A stretch of 64,000 nt of DNA, from positions 62,001 through 126,000 of the forward strand of contig CP133159.1 of the NCBI GenBank assembly GCA_030913385.1, in the 5' to 3' direction. This DNA comes from Cytophagaceae bacterium ABcell3. GTDB taxonomy: Bacteria > Bacteroidota > Bacteroidia > Cytophagales > Cytophagaceae. This document shows positions 1-64,000 of this stretch, in pieces. A model generated the notes under the pieces. The model was not told the origin of the DNA. It made no database searches and worked only from the letters and a program-made list of their open reading frames with translations. Position 1 is the stretch's first letter; every line of letters starts with the position of its first letter. A program made the position numbers and the translations under genes.

Positions 1-108
1 TAAATCTGGTAAAGCCTTTTTTTATGCCTACAAACTAGCTGTTATTAACTCTAATAGCCTCCTGGTCTTTTTCTTACTGCAAACTTCCAGCCTGATTGAC
101 TTCTCCCA

Positions 109-588
109 TTAAGATTTCCCTCCAGAAGGCTTTGGGTTGTGGGATTTCTTTAAAGGTTCTTTTTGTACCTGGGCCTTTGACTCGCTATGCCTCCCCCCTT
201 TTATAGGCTCCCGTTGCGGCCTTGCAGAATTGTCACGACTACCGCCTTCTGATTCTGGCTCGCCTATTTTAGTAGTGACTACCTTGTCAGACAAAGAAGA
301 AACTTCTGCGCGTTCCACTGGAATTTTACCTTCTGAACCAGATTTTACTTGTGCACTAACTTCTGGACTAGAGGCGGCTTTATTAGCCGGTTTTTCCCTA
401 CCCGAAATATCACGCTGTTCATTCGGTTTAGTACCATTTACCTTTTCTTTAACCCGCTCAGCCATCCCACTGGCCTTTGCGGTCATCTGTGAAGTAGTCT
501 CAGAAACCTTCTCCATGATATCCTTAATAGTAGACTTCCCCTCCGGTGATTGTTTAGATGCCATAATTGTAATATTTAGTTCTACCAT
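109..588 (-). CDS. Low-complexity hydrophilic protein of unknown function
   Basis: This 159-residue protein is rich in Lys, Ser, Glu and Pro, with no signal peptide, membrane segment or recognisable enzyme motif. The first third contains a run of charged, probably amphipathic helix (Met-, Glu- and Lys-rich, about residues 20-50); the rest looks disordered. A second in-frame ATG at 564 (residue 9) is an equally good start: the AAGGG sequence upstream lies directly against the first ATG, too close to act as a ribosome site. It is divergent from the DUF2147 gene. The function is unknown. It is called as a gene because of its length and consistent composition, not by homology. Confidence 0.5.
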   Translation of the reverse strand: MVELNITIMASKQSPEGKSTIKDIMEKVSETTSQMTAKASGMAERVKEKVNGTKPNEQRDISGREKPANKAASSPEVSAQVKSGSEGKIPVERAEVSSLSDKVVTTKIGEPESEGGSRDNSARPQREPIKGGRHSESKAQVQKEPLKKSHNPKPSGGKS

Positions 589-687
589 CCCTTAAAAATC
601 AACATTATGTATAAAAGATACGTTCGGGGAGGAACCTGCAGCATCTAAATAGGCGTTGTAACATGTAATTCAAAACATTCAGAAATA

Positions 688-1155
688 ATGAAAAATTTCA
701 TAAAACCAATATTAGCGTTTGCCGCCATACTACTCATAAGCTTAGAAGTATCAGCCGCGCCTACCGCCAAATCTCCCGAAGACGTCATAGGTCTGTGGAA
801 AACCTCCTCTGGCGACGGCATAGTGGAAACCTATAAAGAAAATGACAAGTTCTTTGGTAAAATTGTCTGGATTAAAGAACCTAAAGATAAAAACGGCAAC
901 CCTAAAACTGACCTGAAAAACCCTAATCAAAAACTTCAAAAAGAACCTATTGTAGGCCTGGTAAACCTCAAGGATTTCAAGTTCAACAGTAATGGGAAAT
1001 GGGAAGATGGAAAAATTTACGACCCGTCCAACGGCAAAGAGTACAGTTGCGAAATGAAGCTCTCTGACGAGGAAACGCTCGAAGTTAGAGGTTATATGGG
1101 CTTTACCTGGATTGGCCGTACGGAAGTTTGGAAAAAACAAACACAGCTCCCATAG
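688..1155 (+). CDS. DUF2147 domain secreted protein
   Basis: This is a 155-residue protein with a classical signal peptide (Lys at 2, hydrophobic core to about residue 22, cleavage near VSA-A). The mature part has the DUF2147 pattern: an N-terminal G-L-W-K-T strand, repeated charged turns with a DPKDKNGNP-like linker, a W-x-x-G-K-I-Y-D-P motif and a C-terminal G-x-T-x-x-W. Members are small periplasmic or exported beta-rich proteins without an assigned reaction. It sits 57 bases upstream of the YebC gene in the same direction, so the two could be cotranscribed. The family call is by recognition; the role is unknown. Confidence 0.8.
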   Translation: MKNFIKPILAFAAILLISLEVSAAPTAKSPEDVIGLWKTSSGDGIVETYKENDKFFGKIVWIKEPKDKNGNPKTDLKNPNQKLQKEPIVGLVNLKDFKFNSNGKWEDGKIYDPSNGKEYSCEMKLSDEETLEVRGYMGFTWIGRTEVWKKQTQLP

Positions 1156-1212
1156 GCAAGGCATTTGAAAAATTGCTGTATATTTGAGACTTCTATTTCT
1201 TAAATAAAAATA

Positions 1213-1932
1213 ATGGGAAGAGCATTTGAATTCCGCAGAGCCCGTAAAGAAAAAAGATGGGACAAAATGGCAAAAACCTTTTCCAAGTACGGAAAAGAAA
1301 TTGCACTGGCCGTAAAACAGGGCGGACCAGAAGTTGAAACCAATCCGCGACTCAGGGTTGTAATCCAGAATGCCAAGTCTGAGAATATGCCCAAGGATAA
1401 AATTGAAGCCGCTATTAAAAGGGCATCTTCTAAAGACGAGAAAGATTATGAAGAGGTGGTCTATGAAGGATATGGCCCCCATGGTATAGCCTTTGTTATA
1501 GAAACCGCAACGGACAACCCTACCAGGACAGTAGCTAGCATCCGGCTGTATTTTGATAAAGCTGGAGGAAGTCTGGGTAAAACAGGCTCTTTGGAGTTTC
1601 TGTTTGAAAGAAAAGGCATCTTCAGGCTTAATGCAGGAAACCTAAACCTAGAAGACCTGGAGCTGGAACTTATAGACTTTGGCGCAGAAGAAATCAACCA
1701 GGATGGTGACATTATTTATATTGAAACCTCGTTTACTGATTTCGGAACCATGCAAAAGGCTTTAGAAGACAAAAAGCTAGACGTGATCAGCTCAGAATTG
1801 CAGCGTATACCCAATACACTCGTAGAGGTATCAGAGGCGCAAGCAGAGGAGATCAACAACCTCATTGACAAGTTTGAAGAAGACGACGACGTTCAGGCAG
1901 TATATACCAATATGCAGCCATTGGACATTTAG
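1213..1932 (+). CDS. YebC/PmpR family transcriptional regulator or translation factor
   Basis: The 239-residue length and the motifs match the YebC/TACO1 family: an N-terminal basic helix beginning M-G-R-A-F-E-F-R-R (most homologues start MAGHSKW), N-P-R-L-R-x-x-x-x-x-A-K near 43-54, the N-M-P-K-D-K-I-E-A-A-I-K-R-A segment, the E-G-Y-G-P-x-G pocket and an acidic C-terminus. Family members bind DNA as regulators or assist translation of difficult sequences; which applies here cannot be told. The start is fixed by the conserved N-terminal basic helix. It is followed by a small charged protein. Confidence 0.93.
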   Translation: MGRAFEFRRARKEKRWDKMAKTFSKYGKEIALAVKQGGPEVETNPRLRVVIQNAKSENMPKDKIEAAIKRASSKDEKDYEEVVYEGYGPHGIAFVIETATDNPTRTVASIRLYFDKAGGSLGKTGSLEFLFERKGIFRLNAGNLNLEDLELELIDFGAEEINQDGDIIYIETSFTDFGTMQKALEDKKLDVISSELQRIPNTLVEVSEAQAEEINNLIDKFEEDDDVQAVYTNMQPLDI

Positions 1933-1986
1933 CGTTTGCAGGAACTTCCCATTGCAACTATATGAAAAAACCTTGTGTTAATTAAT

Positions 1987-1994
1987 AAAGGAGG
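1987..1994 (+). promoter_or_regulatory. Strong Shine-Dalgarno deciding the start at 2002
   Basis: AAAGGAGG is seven bases upstream of the ATG at 2002. It lies inside the reading frame that would start with GTG at 1975 and so argues against that longer version. Confidence 0.8.
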
Positions 1995-2001
1995 TTTAAT
2001 T

Positions 2002-2253
2002 ATGGGAAGAAACGCTAAAATTGCACCGACTAAAAAAGAAAAAGCGCCTAAAAAAGGCAGCCCTTTACATTCAGAAAAAAACAAAGCCGGGGGCGACCGC
2101 GAAGTGAACGATCTTGAGCACTTAGACGAACACTTCGACGCAAGTGAGGAGTTTACCAATGAAGGCCCCGACGAAATTGGCAACAATGTAAAGGTCAATA
2201 ACCCTAACAGGGGCCATGACAAACCAGATTTAAATAAACCTTCTTATAAATAA
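2002..2253 (+). CDS. Small highly charged protein
   Basis: This 83-residue protein has a Lys-rich N-terminal third and an acidic middle, ending in an Asn/Pro/Lys-rich tail. The frame is open from a GTG at 1975, but a near-consensus Shine-Dalgarno sequence (AAAGGAGG, 1987-1994) lies seven bases ahead of the ATG at 2002, which decides the start. Such a strong ribosome site is unusual in this window and suggests high expression. No domain is recognised. It is closed by a strong terminator. It could be a nucleic-acid-associated or stress protein, but that is a guess from charge alone. Confidence 0.65.
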   Translation: MGRNAKIAPTKKEKAPKKGSPLHSEKNKAGGDREVNDLEHLDEHFDASEEFTNEGPDEIGNNVKVNNPNRGHDKPDLNKPSYK

Positions 2254-2275
2254 GTAAGAAGGTAAATCTAAATAT

Positions 2276-2316
2276 AAAGCCACTGAGATTTTAAAATGTC
2301 TCAGTGGCTTTTTTTC
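2276..2316 (+). terminator. Rho-independent terminator
   Basis: A 13-bp perfect stem (2276-2288 with 2299-2311; arm AAAGCCACTGAGA), a 10-base loop and a T-run lie 23 bases after the small charged gene. This marks the end of the conserved block before the accessory island. Confidence 0.93.
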
Positions 2317-2340
2317 TTAGGTGGGATAGGTTTATTGATT

Positions 2341-2360
2341 TGTAGCTGAAAGCTACAGTA
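2341..2360 (+). repeat. GTAGCT small stem-loop repeat, copy 1
   Basis: The short inverted repeat TGTAGCTGAAAGCTACAGTA has a 7-base arm TGTAGCT pairing with AGCTACA. Diverged copies occur at 10718-10736 and 16105-16128, each in accessory DNA. Confidence 0.6.
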
Positions 2361-2376
2361 AAGGATAATTGAAATA

Positions 2377-2580
2377 AAATCTTTGAAACTAAGGATTTTT
2401 TAGATACTTTAAATATCTGGTAACATTTGGGAACGTTTAATAAATTTTTAAAAAATGGTCACCGATAGCCAATATCCTGACTATTAGATTGGTAAAAAAT
2501 TATAACGATTGTATATCCTGAATTCTCGGGATATACAATCGTTATGCCTCATCCTAAAAAACGACACGATAGACAATAAT
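2377..2580 (+). repeat. Module-leader repeat, copy 1, containing a palindrome
   Basis: This ~200 bp stretch precedes the PIN module. It is similar to 8512-8690, which precedes the HTH-Doc module: both have CTTTGAAAnnnAAGGATTTTTT, then TTTAAATATCTGGTA, then the palindromic element, then a related AT-rich stretch with AGAATT. It probably supplies the promoter of each module and may have moved with it. Confidence 0.6.
2502..2545. repeat. Perfect palindrome, 17-bp stem
   Basis: ATAACGATTGTATATCC (2502-2518) is exactly complementary to 2529-2545, with a 10-base loop TGAATTCTCG. It is followed by CC and has no T-tract, so it is not a simple terminator. Decayed relatives are at 8619-8664 and 10412-10460, all ending in CGTT plus ATG or CTG. 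It could be an operator, a recombination site, or both. Confidence 0.75.
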
Positions 2581-2593
2581 TAGACAGAATTTA

Positions 2594-2601
2594 TAACTTT
2601 G
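2594..2601 (+). promoter_or_regulatory. Candidate -7 promoter box of the PIN module
   Basis: TAACTTTG matches the Bacteroidota -7 consensus TAnnTTTG 35 bases before the start at 2637. No good TTTG -33 box is seen at the expected distance, so the call is tentative. Confidence 0.4.
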
Positions 2602-2636
2602 CGAAGGAAGCTTTTCTATTAAAACAGGAAATTACA

Positions 2637-3578
2637 ATGAATTATGATATAAAGATATTAGGCGAAGACGAAGACAATGGTTTATTGGAGTTTGACCGAT
2701 TAAACCTATTGACAAAGTCTACAAAAGACATTGCCACGAAAGCATTGATGTTTAAATTAAGGGGATTTAGCGATATAAATCCTGATAAAAACCTTAAAAA
2801 AGCTTTGGCTATGCGGTTGCAAAGCATTTCGGGAAGTGGGCAAGACGGCACTTCACTTACGATTGACTGTACCCATTTTTCGGAAACCATTAAAGGGCTT
2901 CAATTAGAAATGTTCAAACCAAGAGAAGAAGTCTTGCAATTAACCCCAATGGCATTGGTGATTCATTCTTTTCAAACAGCTTTGAATGGTGAAAGTGAAG
3001 ATGCGGATCTAGACAAACCTCTACTAAAATCCTTGATGAATTTCAAGAAAAATTTCATCAGTGATAATGAAATATTCTATATAGCAAATCGGGGAACTAT
3101 TGCAGAAGTAAGATTGACAAAAGATGACTTTCAAAAAATCGGTCTATTAGAAGATAGTATACCTGAACCAAAAAAGGTAATTGTAAATGGCCAATTAGAT
3201 GAAATGAAAGTTTCCAAAGGCAAACTTGGCTTACAGACAGAACAAGGTTTAGTTAATGTGTTTGCCAATGATAAAACTATAATAGAAAGCATTGTTAGTT
3301 TTATGGGGAAGGAAGTTACCATTTCAGGAATAGCACACTACAAACCAAATGGACAACTAAGCTTTGTGGAAATTCAAGAGTATGGAGAGCCAGGCCCAAG
3401 AGATAGATTTTTCTCAAAAAAGCCATCTGCAATGACTGCCCATCAACAATTGCTATTTCAGGCTAAACAAACAAAAAAATCAAGCTCACTTTCTGCCTTA
3501 AAAAGTATTTCAGGCTTATTAAAAGATGAAATTAGTGAAGAACAGTTTCAAGAAATGCTTAAAGACATACACAGATGA
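2637..3578 (+). CDS. 313-aa partner protein of a PIN-domain toxin
   Basis: This cytoplasmic protein has no signal peptide or membrane segment. The C-terminal part (about 180-250) has a small beta-barrel-like pattern with V-x-G-x-L-D-E-M-K and an S-x-V-E-I-Q-E-Y-G strand, suggesting an OB- or Sm-like fold; the last ~45 residues are Ser/Lys-rich and end in an acidic amphipathic helix, the sort of segment an antitoxin uses to wrap a PIN toxin. Its stop overlaps the toxin start (ATGA, 3575-3578), so the two are translationally coupled. At 313 residues it is far longer than usual VapB antitoxins (70-100), and I do not recognise a named family. The antitoxin role is inferred from context. Confidence 0.7.
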   Translation: MNYDIKILGEDEDNGLLEFDRLNLLTKSTKDIATKALMFKLRGFSDINPDKNLKKALAMRLQSISGSGQDGTSLTIDCTHFSETIKGLQLEMFKPREEVLQLTPMALVIHSFQTALNGESEDADLDKPLLKSLMNFKKNFISDNEIFYIANRGTIAEVRLTKDDFQKIGLLEDSIPEPKKVIVNGQLDEMKVSKGKLGLQTEQGLVNVFANDKTIIESIVSFMGKEVTISGIAHYKPNGQLSFVEIQEYGEPGPRDRFFSKKPSAMTAHQQLLFQAKQTKKSSSLSALKSISGLLKDEISEEQFQEMLKDIHR

Positions 3579-4033
3579 AAAATATTGTTATTGACACCTG
3601 TGCATTTATTCACATTGTAAGAGATACTATTACGGGTAAAAAATGTATTGAAGAGCTTGAAAAATATGATGAAGCAGCGAATATTATTGTTTCAGTTGTA
3701 ACAAAAGCAGAATTGGAATCTTTTATTGCACAAAACAATTGGGGTAAGCCTAAAATAGAACGGCTAAATAATATACTCGAAGAAATTACCTATATCGACA
3801 TTTATAATGCCGACCAGCTATTGATTGACTCATATACTGAAATAGACGCATTTTCAAAGCGAAAAACCAAAGATAAAAGTGGAAACTCATTAAAAGGTTC
3901 AGCAAGAAAAATGGGCAAAAATGACTTGTGGATTGCTGCAACGGCATATTCACTTGACATTCCACTATTGACCACAGATGGAGATTTTGACCACTTAAAC
4001 AAGACCTTAATAGACGTAAAGAAAATTAATTAA
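3575..4033 (+). CDS. PIN-domain (VapC-like) ribonuclease toxin
   Basis: This 152-residue PIN domain has its acidic centre visible: D7 in I-D-T-C, E46 in K-A-E-L-E, D117 in N-D-L-W-I-A-A-T-A, and D135/D137 in T-T-D-G-D-F-D. These residues bind metal in VapC-type endoribonucleases, so the protein is expected to cleave RNA and stop growth when free. The start overlaps the stop of the 313-aa gene by four bases. The insertion between the second and third acidic residues (about 90-113, Lys-rich) is longer than in minimal VapC proteins. It is followed immediately by the first copy of the large dispersed repeat. Confidence 0.85.
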   Translation: MKNIVIDTCAFIHIVRDTITGKKCIEELEKYDEAANIIVSVVTKAELESFIAQNNWGKPKIERLNNILEEITYIDIYNADQLLIDSYTEIDAFSKRKTKDKSGNSLKGSARKMGKNDLWIAATAYSLDIPLLTTDGDFDHLNKTLIDVKKIN

Positions 4034-4049
4034 ATGTAGGAAGAGCGAA

Positions 4050-4290
4050 GGCATAATCGAGTAGACGGCTCTGCCAGCTAGAGAACCGGCAGCGTGCGTC
4101 TCAGGTGACATAAGAACATCTCGTACCTCCCCTACAAGCCGACCCATCGCTAAAAATATCCACCGAAGATTTTCTTAACGCAATGCCCCAGTTCACTGGA
4201 TCTGACGGCGGTTTTTAAGGTAGTAGTCCAGCATTGATTTGTAACCTCTTTTCCTGATTAGCGACAAGGTAATAGTAGTTTAAGAATAGT
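4050..4290 (-). repeat. Large dispersed repeat R, copy 1
   Basis: This ~240 bp sequence is matched by 6589-6830 in the same orientation at roughly 75-80 percent by eye. The minus strand contains the end of an old reading frame (stop at 4193-4195) ending R-K-R-G-Y-K-S-M-L-D-Y-Y-L-K-N-R-R-Q-I-Q, nearly identical in copy 2 although the codons differ. Beyond the stop is conserved non-coding DNA. It is probably the end of a transposable element, family not recognised. Copies 1 and 2 bracket the restriction-modification genes. Confidence 0.65.
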
Positions 4291-4522
4291 GTCCGCCCGC
4301 TAGCGGAGGTCCCGAAAGAATTCGGAACAGGCATTGCACCCTCTGGAATAATATGGTATCTTCGATCATCGGAGGGTCTGTTTGGTGGCAGATAAGTACT
4401 GAACTGCTATCAAAGCCACGTCCGAAGGTATATATTAAGGTTGGGCAATGTACGACAAAACCAACCAGTAAACATAAAAACCCGAAAAGGAAAGACTAAC
4501 TTTACGACCTATTTAGAAGCTT
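4291..4522. other. Non-coding stretch with REP-like palindrome
   Basis: I see no gene here. Near 4291-4325 is a GC-rich palindromic motif (CCGCCCGCTAGCGGAGG followed by CCCGAAAGAATTCGG), similar to REP-type elements scattered through Bacteroidota genomes. The rest leads into the nuclease gene without a recognisable promoter. Confidence 0.4.
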
Positions 4523-5284
4523 ATGGCAAACAAATACGTTGATTTCATTTCAGATGAACATTTGTTGGGTTGTATAAAGAACCTATATGAATCTTACGTA
4601 AAGGCTAAATCAGATGTCACAAAAAAGAAGTTCTATAAAAACAAGATTGACACTTTTAAGCTCACTTTTGATTCGAAGTTCAATGATTTAGATGAAAAGG
4701 CCATCATCAAATCAGAAATGATAAGACAGATTGACAAATCAATTAATAATTCAATAGGGACTTTCCACGAACAGGTTCTTGGTGGTATTGATGGCTACGA
4801 AACAGGAGTGCTAACAGGCTATGATGTAAAAGCCAATGATAATACATTGTTTGCTGAAGTAAAGAACAAGCATAACACCATGAGCAGCTCTGCTGCTGAA
4901 GCGGCATTTCAACGATTAGCCAGATTTGCAGATGATAATAGAAGTGCCAAATGCTATTTAGTTCAGATTCTTGCCAAAAAAAGTTTTAAAGAAAAGTGGG
5001 AAGCAATAATTAATGGCAAAGAGTATAGCCACAGTCGTGTCTATAAGATTTCAGGAGACCAATTCTACTTTTTATTGACGGGACAAGAAACCGCTTTTTT
5101 TGACCTATATCAGGCTTTGCCAAAGGCCCTCAAAGACTTTCTTGGCGAGCAAGAAGAAGTAGAAGCAACTGAGAATTCAGCTCTTTCAGACATTGAATCA
5201 CAAACAGAAGCAAGTGGACGATCAATTTTTAATGAGATAACATTTGAAAACTATAGCTACTACTTAGGCTTTGACAAACTGTAA
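4523..5284 (+). CDS. Type II restriction endonuclease, Eco47II/Sau96I-like
   Basis: This 253-residue protein resembles the Eco47II/Sau96I nuclease family, which cuts GGWCC or GGNCC. Supporting segments are V-D-F-I-S-D-E near the N-terminus, D-K-S-I-N-N-S-I-G-T-F-H-E-Q near 71-84, and a PD-(D/E)xK-like core with D101 and E112-V-K114 followed by N-K-H-N-T-M-S-S-S. The gene converges on the C5-methyltransferase and their 3' ends overlap by 25 bases (5260-5284), so together they form a complete restriction-modification system. The GG(N/W)CC specificity is inferred from family memory and from the C5 type of the partner. Confidence 0.8.
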   Translation: MANKYVDFISDEHLLGCIKNLYESYVKAKSDVTKKKFYKNKIDTFKLTFDSKFNDLDEKAIIKSEMIRQIDKSINNSIGTFHEQVLGGIDGYETGVLTGYDVKANDNTLFAEVKNKHNTMSSSAAEAAFQRLARFADDNRSAKCYLVQILAKKSFKEKWEAIINGKEYSHSRVYKISGDQFYFLLTGQETAFFDLYQALPKALKDFLGEQEEVEATENSALSDIESQTEASGRSIFNEITFENYSYYLGFDKL

Positions 5285-6498
5285 TATTCATTTAGGAATT
5301 TAATTACGGAAAAGCCTAATTCTTGTCCAAGGTTGACAGGTACTGCGTTTCCAATTTGCTTGTACTGTTGAGCAATAGAACCAGCAAAAACCCATTCATC
5401 AGGAAAGGTTTGTATACGTGCGTACTCTCTAACTGTAAAAGGTCTTGTCTCGTCAGGATGACATCTTTCTGTTTGCTTTTGTGCAGGACTGCAAGTAAGA
5501 GTTAATGAAGGTTCATCCCATCCAATTCTTCTAGCCATCCCTGTTTTTCCTCCACCAAGATAAAAGCTACCACCCATGTACTCTTTCTGAACGTCAATTG
5601 GTAAATCTCTCCAATAACCTTTAGGTGGCACCATGTCTAAAACTCTCTTCTTGTATTCAGGATAAGTCGCCCCTTTAGACTTGGGAACATCGCAATCGAA
5701 AAGCTCACCTTTTTTCAAAGCATCCTTTAGGTTGTAAATCTTCTTGTGCGGTTTTGGATAATTATATTCGATATCAACATCCTTTCTAATTCCAACCACA
5801 ATCAGCCGCTCACGCTTTTGTGGAACTCTAAAGTTGATAGCTTTTAACACTTCAACAGGGACAACTCGATACCCTATTTCATCTAAAATAGAAATCATCC
5901 CAGCTAGTGTTTTCCCCTTATCGTGGCTTAAAAGTCCTCTGACATTTTCGCCAATACAAATAACGGGTTTCACTTCTTGCACAACACGGGCAAACTCATA
6001 AAACAAAGTACCTCTTGCATCATTTAGACCTAGTTTCTTTCCAGCATAACTAAATGCTTGACAAGGAAAACCACCAGTCACCACATCGACTTGGCCTTCG
6101 AACTCAGTAAATGAGTAATCTTTAATATCACCTTCTAAGACCTTCCAATTTGGTCGGTTATTGCGTAGCGTTTGACAAGCCCATTTGTCAATTTCATTAA
6201 GAGCAACACACTTTAAACCTGATTTTTCTAAACCAACGGCAAGCCCCCCTGCCCCTGCAAATAATTCTAATACCCTATATTCATAGTGTGGCTCAACATA
6301 GTTGGAAATCTCATCATCAAAATTCTCGTCAAATAAAGAACCTAGAAGTGTCTGAACGTCTTGTTTTCGATAAACTCTGTAGTTTGAAACAGGCTCTCGG
6401 ACTGCACTTAAGATACCTTCTCTATCCCATCTTCTAAGAGTTTCTTTACTTTTACCTACGAGTTCAGCTGTTTCTGACAATGAATAATAATCACTCAT
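5260..6498 (-). CDS. DNA cytosine-5 methyltransferase with N-terminal MerR-like helix-turn-helix
   Basis: This 412-residue enzyme protects DNA from the convergent nuclease. Residues 5-52 form a MerR-type helix-turn-helix (S-L-S-E-T-A-E-L-V-G-K-S-K-E-T-L-R-R-W-D). The C5-methyltransferase motifs follow in order: motif I L-E-L-F-A-G-A-G-G-L (78-86), motif IV G-G-F-P-C-Q-A-F-S with catalytic C146, motif VI E-N-V (184-186), motif VIII Q-K-R-E-R (227-231), a target-recognition region around 240-330, motif IX R-x-x-A-R-I-Q-T-F-P and motif X Q-I-G-N-A-V-P-V. The fused HTH may let the enzyme repress its own gene, as is known for some C5 methyltransferases such as M.EcoRII, M.SsoII and M.MspI. All key catalytic residues are present. 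Confidence 0.93.
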   Translation of the reverse strand: MSDYYSLSETAELVGKSKETLRRWDREGILSAVREPVSNYRVYRKQDVQTLLGSLFDENFDDEISNYVEPHYEYRVLELFAGAGGLAVGLEKSGLKCVALNEIDKWACQTLRNNRPNWKVLEGDIKDYSFTEFEGQVDVVTGGFPCQAFSYAGKKLGLNDARGTLFYEFARVVQEVKPVICIGENVRGLLSHDKGKTLAGMISILDEIGYRVVPVEVLKAINFRVPQKRERLIVVGIRKDVDIEYNYPKPHKKIYNLKDALKKGELFDCDVPKSKGATYPEYKKRVLDMVPPKGYWRDLPIDVQKEYMGGSFYLGGGKTGMARRIGWDEPSLTLTCSPAQKQTERCHPDETRPFTVREYARIQTFPDEWVFAGSIAQQYKQIGNAVPVNLGQELGFSVIKFLNEYYSLSKPK

Positions 6499-6588
6499 AT
6501 AACCAAGTTGTTAAACCTTGCACAATGGTTACAAATATAGCGGACATTTTTGAAAGAAAATAACTCATTGAAGAAAAAAAGAACGATT

Positions 6589-6830
6589 GCCATAATCGAA
6601 TAGACAGCTTTGCCAGCTAGAGAACTGGCAGCGTGGGCCTCAGATGATATAAGAGCGCCTCGTCCTCCCCCCACAAGCCGACTCCATCGCTAAAAATATC
6701 TACCGGAGGTTTTTTCTCCACGAAATGCCCTAGGTCATTGAATTTGAGAGCGGTATTTCAAGTAATAATCCAACATTGATTTGTAACCTCTTTTCCTGAG
6801 TCTGGACAAGGTGATGGCAATTCTAAGAAT
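6589..6830 (-). repeat. Large dispersed repeat R, copy 2
   Basis: This is the direct repeat of 4050-4290. On the minus strand the old reading frame is longer here: it ends at 6735-6737 and reads back through R-L-R-K-R-G-Y-K-S-M-L-D-Y-Y-L-K to about 6850, where it is broken by a stop. Differences from copy 1 inside this frame are largely synonymous, so both descend from a functional protein-coding element. Confidence 0.65.
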
Positions 6831-6850
6831 TGGTCTTTGGGCTACTGCCT

Positions 6851-7297
6851 ACCCCACCCATTATTCTCCCTGCAAGCCTTCCAAGCCAACAAGTTTAACT
6901 CTAGGAGAAGTTGAACTAGGAAAGCATCATAAAACAGAGCCTTTTCTAGGCGTTTATCACCTGGAAAAGACTCCAATTGCGAAAGATATCTTATATCCGA
7001 TTATTGGCTTTTTGCTCTACCCATTGTTCGCAGGTGCTGCAATGGTAATAGTTTGAAATATAAAAAGTGATATCCTGTAAATCTTATAAATCAATAAGAA
7101 AATAATGTAACAGTCAAGAGCAAGGGTATTGCGAATTTTGCATCATCAATGTTACACTAACAACATAAATTAATGAATAAAACGCATAAAACGCTCAAAT
7201 TCAAAACCAACATCAACTGAGGGGGATGTGTGAATAAGTGATTGTGAAAGTTCAGGAGGCTGGACTGAAAATTGAATTACTAACTAACAATAAAACC
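6851..7297. other. Intergenic stretch, no gene recognised
   Basis: Most of this stretch follows repeat R copy 2 and precedes the metal-binding cluster. A plus-strand frame of 81 codons (6811-7056) overlaps the repeat, has no ribosome site and no family resemblance, and is not called. The purine-rich GAGGGGGATG near 7219-7228 has no matching start. The promoter of the cluster presumably lies in 7080-7250, but no clear TAnnTTTG box was found. Confidence 0.4.
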
Positions 7298-7645
7298 ATG
7301 ATACCTAATAAAGTAATAATAATGCTTTTTGTTACATCGATTGTATTTACAAGTTGTGAGGAAAAGATTAACAATACAAAAACAGAAACCCAAAAAATTT
7401 ATGGTAACTGCCTAATGTGTAAAAGAACAATCAATAAAGCAGGCAATTTGAATGGTATTGCTAAAGTAAATTGGGACAAAGAGACCAAAGTGGCATCTAT
7501 AACCTACGATTCTTCTCAAACGACTTTAAATGAAGTTTTACAACGTATAGCCAATGCAGGCTATGACAATGATGTCTTTACCGCACCTGATGAGGCTTAC
7601 AACGACCTATATAAGTGTTGTAAATATGAAAGACAAAAAAAATAA
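7298..7645 (+). CDS. Lipoprotein with heavy-metal-associated (HMA) domain
   Basis: From the ATG at 7298 this is a 115-residue lipoprotein: a short signal peptide with the lipobox F-T-S-C places it in the cell envelope. The mature part is an HMA fold, with the metal-binding loop G-N-C-L-M-C-K (CxxC), a central strand ending A-S-I-T-Y-D and the C-terminal I-A-N-A-G-Y-D typical of copper or mercury chaperones. A C-C pair near the C-terminus may add ligands. The longer frame beginning at 7238 would bury the signal peptide, so it is rejected. It leads a cluster with an HMBD lipoprotein and a four-helix membrane protein, pointing to metal binding in the periplasm. The metal is not determined; copper is most likely. 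Confidence 0.8.
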   Translation: MIPNKVIIMLFVTSIVFTSCEEKINNTKTETQKIYGNCLMCKRTINKAGNLNGIAKVNWDKETKVASITYDSSQTTLNEVLQRIANAGYDNDVFTAPDEAYNDLYKCCKYERQKK

Positions 7646-7649
7646 AGAA

Positions 7650-7880
7650 ATGAGAATACTAATCTCTGCAACAGCTCTTTTGGTTTCAATACTTATTGCC
7701 TCGTGCGGAAACAATAGTAACGAAGAGTCAAATTCAAATGCTGCCGAACAGGTTGAACCAGCATCATATGAATGTCCGATGAAATGCGAAGGCGACAAAA
7801 TGTATGCTGAAAAAGGTACTTGTCCAGTTTGTAAAATGGATTTAGAGCTTGCTTATAAAGAAGCTAAACTAAGAATATGA
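7650..7880 (+). CDS. Small lipoprotein with heavy-metal-binding (HMBD) domain
   Basis: This 76-residue lipoprotein has the signal peptide ending I-A-S-C-G and an Asn/Ser/Glu-rich linker, then one heavy-metal-binding domain of the Y-E-C-P-M-K ... G-T-C-P-V-C-K-M-D-L type found at the start of CusB-like and P-type ATPase proteins. Two Cys pairs and two Met residues form the expected site. The ATG at 7650 is chosen because it places the signal peptide at the N-terminus, five bases after the HMA gene; an in-frame ATG at 7626 is possible. The stop overlaps the next start by four bases. It likely acts as a metal buffer or chaperone outside the inner membrane. Confidence 0.8.
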   Translation: MRILISATALLVSILIASCGNNSNEESNSNAAEQVEPASYECPMKCEGDKMYAEKGTCPVCKMDLELAYKEAKLRI

Positions 7881-8380
7881 GAACAATGAAAATAAAAATA
7901 AAGAAGCCAATATTAGTTAGTCACATTACTTTTTCCGTTGGTTGGCTTGGCTCGGTTATAACCTTTTTAGTTCTAGCGGTTACAGGCCTAACAACACTTG
8001 ACAACCAATTATCTCGTTCAGCCATTGTTGCTATGAATATCAATGTCTGGTTTGTAATCGTCCCACTTTGTTTTTTATCCTTAATAACAGGACTTGTTCT
8101 GGCATTGGGTACTAAATGGGGACTGTTTAGACACTATTGGATAACAGTAAAATTATTACTGACAGTAGGTATGACATTTTTATTATTAACTCACTTGCAA
8201 CCCATAAGTGAGTTAGCGAATGTGGCAAGTGAAGCCTCATTCGCTAACTCAGATTATACAAATGAACTACTTACAATTATTGCAGAAGCTGGGGGAGCCA
8301 TATTGACGTTGGTTGGTGTTATTACAATTTCAATCTACAAACCATGGGGAAAAATACAGAAAATTAAAAAAGAAGCTTAG
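7877..8380 (+). CDS. Four-helix membrane protein (DUF2269-like)
   Basis: This 167-residue protein has four hydrophobic helices (about 12-37, 53-75, 85-105 and 130-152). Features include an H-I-T-F-S-V-G-W-L-G N-terminal helix, W-G-L-F-R-H-Y-W-I-T-V-K between helices two and three, and a Lys-rich C-terminus. It resembles DUF2269-type proteins, whose role is not established. The start overlaps the HMBD lipoprotein stop (ATGA at 7877-7880), so the two are coupled. Conserved His residues in the first and third helices could bind haem or metal, but that is inference. Together with its neighbours it may form an envelope metal-handling unit. Confidence 0.65.
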   Translation: MRTMKIKIKKPILVSHITFSVGWLGSVITFLVLAVTGLTTLDNQLSRSAIVAMNINVWFVIVPLCFLSLITGLVLALGTKWGLFRHYWITVKLLLTVGMTFLLLTHLQPISELANVASEASFANSDYTNELLTIIAEAGGAILTLVGVITISIYKPWGKIQKIKKEA

Positions 8381-8511
8381 CCTTGTTTTAATTACTGGTT
8401 AACTTGGTTGTATGACGCAGGTATATAGTTCCTTAACGTTATATAGTAACTTTAGATCAGCAAATAGGCTTGATGAGCTTTGCCACACATGACCAGATTC
8501 TTGATAATGAA
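8381..8511. other. Short intergenic stretch with AACGTTATAT motif
   Basis: There is no gene. Around 8424-8450 the sequence TATATAGTTCCTTAACGTTATATAG contains an AACGTTATAT motif also found near 10490, just before the broken antitoxin. It may belong to the same family of module-boundary sequences as the palindrome at 2502-2545. Confidence 0.3.
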
Positions 8512-8690
8512 ACAAACTCTTTGAAAGCAAGGATTTTTTTTTATTTAAATATCTGGTATTAAATGTTTAACAATGGATATATCACTAATAATCAATGATA
8601 TATTTTTTGACAAAAATTATAAAACAGGTGTATCCTTGATTCTCTAGATATATATCGTTCTGCGATACCTACAAAACAGCCGCAACAAAT
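8512..8690 (+). repeat. Module-leader repeat, copy 2
   Basis: This is similar to 2377-2580 over most of its length, including a decayed form of the palindrome (8619-8664, TATCCTTGATTCTCTAGATATA). It precedes the HTH-Doc operon as copy 1 precedes the PIN operon. The stem is no longer perfectly paired. Confidence 0.55.
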
Positions 8691-8785
8691 AATACAACCT
8701 ACAAAAAGTGGGCAGAACATTAGCAGAATTATTTTTTACAATTAAAAAGAAAATAAAACTAAATTGGGAAAATATGGATTGAATT

Positions 8786-9868
8786 ATGATGAAAGATTTA
8801 ACACAGTCAGCAATTGACAGACAAAATATTCTCAATAACACCCGAGCAATTGAATTAATTCAGTCCAAATTAGGCATAACAGGCTTGCTATTTAATGGTG
8901 AGTACAAGTTTACTACTAAGATGGTTATGGACTTTTATGGTATAAGTAGAGTAACTGTTAGTAGATACATTGCCAATCATCAAGATGAATTACAGCATAA
9001 TGGCTATCAAGTTTTAAAAGGGCAAAAATTAAAAGAGTTTAAAGAATTATTCTCACATCTAATCGCTCCTACAGATGATGATGAAACACAGAGTATCACT
9101 AATGACACTCTGTCAGGACAAAAACCTAATAAACAGTCAATTAATAGAGTTAAAGCATTAGCACTATTTAACTTTAGAGCAGTATTGAACCTTGGAATGC
9201 TTCTTACCGAAAGTGAGCAGGCTAAGCAAGTAAGAAGTTTGATGCTCGATATTGTAATTGACACCATAAATAAAAAAATAGGAGGTTCTACAAAATACAT
9301 TAATCAAAGAGATGAAGATTTTTTAGTTGCTATCACCCGCGAACCTATATACAGAAAAGAATTTACAAATGCCTTGAACGAGTATTTAGAAATGGGGCCT
9401 ATAAAATATAGTATCTACACAGATGCTATATATAATGCTATTTTTAAAGAAAATGCTAAAGAATACAAAGCAATATTAAAACTAGAAGCTAAAGACAATC
9501 TACGTGATACAATGTACGCAGAAGTGCTTAAACTCATTGCCTCTTTTGAAATTGGTATTGCGGATGAAATGCAAGAAAAGTCATAAGAATTAAGAAGAAA
9601 ACTAACACCAATTGAACTTAATTTACTTATTGACCGATTTGCCAATAAAAGACAATGGATACCTCAAATCGAAGATGCACGAGCCAAAATGGCTACCCGT
9701 GATTATGGCTTGAGAAACATTATCCATCAGCGACTGCAAAACTATATTGGTGCATTAAGTAAGGATGACTGTAATCGATATTTAGGAGAGAAAAGCAAAT
9801 CACTTATTGAGCGAGTAGTTGAAAACCCTGAACTCCTAGATGTTTTTAAAAGGCTAAAAGATAGATGA
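8786..9868 (+). pseudogene. HTH partner of Doc toxin, interrupted by in-frame TAA
   Basis: The frame runs without shift from ATG 8786 to TGA 9866-9868 except for a single TAA at 9584-9586. The upstream part (266 codons) contains a helix-turn-helix (about 42-75: T-T-K-M-V-M-D-F-Y-G-I-S-R-V-T-V-S-R-Y-I). The downstream 93 codons continue as a well-formed protein ending E-N-P-E-L-L-D-V-F-K-R-L-K-D-R, and its TGA overlaps the Doc ATG by four bases, as expected for the intact operon. The full 360-residue protein is therefore the ancestral gene and the TAA a nonsense change, or a readthrough site. The intact protein was probably the regulator or antitoxin of the Doc toxin. A 266-aa truncated product could still bind DNA. 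Confidence 0.75.
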
Positions 9869-10311
9869 GTACAGAGTTTCAATATTTTTCGGTTGAATGT
9901 GCTATTGAGGTTCATGATAACATCATCAAAGAGTCGGGTGGATTTTTGGGCATCAGAGATAAAGGACTCATAGAAAGCACACTTGACCATCTACAAAATG
10001 ATTTCTATTATCCAGAAATCGAACATAAACTCACTCATTTACTTTATTCTATCAATTAAAACCATTGCTTTAATGATGGGAATAAAAGAGCATCACTTGC
10101 CTTATCAGTTTATTTCCTATCTATTAATGGCTTAGACGTTTTGATTGATAAATTCATTATTGAAATGGAAAATATTGTGGTAGATGTAGCAGATAACCGA
10201 ATTGATAGAGATTTACTATTTGACATTATAGAATCCCTTCTATATGAAGACGATTATTCAGAGACCCTAAAACTAAAAATTATCCAAGCAAAGCTTTCAA
10301 ATAATAGCTAA
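9865..10311 (+). pseudogene. doc: Doc (Fic-family death-on-curing) toxin, interrupted by in-frame TAA
   Basis: The frame is open from ATG 9865 to TAA 10309-10311 (148 residues) apart from one TAA at 10057-10059. Before it are Doc-type segments (S-V-E-C-A-I-E-V-H-D, F-L-G-I-R-D-K-G-L-I-E-S). Directly after it comes the Fic core N-H-C-F-N-D-G-N-K-R-A-S, with the catalytic His and the phosphate-binding D-G-N-K-R. In relatives the position of the TAA is normally Lys (K-N-H), so one base change AAA to TAA explains it. Intact Doc proteins phosphorylate EF-Tu. As read, the toxin loses its active site. Both genes of this operon carry the same kind of lesion. Confidence 0.85.
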
Positions 10312-10352
10312 CTATGCCATAACAAGGATGAGCCAAATTTAAAAAAGCACTC

Positions 10353-10383
10353 TCACAATCCAGTAGACGGCTCTGCCAAATAG
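10353..10383. repeat. Large dispersed repeat R, copy 3, left fragment
   Basis: CAATCCAGTAGACGGCTCTG followed by CCAAATAG matches the left edge of R copies 1 and 2 (CGAGTAGACGGCTCTGCCAG). The rest of R reappears at 10865-10956, so this copy looks split by about 480 bp of other DNA, which contains the palindrome relative and the broken antitoxin. Confidence 0.45.
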
Positions 10384-10411
10384 TTTTATCATTGACAATC
10401 ACCAACCTTTA

Positions 10412-10460
10412 TTAAAATAGGTATATCCTGAAATCTTTGGATATAAAAACGTTATGTGGC
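10412..10460. repeat. Palindromic element, third relative
   Basis: TATATCC (10422-10428) pairs with GGATATA (10439-10445) around a loop starting TGAAATCT, followed by CGTTATG. It is a shorter-stemmed relative of the perfect palindrome at 2502-2545 and precedes another toxin-antitoxin remnant. Confidence 0.5.
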
Positions 10461-10527
10461 ACATGAAGCATTGGAAAAATGAACCTTGAACGTTATATTA
10501 GGGTATAATAAGAAAAAGGAGGTTATT

Positions 10528-10723
10528 ATGATAAGCATTAAAGAAAGAAAGATTAATAAAAAGGATTGATAACCTTTCTGAAGATAAACTTAACGATGTT
10601 TCACAATTTCTGGAATCACTGGAAATAGGAAACAACAAAGGTAAGCTTTTAACTTTTGCAGGAAGTTGGAATGATATGGACGATGAGACTTTTAATGAAT
10701 TAACTAATAGTAGGATGCTGTAG
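10528..10723 (+). pseudogene. Frameshifted orphan antitoxin
   Basis: A consensus Shine-Dalgarno (AAAAAGGAGG, about 10512-10521) precedes ATG 10528, but the frame hits TGA after 13 codons. In the next frame, from about 10562, an antitoxin-like sequence follows: R-I-D-N-L-S-E-D-K-L-N-D-V-S-Q-F-L-E-S-L-E, then L-L-T-F-A-G-S-W-N-D-M-D-D-E-T-F-N-E-L-T. The second motif is typical of small antitoxins paired with PIN toxins. No toxin gene follows. The last codons and the TAG (10721-10723) lie inside the GTAGCT stem-loop repeat, which seems to have replaced the native C-terminus. This is a remnant, not a working gene. Confidence 0.75.
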
Positions 10724-10736
10724 CTGCAAGCTACAG
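10718..10736 (+). repeat. GTAGCT small stem-loop repeat, copy 2
   Basis: CTGTAGCTGCAAGCTACAG is a perfect inverted repeat with an 8-base arm. It supplies the stop codon of the antitoxin remnant. Confidence 0.65.
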
Positions 10737-11086
10737 TGGGCGTATAAGGCTAATGGAGATCCGAGTGCTTATCCTGCTGAAAAATCCTGTTAATTCTCAA
10801 ATTCTGAAAATTCTGATTCAGACAAAAAAACCGAAAGCTCCCCAAAAAACCTTCCGGTTATGGCGTTTCGTCCTACCCTTCTGACCCATCGCTAACAATC
10901 TCCACCGGACATTTTCTTCACGAAATGTCCTAAATTTACTGAATCTGTGGATAGTGAAATTTTTGAAAGGCTGGTTCTCTCCACAAACATTTATATCCCG
11001 TTTGGAAGTTTTCATAGATAGTTCTACTTTGAGGGCTTTTTGTCTAGCTAGTTACGACTAAAACTTAGTTATCTTTCTGAAATTCC
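10724..11086. other. Repeat remnant and non-coding DNA
   Basis: The stretch 10865-10956 matches the central part of repeat R (CATCGCTAACAATCTCCACC, then a TTCTTCACGAAATGTCC segment). A minus-strand frame of 65 codons (10818-11015) is produced by this repeat and is not called. Nothing else is recognised before the gene at 11087. Confidence 0.5.
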
Positions 11087-12157
11087 ATGCAGTATCTAAT
11101 AGTTTCTTTTTCTCCTGATTTAATACTAATCCAGAAGTCTTTTAGGATTTACAAATTATTTTATGCGTTTATTGCTATACTATTTATTGGAGTCGGGCTT
11201 ATTTTTGCTCAGGAAGCTTATGAAAGTTTTGAGCTTATATTAGCAGTTATTGCTGGGCTTCTTATTGCCTTAGGCCTGGCAGTGTCGGGTTTAGCTATTT
11301 ATTATTTACGGAAAGATAAACATCCCTTTCAGATTTTTCTCAACAAAAAAAGTGGCTTTATTAAAATCAGGCAAGGACGCAAAGAAACAGATCCTGAAAT
11401 CAAGGTTCCATTACAGGAAGTGGCAGATGTGGTGATGGAAACGCGCCTTGACAGAAAAACAAAATTTGGCGATGTGTATGCCTATTACGTCATTTTAAAG
11501 ATGATGGATGGATCAAACTGGGAAATAGTGTATACGGAGCATGAAAAATATGCTGTCCAGCAGCTTGAAAGGTTTAAGTCATGGATGGAAACAGTCAAGG
11601 TTCACCCTTTTAAGAATGGAAACAATGTTTTGCCGGATGGCATAGAGGCTGAAAAAACAGATGGGGCCTTCAGTATTAAGTGGCAAAACAAAGCTTCATT
11701 ATATAATCTGCCGATGTTTAATGGTGCAAGGATACTGCTAGTGCTTATACTATGCGGTACTGTTTGGATGGTTGTGAATGATTTCTCTCCAATCCTTTTG
11801 ATGGTTTACTTATTCGTTGCTGCGGTTGTTGCAGGAGGGACAATACAACTACGGGACAGAAGGCGCAGAAAAAGAGATTACCTTTACAGGTTATGCATAA
11901 ATCCTGAAAATATTGTCTTTGAGGAGACTAACACAAAGCAGCAGAAATCTGTGAGCAGCTCCTTTGCAATGGATAAAGTGGAAGCTTTCCGTTTTCCTAT
12001 GAGTTCAAGGCATACCCGAAGGGTACTGTATCTCGCCTTGAATGACACGCAGGAGGTGCCTAAATTTACTTTCGATGATCTGAACGTTGTTGAACTCATG
12101 CAGCTTCAGAGATATTTTAACAAGCTTATTGCAGAACATAAATCTGTAAAGCTATAG
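11087..12157 (+). CDS. Membrane protein of unknown function, four helices
   Basis: This 356-residue protein has two hydrophobic hairpins: helices near 25-42 and 50-72, and a second pair near 211-228 and 231-247. The region between them (about 80-200) is a soluble beta-rich domain with alternating strands, possibly PH-like, and a similar soluble segment follows the second pair, giving a duplicated hairpin-plus-domain layout. A basic R-D-R-R-R-R-K-R-D stretch follows the last helix, placing that side in the cytoplasm. No family is recognised. It lies alone between the accessory island and a short remnant with IS-like repeats. Confidence 0.7.
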   Translation: MQYLIVSFSPDLILIQKSFRIYKLFYAFIAILFIGVGLIFAQEAYESFELILAVIAGLLIALGLAVSGLAIYYLRKDKHPFQIFLNKKSGFIKIRQGRKETDPEIKVPLQEVADVVMETRLDRKTKFGDVYAYYVILKMMDGSNWEIVYTEHEKYAVQQLERFKSWMETVKVHPFKNGNNVLPDGIEAEKTDGAFSIKWQNKASLYNLPMFNGARILLVLILCGTVWMVVNDFSPILLMVYLFVAAVVAGGTIQLRDRRRRKRDYLYRLCINPENIVFEETNTKQQKSVSSSFAMDKVEAFRFPMSSRHTRRVLYLALNDTQEVPKFTFDDLNVVELMQLQRYFNKLIAEHKSVKL

Positions 12158-12264
12158 GATGTTTTGCCTCCGGTTTAAATGAATTTGAAGGAAGAAAAAA
12201 CAAGCCATATTATTGCCCACTTCAATGAAGTCCAAAATGAAGCCAGCGAGGGCTAGATATAAAC

Positions 12265-12310
12265 TGGCACAATGATCTCCGAAATAGGTGGCACAATGAT
12301 CTCCGAAATA
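12265..12310. repeat. Two tandem 22-bp repeats, IS-end-like
   Basis: TGGCACAATGATCTCCGAAA followed by TA is present exactly twice (12265-12286 and 12289-12310), spaced 24 bases apart. Tandem short repeats of this kind occur at the ends of IS21-family elements. No transposase is near, so this is at most a remnant. The assignment is from memory of such ends. Confidence 0.45.
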
Positions 12311-12391
12311 TCCACCTTGCAAACAGCAAAGCCCCCTTTGCTACAGAAGAGAAAAAAGCAGCCCTATTGAGGCTGCCGTATATCCAATCTA

Positions 12392-12871
12392 TTACTTTTG
12401 CAACACAAACCTCAGAAGCCCTCCTGAACCGTCCTCATACGACCTAGCTGCACTGTTAGCCGGCTCCATCTCAAGGCTCCCTTCCACCCTATATACTCTG
12501 TCATCCTCCTGCTGAAGGTCCAAAACTTTGGGTTCCACAGGTCGGTAATTTAGCTGTTCCCCTTTATGGTGGATCCTTAACATGACGCTCGGAGGTTCAT
12601 CAAACTGGTAACCGGAGCGGTCTTGGGTCTGCCCCCATCTGATACTCAAGTTTGATTCATAATCATCCGATTCAGCCCACATCTGGGTTACTTCCCCTCC
12701 CGGTATCTTTCCGTTCCTCAAACGGGTAAAATCCAAGGCTTCTCCCTTCCACTCGATGTCAATGATCTCTTCACGGGGCTCATTGGTAGCCGAATTGCCT
12801 TCTCCCCCCTCGCTGGAGCAGGAAGCAAGAAAAACCAAAAAGGCGCATAAACTAAAATAGTACTGTTTCAT
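12392..12871 (-). CDS. Lipoprotein of unknown function
   Basis: From ATG 12871 this is a 159-residue lipoprotein: signal peptide with the lipobox F-L-A-S-C, a Ser/Gly/Glu-rich linker, then a compact domain rich in Trp, Arg and Glu (W-K-G-E-A-L-D, L-S-I-R-W-G-Q). The longer frame from 12910 would put 13 extra residues ahead of the signal and is rejected. No family is recognised. It is a stand-alone gene, divergent from the DUF3140 gene. Confidence 0.75.
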   Translation of the reverse strand: MKQYYFSLCAFLVFLASCSSEGGEGNSATNEPREEIIDIEWKGEALDFTRLRNGKIPGGEVTQMWAESDDYESNLSIRWGQTQDRSGYQFDEPPSVMLRIHHKGEQLNYRPVEPKVLDLQQEDDRVYRVEGSLEMEPANSAARSYEDGSGGLLRFVLQK

Positions 12872-13084
12872 TTCGTTAAAATTTAACCAGACAAATAGTA
12901 TTATTGACACTAATTTTAAAAAAAGCTTATAGAATTTAAAATATACCTCATATAAAGGCCTGACAATATGAATTACAGCAGTTGCTTAAAGGTAGAAGCC
13001 TCCACCCCTAGCCTACCTACTGAACCGGTTAAACTCCTTTAGGGAAAGCATTGTTTTGAATACAAACTAAAAACCAAGCAGACC

Positions 13085-13432
13085 ATGGATGCACAGGAAA
13101 AAAAAGCCATAAGAATGGATTTCTACAAGAAGGTAAACATGTCTCCTTCAGAAATAGAAAACTGGTTGAAAACAGAGGAATCCAAACAAGTGGGATGGAA
13201 CAGCGGAGACGGAGAATCTATCGGCCACAAATCAGGAAAGCGTATTGTTGAGATTCGTCGCCACAAAAAAGAAGAACTCTCGGAAGAAGATTATGCGCAC
13301 TTGAAAAAGGTGAACGGTTATGTGGCAAGGCATACCGCCCAAAGACCAAGTTCGGAGGTAAAAAACTCCTCTTGGCGCTACAGCTTGATGAACTGGGGGC
13401 ATGATCCCTGCAAAACAGAAGGTTGCCCTTAA
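13085..13432 (+). CDS. DUF3140 family protein
   Basis: This 115-residue protein follows the DUF3140 pattern throughout: F-x-x-x-V-N-M-S-P-S-E-I-E-N-W-L near the start, T-E-E-S-K-x-V-G, G-E-S-I-G-H-K-S-G-x-R-I-V-E-I-x-R, L-K-K-V-x-G-Y-V-x-R-H and the C-terminal W-R-Y-S-L-M-N-W-G-H-D-P. Members are small soluble proteins sometimes annotated as DNA-binding, with no firm function. The domain fills the whole protein, so the start is secure. It is convergent with the dehydrogenase relative, with a structured intergenic region between them. Confidence 0.82.
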   Translation: MDAQEKKAIRMDFYKKVNMSPSEIENWLKTEESKQVGWNSGDGESIGHKSGKRIVEIRRHKKEELSEEDYAHLKKVNGYVARHTAQRPSSEVKNSSWRYSLMNWGHDPCKTEGCP

Positions 13433-13435
13433 CAC

Positions 13436-13496
13436 GTTTGGGGAAGTCCGGCACTTTTCGAGCCGGAAGCGCAAGTGGCTCAGGGCTTCCCTAAAT
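13436..13496. terminator. Nested hairpins between convergent genes
   Basis: An outer stem (GGGAAG 13441-13446 with CTTCCC 13486-13491) encloses TCCGGC/GCCGGA (13447-13452 with 13462-13467) and a small AGC/GCT hairpin, giving a three-way-junction shape. It is placed to end transcription from both sides, but lacks a clear T-tract. The right arm overlaps the end of the minus-strand gene. Confidence 0.4.
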
Positions 13497-14403
13497 AATC
13501 ATATGCATTTTGTAGCACTTTTTGGGACAACCTTTTGTAAGCCATATCTGTGCCTCCGGCAGACTTATCAGAATAGATGACATTCTTGTACTTTCGGAGC
13601 AAGGCCTCATGCCCCCTAGCTCCATCTGAATCCACAATGGCATAACTGATGCCCCGACCGATCCAAGCTTCAAAGGCATCAATTTCATAGGTTGGGCCCA
13701 AGGAGGTATTTACTAGAACCGAGTTTTCCTTCATTAGGGAAAATGCTTGTTTTCCCAATAGCCTATTGTTTCGTGGAAGGTGGGTGCTCACAACATCTAC
13801 TGTGGGAAGCAAGTCATTTAAGGGCAAGTAAACCAAATTTTCAGACTCCAATCCTTTCTTCCTGGTTCTACTGTAATAGTAAACCTTCATACCAAAAGCA
13901 AGAGCGGTTTTAGCAACCATTTTTCCTAAAGTGCCCAGCCCGATCACGCCCAAACTTTTACCATGTAGCTCCGTTGGCCTATCCTTCCACTGTATCCCGT
14001 GCAGGCCCTTGGCCAAAGAGATCAGCTGGCCAAACAAAAACTCCACAACCCCTTCGTCTGCATAGTCTTTCACGCCACGAACTTCTATACCCCTTCGCGC
14101 GGCCTCCTCAACATCTACATTGCAAGAAGACCTATCCAGCAAACTACAGCATAAACCTATATACTCCAAGTTTTGGCATTGCGATAAGACATTGGCGGAC
14201 ATGGGCGTGTTTAAACTTACCAAAACACAATCTGCATTTTCAATCCTATTGCGTATCTCATTTTCATCATTAGCATCGGGATAGCCCTGGTACACTCTAG
14301 GTTCCGTTATAGAAATTTCTTTTAGAGCATTGAGCGCCCAGTCCTCAAGTTTGGTATTGTCTAAACATACGATCTGCTTAAACTTTCTTCTTTCTTTTGT
14401 CAT
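13480..14403 (-). CDS. D-2-hydroxyacid dehydrogenase family protein, catalytic residues not conserved
   Basis: The 307-residue protein has the family layout: an N-terminal substrate domain, then a Rossmann domain with V-I-G-L-G-T-L-G-K-M-V (about 152-162) that binds NAD(P). The usual catalytic trio is not seen. The N-T-S-R-G motif reads N-T-S-L-G, so the Arg is Leu; the usual C-terminal P-H-x-A motif is replaced by K-S-A-G-G-T-D-M-A without His. The glutamate region is also atypical. It may bind cofactor without the normal dehydrogenase chemistry, or act on a different substrate. It is convergent with the DUF3140 gene. Confidence 0.78.
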   Translation of the reverse strand: MTKERRKFKQIVCLDNTKLEDWALNALKEISITEPRVYQGYPDANDENEIRNRIENADCVLVSLNTPMSANVLSQCQNLEYIGLCCSLLDRSSCNVDVEEAARRGIEVRGVKDYADEGVVEFLFGQLISLAKGLHGIQWKDRPTELHGKSLGVIGLGTLGKMVAKTALAFGMKVYYYSRTRKKGLESENLVYLPLNDLLPTVDVVSTHLPRNNRLLGKQAFSLMKENSVLVNTSLGPTYEIDAFEAWIGRGISYAIVDSDGARGHEALLRKYKNVIYSDKSAGGTDMAYKRLSQKVLQNAYDYLGKP

Positions 14404-14517
14404 TGCCCATGTCTCCCTCCCGGTACAGCACTGTTTTTGGGGAACCTAGTTAGGTGTATGGCCCTTTCTCCTCTTGAAAAACCAGTATTTGTAGGCGTTC
14501 TTAGCCCACTATCCGCC

Positions 14518-15534
14518 CTAAGTTTTAGGGGTGCTGACCTGGGTAATTCCTTTTTTTATCATTCTAAAATTAAGCAGCGCCTTCTTTTTGGACTTCTTTA
14601 ACTGCTGCCTTTCAACTACAAATCCTTTTTTTTCAAAAAAACCCTTTGCTGTTATGCTTACATCTGAATAAATTAAGTCATTGTTTTGTTCAATGGCTTT
14701 TTTCTCAATTTCTGCCAATAGGGCACTTGCTACGCCTTGTCCTTGGGTGTCCTTGTCAACAAACATAAAATCCAGGTATCCATCTTTTGCCAGTGAACTA
14801 AAGCCCACCATATGGTTTTTGATCTCTGCGACCACAAAATACTGTTCTTGCATTTTTTCCAACCACTTATCGGTGTCAGCTTTCCATGATGACCAATCGT
14901 CCACCTCTTCTTGGGAATAATCTCTTATGTTAATATTTTGAATCGTATCATAAAACAATTGCGTTATTCCTCCGACATCGGAGGCATTCGCCCGTCTTAC
15001 CAATAGATCACCAGTATCGTACTTTAACAGTTCTAAATACGGGTCACCTTCCAAACCAAGCAATTGAGCAAAAGCAGGTTCTGTCTTAACTCCTTGTTTC
15101 TTCAATTCTACAATCTGATTTTTAAACTCCGTCCCTTTTTCCTGCAAAATCCGCCTTTCAATTAACATATGTCGAAAAGAATTTTGTTTATCAGTCGGAA
15201 CATTTTGCCCAAATATTTCTATCGCTTGACCTTCATAAGAAAAACTGGCAATGGTGGACTTTATCCCATAATGGGTATTTGTCCATATCTTAAAATCAGG
15301 ATATTGATCAAATGCCTCAGCCAAATCCTTAGTAAAGGCAATATGGTCTTTGCACTCACAACTTATGTCTAAGTCACTATCAGGTAAGCCAATCCCAAGC
15401 GGTATTGTTCCAGTCAAAATCGGGCTGTACTTTTTCAAGCAATCAAACACCCCAAGTTCTTGCAATACAAAATATGCGTCCCTCTGGCGTTTATTTCCTG
15501 ATTTCAGATAATCAATATTTTTGAAATCAATCAT
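14518..15534 (-). CDS. DUF4269-GNAT acetyltransferase fusion
   Basis: This 338-residue protein has two domains. Residues 1 to about 175 match DUF4269: N-I-D-Y-L-K-x-G-N-x-R-Q-R-D-A-Y, then G-T-I-P-L-G-I and D-S-D-L-D-I-S-C-E, a nucleotidyltransferase-like G-(S/T)...DxD pattern. From about 178 to 330 is a GNAT acetyltransferase domain, with strand F-M-F-V-D-K followed by the acetyl-CoA loop Q-G-Q-G-V-A-S and a C-terminal F-F-E-K-K-G-F. The substrate is unknown. Both halves have intact motifs, and there is no internal stop or start to suggest two genes. The DUF4269 half hints at nucleotide or antibiotic modification, but this is inference. Confidence 0.85.
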   Translation of the reverse strand: MIDFKNIDYLKSGNKRQRDAYFVLQELGVFDCLKKYSPILTGTIPLGIGLPDSDLDISCECKDHIAFTKDLAEAFDQYPDFKIWTNTHYGIKSTIASFSYEGQAIEIFGQNVPTDKQNSFRHMLIERRILQEKGTEFKNQIVELKKQGVKTEPAFAQLLGLEGDPYLELLKYDTGDLLVRRANASDVGGITQLFYDTIQNINIRDYSQEEVDDWSSWKADTDKWLEKMQEQYFVVAEIKNHMVGFSSLAKDGYLDFMFVDKDTQGQGVASALLAEIEKKAIEQNNDLIYSDVSITAKGFFEKKGFVVERQQLKKSKKKALLNFRMIKKGITQVSTPKT

Positions 15535-15926
15535 ATCGTTTCTTTATCTGCTGTTTGTACTTTTCTTCTAATCCACGGAATGGTTTAGGACTTTGCGTTT
15601 GGGCGGGTTATGTAACAAAAAACCCAAGTTTACCCGTAACTTGCGTGAAGCAAAACCCGTTGTAGCCATAGGCATTTTCATATACCCAAAGTTATCAGGT
15701 GTTTTACTTTGTAGTATACTAATGATGCTTTAATGCACCTTTTCAATTCAATTACAGGGACGTTTTTATTAAACTGAAACACAATGGCCATATTCCCTTC
15801 ATATTGAGAAATATTCAAAATCCGAATAATGTTCTGACATCGGAGTTTCTTCATCTGGGCTACTACGTATATCTACATTTCAATTATACAGAGAGGGTAA
15901 ATAAACATTGCCAGACGGACTCCTTT

Positions 15927-16047
15927 TATCTACACAAAACACAGTTTCAACCACACAATTATACTAAAGAAAGTTTAAAAAAGGGACTCTCCAAGTATTT
16001 TTGGGTAATTAGATATTCGTGGTAGTGAGGTTTTGGAGAAACGGTAG
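15927..16047 (+). repeat. Direct repeat flanking the HNH module, left copy
   Basis: Matches 17699-17820 in the same orientation. Shared blocks include AGTTTCAACC, TTATACTAA, TAAAAAAG, AAGTATTTT and GTGAG. Between the copies are the frameshifted lipoprotein and the HNH nuclease. Confidence 0.6.
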
Positions 16048-16104
16048 TAGGTTTTGGTAGCGACAGGATACTTTTAACACTGCAGTTTAATTTAATAATA
16101 AGTT

Positions 16105-16128
16105 GCTATAGCTGGAAGCTACAGTAAG
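16105..16128 (+). repeat. GTAGCT small stem-loop repeat, copy 3
   Basis: GCTATAGCTGGAAGCTACAG followed by TAAG is a slightly decayed copy of the stem-loop at 2341-2360 and 10718-10736. Confidence 0.5.
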
Positions 16129-16258
16129 CATATAGAGGTGATAAGGATCATATAGGGTGATAAAAATTGACGAACTAAGAGGTTTTTATATTACTTCTTG
16201 CTTTTGATAAGTTCTTAACTTTCGCATACCAAGACACAAATTCTTGGAAACAAAATTG

Positions 16259-16761
16259 TTATCTCTTTTCTTTTTTTCCAATTATACACGAAAAATTACC
16301 TCGAATTGGTAGGTTAAGTTTTTTAATATCTTTTAAATATTCAACTATACTTATTCCTTTAAAAACCAGTTCTCCGACAATTGTGTCACCGACAGAAAAA
16401 TCAGACAGGTTTAGTTTTAATTCTTGCTTAATAGGATATGCGGTAAACCTTTCCGGTTCAATGTCCCCGGCGTGGTTGTAAATTGCATAAAAATTTGAGT
16501 CTCCAACGCTTATATTAATAGATTCATTAACAAATACACCATCATAATTTATAGAAATAGATAGCACTCCATTTTCCAGATCACAATCACATAGCCCTTC
16601 GTATGCTTTATCATTAACTTCATATTCAGCAACTCCGGGCTCCTGAATGTTACCCATCTTGAAATGTGGCAAAAAATCAACTTTTGTGTTTACTCCTCCA
16701 GTTTCTGGAAACTCTCACAAGAAATAAATAAAATTAGAAATATTATATAGCTGTTTTTCAT
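16259..16761 (-). pseudogene. Lipoprotein gene broken by a frameshift
   Basis: The open frame from ATG 16672 encodes 137 residues without a signal. Immediately upstream on the same strand, ATG 16761 begins M-K-N-S-Y-I-I-F-L-I-L-F-I-S-C-E, a lipoprotein signal with lipobox F-I-S-C, which stops after 23 codons in another frame. In the 16672 frame the reading continues upstream as F-P-E-T-G-G-V-N-T-K-V-D-F. Restoring one missing base between the two parts, near 16710, gives a single lipoprotein of about 167 residues. The mature domain is beta-rich and not recognised. It lies beside the HNH nuclease gene on the same strand. Confidence 0.65.
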
Positions 16762-16872
16762 TATTGCCCTCAATTTAAAATAGCAAGGAAACTGCCTCTT
16801 AAAACAGCAACTATACCACGAATTAACTTTCCGATACTACTAACCCCGCTGCTATTCTTTATACAGTGTTGG

Positions 16873-17625
16873 CTACTGGTGATCAAAGTTATTCGAGATT
16901 ATATCTTTTAATTCGTCAATTGAATATGGTGGTTCTTTTTTATGCAACATTGCATGGCAGTTGGGACAAACAGGTCTTAAATCTGTTATTGGATTAACTT
17001 CGTATTCCTCTCCGATATCCGCAACTTTTACCAAATGATGAACATGAATATAATCCTTTCCTATTTGTCCGTAAACGGACTCAAAATTGAAATCACATAC
17101 TTGACATGTTGAACCAAAATGTCTAATGCACATTAAACGAGCCTTACTATTCCGTTCATAGGCATTAACAGTTATAGATCTTTTTGCTCCTTCTGTAAGA
17201 ACAGAATCTCCATTACTTGAAATTTCTTCTGGCAATTGTTCTTCACCTGTAAGTTTAGTTATCTTTAGTGCCTGAACTAATTCATCCTTAATCTTCCAAA
17301 CAAATAAATTTCCCTCATTCCACCCATCAAAGAAAATATCCCACTTTCTTTCTGAACCATCTTCTCGAACACTGAATCTTACAGGAAATTTTTTCGCTAA
17401 CCTTTTACCCCATCTACCGATTTCTAAATTTAATGCACTTGAAGTATTTTTTCCCTTATTTCCCAAAATTAACCCAATTTGACTTGCAGGGATCTTATAT
17501 CCTTCAAAAGAATACATCGTCTGCAAAATTGCAATATTAGTATCGTTAGAAACTTCTTTATCAAGAAGTACATCAACCCATTGCTCAGTAGATAAAGTTG
17601 TTCCGATATGATAGTGTTCTCTCAT
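16873..17625 (-). CDS. HNH endonuclease, McrA-like
   Basis: In this 250-residue protein the C-terminal half (about 160-240) is an HNH nuclease: R-H-F-G-S-T-C-Q-V-C (C174, C177), I-H-V-H-H-L (H194, H196, H197), N-P-I-T-D-L (N211), and C-P-N-C-H (C220, C223, H224), so zinc ligands and catalytic residues are all present. The layout matches McrA-type nucleases and their relatives, which restrict modified phage DNA. The N-terminal part (1-130) is a separate domain with W-G-K-R-L-A-K-K, possibly for reading DNA. It is likely a stand-alone type IV restriction gene. It lies between the direct repeats 15927-16047 and 17699-17820. Confidence 0.8.
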   Translation of the reverse strand: MREHYHIGTTLSTEQWVDVLLDKEVSNDTNIAILQTMYSFEGYKIPASQIGLILGNKGKNTSSALNLEIGRWGKRLAKKFPVRFSVREDGSERKWDIFFDGWNEGNLFVWKIKDELVQALKITKLTGEEQLPEEISSNGDSVLTEGAKRSITVNAYERNSKARLMCIRHFGSTCQVCDFNFESVYGQIGKDYIHVHHLVKVADIGEEYEVNPITDLRPVCPNCHAMLHKKEPPYSIDELKDIISNNFDHQ

Positions 17626-17991
17626 TAAATTTACCCTGCTGTATGTTTTGCGTATATCCTACTTGCAGCGTGTCATATAAAAATAGACAAATACCCTCCG
17701 CTTATCTACTTAAAAACTAGTTTCAACCGCATATTATACTAACGAAAATCTAAAAAAGACCATTATACAAGTATTTTAGATGATTTGACAATACTGGTCG
17801 TGAGATTTAGAAAACCGGAAAAACCCATTGACTTTCTCATTTTTTTCAAAGGACAACACAAACAAACACCTGTTTATCTTTACTTTCCACTAAACCTACG
17901 TTGTACCGAAGGTTCAGTTGTGAAGCTAATAACAGGTAAACGAGAACTGGAGGCATTGCATCTTGAACAAACTAGGAATACCGGTTTAACT
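17626..17991. other. Intergenic region with right copy of direct repeat
   Basis: Positions 17699-17820 repeat 15927-16047. A 79-codon plus-strand frame (17785-18024) begins inside the repeat and runs into the next gene on the opposite strand; it has no ribosome site and is not called. Nothing else is seen. Confidence 0.5.
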
Positions 17992-18576
17992 TTAAAAGTG
18001 ATAACTCAACAACAAATTGTTTAATGGGACTATATTAAACTGTAGGATTTTAGGCACTGAGTAATAATCACGACCATTCCGTTCACTATCACTATAGCTT
18101 TCTCCATATTGATATGCCGCATATAAAGCAGTTTCAAAAGAAATACTGACCTTAGGGTGAAGGTGGTAAGTTAAACCAACTATTGGCTTAATGCCAGCAG
18201 TTAAAGTCCAACCAACCCATGAAGAGCTTTCAGATCCCTGAAAGAAGCGTCTAGTATCTAATACTATATCTGCTCCGTAGTAAAACCTCCACCTATTTTC
18301 AGAAATAAAGCGCTGGTAACCTAAGCTTGTCTTTACATTAAATTCTCTAGTACGACTCTTTGCGTGCGACTCCCGATTAAGCAACTCCCCTTGAAAATTT
18401 AGTGATGCCCTAAAGGCGCCTTTTTCCTGATGAAGTCTATACATGCCACCAGCCTGTTGTCCAAAGAATCCAGAAAAATTAAAACCTATTTCATGTTTTC
18501 CTTCAGAAAAATCCTGTGCAGAAGCAATGTTTAAACTCAATGCGAAAATAAACACAGCCAAAAACGATATTTTCAT
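17992..18576 (-). CDS. Outer-membrane beta-barrel protein
   Basis: This 194-residue protein has a signal peptide (cleavage after I-A-S-A near 20). The mature part alternates hydrophobic and polar residues in short strands and ends S-Y-H-F, the terminal aromatic signal of outer-membrane barrels. It is a paralogue of the gene at 18605-19234, with the same K-H-E-I-G-x-x-x-S-G-x-F-G start and the same W-x-F-Y-Y-G motif midway. The pair are tandem on one strand, 28 bases apart. No specific function is known; the size suits an eight- or ten-strand barrel. Confidence 0.75.
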   Translation of the reverse strand: MKISFLAVFIFALSLNIASAQDFSEGKHEIGFNFSGFFGQQAGGMYRLHQEKGAFRASLNFQGELLNRESHAKSRTREFNVKTSLGYQRFISENRWRFYYGADIVLDTRRFFQGSESSSWVGWTLTAGIKPIVGLTYHLHPKVSISFETALYAAYQYGESYSDSERNGRDYYSVPKILQFNIVPLNNLLLSYHF

Positions 18577-18604
18577 ACCTAGTAAGTTAAATAGTAGTAG
18601 TTAA

Positions 18605-19234
18605 TTAAAAGTGATAGCTGATCATCAACAGACTTACGGGTCTATAAAAGAAGCTTAAACCTCGTTCAGTAAAAGTTGGCAAAGGACGATTGATACCAGA
18701 TGAAAACTCATGCACCCTTGTTTTGCTTTCATTATAAATCCAGCTTATGTTAAGTGCAGTTTCTACCGACAAACTTACAGCTTCAGAAAAACTATAGCTC
18801 AAACCTACAAACGGCTGCAGTCCACCAGATAACCCATAGCCTCTATAATTTACTTCTCGACTTTCAGAAGGTGTCACATAACTATTTGACTGATACCCTA
18901 ACACCGCATCGGAACCATAGTAAAAGGCCCACTTATCAAATGGCCTGTTCCATTGATAGCCTAAAGCAAGGCTGGAACTAAAACTTTGCGAAGCATTGCC
19001 AGAAAGTCCTTCGTCAGTATTGGTCATAAATCGACCACCCAGGGACAATGAAACCCGAAACGCATTGTTCTCAGTGTGGTTCCTATAAAATAATTTACCG
19101 GTTCCTGCACCAAAAAGTCCAGAGACATCAAGCCCGATCTCATGTTTTCTGAAGGGTTCTTCTTGTGCAAATCCTGTATTAAGACCAGATAGGAGAAAGA
19201 GGACTACAACTCCTACATAAAAAACATTTTTCAT
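18605..19234 (-). CDS. Outer-membrane beta-barrel protein, paralogue of downstream gene
   Basis: From ATG 19234 this is a 209-residue secreted barrel: signal peptide ending G-F-A-Q, K-H-E-I-G-L-D-V-S-G-L-F-G-A-G, central W-A-F-Y-Y-G-S-D, and the terminal S-Y-H-F. The frame is open to 19246, but the ATG at 19234 places the Lys just before the hydrophobic core. It is transcribed ahead of its paralogue, apparently a tandem duplication followed by divergence. The function is unknown. Confidence 0.75.
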   Translation of the reverse strand: MKNVFYVGVVVLFLLSGLNTGFAQEEPFRKHEIGLDVSGLFGAGTGKLFYRNHTENNAFRVSLSLGGRFMTNTDEGLSGNASQSFSSSLALGYQWNRPFDKWAFYYGSDAVLGYQSNSYVTPSESREVNYRGYGLSGGLQPFVGLSYSFSEAVSLSVETALNISWIYNESKTRVHEFSSGINRPLPTFTERGLSFFYRPVSLLMISYHF

Positions 19235-19515
19235 AAAAAGAGACAAATTTTATAGGGCAAACATAACACTTTTTCATCCAAAAACACCAAAAAAGAAGCA
19301 ACTTTTTATCGATAGAAAGGCGTTTTAAGCAAACAAAAAAAACTACCGAACCTTTAATTATGAAGACCAATATCTTGAAAGGCAACAGAAAGCCTTGATG
19401 AATTTTCCTGAGTTTTACGCCCACGTTTTTCTTGAAGAGCCAAGGATTTTATATAATTTGACTTTCCCTTAAACTTCTATTGTAAGGAAAGTAAACCAGC
19501 TTAAAATTAAATCAA

Positions 19516-20478
19516 ATGAAACCAGTCATTGCGGCATTGCTGCTTCTACTATCTTTTACACACAAAGTAAGCGCGCAAGAAGAAGAACTATATAACATAC
19601 CACCCATTTGGAAACTAGGGGACAAGAAAAATGTAACAATAGAAGCCAACAACCAAGTCATAGTTAATGACTCTGTCATTTCCAATACCCGATCAAAACA
19701 AAAGTATATTATAGAGGTCATAGACACGTCTGGCCACTATAAGCTTTTATACAACTTCAATGCAGGCGAAACTGAGTTGGATTTCTCCTCTGAAATTTCT
19801 GAAATAGAAGAAATGCCAAACATGATCATTGAACTTGTTCACAATATTGAAAATCAAATAAAGGACATGAGCTACATTGTGAACATTAACAAAGAAACGG
19901 GGCTAGCATTTGGCATTGACAATGAGGGTGACCTGATAGCCCATATAAAGTCTGCTAGTAACAATTTCCTCCAAGACTATGCGTTCAAGATGAAAATACC
20001 TAAAGCTAAAGCAGATAGCCTTGAGTATAAGGTTGTCTCTTACCTTACAAAGGTAAAGCAAGGGCTTTTGGAAACCACCATAAATGAAGTAAATAGCATC
20101 TTGCAAGCTTATTCTTATAGTTTTCCTATCAACGATTCCATTTTTATTGAAACGGAAGTTTATGATGTTAACGCACTTGGTGGTTTTACAGGCTCTGATT
20201 TTCCAGCAATTATGATGATAGCCGCTGAATTAGTTGATGAAGAAAGGCCCCTTCTTATCAAAACCCAGCTTAACTATGACAAAGCTTTTTTTCTTGAACA
20301 AATAAAGGGAAAATAGGAAAGCTTAGAGCATATAACTGAAGACCAGCTAAACCTTATAGAAAGCGAAGAGGTGCTGATAGACTTGCAAACGTCATGGATC
20401 CTGAAACATACTACTAATGTACTGTTTGAAATTCCAAAAATGAAAACCATATTCAAACAAGTGGTAAGTTTTGATTAG
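19516..20478 (+). pseudogene. Secreted protein gene interrupted by an in-frame TAG
   Basis: The frame runs from ATG 19516 (signal peptide ending K-V-S-A-Q) to a final TAG at 20476-20478, broken only by a TAG at 20314-20316. The 266 residues before it form a soluble alpha/beta domain with no recognised family. The 53 codons after it continue in the same frame with similar composition (E-S-L-E-H-I-T-E-D-Q-L-N-L, then W-I-L-K-H-T-T-N-V-L-F-E), so the ancestral protein had about 320 residues. A single change from AAG, CAG or GAG to TAG explains this. Either the gene is recently broken or the TAG is a late natural stop with a conserved remnant. The function is unknown. Confidence 0.6.
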
Positions 20479-20807
20479 CAGCTAAAAATTCGGACCGCAC
20501 CGAAAATAAATTTACTATATTAGGGCCTGCTGAAAAAGTCACAAGTGTGCAAGCTACGCATGGCCTTATATGAAGACGTATTGGAATACTTCGAATGTAA
20601 GGCCATAAAATAGATTGTGTGCTTGTGGCTAGCCCAAAAAAAGTATTAGATTAAAAGATTCTCAATTTACTATGCACGGAAAAAAAAGAAATAACCGAAA
20701 AGCCCTTGCACCTATACCTTTTAATCTTTATATAAATATAAACAGATCAATATTTTGGGCGTTTTTCAGCGCGCCCTATATTAGCCCATGGACACTGAAC
20801 CAATAAA
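20479..20807. other. Intergenic region with 29-bp inverted-dispersed repeat
   Basis: Positions 20521-20549 (TAGGGCCTGCTGAAAAAGTC, continuing ACAAGTGTG) recur inverted at 29060-29088 with one mismatch. The motif resembles the ends of some insertion sequences (IS5/IS1182 type). No transposase is present. The rest shows no gene. Confidence 0.5.
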
Positions 20808-22829
20808 ATGCCTTTAGTTCAAAAGTATTCAGTCACTATTTTAATAGTAGTGTTAGGCCTGGTTTTTCACCTAAACTACATTGATGAATTTCCGGCACAC
20901 ATCCATGCATGGGCTCAGGCAGATAGATATGCCTTGGCGCTAGGCTTTTTGAACAATGGGTTTAATTTCTTTAAACCTGAAATGTTCATTATGAACCACC
21001 AATTTCCACATGATTGGGAGGTAGCTTACACAGAAAGTATTACCGCTGTTGATTTTCCTATACATGATTATCTTTCTGCTGTTTTAATGAAAACTACGGG
21101 CAATGACTCTCCGCTATTTTTTAGGAGCTATGTCCTTCTATACAGCTTTCTAGGTTTGTTTTTTCTTTTCAAGCTTTCTTATCTTATCACCAAAGACCAT
21201 TTAAAGTCTTTGTTTATTCTGATTTTTGCAGCCACCTCTCCTGTTTTTGTTTATTACCAAAGCAGCTTTTTGCCTTCTGTACCTTCTCTAGCAAATGCTA
21301 TCATAGGACTTTATCTCTATACCAAATACCTGATACACAAAAAAGAAAGTTACTTCGGGTTTGGAATCTTATTTCTGACACTGCCTGCTTTAAGCCGGAC
21401 TACCTTTATTATTCCTATTATTGCTATTCTTGGAGTTGAGTTTCTAAGATTTTTGAAAAAAGAAAATCAAGTTCTGCCGAAGGTTGTTCCTGTCACCTTA
21501 TCCTTTGCTTCAATTATAACATACTTTTTTTACAATAAATATCTCAGAGAAACCTACGGTTCGGCATTTCTAAACTATCTGCTCCCCCCTAGAGACTTTA
21601 ATCATGCTAAAGAGTTACTCGGAACAACTTTTCAGAACTGGGGAACGGAATATTTTTCTGTTTATCACTACCTCACGGTAGGCTTAATAACTATTGGGAT
21701 TTTAATCTTTTTCCTAAAGAAAAAAATAAGCTTTAGGGGTTTATCGTGGCTTTTACTGCTAAACGCCCTCATGTTTCTAGGCTGTATACTTTTTGCAGGC
21801 GCAATGCTACGGCAGTTTCCTGCTCACGACTACTACTTTCTAGATACATTTTTTCTACCAATATTGCTTTTCATAACCATACTACTTGCCATGCTGCCTA
21901 AGCCTGAAAAAAGGTATGCTAAGGTATTGGCAACTAGCATAATTATTTTTATCAGTTTACCTTTAATAGTAAACGCCTCGCAAAGCCAAAAGAAAAGAAG
22001 GGCAGAGGGATCCAGAACGTTAACAACCATTAAAAATTTTACCAATGCTGATAAGCTTCTGGACTCACTAAATATTGAAACTGACAAAAAGATTCTAATA
22101 CTAGATTCCGACACACCTAATACCCCGTTTATACTGATGAAACGAAAAGGGTTCTCAGTCCTAAACACCCGCCCTCACACGATTGAACAAGCCCTAAAAT
22201 GGGACTTTGATTATATAGTACTTCAAAATAAATTTTTCCTTAACGATGTATATCCTGTTTACCCAGAAATCCTTTCCCGTTTGGCTAAAAAAGGAGACAA
22301 TGGCTATATTTCTGTTTGCTCGCTAACAAGTTCTGAGCAAAAGCAAACCTTGTTTGACTTCTTTAACCTCAACAATACCTCTCCAGTCGTCCATGCTAAA
22401 ATGACCTTTGACAGTACAACTAAAGAAAGTTATTGGCGAAACATTAATACGACTGACAAAAAAGTGTTCTCTGGCACAAAAGCCGGCATTTTGAACCCAT
22501 CTGATCTTTATGGGGTAACTTTTAAGACATCAGATTTAGAAGAAATCATGAGCAGCCAGAGATATCTACATTTTTCATCCTACTTCTTTTTGGAAAATAT
22601 AGTCGATGCTGAACTCATTGTTTCTGTTGACCATAATGGGCAATCAATTTTTAGTGTAAGAAAAAGGATAGATGAAATGGTCAAGCAAAGTGGCCAATGG
22701 GAAAAAGGGAAGTTTTTAGCAAGATCGCCAGAAATAGAAAACTTGGATAACCATGAGCTTTCGGTTTATCTATACAACCCAAACCAAAATAGCCTGTATA
22801 TCGACGACTGGGAGATTAAAATTTTCTAA
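20808..22829 (+). CDS. Membrane glycosyltransferase, GT-C (PMT/ArnT-like)
   Basis: This 673-residue protein has about ten to eleven membrane helices in the first 400 residues and a soluble C-terminal part. The first extracytoplasmic loop has H-I-H-A-W-A-Q-A-D-R-Y-A, the acidic-residue motif of lipid-dependent GT-C transferases (the Asp is the likely catalytic base). The later helices are typical of GT39/ArnT-like proteins. It probably adds a sugar from a polyprenyl carrier to a cell-surface acceptor. The C-terminal 270 residues form a periplasmic domain, partly beta-sandwich-like. Its stop overlaps the stop of the opposite-strand gene by four bases. Confidence 0.8.
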   Translation: MPLVQKYSVTILIVVLGLVFHLNYIDEFPAHIHAWAQADRYALALGFLNNGFNFFKPEMFIMNHQFPHDWEVAYTESITAVDFPIHDYLSAVLMKTTGNDSPLFFRSYVLLYSFLGLFFLFKLSYLITKDHLKSLFILIFAATSPVFVYYQSSFLPSVPSLANAIIGLYLYTKYLIHKKESYFGFGILFLTLPALSRTTFIIPIIAILGVEFLRFLKKENQVLPKVVPVTLSFASIITYFFYNKYLRETYGSAFLNYLLPPRDFNHAKELLGTTFQNWGTEYFSVYHYLTVGLITIGILIFFLKKKISFRGLSWLLLLNALMFLGCILFAGAMLRQFPAHDYYFLDTFFLPILLFITILLAMLPKPEKRYAKVLATSIIIFISLPLIVNASQSQKKRRAEGSRTLTTIKNFTNADKLLDSLNIETDKKILILDSDTPNTPFILMKRKGFSVLNTRPHTIEQALKWDFDYIVLQNKFFLNDVYPVYPEILSRLAKKGDNGYISVCSLTSSEQKQTLFDFFNLNNTSPVVHAKMTFDSTTKESYWRNINTTDKKVFSGTKAGILNPSDLYGVTFKTSDLEEIMSSQRYLHFSSYFFLENIVDAELIVSVDHNGQSIFSVRKRIDEMVKQSGQWEKGKFLARSPEIENLDNHELSVYLYNPNQNSLYIDDWEIKIF

Positions 22830-23260
22830 GATTGCTGCGCAAGGGAAAGTAGCTGGCAAAATATCTCATTGGCTTTCGCCTCTAAACGCTTATTGTCAGT
22901 CATTCGTTTTGCTAAGGGAGCAACGCCCCCTTCTTTACTTATGACGACCAAAGAGTAAGCATCTTTTTTTATAAAAATTTGCCCCTGTTCCTCTGAAAGA
23001 CATAGCGTATATCCTCCAAACGTATAGCCATTTTCATGGCCTATCATTTTTTGTTCTTCTAGGTACAAATAGACCATTTCAAAATTTGCTTCAGAAAAGC
23101 AGGATGCTGTTTTGTTCATAGTATATAGTTTTACTTGGCCAGGATTTGCCCCAATCAAACTTTGAAAAAGAAAAATAAACGAAAACCCCAATATCCACCT
23201 TCCGACAACAAAGCAGAGCATATTACTATTCATTCTATTAAAAAAAGCATTGATGATCAT
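22826..23260 (-). CDS. Small secreted protein of unknown function
   Basis: This 144-residue protein has an N-terminal hydrophobic segment (about 15-38) that looks like a signal or anchor. The mature part has three Cys, an acidic centre and a Leu-rich end. Starts at 23260, 23233 and 23221 are all possible; the later ones give a more normal signal length. No family is recognised. It converges on the glycosyltransferase, with a four-base overlap at the stops. Confidence 0.55.
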   Translation of the reverse strand: MIINAFFNRMNSNMLCFVVGRWILGFSFIFLFQSLIGANPGQVKLYTMNKTASCFSEANFEMVYLYLEEQKMIGHENGYTFGGYTLCLSEEQGQIFIKKDAYSLVVISKEGGVAPLAKRMTDNKRLEAKANEIFCQLLSLAQQS

Positions 23261-23700
23261 AAAGCCTAAGACTTTGATTTATTATTCCATTTCGCGGATA
23301 TTTCAGAATTAGCACTAATGATATATAGCCGCTATTTTCGCCACTTCGGGGCTTGGTTCAATTAGCTAATCCATTTCTCAGGGCCACACCCCTGAGCTAT
23401 TTTATATCGCTCCGTTGGGGTTTATTGGTTTCAATAACTTACTAAACTATTGGCAAACCATCTTTTGCTCCTTATTGTAACAGGCAAAAGTACTAAACTA
23501 ATATAGCACCAACGGTGCGAAATAAATAACAATGGGCAATAGCCCATTGCAGCAAACAACAAACTGCTCCCAAGCCCTGGGGGCGAAATAGCTCATTTAA
23601 GCCGTAAACTTACTATCAATCAGCAGCAACAAACAAACTTCGATGTTACGCTATTATAAAACCTCTATGGATATTTTTAAATATTCACCTTCAAAACAAA
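23261..23700. other. Intergenic region with REP-like and direct repeats
   Basis: No gene is recognised. It holds GC-rich palindromic pieces (GGGCCACACCCCTGAG near 23380; CGCTCCGTTGGGG near 23409) and the left copy of a 120-bp direct repeat (23472-23594) with ATAGCACCAACGGTGCGAAA and a TGGGC/GCCCA hairpin, a type of element common in intergenic DNA of Bacteroidota. Confidence 0.5.
23472..23594 (+). repeat. 120-bp direct repeat, left copy
   Basis: Shares ATAGCACCAACGGTGCGAAA, an AAATAACAAT stretch, GCCCATTGCAGCAAA and GGGGCGAAATAGCT with 24151-24274 in the same order and orientation. The two copies enclose one lipoprotein gene. Confidence 0.75.
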
Positions 23701-24144
23701 CTACTCGGCTGTTTTGCTTATTTCTACACCGTTATTATAAGTCACAATCCCTTCTATTTCACCGAAGCAATCATATATAATCCATTCATCATGTCTTACA
23801 TAGTCAACAATAGGATGTTCATGATAGACTGCAATTCCTTCCGCCTGTAACATTTTATTAGTTCTGTACTCTTTTATATAAGCAAAAGAAACTCCATCAT
23901 TTTCAGTTGGACTAATAATTTCGAACCATAAGGTTCCATCTAAAAATAATTGTTCTGTAGAGTCATTGAATTTTTGCTCTAGAGTTTTTCCTGTCGCTAC
24001 CCATTCCGGAGGACATGGATCAGTATTACCTTCAACATTAATAAAATCTTGATGGCTTTTATGTTCAATATCATCCTGCTCTTTTACCGAAGAGCTACTA
24101 CAGCTGAACCATAACAGCGATATAATCAGTATAAAACTTCTCAT
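23701..24144 (-). CDS. Lipoprotein with MORN-like C-terminal motif
   Basis: This 147-residue lipoprotein has a short signal peptide with lipobox W-F-S-C followed by four Ser. The C-terminal part (H-D-E-W-I-I-Y-D-C-F-G-E-I-E-G-I-V-T-Y-N-N-G-V-E-I) looks like one MORN-type or YwqK-like repeat, with two more weak copies before it. Such proteins are often found in several paralogues in Bacteroidota genomes, with no known role. The gene lies exactly between two 120-bp direct repeats, suggesting it could move or be deleted as a unit. Confidence 0.7.
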   Translation of the reverse strand: MRSFILIISLLWFSCSSSSVKEQDDIEHKSHQDFINVEGNTDPCPPEWVATGKTLEQKFNDSTEQLFLDGTLWFEIISPTENDGVSFAYIKEYRTNKMLQAEGIAVYHEHPIVDYVRHDEWIIYDCFGEIEGIVTYNNGVEISKTAE

Positions 24145-24150
24145 TTGCCT

Positions 24151-24274
24151 TTATGTAACAGGTAAAAAACACTCACCTAATATAGCACCAACGGTGCGAA
24201 ATAAATAACAATAGGCAATAGCCCATTGCAGCAAATAACAAACTACCCCCAAGCCCCGAAAGGGGCGAAATAGC
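24151..24274 (+). repeat. 120-bp direct repeat, right copy
   Basis: Second copy of 23472-23594. It begins six bases upstream of the lipoprotein start, so the gene's promoter must lie within the repeat. Confidence 0.75.
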
Positions 24275-24304
24275 TAAATGCTCAATCCTCATGTTTATCT
24301 TAAC

Positions 24305-24348
24305 AAAAAAACCGCTGCATGAGAAATCTCAATGTACAGCGGTTTTTC
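24305..24348 (-). terminator. Terminator of the M42 peptidase gene
   Basis: An 11-bp stem (AAAAACCGCTG 24307-24317 with 24337-24347) lies 20 bases after the peptidase stop on the minus strand, ending in a T-run on that strand. It may also work on the plus strand. Confidence 0.85.
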
Positions 24349-24367
24349 ATACGTTATTCTATTTGCT

Positions 24368-25438
24368 TTATTTTATATACCGAAAATCATGTCCGGATTC
24401 AAGTTGAACCAAAAACTCATACATCAACTTGATTACATTTTCCACATCTTCTTTAGACGCTGTTTCTACCGTAGTATGCATATACTTCAATGGAAGCGAT
24501 ATCAAAGCCGAGGCTACACCTGCATTTGAATAGGCAAATGCATCTGTATCAGTTCCTGTAGCTCGCGAGGCAGAAGCCCTTTGGAATGGTATGCTTTTCT
24601 TCTCAGCAACGTCTATAACCATGTTCAGCAGGTTATTCTGCACCGCCGGTCCATATGTCAAGACAGGCCCTTTTCCACAAGAAAGGTCGCCATGAGAAAC
24701 TTTGTTATAGGCAGGCGACTGCGTATCATGGCACACATCAGTGACTATAGCTACATCTGGTTTAATCCGGTGTGCAATCATTTCAGCACCTTTCAGTCCA
24801 ATTTCTTCCTGAACGGCATTGACTATATACAACCCAAACGGCAACTGTTGGTTATTTTCTTTAATCATGCGCGCAACCTCGGCAATCATATATCCACCAA
24901 TACGGTTATCCAGCGCACGTCCGGTATAGAACTTATCGTTCAGCACCATAAACTCATCATCGAAAGTAGCTACGCAACCTACGTGCACACCCAAATCTTC
25001 CACTTCTTGCTTAGAGCTACAGCCTAAATCAAGAAATAGGTTTTTCATGGAAGGTGGCTTGTCGTTCTCATTGTCCCGCACATGAATGGCAGGCCATCCG
25101 AATATTCCTTTTACAATTCCCTTTGAGGTATGGATATTCACCCTTTTAGAAGGAGCTATAGAATGGTCAGAACCTCCGTTTTTTCGCAGGTAAATGTAAC
25201 CGTCTTTGGTAATATAATTTACAAACCATGAGATCTCGTCGGCATGTGCTTCTATGACCACTTTATATTCTGCTTTAGGGTTAATCACCCCTACTACCGT
25301 ACCATACGTGTCGGTAATATACTCATCTACAAAAGGCTTTATGTATTCTAGCCATTTTTGCTGCCCTCCTGACTCAAAACCAGTAGGGGAAGCATTGTTA
25401 AGGTAATCAATTAAAAATTTCTGACTTTGCTCGCTCAT
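24368..25438 (-). CDS. M42 family metallo-aminopeptidase
   Basis: This 356-residue enzyme shows all the M42 metal ligands and catalytic residues in order: H65 and D67 (A-H-A-D-E), D177 (G-R-A-L-D-N-R), E211-E212 (Q-E-E-I-G), D234 (V-T-D), H321 (M-H-T-T-V-E). M42 enzymes are cytoplasmic, usually dodecameric, aminopeptidases that trim short peptides. The length is normal for the family. It is followed by a strong terminator and preceded, 52 bases upstream, by the end of the carboxylase gene on the same strand. Confidence 0.93.
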   Translation of the reverse strand: MSEQSQKFLIDYLNNASPTGFESGGQQKWLEYIKPFVDEYITDTYGTVVGVINPKAEYKVVIEAHADEISWFVNYITKDGYIYLRKNGGSDHSIAPSKRVNIHTSKGIVKGIFGWPAIHVRDNENDKPPSMKNLFLDLGCSSKQEVEDLGVHVGCVATFDDEFMVLNDKFYTGRALDNRIGGYMIAEVARMIKENNQQLPFGLYIVNAVQEEIGLKGAEMIAHRIKPDVAIVTDVCHDTQSPAYNKVSHGDLSCGKGPVLTYGPAVQNNLLNMVIDVAEKKSIPFQRASASRATGTDTDAFAYSNAGVASALISLPLKYMHTTVETASKEDVENVIKLMYEFLVQLESGHDFRYIK

Positions 25439-25490
25439 ATCTCTCTATTAATTAAAAAAACTCCAGTAAAACTGGTATTTACACATATAA

Positions 25491-27044
25491 TTACAAAGGA
25501 ATGTTCCCATGTTTTTTCTTAGGGAGTTGATCCACCTTATTTTCTAACATTTTAAACCCAGAAAGCAGCTTTTTACGTGTTTCTTCAGGCTTGATAACTT
25601 CATCTATATACCCACGAGCTGCTGCCAGGTAAGGGTTGGCAAATTTGTCGGTGTACTCTTGTATTTTTTCTTGCAGCTTATCTTCAGGGTTTTCAGCTTC
25701 TGAAATATCTTTTCTAAAAATAATTTCAGCAGCTCCCTTGGCACCCATAACTGCTATTTCGGCTGCCGGCCAGGCAAAATTGAGATCCGCCCCAATATGC
25801 TTGGAGTTCATAACATCATAAGCGCCTCCATAAGCTTTTCTGGTAATAACCGTTATGCGGGGAACTGTTGCTTCTGAAAAAGCATACAAAAGTTTTGCAC
25901 CACTTGTAATAATTCCGTTCCACTCCTGGTGCGTACCCGGCAGGAAGCCTGGTACATCTACCAAAACAAGCAGAGGTATATTAAAGGAATCGCAGAAACG
26001 CACAAAACGAGCACCTTTGTTGCTAGAGTTAATGTCCAATACGCCTGCAAGTACAGAAGGTTGGTTGCCAACGATGCCAATACTCCTGCCCCCTAAGTAG
26101 GCAAAGCCAGTGACAATGTTTTCAGCATAGTCTTTATGGACTTCAAAGAAAGATCCTTCGTCCACCACCAGGTCAATAACCTCCCGCATGTCGTATGGTT
26201 GGTTAGGGTTCTCCGGCACAATTTCATTCAAAGCAGGTACCATTTCAGACGCTTGGGCTTCATAAGGAAGTACAGGCGCATCCTCTTCACAGTTTTGCGG
26301 AATATAAGATAACAGCTTTTTTATATACTGTATACACTCTACCTCATTGGTACAGCTAAAATGTGTTACGCCGCTTTTGGTGCTATGGGCTGACGCTCCG
26401 CCCAACTCTTCGGACGAAACACATTCATGGGTTACAGCTTTTACCACATTAGGCCCCGTCACAAACATATATGAAGTGTTTTCCACCATCAGAATAAAGT
26501 CTGTCAAAGCAGGAGAGTACACCGCACCACCGGCACATGGCCCCATAATAGCAGAAATTTGAGGCACAACCCCAGAAGCCAAGGTATTACGGTAAAAAAT
26601 ATCAGCATAGCCTCCCAAAGAAACTACCCCTTCTTGAATTCTGGCCCCACCAGAATCATTTAATCCGATAAGCGGTGCGCCATTTTTCATGGCCATATCC
26701 ATAAGCTTGCAAATCTTCTCGGCATGGGCTTCTGACAGCGATCCTCCAAAAACAGTAAAGTCTTGGGAGTAAACATACACAAGGCGTCCATTTACCTGGC
26801 CAAAGCCTGTAACCACACCATCACCCAGATATTTTTCCTTTTCAAGTCCAAAATCATGGCACCTATGCTCTACAAACTTTCCTATTTCTTCAAAAGAACC
26901 TTCGTCCAACAGCAGGGCTATTCGTTCTCTAGCAGTAAGTTTTCCGCGCTTATGCTGTGCATCAATCCTTTTTTGCCCACCTCCAAGTACTGCATCTTTA
27001 TTTTTCTTATCTAGAAATTCGTGTTTACCGGATGATTCTCCCAT
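25491..27044 (-). CDS. Acyl-CoA carboxylase beta subunit (carboxyltransferase)
   Basis: This 517-residue protein has the usual length and layout of propionyl-CoA/methylmalonyl-CoA carboxyltransferase beta chains: [16 protein letters not shown] near 27-42, then two crotonase-like halves with [28 protein letters not shown] in the first and [24 protein letters not shown] in the second. It transfers carboxyl from biotin to an acyl-CoA, most often propionyl-CoA. The partner alpha (biotin) subunit is not in this window, so substrate choice cannot be settled. Confidence 0.92.
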
Positions 27045-27219
27045 AAAAAAATCAACATTATTTTAAATCAAATATAAAAGGTTTATGATAAAATCCATTA
27101 AAATGACTATCTTAAAAAAGGATTGTCTTTAAGGAATATAACATTTCCCTGACTAATTGGATTATGTTTGTAGTACCTACAAGAAGGACATTATTTTAAA
27201 AATCTAAATTCCTAGAAAA

Positions 27220-28158
27220 ATGTTCATGAAACCTGGTCGTAAAATAGCGGTAATTGACATGGGTACAAATACCTTTCACTTGCTTATTGGCGATGAGCAG
27301 GGAAATGTCATTCTTAAGGAAAAAGTTTCTGTAAAAATTGGCCAAGGAGGTATATCTCAAGGTATAATTAACCCATTGGCTTGCGAAAGAGCGATCAACA
27401 CGCTAAAATCTTTCAAAAGCACCATTGAACTTTATAACATTACCGAAATTTATGCTACTGCAACCAGTGCCATCAGAAGCGCTGCCAACGGCCAGTTACT
27501 TGTAGACGATATTTATAAAGAAACAGGTATCGAGGTAAAAGTAATATCAGGAGAGAAAGAAGCAGAATATATTTATTATGGGGTACGGTCGGCCGTAGAT
27601 ATGGGCGAAGAAACATCTCTTGTGGTAGATATTGGGGGAGGAAGTGTAGAATTCATTATCTGCAATCACAAAAAAATCCTTTGGAAAGGGAGCTTTGAAA
27701 TCGGAGCCCAGCGCTTGGTAGATAAATTCCATACCGAAGACCCTATGCCGCTCAAGAATACAAAGTTATTGGAAGAGTTTGTTGAAAGCCAAATTCAGCC
27801 GTTAATAGAAGCCACTAACAAATACAAGCCAGAAACACTCGTTGGTTCATCTGGCACTTTTGACACCCTCTCCGAAATAGACAATCAGCAACATGGGCGC
27901 ATATTCCTTCCAGACCAGGAAAAAGAATATTCCATGGACCTTGCTACCTACCACAAGCTGCATCAGGAAATCGTAAGAGCCAATAGAAAAGAAAGAATGC
28001 AAATTGAAGGTATGATCCCTATGCGTGTAGACATGATTGTAGTAGCATGTTGCCTCATAAACTACCTTCTCAAAAGATTGTCACTAACAAAAATCAGGGT
28101 TTCCACCTATTCCTTGAAAGAGGGCGTTCTGGATAGGGTGCTTGCAGGGGTTTTGTAG
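27220..28158 (+). CDS. Ppx/GppA family exopolyphosphatase
   Basis: This 312-residue protein has the actin-like ATPase fold of the family: I-D-M-G-T-N-T-F-H-L-L-I near 12-23 (first phosphate loop), T-A-T-S-A-I-R-S near 88-95, and D-I-G-G-G-S-V-E-F (second phosphate loop). It hydrolyses polyphosphate or pppGpp; at this length it lacks the extra C-terminal HD domain of long Ppx proteins. ATG 27220 or the ATG at 27226 could be the start. A TAnnTTTG-like box (TATGTTTG, 27163-27170) lies 50 bases upstream. Confidence 0.9.
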   Translation: MFMKPGRKIAVIDMGTNTFHLLIGDEQGNVILKEKVSVKIGQGGISQGIINPLACERAINTLKSFKSTIELYNITEIYATATSAIRSAANGQLLVDDIYKETGIEVKVISGEKEAEYIYYGVRSAVDMGEETSLVVDIGGGSVEFIICNHKKILWKGSFEIGAQRLVDKFHTEDPMPLKNTKLLEEFVESQIQPLIEATNKYKPETLVGSSGTFDTLSEIDNQQHGRIFLPDQEKEYSMDLATYHKLHQEIVRANRKERMQIEGMIPMRVDMIVVACCLINYLLKRLSLTKIRVSTYSLKEGVLDRVLAGVL

Positions 28159-28329
28159 TTTTCACTAATGCTTTTTCTTTAAAATCTGATATTTAAAGTT
28201 ATAAAACCTACCTCAGCTATAAATCCTATTATTACAAGACAGGCAAACACTTTTAAAAAAAATCACACAACATCTTAACTTTCATCTATTTTTTATACAT
28301 TTCTACGTTATTTAAAGAAAAACAATTCA

Positions 28330-29034
28330 ATGAAAGCCATAACACTTTTTTCTTTCCTGCTCTTATCTTTTGGGGTTATTGCTCAACAAAACAGTCGTAG
28401 TCTTGAACTAAAAGGCACTGGTACGGTAAAAATGATGCCAGACCAAGGCAGTTTGTTTATCAACGTATCTACCCACCAAATGGAAATGAACAAAGCCATT
28501 TCTGAACTTGACAAGAAAACTGTGGAAATATTTAAGCTTCTTGAAAAAGCAGGTTTTAAAAGAGAAGATATTAAAACAATCGGCTACAATGTCAACAAGC
28601 ACACGATATACCGCAATGGACAGCCCCGAGACAGTGGCTATGTTGGCAGACAGCAATTGAACCTAGAGTTTCCTTATAAAAAAGAAACTACAGCCAAAAT
28701 ACTTTCAGCTTTTGCAGATCAAGCGGCAGAAGCTCAGCTCAGGTTTTCATTCAATATGTCTGACGCCAAGATGAAAGAAGTAAGGGAAATGCTCATTAAA
28801 GACGCTATCCGTGATGCCCGTCAGAAAGCAGAATTAATAGCAGAAGAGTCAGCGGTTTCACTTGGGGAGATTTCGGAAATAAAGTATGGGGAACCAGAGC
28901 AAGCCCCAATTAGATTTGAAAGAGCTGCCATGATGGAAACACAAGATGGGAGAAACAGGCAACCACAGGGGTTTGATATCAGAGAAGCAGAGTTCACAGA
29001 TACGGTATGGATAAAATGGAATCTAGAACAATAG
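28330..29034 (+). CDS. SIMPL domain (DUF541) secreted protein
   Basis: This 234-residue protein has a signal peptide ending G-V-I-A-Q. The mature part is a SIMPL/DUF541 domain: L-E-L-K-G-T-G-T-V-K-M-M-P-D at the start, L-L-E-K-A-G-F-K-R-E-D-I-K-T (about 70-83), and A-I-R-D-A-R-Q-K-A-E-L-I-A-E near 160. Members are periplasmic or outer-membrane oligomers with no settled function; the E. coli relative is linked to oxidative stress. It is monocistronic and followed by repeat DNA. Confidence 0.85.
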   Translation: MKAITLFSFLLLSFGVIAQQNSRSLELKGTGTVKMMPDQGSLFINVSTHQMEMNKAISELDKKTVEIFKLLEKAGFKREDIKTIGYNVNKHTIYRNGQPRDSGYVGRQQLNLEFPYKKETTAKILSAFADQAAEAQLRFSFNMSDAKMKEVREMLIKDAIRDARQKAELIAEESAVSLGEISEIKYGEPEQAPIRFERAAMMETQDGRNRQPQGFDIREAEFTDTVWIKWNLEQ

Positions 29035-29059
29035 CCACAAGGCTTGTCTTGTGGCTACA

Positions 29060-29088
29060 CACACTTGTGACTTTTTCTGCAGGCCCTA
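29060..29088 (-). repeat. 29-bp dispersed repeat, inverted partner of 20521-20549
   Basis: The reverse complement of this stretch matches 20521-20549 with one mismatch. It contains CTTTTTCTGCAGGCCC, resembling IS ends. It is followed by an AACGGTGC motif shared with the 120-bp repeats. Confidence 0.55.
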
Positions 29089-29172
29089 AATACCTCAATG
29101 CCGGAACGCGTCGATATATAACCCGCCAACGGTGCATATTAGATTCGTTGCAGCAGATGGTTGGACAACACC

Positions 29173-30321
29173 CTATATTTCAACCAAAGCTTCTGTCAAT
29201 TTGAACAAGTCGTCACTGTTGTTGTAGAAACCTGTAGAAATCCTTACCGCATCGGTAATGGGCACTGGTCGCACAAGTACACCTTTATGTAGTAACGCTT
29301 CTGTTACATCGCCAGGAGCTTTGTCCTTAAAATGAAATGCAATAAGACCAGACCCAGGTTCTCGAGTAACCAAGTTCACGCCTTTTGTATCAGCCAACAT
29401 TTCCCAGGCTTCTCTATTCAAGACCTGTATCCGTTCCAAAACATCATCAACCCCTATCTTTTCCAGCCATTTACACGCTTCAAGCATGCCAGCAATATTT
29501 ATGGGTTGCACGGTGCCATACTCAAAGCGTTGGGCATTTTCATGGAGGTCCATACCATACATATCTAACTCCTTAAAAGAGCCATATCCGGTATAGACAG
29601 CATGGAGGCTATCTATATGTTTTTTTGCAACGTATAAAAAACCCGTTTCTTCGGGTCCACAAAGCCACTTCTGTCCTGGGGCAGCATAAAAATCACATCC
29701 TAATTCCTTCATGTCAACAGGAATAGACATAAAAGACTGAGCACCGTCTACAAGAACAGGTATGTTATGTTTGTGGGCTATTTCACACATTTCTTTGAGA
29801 GGAGTAATATGTCCGGTGCAATAAGAGACATGTGACAAAGATATGAGCTTCGTATTGGTACTAATTAAGCCCTCTAACTCTTCGAGCCAATTTTCTTTAG
29901 AACCTAACAAGTCAAGGTATTTAATATGGATGCCATAACGGTTACGAGCCTGGAACAAAGGTGTGTACCCTGCCGGATGCTCTACATTAGAGGTAATAAT
30001 TTCATCACCGCTTTTCCAGTCCATTCCGTTAATTACAAGGTTTATGCCCTCCGTTGTGCTAGAGGTAAGTGCTATTTCATCTTCTGAGCACTTGATCATT
30101 GAGGCAAGGCTTGCTCTTATCTCTTTTTTCCAACGGTCTGTTTCCTGATAGTAGTCAAGCGTAATTCGCCCTCTCAACAACTGTCGTTCCAAAACACCTT
30201 TCATGCGTTCTGCCACAGGAATAGGCACAGGACCGGCGGTTCCCGTATTAAAAAAGGCATAATCAATTACAGACGGAAGCTGTGTCCGTACAAAACTTAA
30301 TTGCTGGTGATCCATACACAA
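29173..30321 (-). CDS. Aminotransferase class V fold PLP enzyme
   Basis: This 382-residue enzyme has the class V signature: F-N-T-G-T-A-G-P near the N-terminus, T-S-S-T-T-E-G-I-N near 86-94, S-H-V-S-Y-C-T-G-H near 158, D-G-A-Q-S near 192-196 (cofactor-binding Asp) and G-Q-K-W-L-C-G-P-E near 217 with the Lys that binds PLP. The family includes cysteine desulfurases and isopenicillin-N-epimerase-like enzymes. No Cys in the usual desulfurase loop is seen, so a desulfurase role is not favoured. The substrate is unknown. Confidence 0.85.
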   Translation of the reverse strand: MCMDHQQLSFVRTQLPSVIDYAFFNTGTAGPVPIPVAERMKGVLERQLLRGRITLDYYQETDRWKKEIRASLASMIKCSEDEIALTSSTTEGINLVINGMDWKSGDEIITSNVEHPAGYTPLFQARNRYGIHIKYLDLLGSKENWLEELEGLISTNTKLISLSHVSYCTGHITPLKEMCEIAHKHNIPVLVDGAQSFMSIPVDMKELGCDFYAAPGQKWLCGPEETGFLYVAKKHIDSLHAVYTGYGSFKELDMYGMDLHENAQRFEYGTVQPINIAGMLEACKWLEKIGVDDVLERIQVLNREAWEMLADTKGVNLVTREPGSGLIAFHFKDKAPGDVTEALLHKGVLVRPVPITDAVRISTGFYNNSDDLFKLTEALVEI

Positions 30322-30390
30322 AAACTTGTCTATTAACTACCTTAGAAAAATCAAAAAGTTTACCTAACCCCTAAACCAGATAAGGGAAAG

Positions 30391-30681
30391 TTAATTTGGC
30401 TGTTTTGAATCAAGCTCAGAGTTTCCTTTATCAGCTTCCAATTTAGCAATTTTCTTCTTTGCTTTATTAAGCGAAACCCTGAGGTTAATAAGAGATGGCA
30501 TAAAATAAGCGCCTGTGGCCAAAATCCCGAGAGAAAAAGTAGAAATCAATATCAAAGAAAGCGAAGCTCGTGTTTCCCATACAAATACCTTAATAGTGGC
30601 CACTTCAGAGTTCTGAAGGGTAAATACCACCACTACAAGCATTAACGAAACTGTAAGTAAAAGCCAAACAGATTGTTTCAT
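30391..30681 (-). CDS. LapA domain (DUF1049) membrane protein
   Basis: This 96-residue protein has two helices (about 5-22 and 40-62), with the F-T-L-Q-N-S motif between them that marks LapA/DUF1049 proteins, then a Lys-rich coiled C-terminus. Family members work in LPS assembly or membrane organisation. It follows the MscS gene on the same strand, but a terminator lies between. Confidence 0.8.
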   Translation of the reverse strand: MKQSVWLLLTVSLMLVVVVFTLQNSEVATIKVFVWETRASLSLILISTFSLGILATGAYFMPSLINLRVSLNKAKKKIAKLEADKGNSELDSKQPN

Positions 30682-30704
30682 GTATTTCCAGCTATTTATA
30701 TAAT

Positions 30705-30748
30705 AAAATAACGATCCTTTACTGAAAAAGATCGTTATTTTTTTTAAA
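30705..30748. terminator. Terminator between MscS and LapA-like genes
   Basis: A 12-bp perfect stem (AAAATAACGATC 30705-30716 with 30730-30741) is flanked by T-runs on both strands; on the minus strand it follows the MscS stop directly and so separates it from the LapA-like gene. Confidence 0.85.
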
Positions 30749-30762
30749 AACAGAAAAGAGGT

Positions 30763-31689
30763 TTATTTAGAGGCTCCTGCCAACATCTTTTCATCCACAT
30801 CAAGCTTGAGAGGATTGATCTTATCGCCCCAGTAAACAGTGGTATGAGGGAACGGAATTTCAATATTTCGTTCATCAAAAGCATATTTAAGCCTTTTACG
30901 GTATTCCCTTCCCACAGCCCATTGCATAATAGGTTTCGTTTTAATACGCGCCCTAATTACCACAGCACTATCTGCAAACTGGTCAAGCCCTACTACTTCT
31001 ATAGGCTCAATAATTTTTTCGCCAAACTCCACGTCGTTTTGAAGTTTCAAGCCCACAGCCTTCATTATATCAATCACAACCTGAACATCTTCTTTGTAAG
31101 CGACACCAATATCAAGTACGGCAGCCGACCATTCCTTTGTCATATTGGATAAGGTATTGATCTTACCATTCTGAAAAACATGTACAACACCTGCAAAATC
31201 ACGCAAAGTAACAGTACGAAGTTCTATCTTTTCCACCAGGCCACCTGTACCGTTAATAATGGCCACATCACCTTTTCGTATTTGGTTCTCTAATAAAATG
31301 AAGAACCCACTTATAAAATCACGTACCAACTCCTGAGCACCAAAGCCTACAGCCAAACCAATAATACCTGCACTAGCCAAAATAGGGCCTATATCAATGC
31401 CAAATTTACCTAATATGATAATGAAAGTAATGGTAAGTAAAAAGATCTTGATAGCACCCTCAACTATCCCCAATAATGTTTCAATTCTTTTCTCGGCTTC
31501 TACTGTATCAACATTTTCGTTTTTATCAGCGCGTTTCACAAGCGTCCTCTTCAACTTTCCAACGGAGAAGCTAATAGCACGAAGCAAGACAAAGATAGTA
31601 ACCAATAAAATAAGCAGACCTGGAAGTTCAGCGATAAGCCATTGGTGGAGACCGTCAGAAAGCCCCTGCCAAAAATCATTTGTAAACAT
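30763..31689 (-). CDS. Mechanosensitive ion channel, MscS family
   Basis: This 308-residue protein has three membrane helices (about 20-40, 75-95, 100-125); the third continues into the MscS pore helix A-G-I-I-G-L-A-V-G-F-G-A-Q-E-L-V, followed by the beta domain with G-D-V-A-I-I-N-G (about 153-160), V-E-K-I-E-L-R-T-V-T-L-R-D and the alpha/beta domain ending I-P-F-P-H-T-T-V. It opens under membrane tension to release solutes. The length is that of small MscS proteins. Its start is set by the first helix. Confidence 0.93.
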   Translation of the reverse strand: MFTNDFWQGLSDGLHQWLIAELPGLLILLVTIFVLLRAISFSVGKLKRTLVKRADKNENVDTVEAEKRIETLLGIVEGAIKIFLLTITFIIILGKFGIDIGPILASAGIIGLAVGFGAQELVRDFISGFFILLENQIRKGDVAIINGTGGLVEKIELRTVTLRDFAGVVHVFQNGKINTLSNMTKEWSAAVLDIGVAYKEDVQVVIDIMKAVGLKLQNDVEFGEKIIEPIEVVGLDQFADSAVVIRARIKTKPIMQWAVGREYRKRLKYAFDERNIEIPFPHTTVYWGDKINPLKLDVDEKMLAGASK

Positions 31690-32142
31690 TAATTTTAAAA
31701 TTTTAAGACTCTAAATATTGTCTTATAGACAAATTAAACACTAAGAAAGTTTTATGAGGTTTCAGGCTTGGGGGCATTTTTACCCATAAACACTAAAATC
31801 AAAGGTACAATATAACCCCTATTATACAAAGTAGGCCATAAGGGACTTTCAAAAGAAAAACCGGCCGAAAATTAATAAAAACAACATTAGAAATTAGTGA
31901 TTAATAAGTTACAACCCGTTAAGCAAACCACATTTTTTCACAAAAACAGGTTAGGTCAACCTAAATAAAGGCCAAACCGGCATTTGAAGCCTTATAAAGG
32001 AACGATAAGACAGAAAAAAATGTTACGGGGCAGCACCTCTGCTGGAAAAATATGCAGTGGCTCAACAAGTGGAAAAGATATAAATTCCCAGAAATTTAAT
32101 AAATTTGTTAAATTAAAGATTGTACTAGGGAAAAAGGGCTTT
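31690..32142. other. Intergenic region with a short palindrome
   Basis: TTAGGTCAACCTAA (31951-31964) is a perfect 6+6 inverted repeat that could bind a regulator of the downstream oxidoreductase. The open frame upstream of 32143 (from 31984) is basic and low in conservation, and is taken as untranslated. No other gene is seen. Confidence 0.45.
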
Positions 32143-33225
32143 ATGTATTCATACCGGAAACTTCTTAATTTCACAAAAGACATTTTTATCAAGATAGGCT
32201 GTAGCCCTGAAGATGCGAATCTGGCCTCAGAAGTATTGCTTTCTGCAGATTTAAGAGGGGTAGACTCTCATGGTGTGGCTAGGCTTAGCGGGTATGTCAG
32301 GCTATGGGAGGCCGGTCGCATCAACACAAAACCAAATATCCGAATAGTACATGAAACCCCTTCTACAGCAGTAGTAGATGCCGATGCGGCACTTGGATTA
32401 GTAGCAGGCCCTAAGGCCATGGCTATAGCCATGGGAAAAGCTGAAAAATGCGGTACAGGATGGGTGTCTGTAAAAAACTCTAACCATTTTGGCATTGCCG
32501 GATACCATGCTATGCTAGGCCTAGAAAAGGATATGATAGGCATGGCCATGACTAACGCAAGCCCTTTAGTCGCGCCAACTTATTCATTAGAAAGGTTATT
32601 AGGCACCAACCCTATTGCTATTTCCATTCCGGCAGGACAACAACCTCCCTTGGTAGTTGATATGGCGACTACAACAGCACCGAACGGAAAGTTGGAGATC
32701 TTGCAAAGGAAAAACTTAGAAGCGCCCACCGGATGGATACAAGACAAAGGCGGTCAAACATCTCTCAACCCTCATGAACTCAAAAACGGTGGTGCACTAC
32801 TCCCGCTTGGAGGAGACAGGGAGCATGGAAGCCATAAGGGTTATTGCCTCGGATCGGTAGTGGATATTCTCTCGGCTGTGCTTTCAGGAGCCAATTATGG
32901 CCCATGGGTGCCTCCGTTCGTAAGCTTTTTGCCTGTACAAGAAGATCCTGTAGGTGAAGGCGTTGGACACTTTTTTGGAGCAATGCGTGTAGACGCTTTC
33001 AGGCCGGCAGAAGACTTCCACAAGCATATGGATCATTGGATAAACAGGTTCAGAAATTCTGCGGCAGTAGAGGGCGAAAAGGTTCTAATTCCGGGAGACC
33101 CTGAAAGAGAAATATCTGCTGAACGTTTAAATAATGGCATCCCTCTTTTAGAGCCTGTTGTAAAAGACCTGGCAAGCCTCGGCCAAAAATTTTCAGTACA
33201 AGATTTGGAAGCAGAGCCTAGCTAA
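32143..33225 (+). CDS. Ldh family (malate/L-sulfolactate-type) oxidoreductase
   Basis: From ATG 32143 this is a 360-residue member of the YbiC/AllD NAD(P)-dependent family: R-G-V-D-S-H-G-V-A-R near 37-46 with the conserved His, D-A-D-A-A-L-G-L-V-A-G, V-K-N-S-N-H-F-G-I-A-G-Y near 112-123 with the catalytic His, and G-T-N-P-I-A-I-S-I-P. Known members oxidise malate, ureidoglycolate or sulfolactate. The frame is open 53 codons further upstream, but family proteins start close to the chosen Met. Substrate is not determined. Confidence 0.85.
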   Translation: MYSYRKLLNFTKDIFIKIGCSPEDANLASEVLLSADLRGVDSHGVARLSGYVRLWEAGRINTKPNIRIVHETPSTAVVDADAALGLVAGPKAMAIAMGKAEKCGTGWVSVKNSNHFGIAGYHAMLGLEKDMIGMAMTNASPLVAPTYSLERLLGTNPIAISIPAGQQPPLVVDMATTTAPNGKLEILQRKNLEAPTGWIQDKGGQTSLNPHELKNGGALLPLGGDREHGSHKGYCLGSVVDILSAVLSGANYGPWVPPFVSFLPVQEDPVGEGVGHFFGAMRVDAFRPAEDFHKHMDHWINRFRNSAAVEGEKVLIPGDPEREISAERLNNGIPLLEPVVKDLASLGQKFSVQDLEAEPS

Positions 33226-33334
33226 GCATACTTTCTTTTACAGAAACACTATACAAAAAGAACAGCGGGCCACTCTTAATACACTAGAGGAAACAGCAGA
33301 AAACTTTAGTGTACTTTATAAGTTGTACGATAGT

Positions 33335-33742
33335 ATGAAACCGGTAAATTACTTATGGTTATTCCTTATTATATTATGCACCTCCTGCTATAAGGATGTA
33401 TCTCTCCCATTAACAGCAGAGATAACTTCCACCACGTTGCCAGATTCTGCACAGCCTGGTGTCAAGACAAATTTTGTAATATACTTTCAAAAACCGGAAT
33501 CATGTGCTAACGTAATCGACCCTGTTATGACGCAAACAGGTGATACTATTGAGTATAGAATCCTTCTTCAAAATCCAGACCCACCCTGCGGAAACAACTT
33601 GTCAAAAGATTCTATTGTAGAAACATTTCAAAAAGACGACCCTGGCATGCTTTACTTTCGCTTTTTCACAGACGAAACCATTTATATGAAAGACAGTGTC
33701 ATTATCAGGTTTCACGAGGATCTAGCAATTACCTCAAACTAA
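33335..33742 (+). CDS. Small lipoprotein of unknown function
   Basis: From ATG 33335 this is a 135-residue lipoprotein with the lipobox C-T-S-C. The mature domain is a single beta-sandwich-like unit (V-K-T-N-F-V-I-Y-F-Q, then repeated D-S-V-I-I-R-F strands) with one Cys pair (P-E-S-C, P-P-C-G). The frame opens at 33323 but residue 5 starts the signal. No family is recognised; the fold could be Ig-like. Confidence 0.7.
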   Translation: MKPVNYLWLFLIILCTSCYKDVSLPLTAEITSTTLPDSAQPGVKTNFVIYFQKPESCANVIDPVMTQTGDTIEYRILLQNPDPPCGNNLSKDSIVETFQKDDPGMLYFRFFTDETIYMKDSVIIRFHEDLAITSN

Positions 33743-33843
33743 AGCTTGCTGTAATTTCATGGTAAATGCAAGTCTCTGAGGCTTCATAATTCACGGCTTT
33801 TAATTTAACTTTACATCAACTATTACCAAAACCAATAATTGCA

Positions 33844-34185
33844 ATGGCCAAAATATACCATAATCCAAGATGTAGAAAAAGCCGTGAAGCATTGGCATTT
33901 CTTAAAGAACAGAACATTGAACCTGAAATTGTGGAGTACCTTAAAACACCTCCTACCAAAGAGGAGCTTTCTGAGGTCATCAACAAGTTAGGAATTAAAG
34001 CAGAAGACCTTATCAGGAAGAAAGAAGCCGTATACAAAGAAAACTTCAAAGGTCAAAGCCTCTCTGATGAGGAATGGATAGAGGCCATGGCACAAAACCC
34101 GGTTCTGATAGAAAGGCCTATTGTGATAAAAGGAGACAAAGCTTATATAGCCAGATCACAAGAAGCGTTGGAGCAAATCAAATAA
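33844..34185 (+). CDS. ArsC/Spx-family glutaredoxin-dependent reductase
   Basis: This 113-residue protein has the arsenate-reductase layout: H-N-P-R-C-R-K-S-R-E-A-L near the N-terminus with the single catalytic Cys (C10), E-Y-L-K-T-P-P-T near 32-39, L-I-R-K-K-E-A near 57 with one of the conserved Arg, and P-V-L-I-E-R-P-I-V near 86-94 with another. This matches the glutaredoxin-type ArsC family. Without other ars genes beside it the true substrate is unclear, though arsenate is reasonable. It is followed by a hairpin and the ABC exporter gene. Confidence 0.85.
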   Translation: MAKIYHNPRCRKSREALAFLKEQNIEPEIVEYLKTPPTKEELSEVINKLGIKAEDLIRKKEAVYKENFKGQSLSDEEWIEAMAQNPVLIERPIVIKGDKAYIARSQEALEQIK

Positions 34186-34225
34186 AGCACGAGCCTTTTG
34201 GTTCTTCCCTTCCTGCTTAACATTA

Positions 34226-34263
34226 CATAGTCTTTCAGGTTATTATAATGCTGAAAGACTATG
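34226..34263 (+). promoter_or_regulatory. Perfect hairpin enclosing a start codon
   Basis: CATAGTCTTTCAG (34226-34238) is exactly complementary to 34251-34263, with a 12-base loop. The right arm ends in the ATG start of the ABC exporter gene (34261-34263), so in the transcript the start codon would be base-paired. The sequence may also be a DNA operator. Confidence 0.7.
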
Positions 34264-36453
34264 AACAACCAACAAATAATTCAAATAATAATCGAATATC
34301 AGCGGATATTCCACCATAAAGCAAGCATCAGTCCAGACTCATTTGAATGGGACCAAAAAGAGTATGCACCGGAGGAAATATCTGCTTTTATACAAGACTT
34401 AACCGAGGCAGGCAACAAACACAAGCTTGTCTTTTTACAAAATGACATTGATCCGGCAGAGTTTGAAGATTATTTAATTGACTTAGGCTTCCCGATATTA
34501 ATTTTTTTAAAAGAAAATGGCCATTGGGTTCCGGTGAGTATTTATTGCTATACGCGCCGAAATTGTAAAATCACTAAATACTACGGCGGGTCAAGGGAAG
34601 AGCTAAAACAAATACCTGCTACTTCAAGCTTACTTCAAGACTATAAAGGCAAGATAATCATGCTTGCCACTTTTCAATTTAATAGTCTGGTAAGCATGGA
34701 AGAGGAGGAAGTAGATACAGGCAAACCACTCACGCCGGTACAAAGGTTTTTTAAAATACTATCTGCCGAAAGGCGTGATATAACCTATATTTATTTGTAT
34801 GCAGTCTTTATAGGACTCATTGCATTGGTGCCTCCCTTGGGCGTACAGGCAATCATCAGTCAAATAGCCGGAGGGGTTCAAATCAATACCATTTGGATTG
34901 TCATCGGGATTGTTATTGTGGCGGTTTTGTTCAGCGGGGGATTACAGGTGATGCAATTGTTTATTGTGGAAATGCTACAAAGACGGGTTTTTACCAAGGC
35001 TGCATATGAATTTGCCTTTAGAATACCACGTTTAAAGCTAGAGTCTATACAAAAACACTATGCACCAGAACTCATAAACCGTTTTTTTGACATCCTCACC
35101 ATACAAAAAGGACTGCCAAAAATATTACTGGATATTTCGGCCGCAGCGTTGCAAATAGTATTTGGTCTTATACTGCTATTTTTCTATCACTTTGCATTCA
35201 TTGTATTCGGCATCATATTAATAATAGTTCTCTTGCTCATTTTTTATGTGAGCGGCCCCAAAGGATTAAAAACCTCACTACAAGAATCAAAGCATAAGTA
35301 TAAAGTGGTTTATTGGCTAGAAGAGCTCGCCAGGGCCTTAGACTCCTTTAAGCTGGCCGGAAACTCACCATTGCCAATCAGGCGTACAGACCAGAATGTA
35401 AACAACTATTTAGATTATAGAGAAAAGCACTTCAAGGTATTAATTACACAATACATTCATATAATATTATTTAAGACCATTGTCATAGGAGGTCTACTTA
35501 TCATAGGAAGTTTGCTGGTAATTGATCGTCAAATCACATTAGGGCAATTTGTCGCTTCTGAACTGATAGTGGTCATCATTGTAAGCTCGGTAGAAAAGAT
35601 AATCATGTATGTTGACATAGTCTATGATACCTTAACAGCGGCAGAAAAAGTCGGCAACGTAACAGACCTGCCTCTTGAAAAAAGTGGCGGTATACAAATC
35701 AAAGAGGTGATAGCCCAGGGCATGCACATAAAAATAAGAGACCTCAAATATAAGTATCCAGAAAACAAGCAGTACACATTAAATGGATTAAACCTGGACA
35801 TTCAGGCAAGTGAAAAAATTGCTTTGACAGGTGTTAACGGATCAGGGAAATCAACACTCATAAATATACTGGCTGGTGTTTACACAGATTTTGATGGTAT
35901 TGTAGCCTATAATAATATTCCCATAAGGGATATAGACCTGATGAACCTCCGCAGTGCTGTTGGTAGAAACATTTCATTAGAAGATATCTTTGACGGCACA
36001 ATTTTAGAAAATATCACTTTAGGGTTACCTGACGCAGGATATCCTGATGCTCTGGAAGCAGCAGAAAAAGTACGTTTATTGGACTTTATACAATCATTAC
36101 CAGAAGGGTTCCACGCCAATATGCTCAGTGGAGGAAGAAATTTTCCAGAAAGTGTAAACAACAAAATAATATTAGCAAGATGTATAGTCAAAAAACCAAA
36201 GCTCTTGCTCTTAAACAACTTCTTTAGAGATTTTGAAGAAGAAGAAAAAAAAGCGCTTCTGGACTTGATCATCAAATCTACCAACTGGACTTTAGTTGCC
36301 GTTACCAACGACCCTCTGGTGCAATCTGCTTGCGACAAGACAATAGTGATTGAAAACGGAAAAATTGAAAAAGAAGTAAAGAAAACCAGAAAAAAAACAA
36401 GTACTGGCAAAAGAACAGGCAGTAGAAGGAAAAGTAACAATAAAGACCAATAG
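34261..36453 (+). CDS. ABC exporter half-transporter with degenerate ATPase domain
   Basis: In this 730-residue protein the layout is that of a type I secretion exporter: an N-terminal cytoplasmic domain (1-170, in the position of a C39-like domain but without recognised catalytic residues), six membrane helices (about 175-460), then an ATPase domain. The Walker A loop is intact (G-V-N-G-S-G-K-S-T, 524-532) and the signature is L-S-G-G-R (622-626). However the Q-loop Gln is Ser (572), Walker B ends L-L-L-L-N-N so that both the Mg-binding Asp and the catalytic Glu are Asn (652, 653), and the H-loop His is Asn (683). It probably binds ATP but hydrolyses it poorly if at all. The HlyD-type gene follows 17 bases on. 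The last 25 residues are Lys/Arg-rich. Confidence 0.88.
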   Translation: MNNQQIIQIIIEYQRIFHHKASISPDSFEWDQKEYAPEEISAFIQDLTEAGNKHKLVFLQNDIDPAEFEDYLIDLGFPILIFLKENGHWVPVSIYCYTRRNCKITKYYGGSREELKQIPATSSLLQDYKGKIIMLATFQFNSLVSMEEEEVDTGKPLTPVQRFFKILSAERRDITYIYLYAVFIGLIALVPPLGVQAIISQIAGGVQINTIWIVIGIVIVAVLFSGGLQVMQLFIVEMLQRRVFTKAAYEFAFRIPRLKLESIQKHYAPELINRFFDILTIQKGLPKILLDISAAALQIVFGLILLFFYHFAFIVFGIILIIVLLLIFYVSGPKGLKTSLQESKHKYKVVYWLEELARALDSFKLAGNSPLPIRRTDQNVNNYLDYREKHFKVLITQYIHIILFKTIVIGGLLIIGSLLVIDRQITLGQFVASELIVVIIVSSVEKIIMYVDIVYDTLTAAEKVGNVTDLPLEKSGGIQIKEVIAQGMHIKIRDLKYKYPENKQYTLNGLNLDIQASEKIALTGVNGSGKSTLINILAGVYTDFDGIVAYNNIPIRDIDLMNLRSAVGRNISLEDIFDGTILENITLGLPDAGYPDALEAAEKVRLLDFIQSLPEGFHANMLSGGRNFPESVNNKIILARCIVKKPKLLLLNNFFRDFEEEEKKALLDLIIKSTNWTLVAVTNDPLVQSACDKTIVIENGKIEKEVKKTRKKTSTGKRTGSRRKSNNKDQ

Positions 36454-36470
36454 AAAAAGGAGGGACAGTT

Positions 36471-37832
36471 ATGCTTAACATATCACCGAGACGGGTAAAG
36501 GTCTTTTTTAAGAATCAACACCTTTCAGCACTGGAAGTCCTGAAGACTCCCAAATCCGTAAAGGCTTTTGGCAAATGGTTACTTATACTGCTGGTATTAA
36601 TTATATTGATCTTATTCCTTCCTTGGCAGCAAAACATTAGAGGAACAGGCCAAGTAACTGCTTTCTCGCCGAGCGACAGGCCACAAACGGTAGAAACAGC
36701 CGTAGCAGGCAGGATTGAAGAGTGGTATTTCAATGAGGGCGATTTTGTCAACAAAGGAGATACCCTTGTACGCTTTTCAGAAGTAAGTCAGGATTTTTTC
36801 GACCCGCGACTCATTGAAAGACTCGAAAACCAACTTGAGGCACTAAAAGAAGGTATACAAGCAAGAACGGAGCGTATTGAGGCTACAGAAGCACAGGCTG
36901 AAGCTTTAAGGCAAGAACTACAACTAAGGAAAAGTCAACAGCAAAATACGATAGAGCAAAATCGGCTAACGGTAATTAGCGACAGTGCGGAATTAGCAGC
37001 AGAAAGGGCTCAATTGGAAATAGCCGAGACCAGGTTAAACAGACAACTTGAGCTGCGAAGAGAAGGCCTAGCGGCAGAACGGGACGTGGAAGAAGCCAGG
37101 CTGGTTTTTGAGGAACGGCAAGCAAGGGTGGCAGAATTAGAAGCCCGGCTAGAGTCTTCAAAAAATGAACTTACCAACGCCAAGCTTCAGTTAAGCACGC
37201 TTGTGGCTGATTTTAATAGCAGGATAAATAACGCTTTAGCTGGACTAGGTCAGGCAAGGACAGATCTTGCCACAGCCAGAGAAGAGCTTGCCCAGCTAGA
37301 AACCCGCTATACCAATATGATTATACGGAGAGACCAGTTGTACTTAAGAGCACCTCAAAATGGCTTTATCGTACAAGCACAACGGGCAGGCGTTGGAGAA
37401 ACAGTTGCCGAAGGCGAGCCTCTCATGACCATTATGCCCGAAAACCCTTCGCTAGCGGTACAGTTATTTATAAGACCAATGGATATTCCTTTGATAGACA
37501 CCGGAAGACATGCAAGACTGGAATTTGAAGGATGGCCTGCTTTACAGTTTACAGGAAGACCCAATTTAGCAATTGGTACTTTTGGCGGAATAGTACAAGT
37601 AATAGACAGGGTAGAATCGCCGGAAAGAGGGGGTATGTTCAGAATACTAGTAACCCCTGACCCTGATGACAGGCCTTGGCCACCATTGAAAGTGGGATCG
37701 GGAGTTTATGGTTGGGTTCTTTTGGAAAATGTTCCTATATGGTACGAAATATGGCGTCAGATAAATGGTTTCCCTCCAGTGATACCAGAAGAAAGTTATG
37801 TAAATGTTGGGGAGGGACAAATCAGGAGATAA
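36471..37832 (+). CDS. HlyD-family periplasmic adaptor
   Basis: This 453-residue membrane-fusion protein has a short cytoplasmic N-terminus, one helix (about 34-50, L-L-I-L-L-V-L-I-I-L-I-L-F-L-P), a first half-lipoyl region (V-A-G-R-I-E-E-W-Y-F-N-E-G-D-F-V), a long Glu/Ala/Gln-rich coiled-coil hairpin (about 105-285), then the second half-lipoyl motif L-R-A-P-Q-N-G-F-I-V and beta-barrel domains. It should link the inner-membrane exporter to an outer-membrane TolC channel. It has GAGGGACAG-like purines ahead of the ATG and is the second gene of the exporter operon. No TolC gene is adjacent. Confidence 0.9.
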   Translation: MLNISPRRVKVFFKNQHLSALEVLKTPKSVKAFGKWLLILLVLIILILFLPWQQNIRGTGQVTAFSPSDRPQTVETAVAGRIEEWYFNEGDFVNKGDTLVRFSEVSQDFFDPRLIERLENQLEALKEGIQARTERIEATEAQAEALRQELQLRKSQQQNTIEQNRLTVISDSAELAAERAQLEIAETRLNRQLELRREGLAAERDVEEARLVFEERQARVAELEARLESSKNELTNAKLQLSTLVADFNSRINNALAGLGQARTDLATAREELAQLETRYTNMIIRRDQLYLRAPQNGFIVQAQRAGVGETVAEGEPLMTIMPENPSLAVQLFIRPMDIPLIDTGRHARLEFEGWPALQFTGRPNLAIGTFGGIVQVIDRVESPERGGMFRILVTPDPDDRPWPPLKVGSGVYGWVLLENVPIWYEIWRQINGFPPVIPEESYVNVGEGQIRR

Positions 37833-37834
37833 AA

Positions 37835-37885
37835 TGGAGAAGTAGAAACTTATTTTACCGTAAGGAAAAATCTTCTACTTCTCCA
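37835..37885. repeat. 13-bp inverted repeat between convergent genes
   Basis: TGGAGAAGTAGAA (37835-37847) is exactly complementary to 37873-37885; the right arm lies inside the last codons of the WG-repeat gene. It could end transcription from both sides, though it lacks a T-tract, or be an inverted duplication of the gene's tail. Confidence 0.55.
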
Positions 37886-39858
37886 CTCTTCATACAAATA
37901 AATGAATTATTGAATTTATCATAAACGATAAAGTCATATTCTATAGGAATAACAAAGTTTTCATTATAGTCCAGAATACCCCAATTGCCATCTCTTTCTA
38001 CCATCACAAACCCACCTCCAATATCTTCTATATAATCATATTTAGGAGCAAGTATTTCCGCCCCATCTAAGCCTGCCATGCCAAATTTCCCGCTACTCTC
38101 TAGCAAATACCTTCCAGTAACAGTAGAGGTAATTTTATCAAAGTGCTGCCTATGCAGTTCCTTTCCGTTTTTACCAACCAAATTCCAATTACCATTATAC
38201 TCAACTAAAGCTGCACCATTCTTATAAGGATACACAGAAGAGTAAAAAGGCTGTACTACAAACCGTTCCTCCTTATCTACAAATCCCCATTTTCCGTTAA
38301 TTTTAACAGCCGCATAACCTTCGGAGAAGTCCATGGCATCTGCATATTGGGGAGCGATCCAGATGTTGCCCCGATTATCGATAAACCCATGCTTCCCATT
38401 CCATATCATCCGGGAATACCCATTATTAAAACCATATATTCTTTCATATTTCTCACTTAGTTCCCATGTAAACCGCCCATATTTATTTACAATCCCGGTC
38501 TTCTTTCCTTTCGTTACTATAAAGCTTCCGTCTTCCCAAGGACCAGTCACGTTATCATAAACAGAGGCAATAAGCTCCCTCTTTGCAACAGGATCATACA
38601 CCCCCACCCCATCTGAAGATCTTACTAACAGGAACTCCTCGTTCAACTTTTCCACATGCTTGTATTCCCCTTTAGAAAAAACATAAGACTTTTTTCCCCC
38701 TGCCCCTATTCGCAGCATGCCACTAGAAAAATCTTCAAATTCAACAGGCTTGATGATATAGTTATCATCCCCGTCAATAATTGCGTCTAAAGGTTTATTA
38801 AGAGCTGAATAAAAAATGCGAACCTTTGCTTTACCGTCTTTGAAGTCCTCGGCATCCATATACCGAAAATCTATCAACTTTTTTCCCGATGCATCTATAA
38901 AACCCCAATACTTTCCTTCAAGGGTGGCAGCAAACTTTCCCTCACTGACATTGCGAATTTCATGGAAATAATGTGGCGCCATTAAATCCCCTTGGTGGCT
39001 ATAAAGTCCCCACTTTCCATCTTCATCAGCAGATTTAACCCTCAAGACCAGGCTGTCTATAATAATATCCTTAAAATCAGCAGGGACAACTACATTTCCA
39101 GTTAGGTCCACCACACCAGCCAAACCATTTTTAGTAACTTTTAATAACCCATATTCCGCTGCTTCGATTTTGTCATACTCATAGTGCGTCAGAAAATTTC
39201 CTTTGCTATCTACTAGGCCTGAATAACCAACCATAGAATAGACAAAAAGGCCAGGGCCCGCAGGAAGCAAACTATCTACCTTCAATTGAAACTTCTCTTT
39301 GTTTTGAGGGTTTCTTAAAGACCAAATATCAAAAGACTTTCCTGTATATTTACCTCCACCTTTGCTTTTAAGCCATTTGAACTCGAAGTCTTTCAACTGT
39401 TTCCCCTTGAAATCTATAATGCCCCACCGGCCATTTTTCTGTACCAGAATTTTACCTTTTTCTTCGAATCGAAAGTTATCATATTCATTATCTATAATCT
39501 TATTTCCATCTTTATCATAAAAACCCCACAACCCTTTTGAATTACAGACAGGAATAACACTTTTTTGAATATCATTGATGTCAGTAAAAGCAATAGGGAC
39601 AATTAAGCGCCCTTTTTTATCTACGACACCCCTCATGTTACCATTTCCAACAACGGCCATACCATGGCGGAAACCTTGATATATACTATCATAGGAAGGC
39701 TGAATGACAAAAACCCCTTTTTTGTTCACAAAACCCCATAGGTCGTCAGCCTCCTTAGGGGCAAGACCTTCGCTGTAAACCTCTTGGGCAGAAAGCTCCT
39801 GAAAGTTTATAACTACAGCTAGAAAGGCAACAAAAAAGAATTTCACAGGTGATACCAT
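37855..39858 (-). CDS. WG-repeat secreted protein, second of a tandem pair
   Basis: From ATG 39858 this 667-residue protein has a signal peptide ending E-L-S-A-Q, then an array of WG repeats (about 35-50 residues each, with W-G-F/L/I-x-D/N and K-G-x-x-x-x-x-x-Y/F-D), covering nearly the whole protein. WG repeats form beta-propeller-like or solenoid surfaces of unknown ligand. It follows its paralogue by 10 bases; a start at 39897 would overlap the paralogue and is less likely. The C-terminal ~110 residues align with the paralogue's, confirming duplication. It converges with the exporter operon. Confidence 0.88.
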   Translation of the reverse strand: MVSPVKFFFVAFLAVVINFQELSAQEVYSEGLAPKEADDLWGFVNKKGVFVIQPSYDSIYQGFRHGMAVVGNGNMRGVVDKKGRLIVPIAFTDINDIQKSVIPVCNSKGLWGFYDKDGNKIIDNEYDNFRFEEKGKILVQKNGRWGIIDFKGKQLKDFEFKWLKSKGGGKYTGKSFDIWSLRNPQNKEKFQLKVDSLLPAGPGLFVYSMVGYSGLVDSKGNFLTHYEYDKIEAAEYGLLKVTKNGLAGVVDLTGNVVVPADFKDIIIDSLVLRVKSADEDGKWGLYSHQGDLMAPHYFHEIRNVSEGKFAATLEGKYWGFIDASGKKLIDFRYMDAEDFKDGKAKVRIFYSALNKPLDAIIDGDDNYIIKPVEFEDFSSGMLRIGAGGKKSYVFSKGEYKHVEKLNEEFLLVRSSDGVGVYDPVAKRELIASVYDNVTGPWEDGSFIVTKGKKTGIVNKYGRFTWELSEKYERIYGFNNGYSRMIWNGKHGFIDNRGNIWIAPQYADAMDFSEGYAAVKINGKWGFVDKEERFVVQPFYSSVYPYKNGAALVEYNGNWNLVGKNGKELHRQHFDKITSTVTGRYLLESSGKFGMAGLDGAEILAPKYDYIEDIGGGFVMVERDGNWGILDYNENFVIPIEYDFIVYDKFNNSFICMKSGEVEDFSLR

Positions 39859-39868
39859 TGAAAGGATA

Positions 39869-42508
39869 TTATTTTTCGACTCCTTGTTCAAGAACAAACT
39901 TCTCTTTAAAACCTTTTTTCATTAATAAAAATTCACCTGACAGCTCATTGAAGTAAATATTGTCGTACTTAAGGTCAAAAACAAAGTTTTGCTCATAGTC
40001 CAAGACCCCAACTTTTCCATCTTTGCTTACGATTACCCCATGTCCTGTATCCTCAACACGATCATAACGGCAGTTAATCACTTCCCTACCCAAAGAATCA
40101 GCCAGGCCAAACTTGTCATTAAGGCGCAGCACCCAAGTACCTGTAGCAGTAGCCATCACTTCATGGTAAAAAGTCGAGTTTTGAAGTTTCCCTTGCAAAT
40201 CAATAAAATTCCACTTTTTCCCTTCCTCCACCTTTGCGACCCCTTCTGAGAATGAGGTAGCATAAGAATAACGAGGTTGGATAACAAACTTCTCGTCCTG
40301 ATCAATAAACCCCCATTTGCCATTCAACATTACCGCAGCCAGACCTTCAGAAAAATCCTGTGCAGAGTCGTACTGTGGAGAAACCCTAAGTCTACCTTTC
40401 ATATCCACATAGCCAAAATGCCTTCCCTTTTTTATACGGGCAAAACCTTCAGAAAAAGCAAACATTTCATCACCACCATGTTGGAATGAATAACGCCTAA
40501 CTCCCATAGCAGAAAAAACTACAGCTTCCTCTTTATAAACACCCACCACTTGACCATCATCATTTAAAGATAGATTGGAAAAATGGACAGGTTGGAGCAA
40601 ATTAAAACTAGTATCTGCAAGTTGAAACCCATCATCGGTTCGCAAACTTAAAAGATGCTCGTTCAACTTTAACACTTCACGAAAACCTGGGTGTTCATAG
40701 CAACTCTCACCAATGGACAAAAATTTGCCCATAGCTTCCAAACCTTTCCATTGATTACTATGATTGATAAAGCCATATTTCACTGAATCTTCCACCTCTC
40801 TACTTACCATTGCATACCCATTTCGGAAAGAGGAGGCCGTTCTAAACTGAGGTTCAATATAAAGGGAATCAGCTACACCCGCAAAGCCCCATAGCCCGTC
40901 TTTATGCTTAATATTTATATGTTTCCCAGACCAATTGCCAGCCTTTACATAATTGCCTTCAAACACCTTTTTACCGGCAGTGTCCACACATATCATATAA
41001 TCAGCAACACCTGTTCCAGAGGAAAAAGCCAAAAAATATCCCGTCGTATCATATTGAATAGATTGATAAGACAAAGGGAGCAAGAAACTACCTTTACTGG
41101 TCAAAACCCCATACTTTTTCCCCGATTGGACTAACAAAAAGTTAGGATGTACATTGGCCGACAAATCAGGCAGTGCTTTAATTTCTACCTGCTTAGACCT
41201 ATCACCAATATTTACCTGGTTCTTTAGGTACATAATGTAAATGTTTCCAGCAATTACCAAGCTGTCTGCATGATATATAATGGAGTCATTTTTTCCGGCT
41301 GAAACTTTCCACTTATTGTAATTAACAAGAACAATTTCATCTCCTTCTTCTAGAATATGGCTATACTTATGAGGTGCATCCATCTTGCCAGATAGCCCCA
41401 TTATGCCCCATTTCCCTTTATGCAAAACGGCCACATAAGTGCTATTTTCAAAAAACCTATATTGATCGAAACCCTCGTCTTGAACTTTTTTCCCATCAGC
41501 ACTATAAAACATCCATTGCCCCAGCTTATTTTTAACAGGAATAAGACCGTACATGATTTCTCCAGCTTCTGGGTACTCAAAAGGAACCACTACCCTGCCC
41601 TTTTTGTCAATTACCCCACAAAACAGTTTCCTTTCAGACTTCTTGCCTACAATAGCCAACCCATCCTTAAAAGTCCAAAACAGCTGGTCATATTTATCTT
41701 CAATTACTTTTTTCCCCTTATGGTTAACAAATCCAATTTTACCAGACTCCATAAAGCGTACCGCAGCCAATCCTTGAGAAAAGTCATAAACCTCAGAAAA
41801 ACCAGTTTTTGAAATAAGTTTTCCTTTTGCATTTACAAAGTTCCACTGCTCACCCGATTGCACTTTCATCAACTTTTCTGACGGTGCACCGATATAATCA
41901 AAAACAGGCTTGCTGAGTACTTTTCCTTTGCTGTTCAACAGGCCCCACAAATCCCCAGCTTTATAAGCCAAGAGGCCATCTATAAAGAAAGGTTGTTTTT
42001 CAACCGGCAAGTGTTCCGTATCGGGCCATCCAAGGCGGTTATATACAGGAGGGATCACAAACCTGAACTTTGTATCTATTACCCCCCATTTGCCTTCATA
42101 TTTTACTATAGCACGATCCGAAGAAAAAGACAAAGCCTCTTCGTAGACCAGATTACTGACCTTTTTCCCATCTTGATTGATAAAAAACCACCCAGTATCC
42201 AATTTTACAGCAGCAAACCCCGCACTAAAATCTCGTCCTTCAGAAAACCTTTCCGGGAAAGCATATTTCCCAGTCGAAGCCAAGTAAGCAACATAGTCCC
42301 CGCCTTTGCTTCCTGCCTTTACCCTTACCTTAGCCAACCCCTCGCTAAAAGGAGAAGCACTCAAGAACAAAGGCTTCACATAAAACTCACCGTCTTTATT
42401 CTTATATCCATAATAGCCATTTTCATTATAAGCAGGATGAAGGTCTTGAGCAAATCCCGAAGACAGCCCTGCCAAAATAAAGCAAGCGATTCTAAAAAAA
42501 CGTGTCAT
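39869..42508 (-). CDS. WG-repeat secreted protein, first of a tandem pair
   Basis: This 879-residue protein has a signal peptide ending S-G-F-A-Q and many WG repeats (for example E-G-K-W-G-V-I-D, D-L-W-G-L-L-N-S-K-G-K-V, N-G-K-W-G-F-I-D-Q-D). It is a longer version of the protein encoded next, with a shared C-terminal block. A middle segment (about 440-640) has less regular repeats. It is exported to the periplasm or outer surface. The pair may form a surface complex or act as ligand-binding scaffolds; no function is known. Confidence 0.88.
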   Translation of the reverse strand: MTRFFRIACFILAGLSSGFAQDLHPAYNENGYYGYKNKDGEFYVKPLFLSASPFSEGLAKVRVKAGSKGGDYVAYLASTGKYAFPERFSEGRDFSAGFAAVKLDTGWFFINQDGKKVSNLVYEEALSFSSDRAIVKYEGKWGVIDTKFRFVIPPVYNRLGWPDTEHLPVEKQPFFIDGLLAYKAGDLWGLLNSKGKVLSKPVFDYIGAPSEKLMKVQSGEQWNFVNAKGKLISKTGFSEVYDFSQGLAAVRFMESGKIGFVNHKGKKVIEDKYDQLFWTFKDGLAIVGKKSERKLFCGVIDKKGRVVVPFEYPEAGEIMYGLIPVKNKLGQWMFYSADGKKVQDEGFDQYRFFENSTYVAVLHKGKWGIMGLSGKMDAPHKYSHILEEGDEIVLVNYNKWKVSAGKNDSIIYHADSLVIAGNIYIMYLKNQVNIGDRSKQVEIKALPDLSANVHPNFLLVQSGKKYGVLTSKGSFLLPLSYQSIQYDTTGYFLAFSSGTGVADYMICVDTAGKKVFEGNYVKAGNWSGKHINIKHKDGLWGFAGVADSLYIEPQFRTASSFRNGYAMVSREVEDSVKYGFINHSNQWKGLEAMGKFLSIGESCYEHPGFREVLKLNEHLLSLRTDDGFQLADTSFNLLQPVHFSNLSLNDDGQVVGVYKEEAVVFSAMGVRRYSFQHGGDEMFAFSEGFARIKKGRHFGYVDMKGRLRVSPQYDSAQDFSEGLAAVMLNGKWGFIDQDEKFVIQPRYSYATSFSEGVAKVEEGKKWNFIDLQGKLQNSTFYHEVMATATGTWVLRLNDKFGLADSLGREVINCRYDRVEDTGHGVIVSKDGKVGVLDYEQNFVFDLKYDNIYFNELSGEFLLMKKGFKEKFVLEQGVEK

Positions 42509-42695
42509 TAAACTTAACTATAAAAGATTGTTTAAAAGTAACGAACTATATGCAACTAAAAACATTAACAAAAAGAAGTCTTTTAAAAAAATGTTTCAAT
42601 TTTAAAGTATGCAATAGGGTCTGTCATGAGTAGCAAAAGAACAAAAAGGAGCTATTGCATATTTCGGGTATAAAACTCCGAAAAATTCCCAATAG

Positions 42696-42725
42696 AAAAA
42701 AAAAGCACCAGTAAAAACCAGTGCT
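42696..42725 (-). terminator. Terminator of hemA
   Basis: On the minus strand a 9-bp stem (42704-42712 with 42717-42725, two G-T pairs) is followed by eight T residues, 27 bases after the hemA stop. Confidence 0.75.
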
Positions 42726-42751
42726 GTATAATGTTTCAAAGTCAAAAGAAA

Positions 42752-44023
42752 CTATTTAGCCTCTTCCTCCTGCTGATCAAGGTTAAATAAATCATTAAGA
42801 ACATCTATAAGCGTCTCAGCCTCTCCCCTTCTACAAGCCGCCTTTAATTGAAGCACAGGCAGCTTAATGATTTTCTGCATTATGTTCTTCGTAATAAGGT
42901 CTACCTTTTTGCATTCCGTATCGTTAAGTTGACGCATATAACGCGCCATTTCTTCTTGCCGAATCTGCTCGAGTGCTTTTTTAAGCTTGTTAATGGTAGG
43001 TGACACTTCCATGTCTTTAGACCACTCATTAAACTCTACTATAGCCTCGCCAATGATTTCCTGAACCCTAGGAATAGAATCCAGTCTTTTCTGTAGCGCC
43101 TCAGAAGCCCTGTTTTGAATATTATCTATATGATAAACAACCACACAAGGAATCTCTTCTACCTCAGGGGCAACGCTTCTTGGCACTGCAATATCAATAA
43201 AATACTTAAATGAAAACTCAGATACCTCAGCTACTTTATCCTTTGTAATAAGCGGTTCGTCGCGTGAAACCGAAGAAATGATAACATCAGCTTCTTTTAC
43301 AGCGTCCCACATATTTTCGAAAGGCACCACTTTAGCATTGAAGCATTCTTTGGCAAGCTCTTCCGCTTTGGACAAAGTACGGTTGGTAATAGAAACCATG
43401 GCGTCAGAATCCTGCAAATTACGGCACACATCGGCACCCATTTCACCAAGTCCCACAACAAGGACTTTTGGATTTACCAATTGGGAACATAGCTCTTCGG
43501 CCAGTTCTGCTGTTGCATAAGAAACAGAAGCCGCTCCATCGCGGAAGGACGTTTCCTGTACAACCTTTTTATTGGTAAAGAAAATGGTATGCATGAGCCT
43601 GTGCAAGAAAGGACCGGCCATATCAATATCAGCAGACCACTGATAAGCATTCTTTGCCTGATTGGTAATTTGCATATCTCCCACCACCTGAGACTCCAGT
43701 CCAATAGAAACGTTAAACAAATGCAGTACAGCTTCTTTATGGTCAGAGATTACCTTAAAGTGGGGCAAGTAAGCCTCAAAGTCAGAAATACCCTTTTGCA
43801 GGCACAGTATCTTTATAATATGGCTGCTATAATCATTGGCAGACGTATAGTAGATTTCTGTCCTGTTGCAGGTAGACATAATCAGCATATCTGTGGAGTC
43901 ACAGTACTCCCTCAAACTGAGCATGAGTTTTTTGCATCCCCCTTCATCAAGCGACATTGCCTCCCTGATTTCTAGGGGGGCATGCTTATAAGAAATAGTA
44001 AGCGCTTTAAAATTATTCCACAT
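42752..44023 (-). CDS. hemA: Glutamyl-tRNA reductase
   Basis: This 423-residue enzyme reduces glutamyl-tRNA to glutamate semialdehyde, the first step of tetrapyrrole synthesis. It has the nucleophile C52 in S-T-C-N-R-T-E, the H-L-F-N-V-S-I-G-L-E-S-x-V-x-G-D motif, the NADPH site G-L-G-E-M-G (about 196-201) and the dimerisation helix near the C-terminus. The start M-W-N-N-F-K-A-L-T-I-S-Y-K-H-A is typical. It is divergent from the histidine kinase gene with 111 bases between. Confidence 0.96.
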   Translation of the reverse strand: MWNNFKALTISYKHAPLEIREAMSLDEGGCKKLMLSLREYCDSTDMLIMSTCNRTEIYYTSANDYSSHIIKILCLQKGISDFEAYLPHFKVISDHKEAVLHLFNVSIGLESQVVGDMQITNQAKNAYQWSADIDMAGPFLHRLMHTIFFTNKKVVQETSFRDGAASVSYATAELAEELCSQLVNPKVLVVGLGEMGADVCRNLQDSDAMVSITNRTLSKAEELAKECFNAKVVPFENMWDAVKEADVIISSVSRDEPLITKDKVAEVSEFSFKYFIDIAVPRSVAPEVEEIPCVVVYHIDNIQNRASEALQKRLDSIPRVQEIIGEAIVEFNEWSKDMEVSPTINKLKKALEQIRQEEMARYMRQLNDTECKKVDLITKNIMQKIIKLPVLQLKAACRRGEAETLIDVLNDLFNLDQQEEEAK

Positions 44024-44134
44024 AGCTTATTATCGGAATGCAAATTAACGTAATTAACGCAAATTTGAAACCTTTATGTAATAAATTTACATATATTATG
44101 AAACTAAATACACCAGATTTTCCATTTTTGTTCT

Positions 44135-45328
44135 ATGGAACTCAATAATCTTAGTACATTTGATATTTATAACAACAAATCTAGGTTCAAATTAATTATC
44201 CTGATTGTTGCATTTTTTATTAGCGGGGCTTCTATTTACTATACTAACCAGTTGGTTAAGTCACTTGCAGAAAGAGAGCAAAAGCTAATAGACCTTTATG
44301 CTAGGGGGTTAATATATGCTGCAGACCCGGACATTAGCGAAAACCTTAGTTTTTTGTTCCAGGAAATTATTGAAGCCAACAACTCAATTCCTGTTATACT
44401 AACGGATGAAAATGAAAACCCGATCAGTGAAAAAAACATTAAAATTTCCGACAACCTAAGCAAAGAGGAAAAAGACGCTTTTCTTCAAACCAAGGTTAAG
44501 CAAATGAAAGAGGTGAACACACCTATAGTGGTAGAGTTTGCTCCGGGACAAAAGAACTATATATTCTATCAGAACTCTTATTTACTGTCCCAATTACAAT
44601 ACTATCCGTACATCCAGCTTTCAGTCATCTTTATCTTCTCTTTTATTGCCTATTTGGCCTTCAGCTACTCCAGAAATGCAGAGCAAAACCGGGTTTGGGT
44701 AGGATTGGCGAAAGAGACAGCCCACCAACTTGGCACACCGTTGTCCTCATTAATGGCCTGGATCGAGCTTTTCAAAGCAAACCCTAAATATAAAGATGAC
44801 GAAGCTATTTCCGAGCTAGAAAAAGATGTAGAAAGGCTAGAACGGATAACTGCCAGATTTTCAAATATTGGCTCTGCGCCGGCCCTACAGGACGAACCTA
44901 TATATTATACGGTAGAAAAATCAATTAACTACTTAAGCCACAGAGTATCAAGAAGTGTAGAATTTAAATTATCTGCATCATTAAGTAAAAATACTACCGC
45001 AAAACTTAACAAACCACTGTTCGAATGGGTAATAGAGAACATATGTAAGAATGCAGTTGATGCCATCAAAGGGAAAGGCTTAATTACCATAAACCTATCG
45101 AGGGCAGACAATAAAATAATGATAGATATCAGTGACACAGGAAAAGGAATTCCTAAATCAAGTGTCGGGAAGGTATTTATGCCGGGTTATACAACAAAAA
45201 AACGTGGGTGGGGGCTTGGCCTGACCTTGGTAAAGCGTATTGTAGAAAACTATCACAAGGGAAAGATATTTGTACTCAACTCAGAGGTTGACAAAGGAAC
45301 AACCTTCAGGATTATTCTGAACAACTAA
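44135..45328 (+). CDS. Sensor histidine kinase
   Basis: This 397-residue protein has two helices (about 20-40 and 158-178) enclosing a small periplasmic sensor domain. The cytoplasmic part has the phosphoacceptor H-box A-K-E-T-A-H-Q-L-G-T-P-L-S-S-L, the N-box E-N-I-C-K-N-A-V-D-A-I, the G1 box D-T-G-K-G-I and a G2-like G-W-G-L-G-L-T-L-V. The H-box form H-Q-L-G-T-P-L is common in Bacteroidota kinases. No response regulator is adjacent, so the target is unknown. It is divergent from hemA. Confidence 0.92.
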   Translation: MELNNLSTFDIYNNKSRFKLIILIVAFFISGASIYYTNQLVKSLAEREQKLIDLYARGLIYAADPDISENLSFLFQEIIEANNSIPVILTDENENPISEKNIKISDNLSKEEKDAFLQTKVKQMKEVNTPIVVEFAPGQKNYIFYQNSYLLSQLQYYPYIQLSVIFIFSFIAYLAFSYSRNAEQNRVWVGLAKETAHQLGTPLSSLMAWIELFKANPKYKDDEAISELEKDVERLERITARFSNIGSAPALQDEPIYYTVEKSINYLSHRVSRSVEFKLSASLSKNTTAKLNKPLFEWVIENICKNAVDAIKGKGLITINLSRADNKIMIDISDTGKGIPKSSVGKVFMPGYTTKKRGWGLGLTLVKRIVENYHKGKIFVLNSEVDKGTTFRIILNN

Positions 45329-45407
45329 ATACCTAAATTAAAAGTGGCATTTCAACCGGTTGTTTAAACAGGTCTATGAATGTAAATTAAACCACAAAAT
45401 AAAATAG

Positions 45408-47000
<1,593 letters not shown>

Positions 47001-47007
47001 ACTTAAT

Positions 47008-47035
47008 AAGTCCGTAAATAAATATTTACGGACTT
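47008..47035 (+). promoter_or_regulatory. Intercistronic 13-bp hairpin between atpD and atpC
   Basis: AAGTCCGTAAATA (47008-47020) is exactly complementary to 47023-47035, followed by AATTTATATT. It sits eight bases after the atpD stop and 40 before atpC. It could partly end transcription or protect the atpD message, lowering epsilon relative to beta. Confidence 0.65.
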
Positions 47036-47075
47036 AATTTATATTATACAGGTCAAAGCCCTTAAAATTAAGATC

Positions 47076-47324
47076 ATGCATTTAGAAATAATAACTCCGG
47101 ACAATAAAGTTTTTAGCGGCGAGGTTATTTCTGCCAACTTTCCAGGCAGCAAAGGAGCTTTTGAAGTAAAAACAAACCACGCACCTCTTATAAGTACACT
47201 TAACAAGGGCGATATTGTTATTCAGGAGAAAGATTTACCTGCAAAATCTTTTACTGTTGACGGTGGAATCATTGAAGTGTTAAACAATAACATTATTGTT
47301 CTGGCAGAATCTGTAGCAGCATAA
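47076..47324 (+). CDS. atpC: F-type ATP synthase subunit epsilon, short form
   Basis: This 82-residue protein corresponds to the N-terminal beta-sandwich of epsilon (L-E-I-I-T-P-D-N-K-V-F-S-G-E, F-P-G-S-K-G-A-F-E, H-A-P-L-I-S). The C-terminal helical hairpin that inhibits the enzyme in E. coli is absent, as in many Bacteroidota. It follows atpD by 75 bases and ends at a strong terminator. Confidence 0.95.
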   Translation: MHLEIITPDNKVFSGEVISANFPGSKGAFEVKTNHAPLISTLNKGDIVIQEKDLPAKSFTVDGGIIEVLNNNIIVLAESVAA

Positions 47325-47371
47325 AACGTACAGGGGCTTTCTTTACCCTTATTCGTTAAAAAATATTAAAT

Positions 47372-47403
47372 AAAAAAGGTCTGATTTACAGACCTTTTTT
47401 ATT
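47372..47403 (+). terminator. Terminator of atpD-atpC
   Basis: A 12-bp stem AAAAAAGGTCTG (47372-47383) pairs with 47389-47400, ending in a T-run, 48 bases after atpC. Confidence 0.92.
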
Positions 47404-47558
47404 TATATTGAATAGCTATCACTCCATTAAAATTTCACAAAAACGGCAGTACGCACCTACAAATCATATTCCACATACTAACCCATTACATGCCAAAAAA
47501 ACATGTTATCTACACGGCTGACTTATTTTTCAAGCAGAGTAACCTAACCCCACATAAA

Positions 47559-47873
47559 TTAAACTGCTTTCTTGTTGGCTTTTGGGATCATCCTACCGAA
47601 AGTCTTTTTAATTATGTTCCAGAAAAAAGTAAACTGTCCACAAACACCACCAATAGCCAGCAACAATACCTGATAAATAGGAAACACGATCAACAGCCTT
47701 AAAGGCCAATACAACCAAGCGTTCATATCGTCGGTTATGTGCATAAAATCCAAAATAGGCTTACCTACTTTCAAAGACAAAGATCCCGTAACACCAAAGA
47801 CAAAGAATATTACAAATACTTGCCAGTTACTGGTAATGCCCCAACGATTTTTAACTTTTTCGAGAAATTTCAT
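47559..47873 (-). CDS. Small membrane protein (DUF6787-like)
   Basis: This 104-residue protein has two helices (about 20-40 and 55-85), starts K-F-L-E-K-V-K-N-R-W-G-I-T-S-N-W-Q and has a central G-x-L-S-L-K-V-G-K-P-I-L-D-F segment. It recalls the short Bacteroidota family DUF6787, of unknown role. The C-terminus is basic and cytoplasmic. It is followed on the same strand side by nothing obvious; the RluA gene is 60 bases upstream. Confidence 0.65.
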   Translation of the reverse strand: MKFLEKVKNRWGITSNWQVFVIFFVFGVTGSLSLKVGKPILDFMHITDDMNAWLYWPLRLLIVFPIYQVLLLAIGGVCGQFTFFWNIIKKTFGRMIPKANKKAV

Positions 47874-47933
47874 AAAGGAAAGAAGAAATATTGTTTGAAG
47901 AGATATACAACCTATATAATATAGAAATTTAAT

Positions 47934-48629
47934 TTATTTTATCGTCTTTTCAAAAAGCTGCCAATAAAACTTATCCGGTAAACAAGCTTCTACAGCCATT
48001 GGTTCCTTTTTGACAGGATGAACAAACTCCAGCTTCCGTGCATGGAGGCAAATACTACCATCGGCAAGAGGCTCTGGAAACCCATATTTTACATCGCCCA
48101 CTATAGGACAGCCCATGCTTGCCAACTGTATCCTAATTTGATGCGGCCGCCCAGTGTGTGGTTTAACTTCTAACAGAAAATAGCCACCGGCCTCAGCCAA
48201 AAGCTTATAGTCTAATATAGAACGCAAGCTTCCCGGCACTTCTTTCTTATACGCCTTGGAAATATTCTTGTTTTTGTCTTTTACCAGCCAATGAAGCAAA
48301 GTCCCTTCTGGTTTAGGCTGTTTTTTTACAATAGCGAAATATGTTTTCTCAATTTCCCTATTCCTAAATTGAGCATTCATCCGCCCCAAAGCTTTAGATG
48401 TTTTGGCCAATAAAACCAAACCTGTAACAGGCCTATCCAAACGGTGTACTACACCAGTAAAAACATTCCCTGGCTTCTGATATTTTTCCTTAATATAATC
48501 TTTTATGTAATCTGCTAAAGGTTTATCACCTGTTTTATCCCCCTGCACTAGCACACCACTGCTTTTGTTAACCAGCAGTAAATGGTTGTCTTCATAAACA
48601 ACTTTAAATACAGACACCAAACCAAGCAC
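47934..48629 (-). CDS. RluA-family pseudouridine synthase
   Basis: This 231-residue enzyme has the catalytic motif H-R-L-D-R-P-V-T-G-L (about 62-71, with the essential Asp), V-Y-E-D-N-H-L-L-L-V-N-K near the start and T-G-R-P-H-Q-I-R-x-Q-L near 160-170. It lacks an N-terminal S4 domain, so it is the short form, acting on rRNA or tRNA uridines. The start lies two bases after panB stops, so the two are likely cotranscribed. Confidence 0.92.
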   Translation of the reverse strand: MLGLVSVFKVVYEDNHLLLVNKSSGVLVQGDKTGDKPLADYIKDYIKEKYQKPGNVFTGVVHRLDRPVTGLVLLAKTSKALGRMNAQFRNREIEKTYFAIVKKQPKPEGTLLHWLVKDKNKNISKAYKKEVPGSLRSILDYKLLAEAGGYFLLEVKPHTGRPHQIRIQLASMGCPIVGDVKYGFPEPLADGSICLHARKLEFVHPVKKEPMAVEACLPDKFYWQLFEKTIK

Positions 48630-48631
48630 AA

Positions 48632-49450
48632 TTAATACGACTCTTCCTCGCTAGGAAAAGAGCCTGATTTAACATCCTTTATATAATCTTCCACCGCACC
48701 ATTAATTATAGAGTTCAGGTCTGCGTACCTTCTCAAGAATCGGGGGTGAAATTCTTTAGTTATACCCAGCATATCATGCGAAACCAACACCTGACCGTCT
48801 ACGTGGGGGCCGGCTCCAATGCCTATAACAGGTATTTGCAGTTCATTGGCCACTTTCTTTGCCAAATCTGCAGGAATCTTTTCAAGTACCAAAGCAAAAC
48901 AGCCAAGTTCCTGCAACAGCAAGGCATCATGAAGCAACTTGTCCGCTTCTGCATTTTCTTTTGCCCGAACAGTATACGTACCAAATTTATAAATGGACTG
49001 AGGCGTTAACCCTAAATGCCCCATCACTGGCACACCAGCACTAAGTATCCTAATGATAGACTCCTTGATTTCAACACCGCCTTCCAGCTTTATAGCATGT
49101 GCACCCGATTCCTTCATGATCCGTATCGCAGACCTCAATGCTTCGGAAGAATTGCCCTGATATGAGCCAAAAGGAAGGTCTACGACTACTAGAGCCCTTC
49201 TAACCCCTCTGATCACCGATGATGCGTGGTAAATCATCTGATCCAATGTAATAGGCAATGTTGTCTCATGCCCTGCCACAACATTAGAAGCAGAGTCTCC
49301 TACCAAAAGCACATCTACACCTGCCATATCTAAAATGCCAGCCATGGAAAAGTCATACGCTGTAAGCATTGAAATTTTTTCTTTCCTGTTCTTCATTTCC
49401 TGAAGCTGGTGCGTAGTTACTTTTCTTATATCAGGGTTGTGTACAGACAT
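48632..49450 (-). CDS. panB: 3-methyl-2-oxobutanoate hydroxymethyltransferase
   Basis: This 272-residue enzyme makes ketopantoate in pantothenate (coenzyme A) synthesis. Conserved segments: [10 protein letters not shown] near 28-37, [37 protein letters not shown] and [18 protein letters not shown]. All Mg ligands and the catalytic Glu region appear present. The start is supported by family length. RluA follows. Confidence 0.96.
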
Positions 49451-49577
49451 CAGTCCTCTTTTTTGATTAGTAATGCAAAACTAGTAAAAATGATTATGAA
49501 ATTCAGGAAAATAAGTTTTTGCCAAAAACTATTTCAAAAAATGCAGGTTAACCTTTTAGGTTGGTACATTTGAATAT

Positions 49578-50069
49578 TTGAAGAGGATGGAAAGAAGGGG
49601 AGCAACAAAGACGGTACTTATACTGACTATTATTACACTTACCTGTTTAACAGCTTTTAAATCAAAAGATAAAAGCACAATATCTGAAGGTTTGAAAGGG
49701 GCCAAAAACAAAAAGGAACTATCGGGCGTGGTTTACAATGCACTGAAAAGGCATGACTTTAATTTAATGCAGGCTTTTATACCTGGAACGGATGAAGTTG
49801 AGCTTATAAACAAAAAAGTCTCTTATCAGCATAAAAACAACGAGTCAATTAAAGCAGAGCTACAAAAAAGTTTTCACCATATCATTGAGTCCGGCATTGA
49901 CAAAAATATTAATTGGTCCTTGGTAGAACTTGTAGATCAACAAATAGAAGACGGAAATGAAATAAGCCTGATCCGTTTAGAACTGGAAGACCACAGAGGC
50001 CATAAGCTGACAGTCAATATCAAGTTGATAGAAATCGAAGACAGGTGGTATATAACGGAGCTAGTGTAA
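49578..50069 (+). CDS. Secreted protein of unknown function
   Basis: This 163-residue protein has an N-terminal signal or anchor (about 11-28, L-I-L-T-I-I-T-L-T-C-L-T-A-F). The mature part starts with a helical G-L-K-G-A-K-N-K-K-E-L-S and ends in beta strands (I-S-L-I-R-L-E-L-E-D, V-N-I-K-L-I-E-I-E-D-R-W-Y-I-T-E), a pattern like SnoaL/NTF2-type folds. GAAGAGGATGG with a purine-rich stretch precedes the ATG. No specific family is recognised. Confidence 0.7.
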   Translation: MKRMERRGATKTVLILTIITLTCLTAFKSKDKSTISEGLKGAKNKKELSGVVYNALKRHDFNLMQAFIPGTDEVELINKKVSYQHKNNESIKAELQKSFHHIIESGIDKNINWSLVELVDQQIEDGNEISLIRLELEDHRGHKLTVNIKLIEIEDRWYITELV

Positions 50070-50077
50070 AAGGCAAT

Positions 50078-50108
50078 AAAAAAGGAGGACATAAATCCTC
50101 CTTTTTTA
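50078..50108 (+). terminator. Terminator after 49578-50069
   Basis: A 12-bp stem AAAAAAGGAGGA (50078-50089) pairs with 50096-50107, followed by T residues. It is on the plus strand, eight bases after the stop, and can act on both strands. Confidence 0.9.
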
Positions 50109-50182
50109 TTGTATACGAAAAGCAATCTTAAATTATGAATGGCAGACCGAAAAATCAGTTTTTGCCACACCTCAATAAGCTG

Positions 50183-51169
50183 TTAATCGTTTTTCTTTTC
50201 AGACCGTTTCTGCTCCTTACCTCCTCCTGCTATAGTTTCACGCATTTCTGTGTCAGCTTGAACATTTCTCATTTTGTGGTAATCCATAATACCCAAATTG
50301 CCGCTTCTGAAAGCTTCAGCCATTGCTTTAGGAATACCAGCTTCCTCTTCAATAACTTTCGCTTTCGCTTCTTGGGCTTTCGCCTTCATCTCTTGTTCCA
50401 CTGCTACCGCCATAGCCCTTCTCTCTTCAGCTTTTGCTTCTGCCACTTTTAGGTCTGCGTTTGCTTGGTCTATCTGAAGTTTAGCACCAATATTTTCTCC
50501 CACATCTATATCGGCAATATCAATAGAAAGTATTTCAAAAGCCGTACCGGCATCAAGTCCTTTTTGAAGAACAAGTTTAGAGATCCTATCAGGGTTTTCA
50601 AGTACCTCTTTATGGTTAGACGCAGAACCTATAGAAGTTACAATACCCTCACCTACTCTCGCAAGAATAGTCTCTTCGCCGGCACCACCGACAAGTTGAG
50701 CGATATTTGCCCTCACTGTCACTCTGGCTTTGGCAATAAGTTGTATACCGTCATTAGCAACAGCGGCTACATTAGGTGTATTAATCACCTGTGGATTAAC
50801 GGAGATTTGAACCGCTTCAAAGACATCCCTACCAGCAAGGTCAATAGCAGCAGCCTGCTTAAAGGTCAAAGGTATGTTCGCCTTATCTGCCGATATTAAT
50901 GCCTTGATCACTTGGGGCACGTTACCCCCTGCCAAATAGTGCGTCTCCAAATCATTGGTCGTTAGGTTCAGTCCAGCCTTCGTAGAAGTAATTAAAGACT
51001 GTACAATAAGGCTCGGTGGCACCTTCCGGATGCGCATGAATATAAGTTGAAGGATCCCAACCCGGACACCAGAAAAAAGTGCAGTAATCCAGAGGTTAAG
51101 TGGCACAAAATATAGGAATATAAAAATACCTACAATTATAGCCACGGCAATAATGAGTATCTGTTGCAT
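50183..51169 (-). CDS. floA: Flotillin-like protein FloA
   Basis: This 328-residue protein has an N-terminal membrane hairpin (about 5-22 and 25-45), then an SPFH-type domain with [21 protein letters not shown] and [17 protein letters not shown], then an Ala/Glu/Lys-rich helical region (about 230-290) like that of FloA/YqfA. It organises ordered membrane domains. The length and domain order match FloA from Bacillus and Bacteroidota. Confidence 0.93.
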
Positions 51170-51232
51170 TTTATAAGGGGTTTAAAAAAACAATGTCAAT
51201 GTATTACAAATATAGTGTAAGTATTGTAACAA

Positions 51233-52705
51233 TTAATATGCTCTGGCAAAAACAACCCGTTTATCTGAAGGATTTCCTGTAAGGATACATTTTCCTTCTT
51301 CCGCTGGCGCATCCATAGGGATACATCTTATGGTAGCTTTGGTCTGCTCTTTAATTTTTTCTTCAGTTTCAGCAGAACCGTCCCAGTGTGCCATTACGAA
51401 ACCACCTTTATCCAAGGCTTTAACGAATTCCTCCCAAGTATCAACAGAAACTGTATTTTGCTCTTTAAATCCAGCAGCTTTCTTAAATAAATTATCTTGA
51501 ATTTCGTCAAGCAATTGCTCAATAAAGGCTTCAACTCCATCCATACTCACCGAGGTTTTCTCTTTCGTGTCTCTCCTGGCGACCTCGACTGTATTGTTAT
51601 TTAAGTCCCGTGGGCCTATAGCTAAGCGCACCGGCACCCCTTTCATTTCGTACTCTGCAAATTTAAACCCAGGACTATGGGTATCGCGGTCATCAAATTT
51701 TACCGTTATGCCTTTACTCCTTAGGTTTTTAATAATCTTGTCCGCTTTCTCAGCTATAAGGGTTAGTTGCTCCTTGTTTTTAATAATAGGTACAATAACC
51801 ACCTGGATCGGTGCAAGCAAAGGTGGAAGCACTAGGCCTTCATCATCAGAGTGGGCCATAATCAAAGCACCCATTAAACGTGTACTTACACCCCAAGAGG
51901 TACCCCATACATAGTCAAGCTTTCCATCCTTACCTGTGAATTTAACATCAAAAGCTTTGGCAAAATTTTGTCCTAGGTAGTGAGTAGTGCCCGCTTGCAA
52001 GGCCTTCCCATCTTGCATCAACGCCTCTATACAATAAGTGTCTACAGCACCGGCAAACTTTTCACTTTCGGTCTTGCGTCCCCTGATAACGGGAACCGCC
52101 AAATACTGTTCAGCAAAATCTCCATATATATGTAACATTTTCAGGGTTTCTTCAACAGCTTCATCTTTTGTGGCATGTGCGGTATGCCCTTCTTGCCATA
52201 AAAACTCAGCCGTCCGCAGGAAAATCCTTGTTCTCATCTCCCATCTAACGACATTTGCCCATTGGTTCACCAGCAAAGGAAGGTCTCGGTACGACTGCAC
52301 CCAGTTTTTATACGTACTCCATATTACGGTCTCAGAAGTAGGCCTAACAATTAACTCTTCTTCTAATTTTGCCTCTGGATCTACAATAACACTTTTATTA
52401 TCTTCAGAATTTTTTAATCTATAATGTGTTACTACTGCACACTCTTTAGCGAAGCCTTCTACATGGCTTGCCTCTCTGCTCAAGTAAGATTTTGGGATAA
52501 AAAGAGGAAAGTAAGCATTGGTATGACCAGTCTCCTTAAACATCTTATCCAGAACAGATTGCATCTTTTCCCATATCGAATAACCATAAGGTTTTATCAC
52601 CATACAGCCTCTAACCGCAGAGTTTTCTGCGAGATCAGCTTTTTTTACAAGCTCATTGTACCATTGGGAATAATCTTCACTTCTTTTGGGCAAACCTTTA
52701 CTCAT
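51233..52705 (-). CDS. proS: Prolyl-tRNA synthetase (archaeal/eukaryotic type)
   Basis: This 490-residue class II synthetase charges tRNA-Pro. It lacks the editing insert of bacterial-type ProRS and has the shorter archaeal-type layout: motif 1 G-Y-S-I-W-E-K-M-Q, motif 2 [19 protein letters not shown] near 117-121, motif 3 [13 protein letters not shown], and an anticodon-binding domain with [12 protein letters not shown]. The C-terminal zinc-like domain is present in reduced form. The start [15 protein letters not shown] is typical. Confidence 0.96.
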
Positions 52706-52868
52706 TTTACAACGTTATTGATTTTTGGTATGTATTTTGTATATTACAATTGTAAAAACAATCTTTGAGACAAAGATAGGTTTTAATTCTTTAAATTTTA
52801 AAGGCCATTTGAATAATCAGACCGTAAAAACCACGTTCTATTAGGTAGGCCGGAAAGGGAAAACAACT

Positions 52869-54299
52869 ATGAAGATATTCTTTAGGATAAAACTGTTTTT
52901 GCTAATATCTCTTTTTTTAACGTCGTGCTTTCGTTCATATCATACTACTACCGTTTATGAGTATGATGACATGTACTATACACGCAAAGACCGTCAGCAA
53001 GAGAACATGAGACAGCAGCAACCTTCTAATCAGAAGCAGCACTATGACGATGAATACTATGACGACCAAGATTATTACGAAGGAGATTATGAAGGCTCTG
53101 AAGAATATTCTTATCAGTCGGATGGCTTTCGCGGAGGCGGCGGCAACTTTCACGGCTACGACCCAGCTTTTGGACGTCATGCAAGTCCCTTTCTTGGGCA
53201 TACAACAGTATTTATGGCCAGCCCCCTAATTTGGGCAACCCCATGGCATGACCCATTTATGAACCCGTGGTGGTATAGGCCTGTTATGCCTGGCTTTAGA
53301 GTAGGCATAGGTTTTGGCTACGGCGGTGGCTGGGGCTTTGGCGGAGGCTGGGGCGGTATGCCTTTCAACCCGTGGATAGGAGGTTTTCATAGCCCTTGGG
53401 GTATGGGTGGTATGATGCACCCTGGTATGGGCATGTGGGGCATGGGCGGTATGTATGGCATGGGCATGTACGGAATGGGTGGTATGTACGGAATGGGCGG
53501 TATGGGCATGTATGGAATGGGCGGTATGTACGGCATGGGCATGTACGGCGGTGGCGTTGTCTCCCAAAGAGGAACCTCAGGCATACCTAGAAGTAATAGG
53601 AGATCTTCAGTTTATAGAGGTGATTCAAGAGGGGGAGAAAATGCCAGAGGATCACGAGGCTCTTATAGAGACGGTAGAAATACTAGAGATGGTAGAAACA
53701 CTAGAGACGGAAGGAACTATAGAGATGGTAGAAATAGTAGAGATGGCAGAAACGACCGCAATGTCAGAAGCAGAAGAGATGAGAGAAACCCATCAGGAAG
53801 ATATGATAGAGGAAGTCGCGGAGGGTCACCATCAGCACGGCCAGGCAGAAACAGCCGAAACCCTGAATATTCGAGACCTGCTCCAGGCAGAAATGGAAGG
53901 GAATCCGCTCCTGGCAACAGACCAGGTGTAAGACAACAAAGACCAAACAACAGTGGTAACGTTAGGCCAAGGCCAAACGCTCCATCAAATAGAGGCGGTG
54001 GAAATGTTAGGCAAGCACCTAGACAGCAGAGCGCACCAAACAGGGGTGGCGGATTTAATCAAGCCCCTAGGAGACAAAGTGCACCGGCCAACAGAGGTGG
54101 CGGTGGGTTTCACCAAGCCCCTAGTAGGCAAAGTGCCCCATCTAACAGAGGGGGTGGATTTTCGTCACCATCTAGAAGCGGTGGTGGTTTCTCTTCGCCA
54201 TCTAGAAGTGGCGGCAGCTACTCATCTCCTTCAAGAGGTGGTGGAGGCTTCTCTTCACCTTCGAGAGGTGGCGGAGCCTCTCCAGGAAGAAGAAGATAA
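52869..54299 (+). CDS. Repeat-rich lipoprotein (Gly/Met and Arg/Gly arrays)
   Basis: This 476-residue lipoprotein has lipobox F-L-T-S-C (C20). The mature protein has four low-complexity zones: an acidic Asp/Tyr/Gln stretch (about 45-85); a Gly/Trp/Met/Tyr array of G-M-x-G-M-G-G-M-Y units (about 177-230); an R-D-G-R-N repeat array (about 265-300, six-residue units); and a long Ser/Gly/Arg/Pro tail with N-R-G-G-G-F and S-S-P-S-R-S-G-G repeats. The Met-rich zone could bind metal; the Arg-rich zones could bind acidic surface polymers. The coding frame is secure: the other frames are shadows of the repeats. It lies before an outer-membrane porin gene. Confidence 0.8.
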   Translation: MKIFFRIKLFLLISLFLTSCFRSYHTTTVYEYDDMYYTRKDRQQENMRQQQPSNQKQHYDDEYYDDQDYYEGDYEGSEEYSYQSDGFRGGGGNFHGYDPAFGRHASPFLGHTTVFMASPLIWATPWHDPFMNPWWYRPVMPGFRVGIGFGYGGGWGFGGGWGGMPFNPWIGGFHSPWGMGGMMHPGMGMWGMGGMYGMGMYGMGGMYGMGGMGMYGMGGMYGMGMYGGGVVSQRGTSGIPRSNRRSSVYRGDSRGGENARGSRGSYRDGRNTRDGRNTRDGRNYRDGRNSRDGRNDRNVRSRRDERNPSGRYDRGSRGGSPSARPGRNSRNPEYSRPAPGRNGRESAPGNRPGVRQQRPNNSGNVRPRPNAPSNRGGGNVRQAPRQQSAPNRGGGFNQAPRRQSAPANRGGGGFHQAPSRQSAPSNRGGGFSSPSRSGGGFSSPSRSGGSYSSPSRGGGGFSSPSRGGGASPGRRR

Positions 54300-54321
54300 T
54301 TTAACTAACGATAAACTTTAA

Positions 54322-55872
54322 ATGAAAAAATTTTTTATAGGTTTAACCATAGCCTGCTCTTGCCTGTCTTTCACAGAAAGTAAAGGACAGGCGATTCCAG
54401 GCTACGGTTACCATCAAGAAGCACTTCAGTTTTCCAGAACAACCTTTGGCGGATCGGCACGATATATGGGAATTGGCGGCGCCGCTACCGCACTTGGAGG
54501 AGACATAGGAACTGTCCACAACAACCCAGCAGGTTTAGGTTTCTACAGAAGATCTGAAGTAAGCGGAACACCTGCTTTGAATTTCGGAAATAGCAATGGA
54601 CATTTTCTTGGACAGTCAACCCAAGACAGGCACTCCAGATTAAACATCAATAATTTTGGTGCTGTATTTGCCGATCCGGCTCCAGATTACGGTGATAATG
54701 TATGGCGTGGTGGTGCTTTTGGTGTCTCTTTTACCAGAACAAACAACTTTAACAACCAGTATACCATTGGGGGGATGAATCATGACAACTCCATGACATA
54801 TCATTTGGCTGATATCTCCCAAGGCTTTCATTGGAACGACGACAGAAATCACCCACCTATAGATATGATAGACTTGGCACTGTCTTCAGCTATGTTTGAT
54901 TCTGACGAAACTGGAAGGTTCCACTTTCCAATTAACGAAGGAGTTCCTTCTTATCAAGAAGAAACAGTAAGGCAAAGAGGTGGGCAGTTTCAATGGGATA
55001 TCGGTTATGGAGGAAACTTTGGAGATGTAGTTTATTTAGGTGGATCAATTGGTATAGCAAGAATAAGACAAACCACCGAAAGAACTTACTATGAACAACC
55101 CGATTATACAGGCTTAGAGACTTATGAGGATGACATTAGGGACTTTGAAATTTACGACTATAATGAAATCAGGGGAACGGGTATTAACCTAAACCTAGGC
55201 GCTATAGTAGTCCCAACGGATTGGATAAGGTTTGGCCTTAATTTCAAGTCACCAACTTGGTACACAATGAATGAAGAGTACTTTCATGTACTTCATGAAA
55301 GATTCTGGGATAACTACGAGCAAGAGCTGGAAACAACATTCAATACCTACAGGTTTCACTTAACTACCCCTATGAGAGTATCGGCAGGTATGGCTTTATT
55401 CTCAGGAAAAAATGGTTTTATAAGTGCCGATGTCGAATATGTTGACTATTCAACAGCCGCAGTAAGAAACCCAGATAGTCCAAGAGAGTTAAGGGGTGAC
55501 AATGCAGCTATACAAAACCTCTATAGAGGCACAGTCAATGTAAATGTAGGAGCAGAATATAGATTTGATATGTACAGGCTCAGAAGCGGCTTTGCCTTAC
55601 TTGGCGATCCCCTTGAAAGACCAGATGATATCAATAGAAATGTTTTTAACTTTACAGTAGGAGGCGGCGTAAGACTTCCAGACTTTTATATAGATGCCGC
55701 TTTGGTACATAGTCGTACGAGGTTTAGCTATGCTCCTTATACTTTAACAGACGAGATACAACCAAGACGTCACAGCTACGACCCTCTAAATACGATAAGA
55801 GGCGATCACCCTATAGCCAATATCAGGAGATTGAATACTAATTTCATTGTATCGGTTGGTACATTCTTTTGA
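54322..55872 (+). CDS. OmpP1/FadL-family outer-membrane transporter
   Basis: This 516-residue protein has a signal peptide ending S-K-G-Q-A. The start of the mature part, with R-T-T-F-G-G-S-A-R-Y-M-G-I-G-G-A-A-T-A-L-G-G-D and H-N-N-P-A-G-L-G, matches the FadL/TodX hatch domain; the rest is a large beta-barrel ending in aromatic F-F. Such proteins carry hydrophobic compounds across the outer membrane. It follows the repeat-rich lipoprotein by 22 bases and may be cotranscribed with it. Confidence 0.88.
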   Translation: MKKFFIGLTIACSCLSFTESKGQAIPGYGYHQEALQFSRTTFGGSARYMGIGGAATALGGDIGTVHNNPAGLGFYRRSEVSGTPALNFGNSNGHFLGQSTQDRHSRLNINNFGAVFADPAPDYGDNVWRGGAFGVSFTRTNNFNNQYTIGGMNHDNSMTYHLADISQGFHWNDDRNHPPIDMIDLALSSAMFDSDETGRFHFPINEGVPSYQEETVRQRGGQFQWDIGYGGNFGDVVYLGGSIGIARIRQTTERTYYEQPDYTGLETYEDDIRDFEIYDYNEIRGTGINLNLGAIVVPTDWIRFGLNFKSPTWYTMNEEYFHVLHERFWDNYEQELETTFNTYRFHLTTPMRVSAGMALFSGKNGFISADVEYVDYSTAAVRNPDSPRELRGDNAAIQNLYRGTVNVNVGAEYRFDMYRLRSGFALLGDPLERPDDINRNVFNFTVGGGVRLPDFYIDAALVHSRTRFSYAPYTLTDEIQPRRHSYDPLNTIRGDHPIANIRRLNTNFIVSVGTFF

Positions 55873-55943
55873 ATTATTCAATGATTTAATAGCAATTTCA
55901 TGGCTTTCTTGTAGCAACTTTTGTATATTGCAATAAAAGAGTC

Positions 55944-56873
55944 ATGGAATTGCTACCATTAAGAAGATACATACTTATCACCTTCCTTTTTGTTTTTGCA
56001 GGCATCTCAAGCACGTCGGCCTCAGAAAACAACATTACTGACAACCCTGAAATAAAAGTAGGTGATCCAGCCCCTGACTTTACTCTTAAAGACCCCAAAG
56101 GAAATGAAATTTCTCTTTCGCAATTAAGGGGTAAAGTAGTACTGTTGGACTTTTGGGCCTCTTGGTGCATGCCGTGCAGAATGGCAAATCCTGAAGTGGT
56201 CGAGCTATATGAATCCTACAAAAGTTTAGGTTTTGATATTTTCAGCGTCTCTCTCGATGCCCAAAAAGAAGCTTGGGAAAAAGCCATTAAAAATGATGGT
56301 CTAAGCTGGCCAAACCATGGCAGTGAACTGTCAGGCTGGGGAAGCCAAGCCTGTGAGCTCTATGGTGTGGAGGCCATCCCTAGCATGTTCTTAATTGACG
56401 AAAATGGCATCATTATAGGCAAAAACCTTGATGAAAGACAATTGGCCAAACAACTAAACCAGCTATTTAACAAACAGGTAAACTTTTACCCACATACAGC
56501 CTCTTCCAAACTGTTCTTTACAGACCAGGCAAAGTTTAAAATAATGGACCAAGATGGCAATTTACTCCTAAAAGGAAAGGATGAAGAGGTAGACATTACG
56601 GAGTTGCCCGATGGAGAATACACCATTGTTTATGACCGAAAAAAGGAGGCTTCTTTTAAAAAGCAAACTTTACAAGAACCTACTGCAAGCTTTTACCCAA
56701 CTAGTGTAACGGATAGTATCAGTTTTTCCCGAAATGCCACCTATGAAATTTATAGTCTACGTGGGAAGTTGATCAATCAGGGTGTTAGCGAAGCAATAAA
56801 CCTACAAGAACTTCCTCAGGGTGCTTATTATTTAAACATTGAAGGCGAAGTCCACAAGTTTTTCAAAAAGTAA
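55944..56873 (+). CDS. TlpA-like thioredoxin protein with duplicated type IX secretion-like tail
   Basis: This 309-residue protein has a signal peptide (about 1-26), then an AhpC/TlpA-type thioredoxin domain: V-G-D-P-A-P-D-F-T-L-K-D near 39-50, W-A-S-W-C-M-P-C (C75, C78), cis-Pro in A-I-P-S-M-F. After about residue 180 come two similar segments: the first with F-K-I-M-D-Q-D-G-N-L-L and E-L-P-D-G-E-Y-T-I-V; the second with Y-E-I-Y-S-L-R-G-K-L-I, N-L-Q-E-L-P-Q-G-A-Y-Y-L-N-I and K-F-F-K-K at the very end, the pattern of a type IX secretion C-terminal domain. It is probably an outer-surface or periplasmic thiol oxidoreductase. Confidence 0.85.
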   Translation: MELLPLRRYILITFLFVFAGISSTSASENNITDNPEIKVGDPAPDFTLKDPKGNEISLSQLRGKVVLLDFWASWCMPCRMANPEVVELYESYKSLGFDIFSVSLDAQKEAWEKAIKNDGLSWPNHGSELSGWGSQACELYGVEAIPSMFLIDENGIIIGKNLDERQLAKQLNQLFNKQVNFYPHTASSKLFFTDQAKFKIMDQDGNLLLKGKDEEVDITELPDGEYTIVYDRKKEASFKKQTLQEPTASFYPTSVTDSISFSRNATYEIYSLRGKLINQGVSEAINLQELPQGAYYLNIEGEVHKFFKK

Positions 56874-56875
56874 GT

Positions 56876-57382
56876 TTAAACTGATAGCCTATTAATAATT
56901 TCTTCAACCTGAATATTGTCAGAAGAAACGATAAAGGATGCTTTGGCATAAAACCTCCTGCGCTCTTTTAGTTTATGTTGAATAAACTGCAAAACTTCCT
57001 CAGGGCTTTTCCCTCTGGTCATTGGCCTGTTTTGTGAATTATGAGCTAAGAGCCTACGGGTGATCTCTTCTGCAGAGACATCCAGAAAGATGCTTTTTCC
57101 TGCGCTGTTGATCACTTCCATGTTATTATTAAAGCAAGGCAAACCTCCTCCTGTAGAAACAACAGCATGTTCGTTTTCAGAAACAACTTTATTTAAAACA
57201 GCAGTTTCCTGGCTGCGAAAATACCCCTCCCCCTTTTGGTCAAAAATTTCATCAATAGACCTATTTTCCTGTTGACAGATAAGATCATCTGTATCAAGAA
57301 AAACATAATTGAGTTTATTGGCAATTATTTTTCCAAGAGTGGTTTTACCCGAACCAGGCAGTCCGATAAGGAAAATTAGCAT
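56876..57382 (-). CDS. aroK: Shikimate kinase
   Basis: This 168-residue enzyme phosphorylates shikimate for aromatic amino acid synthesis. It has the P-loop G-L-P-G-S-G-K-T-T (7-15), D-T-D-D-L (shikimate-binding Asp, near 30), R-S (near 56), G-G-G-L-P near 76, and the lid R-P-M-T near 118. It is the last gene of the minus-strand group and converges on the TlpA-like gene with two bases between the stops. Confidence 0.95.
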   Translation of the reverse strand: MLIFLIGLPGSGKTTLGKIIANKLNYVFLDTDDLICQQENRSIDEIFDQKGEGYFRSQETAVLNKVVSENEHAVVSTGGGLPCFNNNMEVINSAGKSIFLDVSAEEITRRLLAHNSQNRPMTRGKSPEEVLQFIQHKLKERRRFYAKASFIVSSDNIQVEEIINRLSV

Positions 57383-57393
57383 AAGATAAAAAT

Positions 57394-58446
57394 TTACTCA
57401 AGCCTCACGCGAGGATCTATGGCCGCATAAAGAATATCTACAAATATATTAACAAAAATGAAAACAACAGCTATAAATAAAGTAGTGCCCATAACCACAG
57501 GAAAGTCCAAGGTTTCTACCGCTTGTATAGTAACCAGTCCTAAACCTTTCCAATCAAAAATAACCTCAATAAAAAAAGCGCCAGCCATTAAGGAAGCCAA
57601 CCAACCTGAAACCGCTGTAATAACAGGGTTCAATGCGTTTTTGAGTGCATGTTTAACGATGATTTTAAACTTACCCAAACCTTTAGCCCGCGCAGTCCGG
57701 ATATAGTCTTGAGACAATACCTCCAGCATAGAACTTCTGGTCAATTGTACAATAATAGACAATGGTCTCAAGCCAAGGGCAAACGCAGGCAGTATAAGAT
57801 TTTTCAACACAAGTTTTCTCCCATACAAATCATAGTCCCACAATTGACCAGATATATTCAAACCAGTATAGTCGCCTAAGTAATACCCAAAAATCATAGA
57901 TACCATAGCAGCAATAACAAAAGAGGGCGCAGACACACCAATAGTAGAAATAGTAATCATAGAGTGGTCCAGCAGGCTGTTCTGCTTAAGTGATGCCAAA
58001 AGCCCAAACAGAATCCCAAAAAAAGTAGCAAAAGTCATGGCGGCAAAAGCTAGCCAAAAAGTCCCTTCCAAATTCTCCCAAATAATCTCACTGACTTTTT
58101 TATTGTTTTGAAAAGAGCGTCGTAAATAAGGGGCCTTAAAAACCACTACATGGTCACCTACAGAAAAAATAGGATTGTACTCGTACTTACTGGCATTTTT
58201 GGGATTGTCTTCGTGAATAGAGATTGGGGATAAATCATTCATATAATAGCCCAACTGAACATACAGAGGCTTATCAAGCCCAAGCTCTTTGGTAATGTTT
58301 TCCCTCGTACTTACATCAGACCTGCTCCCAACCATCAAGTTAACAGGGTCACCAGGCAATACATTGAAAAGAAAAAACACAGCAATAACTGCCCCAAGCA
58401 ATACTAGAAAACCGTAAATAAGTCTTTTGGTAATAAATTTTACCAT
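57394..58446 (-). CDS. ABC transporter permease (DppB/OppB type)
   Basis: This 350-residue inner-membrane protein has an N-terminal helix F-I-T-K-R-L-I-Y-G-F, G-D-P-V-N near 32, then five more helices, with the EAA loop Y-I-R-T-A-R-A-K-G-L near 246-255. It matches peptide/nickel transporter permeases, with a longer-than-usual loop after the first helix (about 65-115). No second permease, ATPase or binding protein is adjacent. It lies 11 bases from aroK and three from the BT_3928 gene, so it is cotranscribed with them. Confidence 0.9.
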   Translation of the reverse strand: MVKFITKRLIYGFLVLLGAVIAVFFLFNVLPGDPVNLMVGSRSDVSTRENITKELGLDKPLYVQLGYYMNDLSPISIHEDNPKNASKYEYNPIFSVGDHVVVFKAPYLRRSFQNNKKVSEIIWENLEGTFWLAFAAMTFATFFGILFGLLASLKQNSLLDHSMITISTIGVSAPSFVIAAMVSMIFGYYLGDYTGLNISGQLWDYDLYGRKLVLKNLILPAFALGLRPLSIIVQLTRSSMLEVLSQDYIRTARAKGLGKFKIIVKHALKNALNPVITAVSGWLASLMAGAFFIEVIFDWKGLGLVTIQAVETLDFPVVMGTTLFIAVVFIFVNIFVDILYAAIDPRVRLE

Positions 58447-58449
58447 ATA

Positions 58450-59562
58450 TCAATCCAACAGTTTATGTATTTCTGAAGTATCGGGCACATTATTAAAGTG
58501 CCACTTGCCTTTTACGGTACCATCTTTCAGCAAAATAAGCCCAGGGTCACTTCTTACCATTGTTTTCAATACTGTTCCATCAGCATAGAATACAGGCATA
58601 GAAAGTTGAGCAAAATGTCGCAAGGCCTCTATCTCTTCTTCAACAGAAGAAGTTACGAGCCAAGTGCCAACACCTGCGCCCTCCAGTTCTTTGGACAATG
58701 CAGCTATCTGCTCCAGGGCTGAAACAACCCGTGCTTTGTCTTGCATTTGGTTAGCTTCTTTTACAATCAGCAAAAGCTTAACCCCTTGAAAAGATGTTTC
58801 CGTAAAATCTCCTTCATCATTCCATATACGATAATCAGTAATTTTAGGTGTGCTTTTATCTTTATTTTTTATTACATAGTTTACAAACTCATAGCTGTCA
58901 TCGCTGGGATAATAGTCAAACTGGTACTCTTTCCCACCTTTTGACATGATATATACGCCTTTAGGAGCTTCTTGGGCCTTCATATTGTCAGCTATATTGC
59001 TACCGACGCTATATGGACGAAAATCAAAGAAAGGCAAGTTGGCCAAACTATAGTAGCCAATATAAACAGTAAGCAACAATGCTCCTACTATACTCAAGTC
59101 GCCCGCCTTTCCAGCAAGCAACGGTTTGATTTTGTTTATGTTAAAAACCAGCAAAAGGATCATTGCCAGCAAGAAAACATCTTTCCCAAAAGACTGCCAA
59201 GGAGATATCTTCAAGAAATCACCAAAACACCCACAATCAGTTACTTTATTAAAATAGGCTGAATAGAATGTCAAAAAAGTAAAAAATACTACAAGCCCCA
59301 AAAGCGCACCCAGTGTCCACTTCAATCGGTAACCTATAAGCGCAGCAAACCCCAATACCACTTCCAGTACAATGACAAAAAATGCAAAAGCAAGTGCATA
59401 AGGAATAAGGTTATAGAAAAAAGGCGTAAAATCCTGCGCAAAAACCTCGAAATATTCTTCTAGCTTATATGCCGTACCCCAAGGATCGTTCAGTTTTACC
59501 AGTCCTGAAAATATGAAAATTATTCCTGTTAAAATCCGTATTCCTTGAAGTATAAGCCGCAT
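58450..59562 (-). CDS. BT_3928-family DoxX-like membrane protein with thioredoxin-like end
   Basis: In this 370-residue protein the N-terminal 180 residues form a DoxX-like four- or five-helix domain: F-I-F-S-G-L-V-K-L-N-D-P-W-G at the first helix, and C-G-C-F-G-D near 111 facing outside, typical of quinone- or thiol-linked DoxX/MauE proteins. The C-terminal part (about 225-370) is a thioredoxin-like domain without CxxC. This is the Bacteroidota family BT_3928. It lies between the permease and DUF1599 genes with gaps of three and five bases. Confidence 0.88.
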   Translation of the reverse strand: MRLILQGIRILTGIIFIFSGLVKLNDPWGTAYKLEEYFEVFAQDFTPFFYNLIPYALAFAFFVIVLEVVLGFAALIGYRLKWTLGALLGLVVFFTFLTFYSAYFNKVTDCGCFGDFLKISPWQSFGKDVFLLAMILLLVFNINKIKPLLAGKAGDLSIVGALLLTVYIGYYSLANLPFFDFRPYSVGSNIADNMKAQEAPKGVYIMSKGGKEYQFDYYPSDDSYEFVNYVIKNKDKSTPKITDYRIWNDEGDFTETSFQGVKLLLIVKEANQMQDKARVVSALEQIAALSKELEGAGVGTWLVTSSVEEEIEALRHFAQLSMPVFYADGTVLKTMVRSDPGLILLKDGTVKGKWHFNNVPDTSEIHKLLD

Positions 59563-59567
59563 TTATT

Positions 59568-60110
59568 TCAGTTTAACGTTAGTTTTATAAGGCAAAAGAC
59601 TGCATAATTTATCATGTCTTGGTAATTGGCAGCCACGCCTTCTGATATTCTGGTTTCCCCTTCATTATCTTCAATCTGTCTGACACGCAAAAGTTTCATC
59701 AAAATAATATCCGTAATAGAGCTAACCCTCATATCCCTCCATGCTTCGCCATAGTCGTGGTTCTTCTTCATCAGAAGTTCACGGGTTTCCCCCACATACT
59801 GATCGTACAGCTTTTCAACCTCTTCGGCCGAGAGCTCAGTAGGGTCACTTTCCTTCATGTTCAACTGTATTAACGCTATAATACAATAGTTAATTATCCC
59901 TCTGAACTCAGTGGCAATATCATCTTCAACCTGTTGGCTTCCTTTCTCCTGAATAGAGCGAATCCTTTTGGCTTTGATAAATATTTGGTCCGTTATAGAA
60001 GGTAACCTAAGTATCCTCCAAGCTGTTCCGTAATCAAGTGTTTTGTTAACAAAAATGTCTTTACATTCCTTGATTACTTCCTTATATTCGGTAACTGTTT
60101 TATTTGCCAA
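59568..60110 (-). CDS. DUF1599 protein
   Basis: This 180-residue protein is made of two similar halves, each with D-Y-G-x-A-W-R and an S-I-T-D-x-I-x-x-K motif (about 27-49 and 118-140), the duplicated DUF1599 domain. It is alpha-helical and soluble. The conserved pairing with the BT_3928 gene and with divergent folP-cdaA is a recurring Bacteroidota arrangement; the function is unknown. It is first of the minus-strand group DUF1599 - BT_3928 - permease - aroK. Confidence 0.88.
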   Translation of the reverse strand: MANKTVTEYKEVIKECKDIFVNKTLDYGTAWRILRLPSITDQIFIKAKRIRSIQEKGSQQVEDDIATEFRGIINYCIIALIQLNMKESDPTELSAEEVEKLYDQYVGETRELLMKKNHDYGEAWRDMRVSSITDIILMKLLRVRQIEDNEGETRISEGVAANYQDMINYAVFCLIKLTLN

Positions 60111-60146
60111 TTTAATTCCTGAAATTGCTTTAAAAATCTATTTTCT

Positions 60147-61001
60147 GTGCCGAAAGATACATTTTTTTCACTAAAAAAAACATTAAACTGCGCTGGGCGT
60201 CCGCTAGACCTTTCGTCTCCTGTTGTAATGGGCATTATAAATGCAACCCCAGACTCTTTTTATAAAAAAAGCCGCCAGAGCAATATTTCTTCAGTAGTAG
60301 CAAAAGCAGGCGAAATGCTGGAACAAGGAGCCGCCATCATCGACTGTGGAGGTTATTCTTCAAGGCCAGGCGCACCAGATATACATGAAGAAGAAGAAAG
60401 GAAACGTATCATTCCAGCCATAAAAGCCATCTCGGAGGAGTATCCCCATGCGATAATTTCAGTTGACACCTTCAGGGCCAATATTGCGCGTGAGGCAATG
60501 GAACATGGCGCATCTATCATAAACGATATATCTGGCGGTACATTGGACGAAAAAATGTTTTCAACAGTAGGAAAATTAGGCATTCCATATATATTAATGC
60601 ACATGAGGGGTACCCCGCAAACCATGACTGCATTAAACAATTATGAAGACCTCATACATGAGCTGACATGTTATTTTAGAGATAAGTCAAAATTGTTGAA
60701 ACAGGAAGGTGTAAAAGATATTATATTAGACCCTGGAATAGGTTTTGCTAAAGGAGTGCAACAAAATTATGAGATTTTACAAAAATTGAATTATTTTAAA
60801 GTTCTGGAAATGCCATTACTGGCAGGTATCTCCAGAAAGTCCCTTATATGGAAAAAATTAGACATTTTGCCAGAACAAAGCCTTAACGGCACAACTGTAT
60901 TAAATACTATCGCACTAATGAACGGTGCGCATATTTTAAGGGTTCATGATGTAAAAGAGGCTGTAGAGGCCGTAAAACTATTTAAAGCTGTTTTTCATTG
61001 A
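60147..61001 (+). CDS. folP: Dihydropteroate synthase
   Basis: This 284-residue TIM-barrel enzyme joins pABA to the pterin in folate synthesis. It has V-M-G-I-I-N-A-T-P-D-S-F near 27-38, the loop D-C-G-G-Y-S-S-R-P-G near 63-72, S-V-D-T-F-R near 104, N-D-I-S-G-G near 127, D-P-G-I-G-F-A-K near 196 and the sulfonamide-binding G-I-S-R-K-S near 227. Its TGA overlaps the cdaA start. It is divergent from the DUF1599 gene, 36 bases apart. Confidence 0.95.
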   Translation: MPKDTFFSLKKTLNCAGRPLDLSSPVVMGIINATPDSFYKKSRQSNISSVVAKAGEMLEQGAAIIDCGGYSSRPGAPDIHEEEERKRIIPAIKAISEEYPHAIISVDTFRANIAREAMEHGASIINDISGGTLDEKMFSTVGKLGIPYILMHMRGTPQTMTALNNYEDLIHELTCYFRDKSKLLKQEGVKDIILDPGIGFAKGVQQNYEILQKLNYFKVLEMPLLAGISRKSLIWKKLDILPEQSLNGTTVLNTIALMNGAHILRVHDVKEAVEAVKLFKAVFH

Positions 61002-61861
61002 GTTTTTTATTTAAAGTAGGGTTTATTGATGTCACCTGGATAGACATACTAGATATTTTGCTGGTCAGCTATCTCTTGTACCAGCTATATCAGCTGCTAC
61101 AGGGAAGTATCGCGGTTAAAATATTCTTAGGTGTATTGTCTATCTATCTGGTATACCTAATTGTTAACGCAGTAAAAATGGAACTGCTGAGCACCATTCT
61201 CGGGCAGTTTATCAATGTGGGCGTTATAGCGGCACTAATTCTCTTTCAGCAAGAAATCCGAAAGTTTCTATTATTGATAGGAAAAACTACGGCCATAAAC
61301 AACGAACGATTCTTTAGGAACTGGCCTTGGAAAAAGAAAGTAAAACAAGAAAAACTCAACCTAAACCCGATCATCGAAGCAGCAAAAGTACTTGGGGGAA
61401 CCAACACAGGAGCCTTAATCGTATTTTCCAAGAGTTCTGAACTTAAGTTTTATGCTGAATCTGGCGATATTTTAGATGCCGAAATTTCAAAAAGGTTGTT
61501 AATTGCCATATTTCAAAAATACAGTCCACTGCACGATGGGGCGGTAATTGTGGCCAATGGAAAAATAAAAGCTGCCAGATGTATCCTTCCATTATCAGAA
61601 GCTGACGATCTTCCAGCACATTTTGGACTAAGGCACCGTTCTGCTATAGGTATGACTGAAGTTACAGACTCAGTAGTACTGATTGTTTCTGAAGAGACTG
61701 GTCAAATTTCCCTTGCGGTCAATGGGAAAATTATCACCAACCTATCCAAGGCAGAACTTAAGCAAAAGTTAAACTTCTACCTATACGAAGAAGAAGAGAA
61801 GATCGCCCAGGAAGAAAAAGGGGAAAAGGAGAAAGATGAAAGTAGTGCAGAAAAAAACTAA
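60998..61861 (+). CDS. cdaA: Diadenylate cyclase
   Basis: This 287-residue protein makes the second messenger c-di-AMP. It has three N-terminal helices (about 15-32, 38-58, 65-85), then the DisA_N domain with the D-G-A motif (H-D-G-A-V-I, near 181) and the R-H-R motif (L-R-H-R-S-A, near 212), so catalysis is expected. The start is a TTG overlapping the folP stop by four bases; no ATG fits as well, and the first helix begins at once. The C-terminus is an acidic Glu/Lys tail. Confidence 0.95.
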   Translation: MSFLFKVGFIDVTWIDILDILLVSYLLYQLYQLLQGSIAVKIFLGVLSIYLVYLIVNAVKMELLSTILGQFINVGVIAALILFQQEIRKFLLLIGKTTAINNERFFRNWPWKKKVKQEKLNLNPIIEAAKVLGGTNTGALIVFSKSSELKFYAESGDILDAEISKRLLIAIFQKYSPLHDGAVIVANGKIKAARCILPLSEADDLPAHFGLRHRSAIGMTEVTDSVVLIVSEETGQISLAVNGKIITNLSKAELKQKLNFYLYEEEEKIAQEEKGEKEKDESSAEKN

Positions 61862-62049
61862 CCTTTTTCGTCTGTTGTTAACATATACTTTCTCCGTAAT
61901 TCATTAATTAAAAACTTTTTTTGTGCCGTAAAGCTCTCTGGGTGCACCTCTGCAAACAGCGCCTGCCATTCTTTGTAGCGCTGAGGTTCTGCGCCATTAA
62001 ACCGCTCAGGGTCAATTTTCTTTTTTAACAGGTATTCCTTAAACTCCAT
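61858..62049 (-). CDS. Small conserved protein of unknown function
   Basis: This 63-residue soluble protein (F-K-E-Y-L-L-K-K-K-I-D-P, Y-K-E-W-Q-A-L-F-A-E-V-H-P-E-S-F) is mostly helical. Its end overlaps the cdaA stop by four bases. Short proteins of this pattern occur in other Bacteroidota, with no known role. The consistent helical character and the short spacing favour a real gene. Confidence 0.55.
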   Translation of the reverse strand: MEFKEYLLKKKIDPERFNGAEPQRYKEWQALFAEVHPESFTAQKKFLINELRRKYMLTTDEKG

Positions 62050-62120
62050 AGTTGTATTACAGGCTCTTTATTACCTAAACCAGAAATATGCAATAATTTT
62101 TTCTATTTAGGTAGCAAAAT

Positions 62121-62150
62121 AAAAAAGTCCGGCGATATACCGGACTATAA
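62121..62150. terminator. Terminator of 62182-62757
   Basis: AGTCCGG (62126-62132) pairs with 62140-62146; on the minus strand it is followed by six T residues, 31 bases after the lipoprotein stop. Confidence 0.75.
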
Positions 62151-62181
62151 ATATCATTTAAACAATTGTACTTATAATGGT

Positions 62182-62757
62182 TTACAACAACTGCTGTAAT
62201 AATCCAACCAGTGCAATAATTAATCCTATAACGGCAACCAAATTACCAATCATCCAAAAACCACTACCAAGCATTCCTAATATTAACATGATAAGCAAAC
62301 CAACAGCTAAGAGGATTAAACCAACTCTCATCAGTTCATTAATTACAATATTAGACTTGCCAGTCGCCTCCGCACTTTGAATTTTATTGATCTTTTTAAC
62401 AGCATGCTTTAATGCCAATCTTTCTGCAAAATTAAGATTGTTTTCTTTGGCTATTTTTTTCACATCAGACTTTGTGATTTGTGGAGCCTCAGCAACCTCC
62501 TTTTCTACATACTTTTCCTCAAAGGTAGGCTCTTCATATTCAATATGAGCATTGTCAAATTCTACTTCTTCAACTTGGCTCAAGTTGATATCACTTTCTT
62601 TGCTAGGCGCAGCTGCCGACGCTTTGCTCATCGAATTGTTGGTTTTTTCCTGTAAAGCTTTGTTAGCAAGCATTGTCTGACGCTTACAAGATGATGCAAA
62701 AACAATTACAAAAATCAAAGTCAGTATTCCAAAAGTAGAAGTAAGGGTTCTTTTCAT
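62182..62757 (-). CDS. Lipoprotein with C-terminal membrane helices
   Basis: This 191-residue protein has lipobox A-S-S-C-K (C24), a Glu/Asp/Ser-rich middle (about 40-95), a Lys-rich helix, then two hydrophobic helices (about 145-162 and 165-188) at the C-terminus. A lipoprotein ending in membrane helices is found in a Bacteroidota group with L-A-N-K-A-L and F-A-E-R-L-A-L-K-H-A segments; the function is unknown. It is monocistronic. Confidence 0.75.
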   Translation of the reverse strand: MKRTLTSTFGILTLIFVIVFASSCKRQTMLANKALQEKTNNSMSKASAAAPSKESDINLSQVEEVEFDNAHIEYEEPTFEEKYVEKEVAEAPQITKSDVKKIAKENNLNFAERLALKHAVKKINKIQSAEATGKSNIVINELMRVGLILLAVGLLIMLILGMLGSGFWMIGNLVAVIGLIIALVGLLQQLL

Positions 62758-62882
62758 AGTTTTAAAAAATTTAACAATTAGTTTAACAATTCGAAATTTA
62801 ACAAAATTGTTTATCCGAAACTGTAAAAATTGTTAAAAAAAATAAGTCAAAAGACAAAACAATAAAATAACTACACCTAATA

Positions 62883-63947
62883 TTAAGTCTTGTTGGCGAG
62901 CTGCCCACAAGCCGCATCAATATCTTTCCCCCTGCTCCTTCTCACATTTACTACCACTCCTCTACGCTCCAGATAATTCTTAAAAATATCGAGCTTGTCT
63001 ACTTTAGTATTTACAAAAGTAGCTTCCGCAATAGGGTTATACTCTATGATATTAACTTTACATGGAACATGTTTTGTAAAAGCATACAGTTCTTTAGCAT
63101 CTTCAATATTGTCATTGAAGTTATGGAAAACAATATACTCAAAAGTGATTTTTCCTTTGGTCTTGCTGTAAAAATGTTGCAGGGCATCACGCAACACATC
63201 AAGGTTATTGGTCTCATTAATGGGCATAATCTGGTTTCTCTTTTCATCATTTGCCGCATGCAGAGAAAGCGCTAGATTAAACTTGACATGATCGTCTCCT
63301 AGTTTTCTGATCATTTTGGCAATGCCCGCAGTAGAAACCGTTATTCTTTTTGAGGCCATATTAAGGCCTGTCTCTGAGGTTATTTTCTCTATACCTTTTA
63401 ACAAATTAGTATAATTAAGTAGTGGCTCGCCCATACCCATAAATACTATATTTGTCAACGGTTGATTATAATGGCTTTCCGCCTGCTCATTAATAAGTAC
63501 CACCTGGTCATAGATTTCAGCAGGGTCTACATTCCTTTTGCGGTCCATGTACCCTGTAGCACAAAACTTGCAAGACAGCGAACATCCCACCTGAGAAGAA
63601 ACACATGCAGTCATTCGTCCATCTGCCGGAATAAGCACACCTTCTATTATATGCCCGTCGTGTAAGCGAAAAGCCGTTTTAATGGTGCCATCTTTACTTA
63701 CCTGCTTAGTATCTACTATAACATTGTTAATTACAAAACACTCCTTTAGCATCTCTCTGGTTTGAACAGAAAGATTCGTCATATCTTCAAAGTCGATAGA
63801 GGATTTTTTCCATAACCAATCGTACACTTGTTTGGCACGAAAAGCTTTATCTCCATTTTGAATAAAGAAGTCCTTTAGTTGATCAAGCGTCAACTGCCTT
63901 ATATCTTGTTTGATTATACCCGGCTCCATATTCCCAAATTTACACAA
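62883..63947 (-). CDS. rlmN: 23S rRNA (adenine-2503-C2) methyltransferase / tRNA m2A37 methyltransferase
   Basis: This 354-residue radical SAM enzyme methylates A2503 of 23S rRNA and A37 of some tRNAs. It has the three cluster Cys C122-x3-C126-x2-C129 (G-C-S-L-S-C-K-F-C), C115 just before them (A-C-V-S-S-Q-V-G, expected catalytic), and C347 near the end (A-A-C-G-Q), which carries the methyl in RlmN. G-M-G-E-P-L near 169 binds SAM. ATG 63929 (M-E-P-G) is an alternative start. Confidence 0.96.
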   Translation of the reverse strand: MCKFGNMEPGIIKQDIRQLTLDQLKDFFIQNGDKAFRAKQVYDWLWKKSSIDFEDMTNLSVQTREMLKECFVINNVIVDTKQVSKDGTIKTAFRLHDGHIIEGVLIPADGRMTACVSSQVGCSLSCKFCATGYMDRKRNVDPAEIYDQVVLINEQAESHYNQPLTNIVFMGMGEPLLNYTNLLKGIEKITSETGLNMASKRITVSTAGIAKMIRKLGDDHVKFNLALSLHAANDEKRNQIMPINETNNLDVLRDALQHFYSKTKGKITFEYIVFHNFNDNIEDAKELYAFTKHVPCKVNIIEYNPIAEATFVNTKVDKLDIFKNYLERRGVVVNVRRSRGKDIDAACGQLANKT

Positions 63948-64000
63948 TAAAATCTACACTTGATATAAAACAGACGTAATCATGATAAATTCCACATTTC

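Follow-up and report, generated by a model that had tools for sequence, protein, structure and literature searches.

An exporter gene in the 64,000-nucleotide stretch of Cytophagaceae DNA analyzed here (the window) appears, judging by its sequence and those of its relatives, to be no isolated oddity but a member of a widespread family of ABC-fold exporters at various stages of ATPase loss. ABC transporters are defined by ATP hydrolysis; in this family the ATPase has apparently broken down on repeated occasions, and one clade seems to have lost the whole domain with the HlyD-type adaptor and the TolC-type duct retained. On balance, we favor a reading in which the protein serves as the inner-membrane subunit of a TolC-coupled exporter that operates without ATP hydrolysis, perhaps an ion-driven one. 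The features of the window that bear on this reading are:

34261..36453, + strand: degenerate ABC exporter half-transporter, 730 aa (open reading frame; Pfam ABC_membrane and ABC_tran; AlphaFold2 mean pLDDT 89.7)
34261..34710, + strand: N-terminal domain, residues 1-150 (model pLDDT 92)
34729..35676, + strand: transmembrane domain, residues 157-472, the family's most conserved part
35560..35562, + strand: E434 in TM6; Glu in 190/192 family sequences, near-duplicates included, and in 0/20 canonical exporters (alignment)
35722..36378, + strand: pseudo-ATPase (nucleotide-binding) domain, residues 488-706 (Pfam, alignment, AlphaFold2)
35830..35856, + strand: Walker A, GVNGSGKST, intact, residues 524-532 (alignment)
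35974..35976, + strand: Q-loop position, Ser572 for Gln (alignment)
36142..36156, + strand: ABC signature position, FPESV for LSGGQ, residues 628-632 (alignment)
36214..36219, + strand: Walker B Asp and catalytic Glu positions, Asn652-Asn653 (alignment)
36307..36309, + strand: H-loop position, Asn683 for His (alignment)
36471..37832, + strand: HlyD-type periplasmic adaptor, 453 aa, 17 bp past the exporter (HlyD_3/HlyD_D23)
37041..37076, + strand: TolC-docking (RLS-type) position of the adaptor, R191..L195..A202, Ser replaced by Ala (alignment)

The exporter reading frame is free of internal stops and encodes an N-terminal domain of about 150 residues, a six-TM ABC_membrane domain and an ABC_tran domain, in that order. 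Its AlphaFold2 model is confident, the fold of the nucleotide-binding domain (NBD) included; the best PDB matches include PCAT1, HlyB, TM287/288 and P-glycoprotein, MsbA is also matched, and VIA-align superposes about 550 residues on ABCB1, MsbA and TM287/288 with Z 28-30. With both domains present and the fold matched, the gene is still built like a type I ABC exporter. It scores far below the curated cut-offs of TIGR01846 (HlyB; 141.4 vs 725.55 bits) and TIGR03375 (LssB; 184.7 vs 693.1 bits), and the adaptor likewise falls under that of TIGR01843 (107.7 bits against a cut-off of 208.65).

Motif positions in the exporter were set by alignment with canonical exporters from the same genome. The alignment bears out what an earlier note on this DNA had read by eye, namely a normal Walker A and the replacements S572, N652, N653 and N683, all four of them. 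That note had also held the remainder of the ATPase domain to be well kept, which was mistaken: FPESV stands in place of the signature, and the D-loop reads FRDF, not SALD. An LSGG at residues 622-625 is not the signature, since it aligns with GERG of other exporters. Because the Q-loop Gln and the signature are both lost, the established mechanism of exporters would not let this protein complete an ATP site of known type, whether as a homodimer or shared within a heterodimer.

The gene has many relatives. Matches at E <= 1e-60 occur in 71 of 98 genomes of relatives, the own genome included, and in 97 of 395 sampled genomes of the phylum; among these 97, 20 loci were read in addition to the earlier set and the rest were counted by score. 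A scan of named genomes gave at least 593 pattern matches, and 584 of those listed encode relatives. The best 80 of the at least 593 matches, a sample biased to close, full-length relatives, comprise 78 Bacteroidota, one Gemmatimonadetes metagenome-assembled genome (MAG) and one unclassified entry; they include the orders Cytophagales, Flavobacteriales, Saprospirales and Chitinophagales and no species whose exporter lacks the NBD. The phylum of that MAG, called Gemmatimonadota here after its title, has a match in 19 of 200 genomes, the MAG itself included. Plasmids of Persicobacter, Aureibacter and Riemerella carry relatives too, and a membrane-domain-only query returned 21 records, 14 of which are sphingomonad plasmids (Novosphingobium, Sphingobium, Sphingopyxis, Sphingomonas and Croceicoccus), with six loci read.

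Motif, Walker B and conservation counts, as well as the tree used for state changes, are based on sequences less than 90% identical in the membrane domain (180 of 199 kept, seven of them reference exporters); the six sphingomonad sequences were added to the motif counts and to that tree, and neither L065 (a second record of the L002 gene) nor L009-L012 (which are no exporters) entered the counts. In the 133 Bacteroidia-type sequences, a set that also holds the plasmid-borne L204-L206 and L198 (listed under the same phylum, Bacteroidia by tree), the Walker A Lys persists in 126, the Q-loop Gln in 1, the H-loop His in 3, the Walker B Asp in 28 and the catalytic Glu in 6; all eight scored residues occur together in none of them, as against 18 of 20 canonical exporters. 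Homologues mostly with D-E in Walker B, which the earlier note would have taken as a mark of recent decay or sequencing error, are not what we see: the pair occurs in 4 of the 133. Its expectation that N-N would recur in all homologues failed as well, the window protein being the single instance among the 133, and we reject N-N as a family signature; the commonest pairs are N-D (35) and E-D (28). The same four positions are replaced in relatives, by differing residues. Replacement of these positions throughout the relatives examined, together with a fold that is still modeled confidently, shows that the changes are more than chance.

Other lineages show other combinations. The outer-class Bacteroidota (n=15; same phylum as the window genome, another class) keep the Walker A Lys in 15, D-E in 14, the His in 11 and the Q-loop Gln in 0, and because Lys, D-E and His are mostly retained there, the ancestor may have been an ATPase. 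The 15 Gemmatimonadota sequences have lost the Walker A Lys throughout (0) and keep the Walker B Asp in 15 and the His in 14; the six sphingomonad plasmid sequences are stripped of almost every motif, and gone from all six are the Walker A Lys, the Walker B Asp, the Q-loop Gln and the His. On a tree built from the membrane domain only, the state changes, which may be gains or losses, number 8 for the Walker A Lys, 11 for the Asp, 12 for the Glu, 7 for the His and 16 for the signature Gly; the trees are quick ones with SH-aLRT support only, reference exporters join them by long branches, and the Gemmatimonadota are placed differently in the clade tree and in the state-change tree. ATPase loss, as predicted from these motifs, thus emerges here as a family-wide trait whose pattern differs between lineages, and the proposal that the window protein is ATPase-dead gains support that extends well beyond it.

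The domain has nevertheless not been left to drift. Among 87 close family pairs, 50 gave a computable dN/dS for the NBD (the remaining pairs were saturated, and one had no NBD), with values from 0.02 to 0.40 and a median of 0.13, whereas canonical exporter NBDs give 0.01-0.03 in eight of nine pairs. Low values that lie above the canonical ones indicate that the NBD is constrained, though less than a working one, and is no pseudogene remnant; purifying selection on it suggests that it still does something.

One part of the family has dispensed with the domain altogether. Ten loci (L058-L064 and L199-L201), spanning four family codes and seven genus codes, encode a membrane domain only, of 332-352 aa, and these proteins form one clade (SH-aLRT 100) nested among full-length members. 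HlyD and TolC genes adjoin all ten; the HlyD reading frame starts at most 66 bp past the exporter stop, which leaves no room for an NBD between the genes. A canonical-NBD profile matched none of 303 open reading frames (at least 60 aa) at these ten loci and found the NBD in five of five control loci. One genome (G087) carries both forms, membrane-only L064 and full-length L056. The ATPase would therefore seem dispensable in part of the family. In ordinary exporters the coupling-helix segment contacts the NBD, and that segment, ELxNRFF, is retained in all ten NBD-less proteins together with N273-R274 and K283; its retention where no NBD exists hints that something still docks there, perhaps another cytosolic partner.

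Constraint in this family falls more heavily on the membrane domain than on the ATPase. The NBD is the more alike of the two domains in 85 of 91 pairs among 14 orthologues of one canonical exporter from the own genome and in 21 of 21 pairs among seven different canonical exporters, but in none of 8778 Bacteroidia-type pairs, for which mean identity is 54% in the membrane domain and 35% in the NBD. The corresponding figures of 24/105 for outer-class pairs and 11/105 for Gemmatimonadota pairs make this reversal partial in those groups. In the alignment that includes membrane-only sequences, the invariant columns all lie within the membrane domain; in the one restricted to full-length sequences, the NBD columns G524, G529, G546, N584 and R640 are invariant as well. 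Among 192 family sequences, a count that includes near-duplicates because some genomes entered by two routes, N273, K283 and K346 never vary, position 445 holds Glu in 185 and position 446 holds Lys in 187; the six sphingomonad sequences conserve neither E445-K446 nor K405. E434, near-invariant in the family and absent from the 20 canonical exporters aligned, probably sits roughly two helical turns into TM6, counted from the predicted periplasmic end of that helix, as judged from the modeled topology and depth.

The genetic setting of the family is that of a tripartite exporter. Near the exporter, 146 loci yield HlyD at 136, TolC at 133 and TetR at 60, with both HlyD and TolC out of reach in ten; this count required 3.3 kb of downstream sequence, and some genomes are counted twice in it. 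HlyD and TolC are also present at the six sphingomonad loci. The pairing with HlyD proposed in the earlier note is thus a real link. At the window exporter HlyD stands alone, with neither a TolC nor a TetR gene next to it, but a paralogue in the same genome (41% identity) lies in a compact TetR-exporter-HlyD-TolC operon beside suf genes, and its operon could supply TolC to the window system. The TolC gene that the earlier note had suggested looking for in the genome is there, and the closest relative of the window exporter in that genome carries a degenerate motif set of its own.

Whether these adaptors are built to meet TolC can be read from their docking motif, given as RxxxLxxxxxxS in an account of such adaptors (PMC3391258), which also describes a Ser-to-Ala change in the motif of MacA, the change seen at the window, as leaving some activity. 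By alignment of 188 adaptor sequences, 158 have R at the first docking position, 153 have L at the second and 146 have S at the third. Of 171 distinct adaptors, 93 carry the strict motif (S or T accepted at its last position), where shuffled sequences lead one to expect 39. Since the adaptors keep the motif, coupling to TolC is likely real.

We propose that the family forms export systems composed of a dimer of the ABC-fold permease, a HlyD-type adaptor and a TolC-type duct, often beside a TetR regulator, in a lineage that would have given up its own ATPase. Substrate would pass from the membrane-domain dimer through the adaptor to TolC without ATP hydrolysis; the leftover NBD would be at most a regulatory or structural remnant, perhaps still binding ATP where Walker A is intact, and in full-length members it may bind ATP as a brake or a trigger. 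The patterns of retention suggest that the membrane domain, the adaptor and the duct are the parts that selection has preserved. More speculatively, the driving force would be an ion gradient, a step based on precedent and conserved charges, and E434 would be the natural candidate for the coupling residue. The precedent comes from laboratory work: MsbA-MD, which lacks the NBD, is reported to transport ethidium driven by a pH gradient, if less well than wild type, whereas full-length MsbA with impaired ATPase (delta-K382) is described in the same report as transport-inactive (PMC4979069). Ion-coupled transport by LmrA is reported to depend on a TM6 glutamate, E314, and its ion currents to be triggered by ATP binding, not hydrolysis (PMC6155054). 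How E314 relates in position to E434 is uncertain when judged by counting residues from the domain end. A bolder version, which we hold only tentatively, sees here a natural class of ABC-fold exporters, in Bacteroidota, Gemmatimonadota and sphingomonads, converted to ion-gradient-driven, TolC-coupled transport, its lineages standing at different stages of the conversion, from the loss of single residues to the disappearance of the whole ATPase domain.

The NBD could instead be a gate, with ATP binding or release, not hydrolysis, opening or closing the membrane domain, which would then pass substrate on to HlyD-TolC or sense a signal. A gate of this kind would fit with the Walker A Lys, which 126 of 133 Bacteroidia-type sequences retain, the window protein among them, and with the confidently predicted NBD fold, the purifying selection on it and the LmrA currents started by ATP binding according to PMC6155054. 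Yet the Lys is gone in 15 of 15 Gemmatimonadota and six of six sphingomonad sequences, ten loci lack the entire NBD, and the residues that would couple it to the membrane domain (Q-loop, signature) are lost; we regard an ATP gate as unlikely.

An ATPase encoded elsewhere might dock on the coupling helices and drive the membrane domain in trans, for which the N273-R274 and K283 kept in all ten NBD-less proteins could be taken as a landing site. We consider this quite improbable: the ten NBD-less loci hold no NBD-like reading frame, and in full-length members the cis domain would fill the docking site. Another NBD-bearing reading frame lies nearby in 13 of 160 related loci, and seven of the 13 were identified. 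Six of these (three UvrA, an oligopeptide-type ATPase, an ABC-F protein and SufC) are unrelated in kind; the large reading frames directly upstream turned out to be UvrA at L192, L193 and L196 and an oligopeptide-type importer ATPase at L166. The seventh, at L120, directly precedes the family gene at a distance of 141 bp, in the same orientation, and encodes an intact MsbA-like exporter half.

Should the domain instead be an unconventional but active ATPase, with the standard catalytic residues swapped for others, the intact Walker A would be explained, and so would the Asp that is common at the catalytic Glu position (117 of 192 sequences, near-duplicates included). In the window protein, however, the Q-loop, signature, Asp, Glu and His are replaced jointly, the replacing residues differ among relatives and the domain can vanish altogether, which makes such an enzyme very unlikely.

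More improbable still is the idea, offered by the earlier note, that the window protein pairs as a degenerate half with an active one encoded elsewhere. Heterodimeric exporters with one weak site do exist: TM287/288, TAP and TmrAB have a degenerate catalytic site, as the window protein does, and such exporters are among its fold matches. They retain one full consensus site including LSGGQ, and the weak half of known heterodimeric exporters still gives an intact LSGGQ to its partner's site; the window protein, by contrast, has lost the signature it would need to contribute and could not complete a consensus site. Among the 160 loci, L120 is the sole case that could be a heterodimer, and no such neighbor exists at the window; the own-genome paralogue is degenerate too, and of 19 other matches in the own genome ten were inspected, all of them regular ABC proteins encoded outside the window. 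Recent decay or sequencing error deserves practically no credence and is rejected, as relatives throughout a phylum carry replacements at these positions too, the reading frames are open and dN/dS lies well below 1.

Among known systems, the family stands close to the HlyB-HlyD-TolC type I secretion systems and their kin (LssB, PrtD), which it resembles in exporter fold (TM-score 0.72-0.75 to HlyB, 8dck_A), in the HlyD-type adaptor, in the pairing with TolC and in the RLS-type docking positions. It departs from them in its lost ATPase motifs, in an NBD that is sometimes absent and in the TetR gene near 60 of 146 loci; also unlike those systems, no linked substrate gene was identified for the family. 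With the constructs MsbA-MD and LmrA-MD it shares a membrane domain without a working NBD and carboxylates in that domain, but these were engineered from ATP-driven parents, whereas the loss here is natural, old and fixed, beside HlyD and TolC. EmrAB-TolC, in which a non-ATP permease works with a HlyD-like adaptor and TolC, would provide the working analogy, although EmrB is described as a 14-TM MFS protein (PMC8277102) and the permease here is folded like an ABC exporter. An account of secondary SecA_DEAD ATPases that accompany T1SS-like proteins (PMC4452313) was considered and dropped, as the part that bears on them does not concern this family. A search of the literature that covered few subscription journals turned up no fitting description of a family like this one.

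That an ABC membrane domain can work without ATP hydrolysis has so far been argued from the engineered MsbA-MD and LmrA-MD, and naturally NBD-less exporters allow a direct test of the energy question. Several genes of the family are routinely annotated "ABC transporter ATP-binding protein," and many export systems may thus be misdescribed.

The N-terminal domain stands apart from the conserved core. It is poorly conserved, with 0 invariant columns in 28 aligned sequences and F43, P78, F82 and P91 alone nearly invariant, and neither a Cys nor a His is conserved in the way C39 catalysis would require. In a Foldseek search nothing reached E <= 0.001; the top rows are an unrelated effector (6ii0), and the peptidase domains of PCAT1 and ComA follow below it as weak matches, with E from 0.03, so that the modeled domain would resemble C39 peptidase-like domains only weakly. 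Many relatives, with reading frames of 550-600 aa, lack the domain, which is probably dispensable for core function.

The coupling-helix segment ELxNRFF..QK, aligned to residues 268-288 of the window exporter, is conserved in all ten relatives that consist of the membrane domain only (L058-L064 and L199-L201); the ATPase domain is the usual contact of this segment. Among the 160 related loci checked for nearby NBD-bearing ORFs, only L120 presents a possible heterodimer, with a degenerate family member directly downstream, on the same strand, of an intact exporter half that retains LSGGQ, LDE, and AHR:

L120 3937-5769, + strand, MsbA-like exporter half

In the window, the exporter and its HlyD-type adaptor gene are flanked by the following features:

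31984-33225, + strand, malate/L-lactate dehydrogenase (Ldh_2) ORF
33844-34185, + strand, gene for a small ArsC-family protein, 75 bp upstream of the exporter and in the same direction
37855-42508, - strand, two tandem large ORFs for WG-repeat-like proteins (680 and 879 aa), after the HlyD gene and convergent with it

The ArsC-family gene occupies the place held by a TetR gene in many relatives. The Ldh_2 ORF opens with TTG followed by ~55 residues ahead of the domain, and its real start probably lies further in. Both tandem ORFs look like WG-repeat proteins; a domain scan of the first identified six WG_beta_rep stretches.

Three relatives from outer classes of Bacteroidota (L192, L193, and L196) carry uvrA immediately upstream of the exporter and in the same orientation. 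Gene order differs at L046, L066, and L072, where HlyD and TolC precede the exporter rather than follow it. The Riemerella anatipestifer relative (L204) resides on a 102-kb “plasmid” record, NZ_CP081938.1, which may be chromosomal sequence because housekeeping genes (murB, fabG, thymidine kinase, and rsmI) adjoin the exporter operon. At the second-copy locus of the same genome as the window (L065), a transposase-like ORF (2044-3117, - strand), which we take to be ISAs1-like, sits some kilobases away from the TetR-ABC-HlyD-TolC operon, between two fragments that resemble a single sensor histidine kinase gene.
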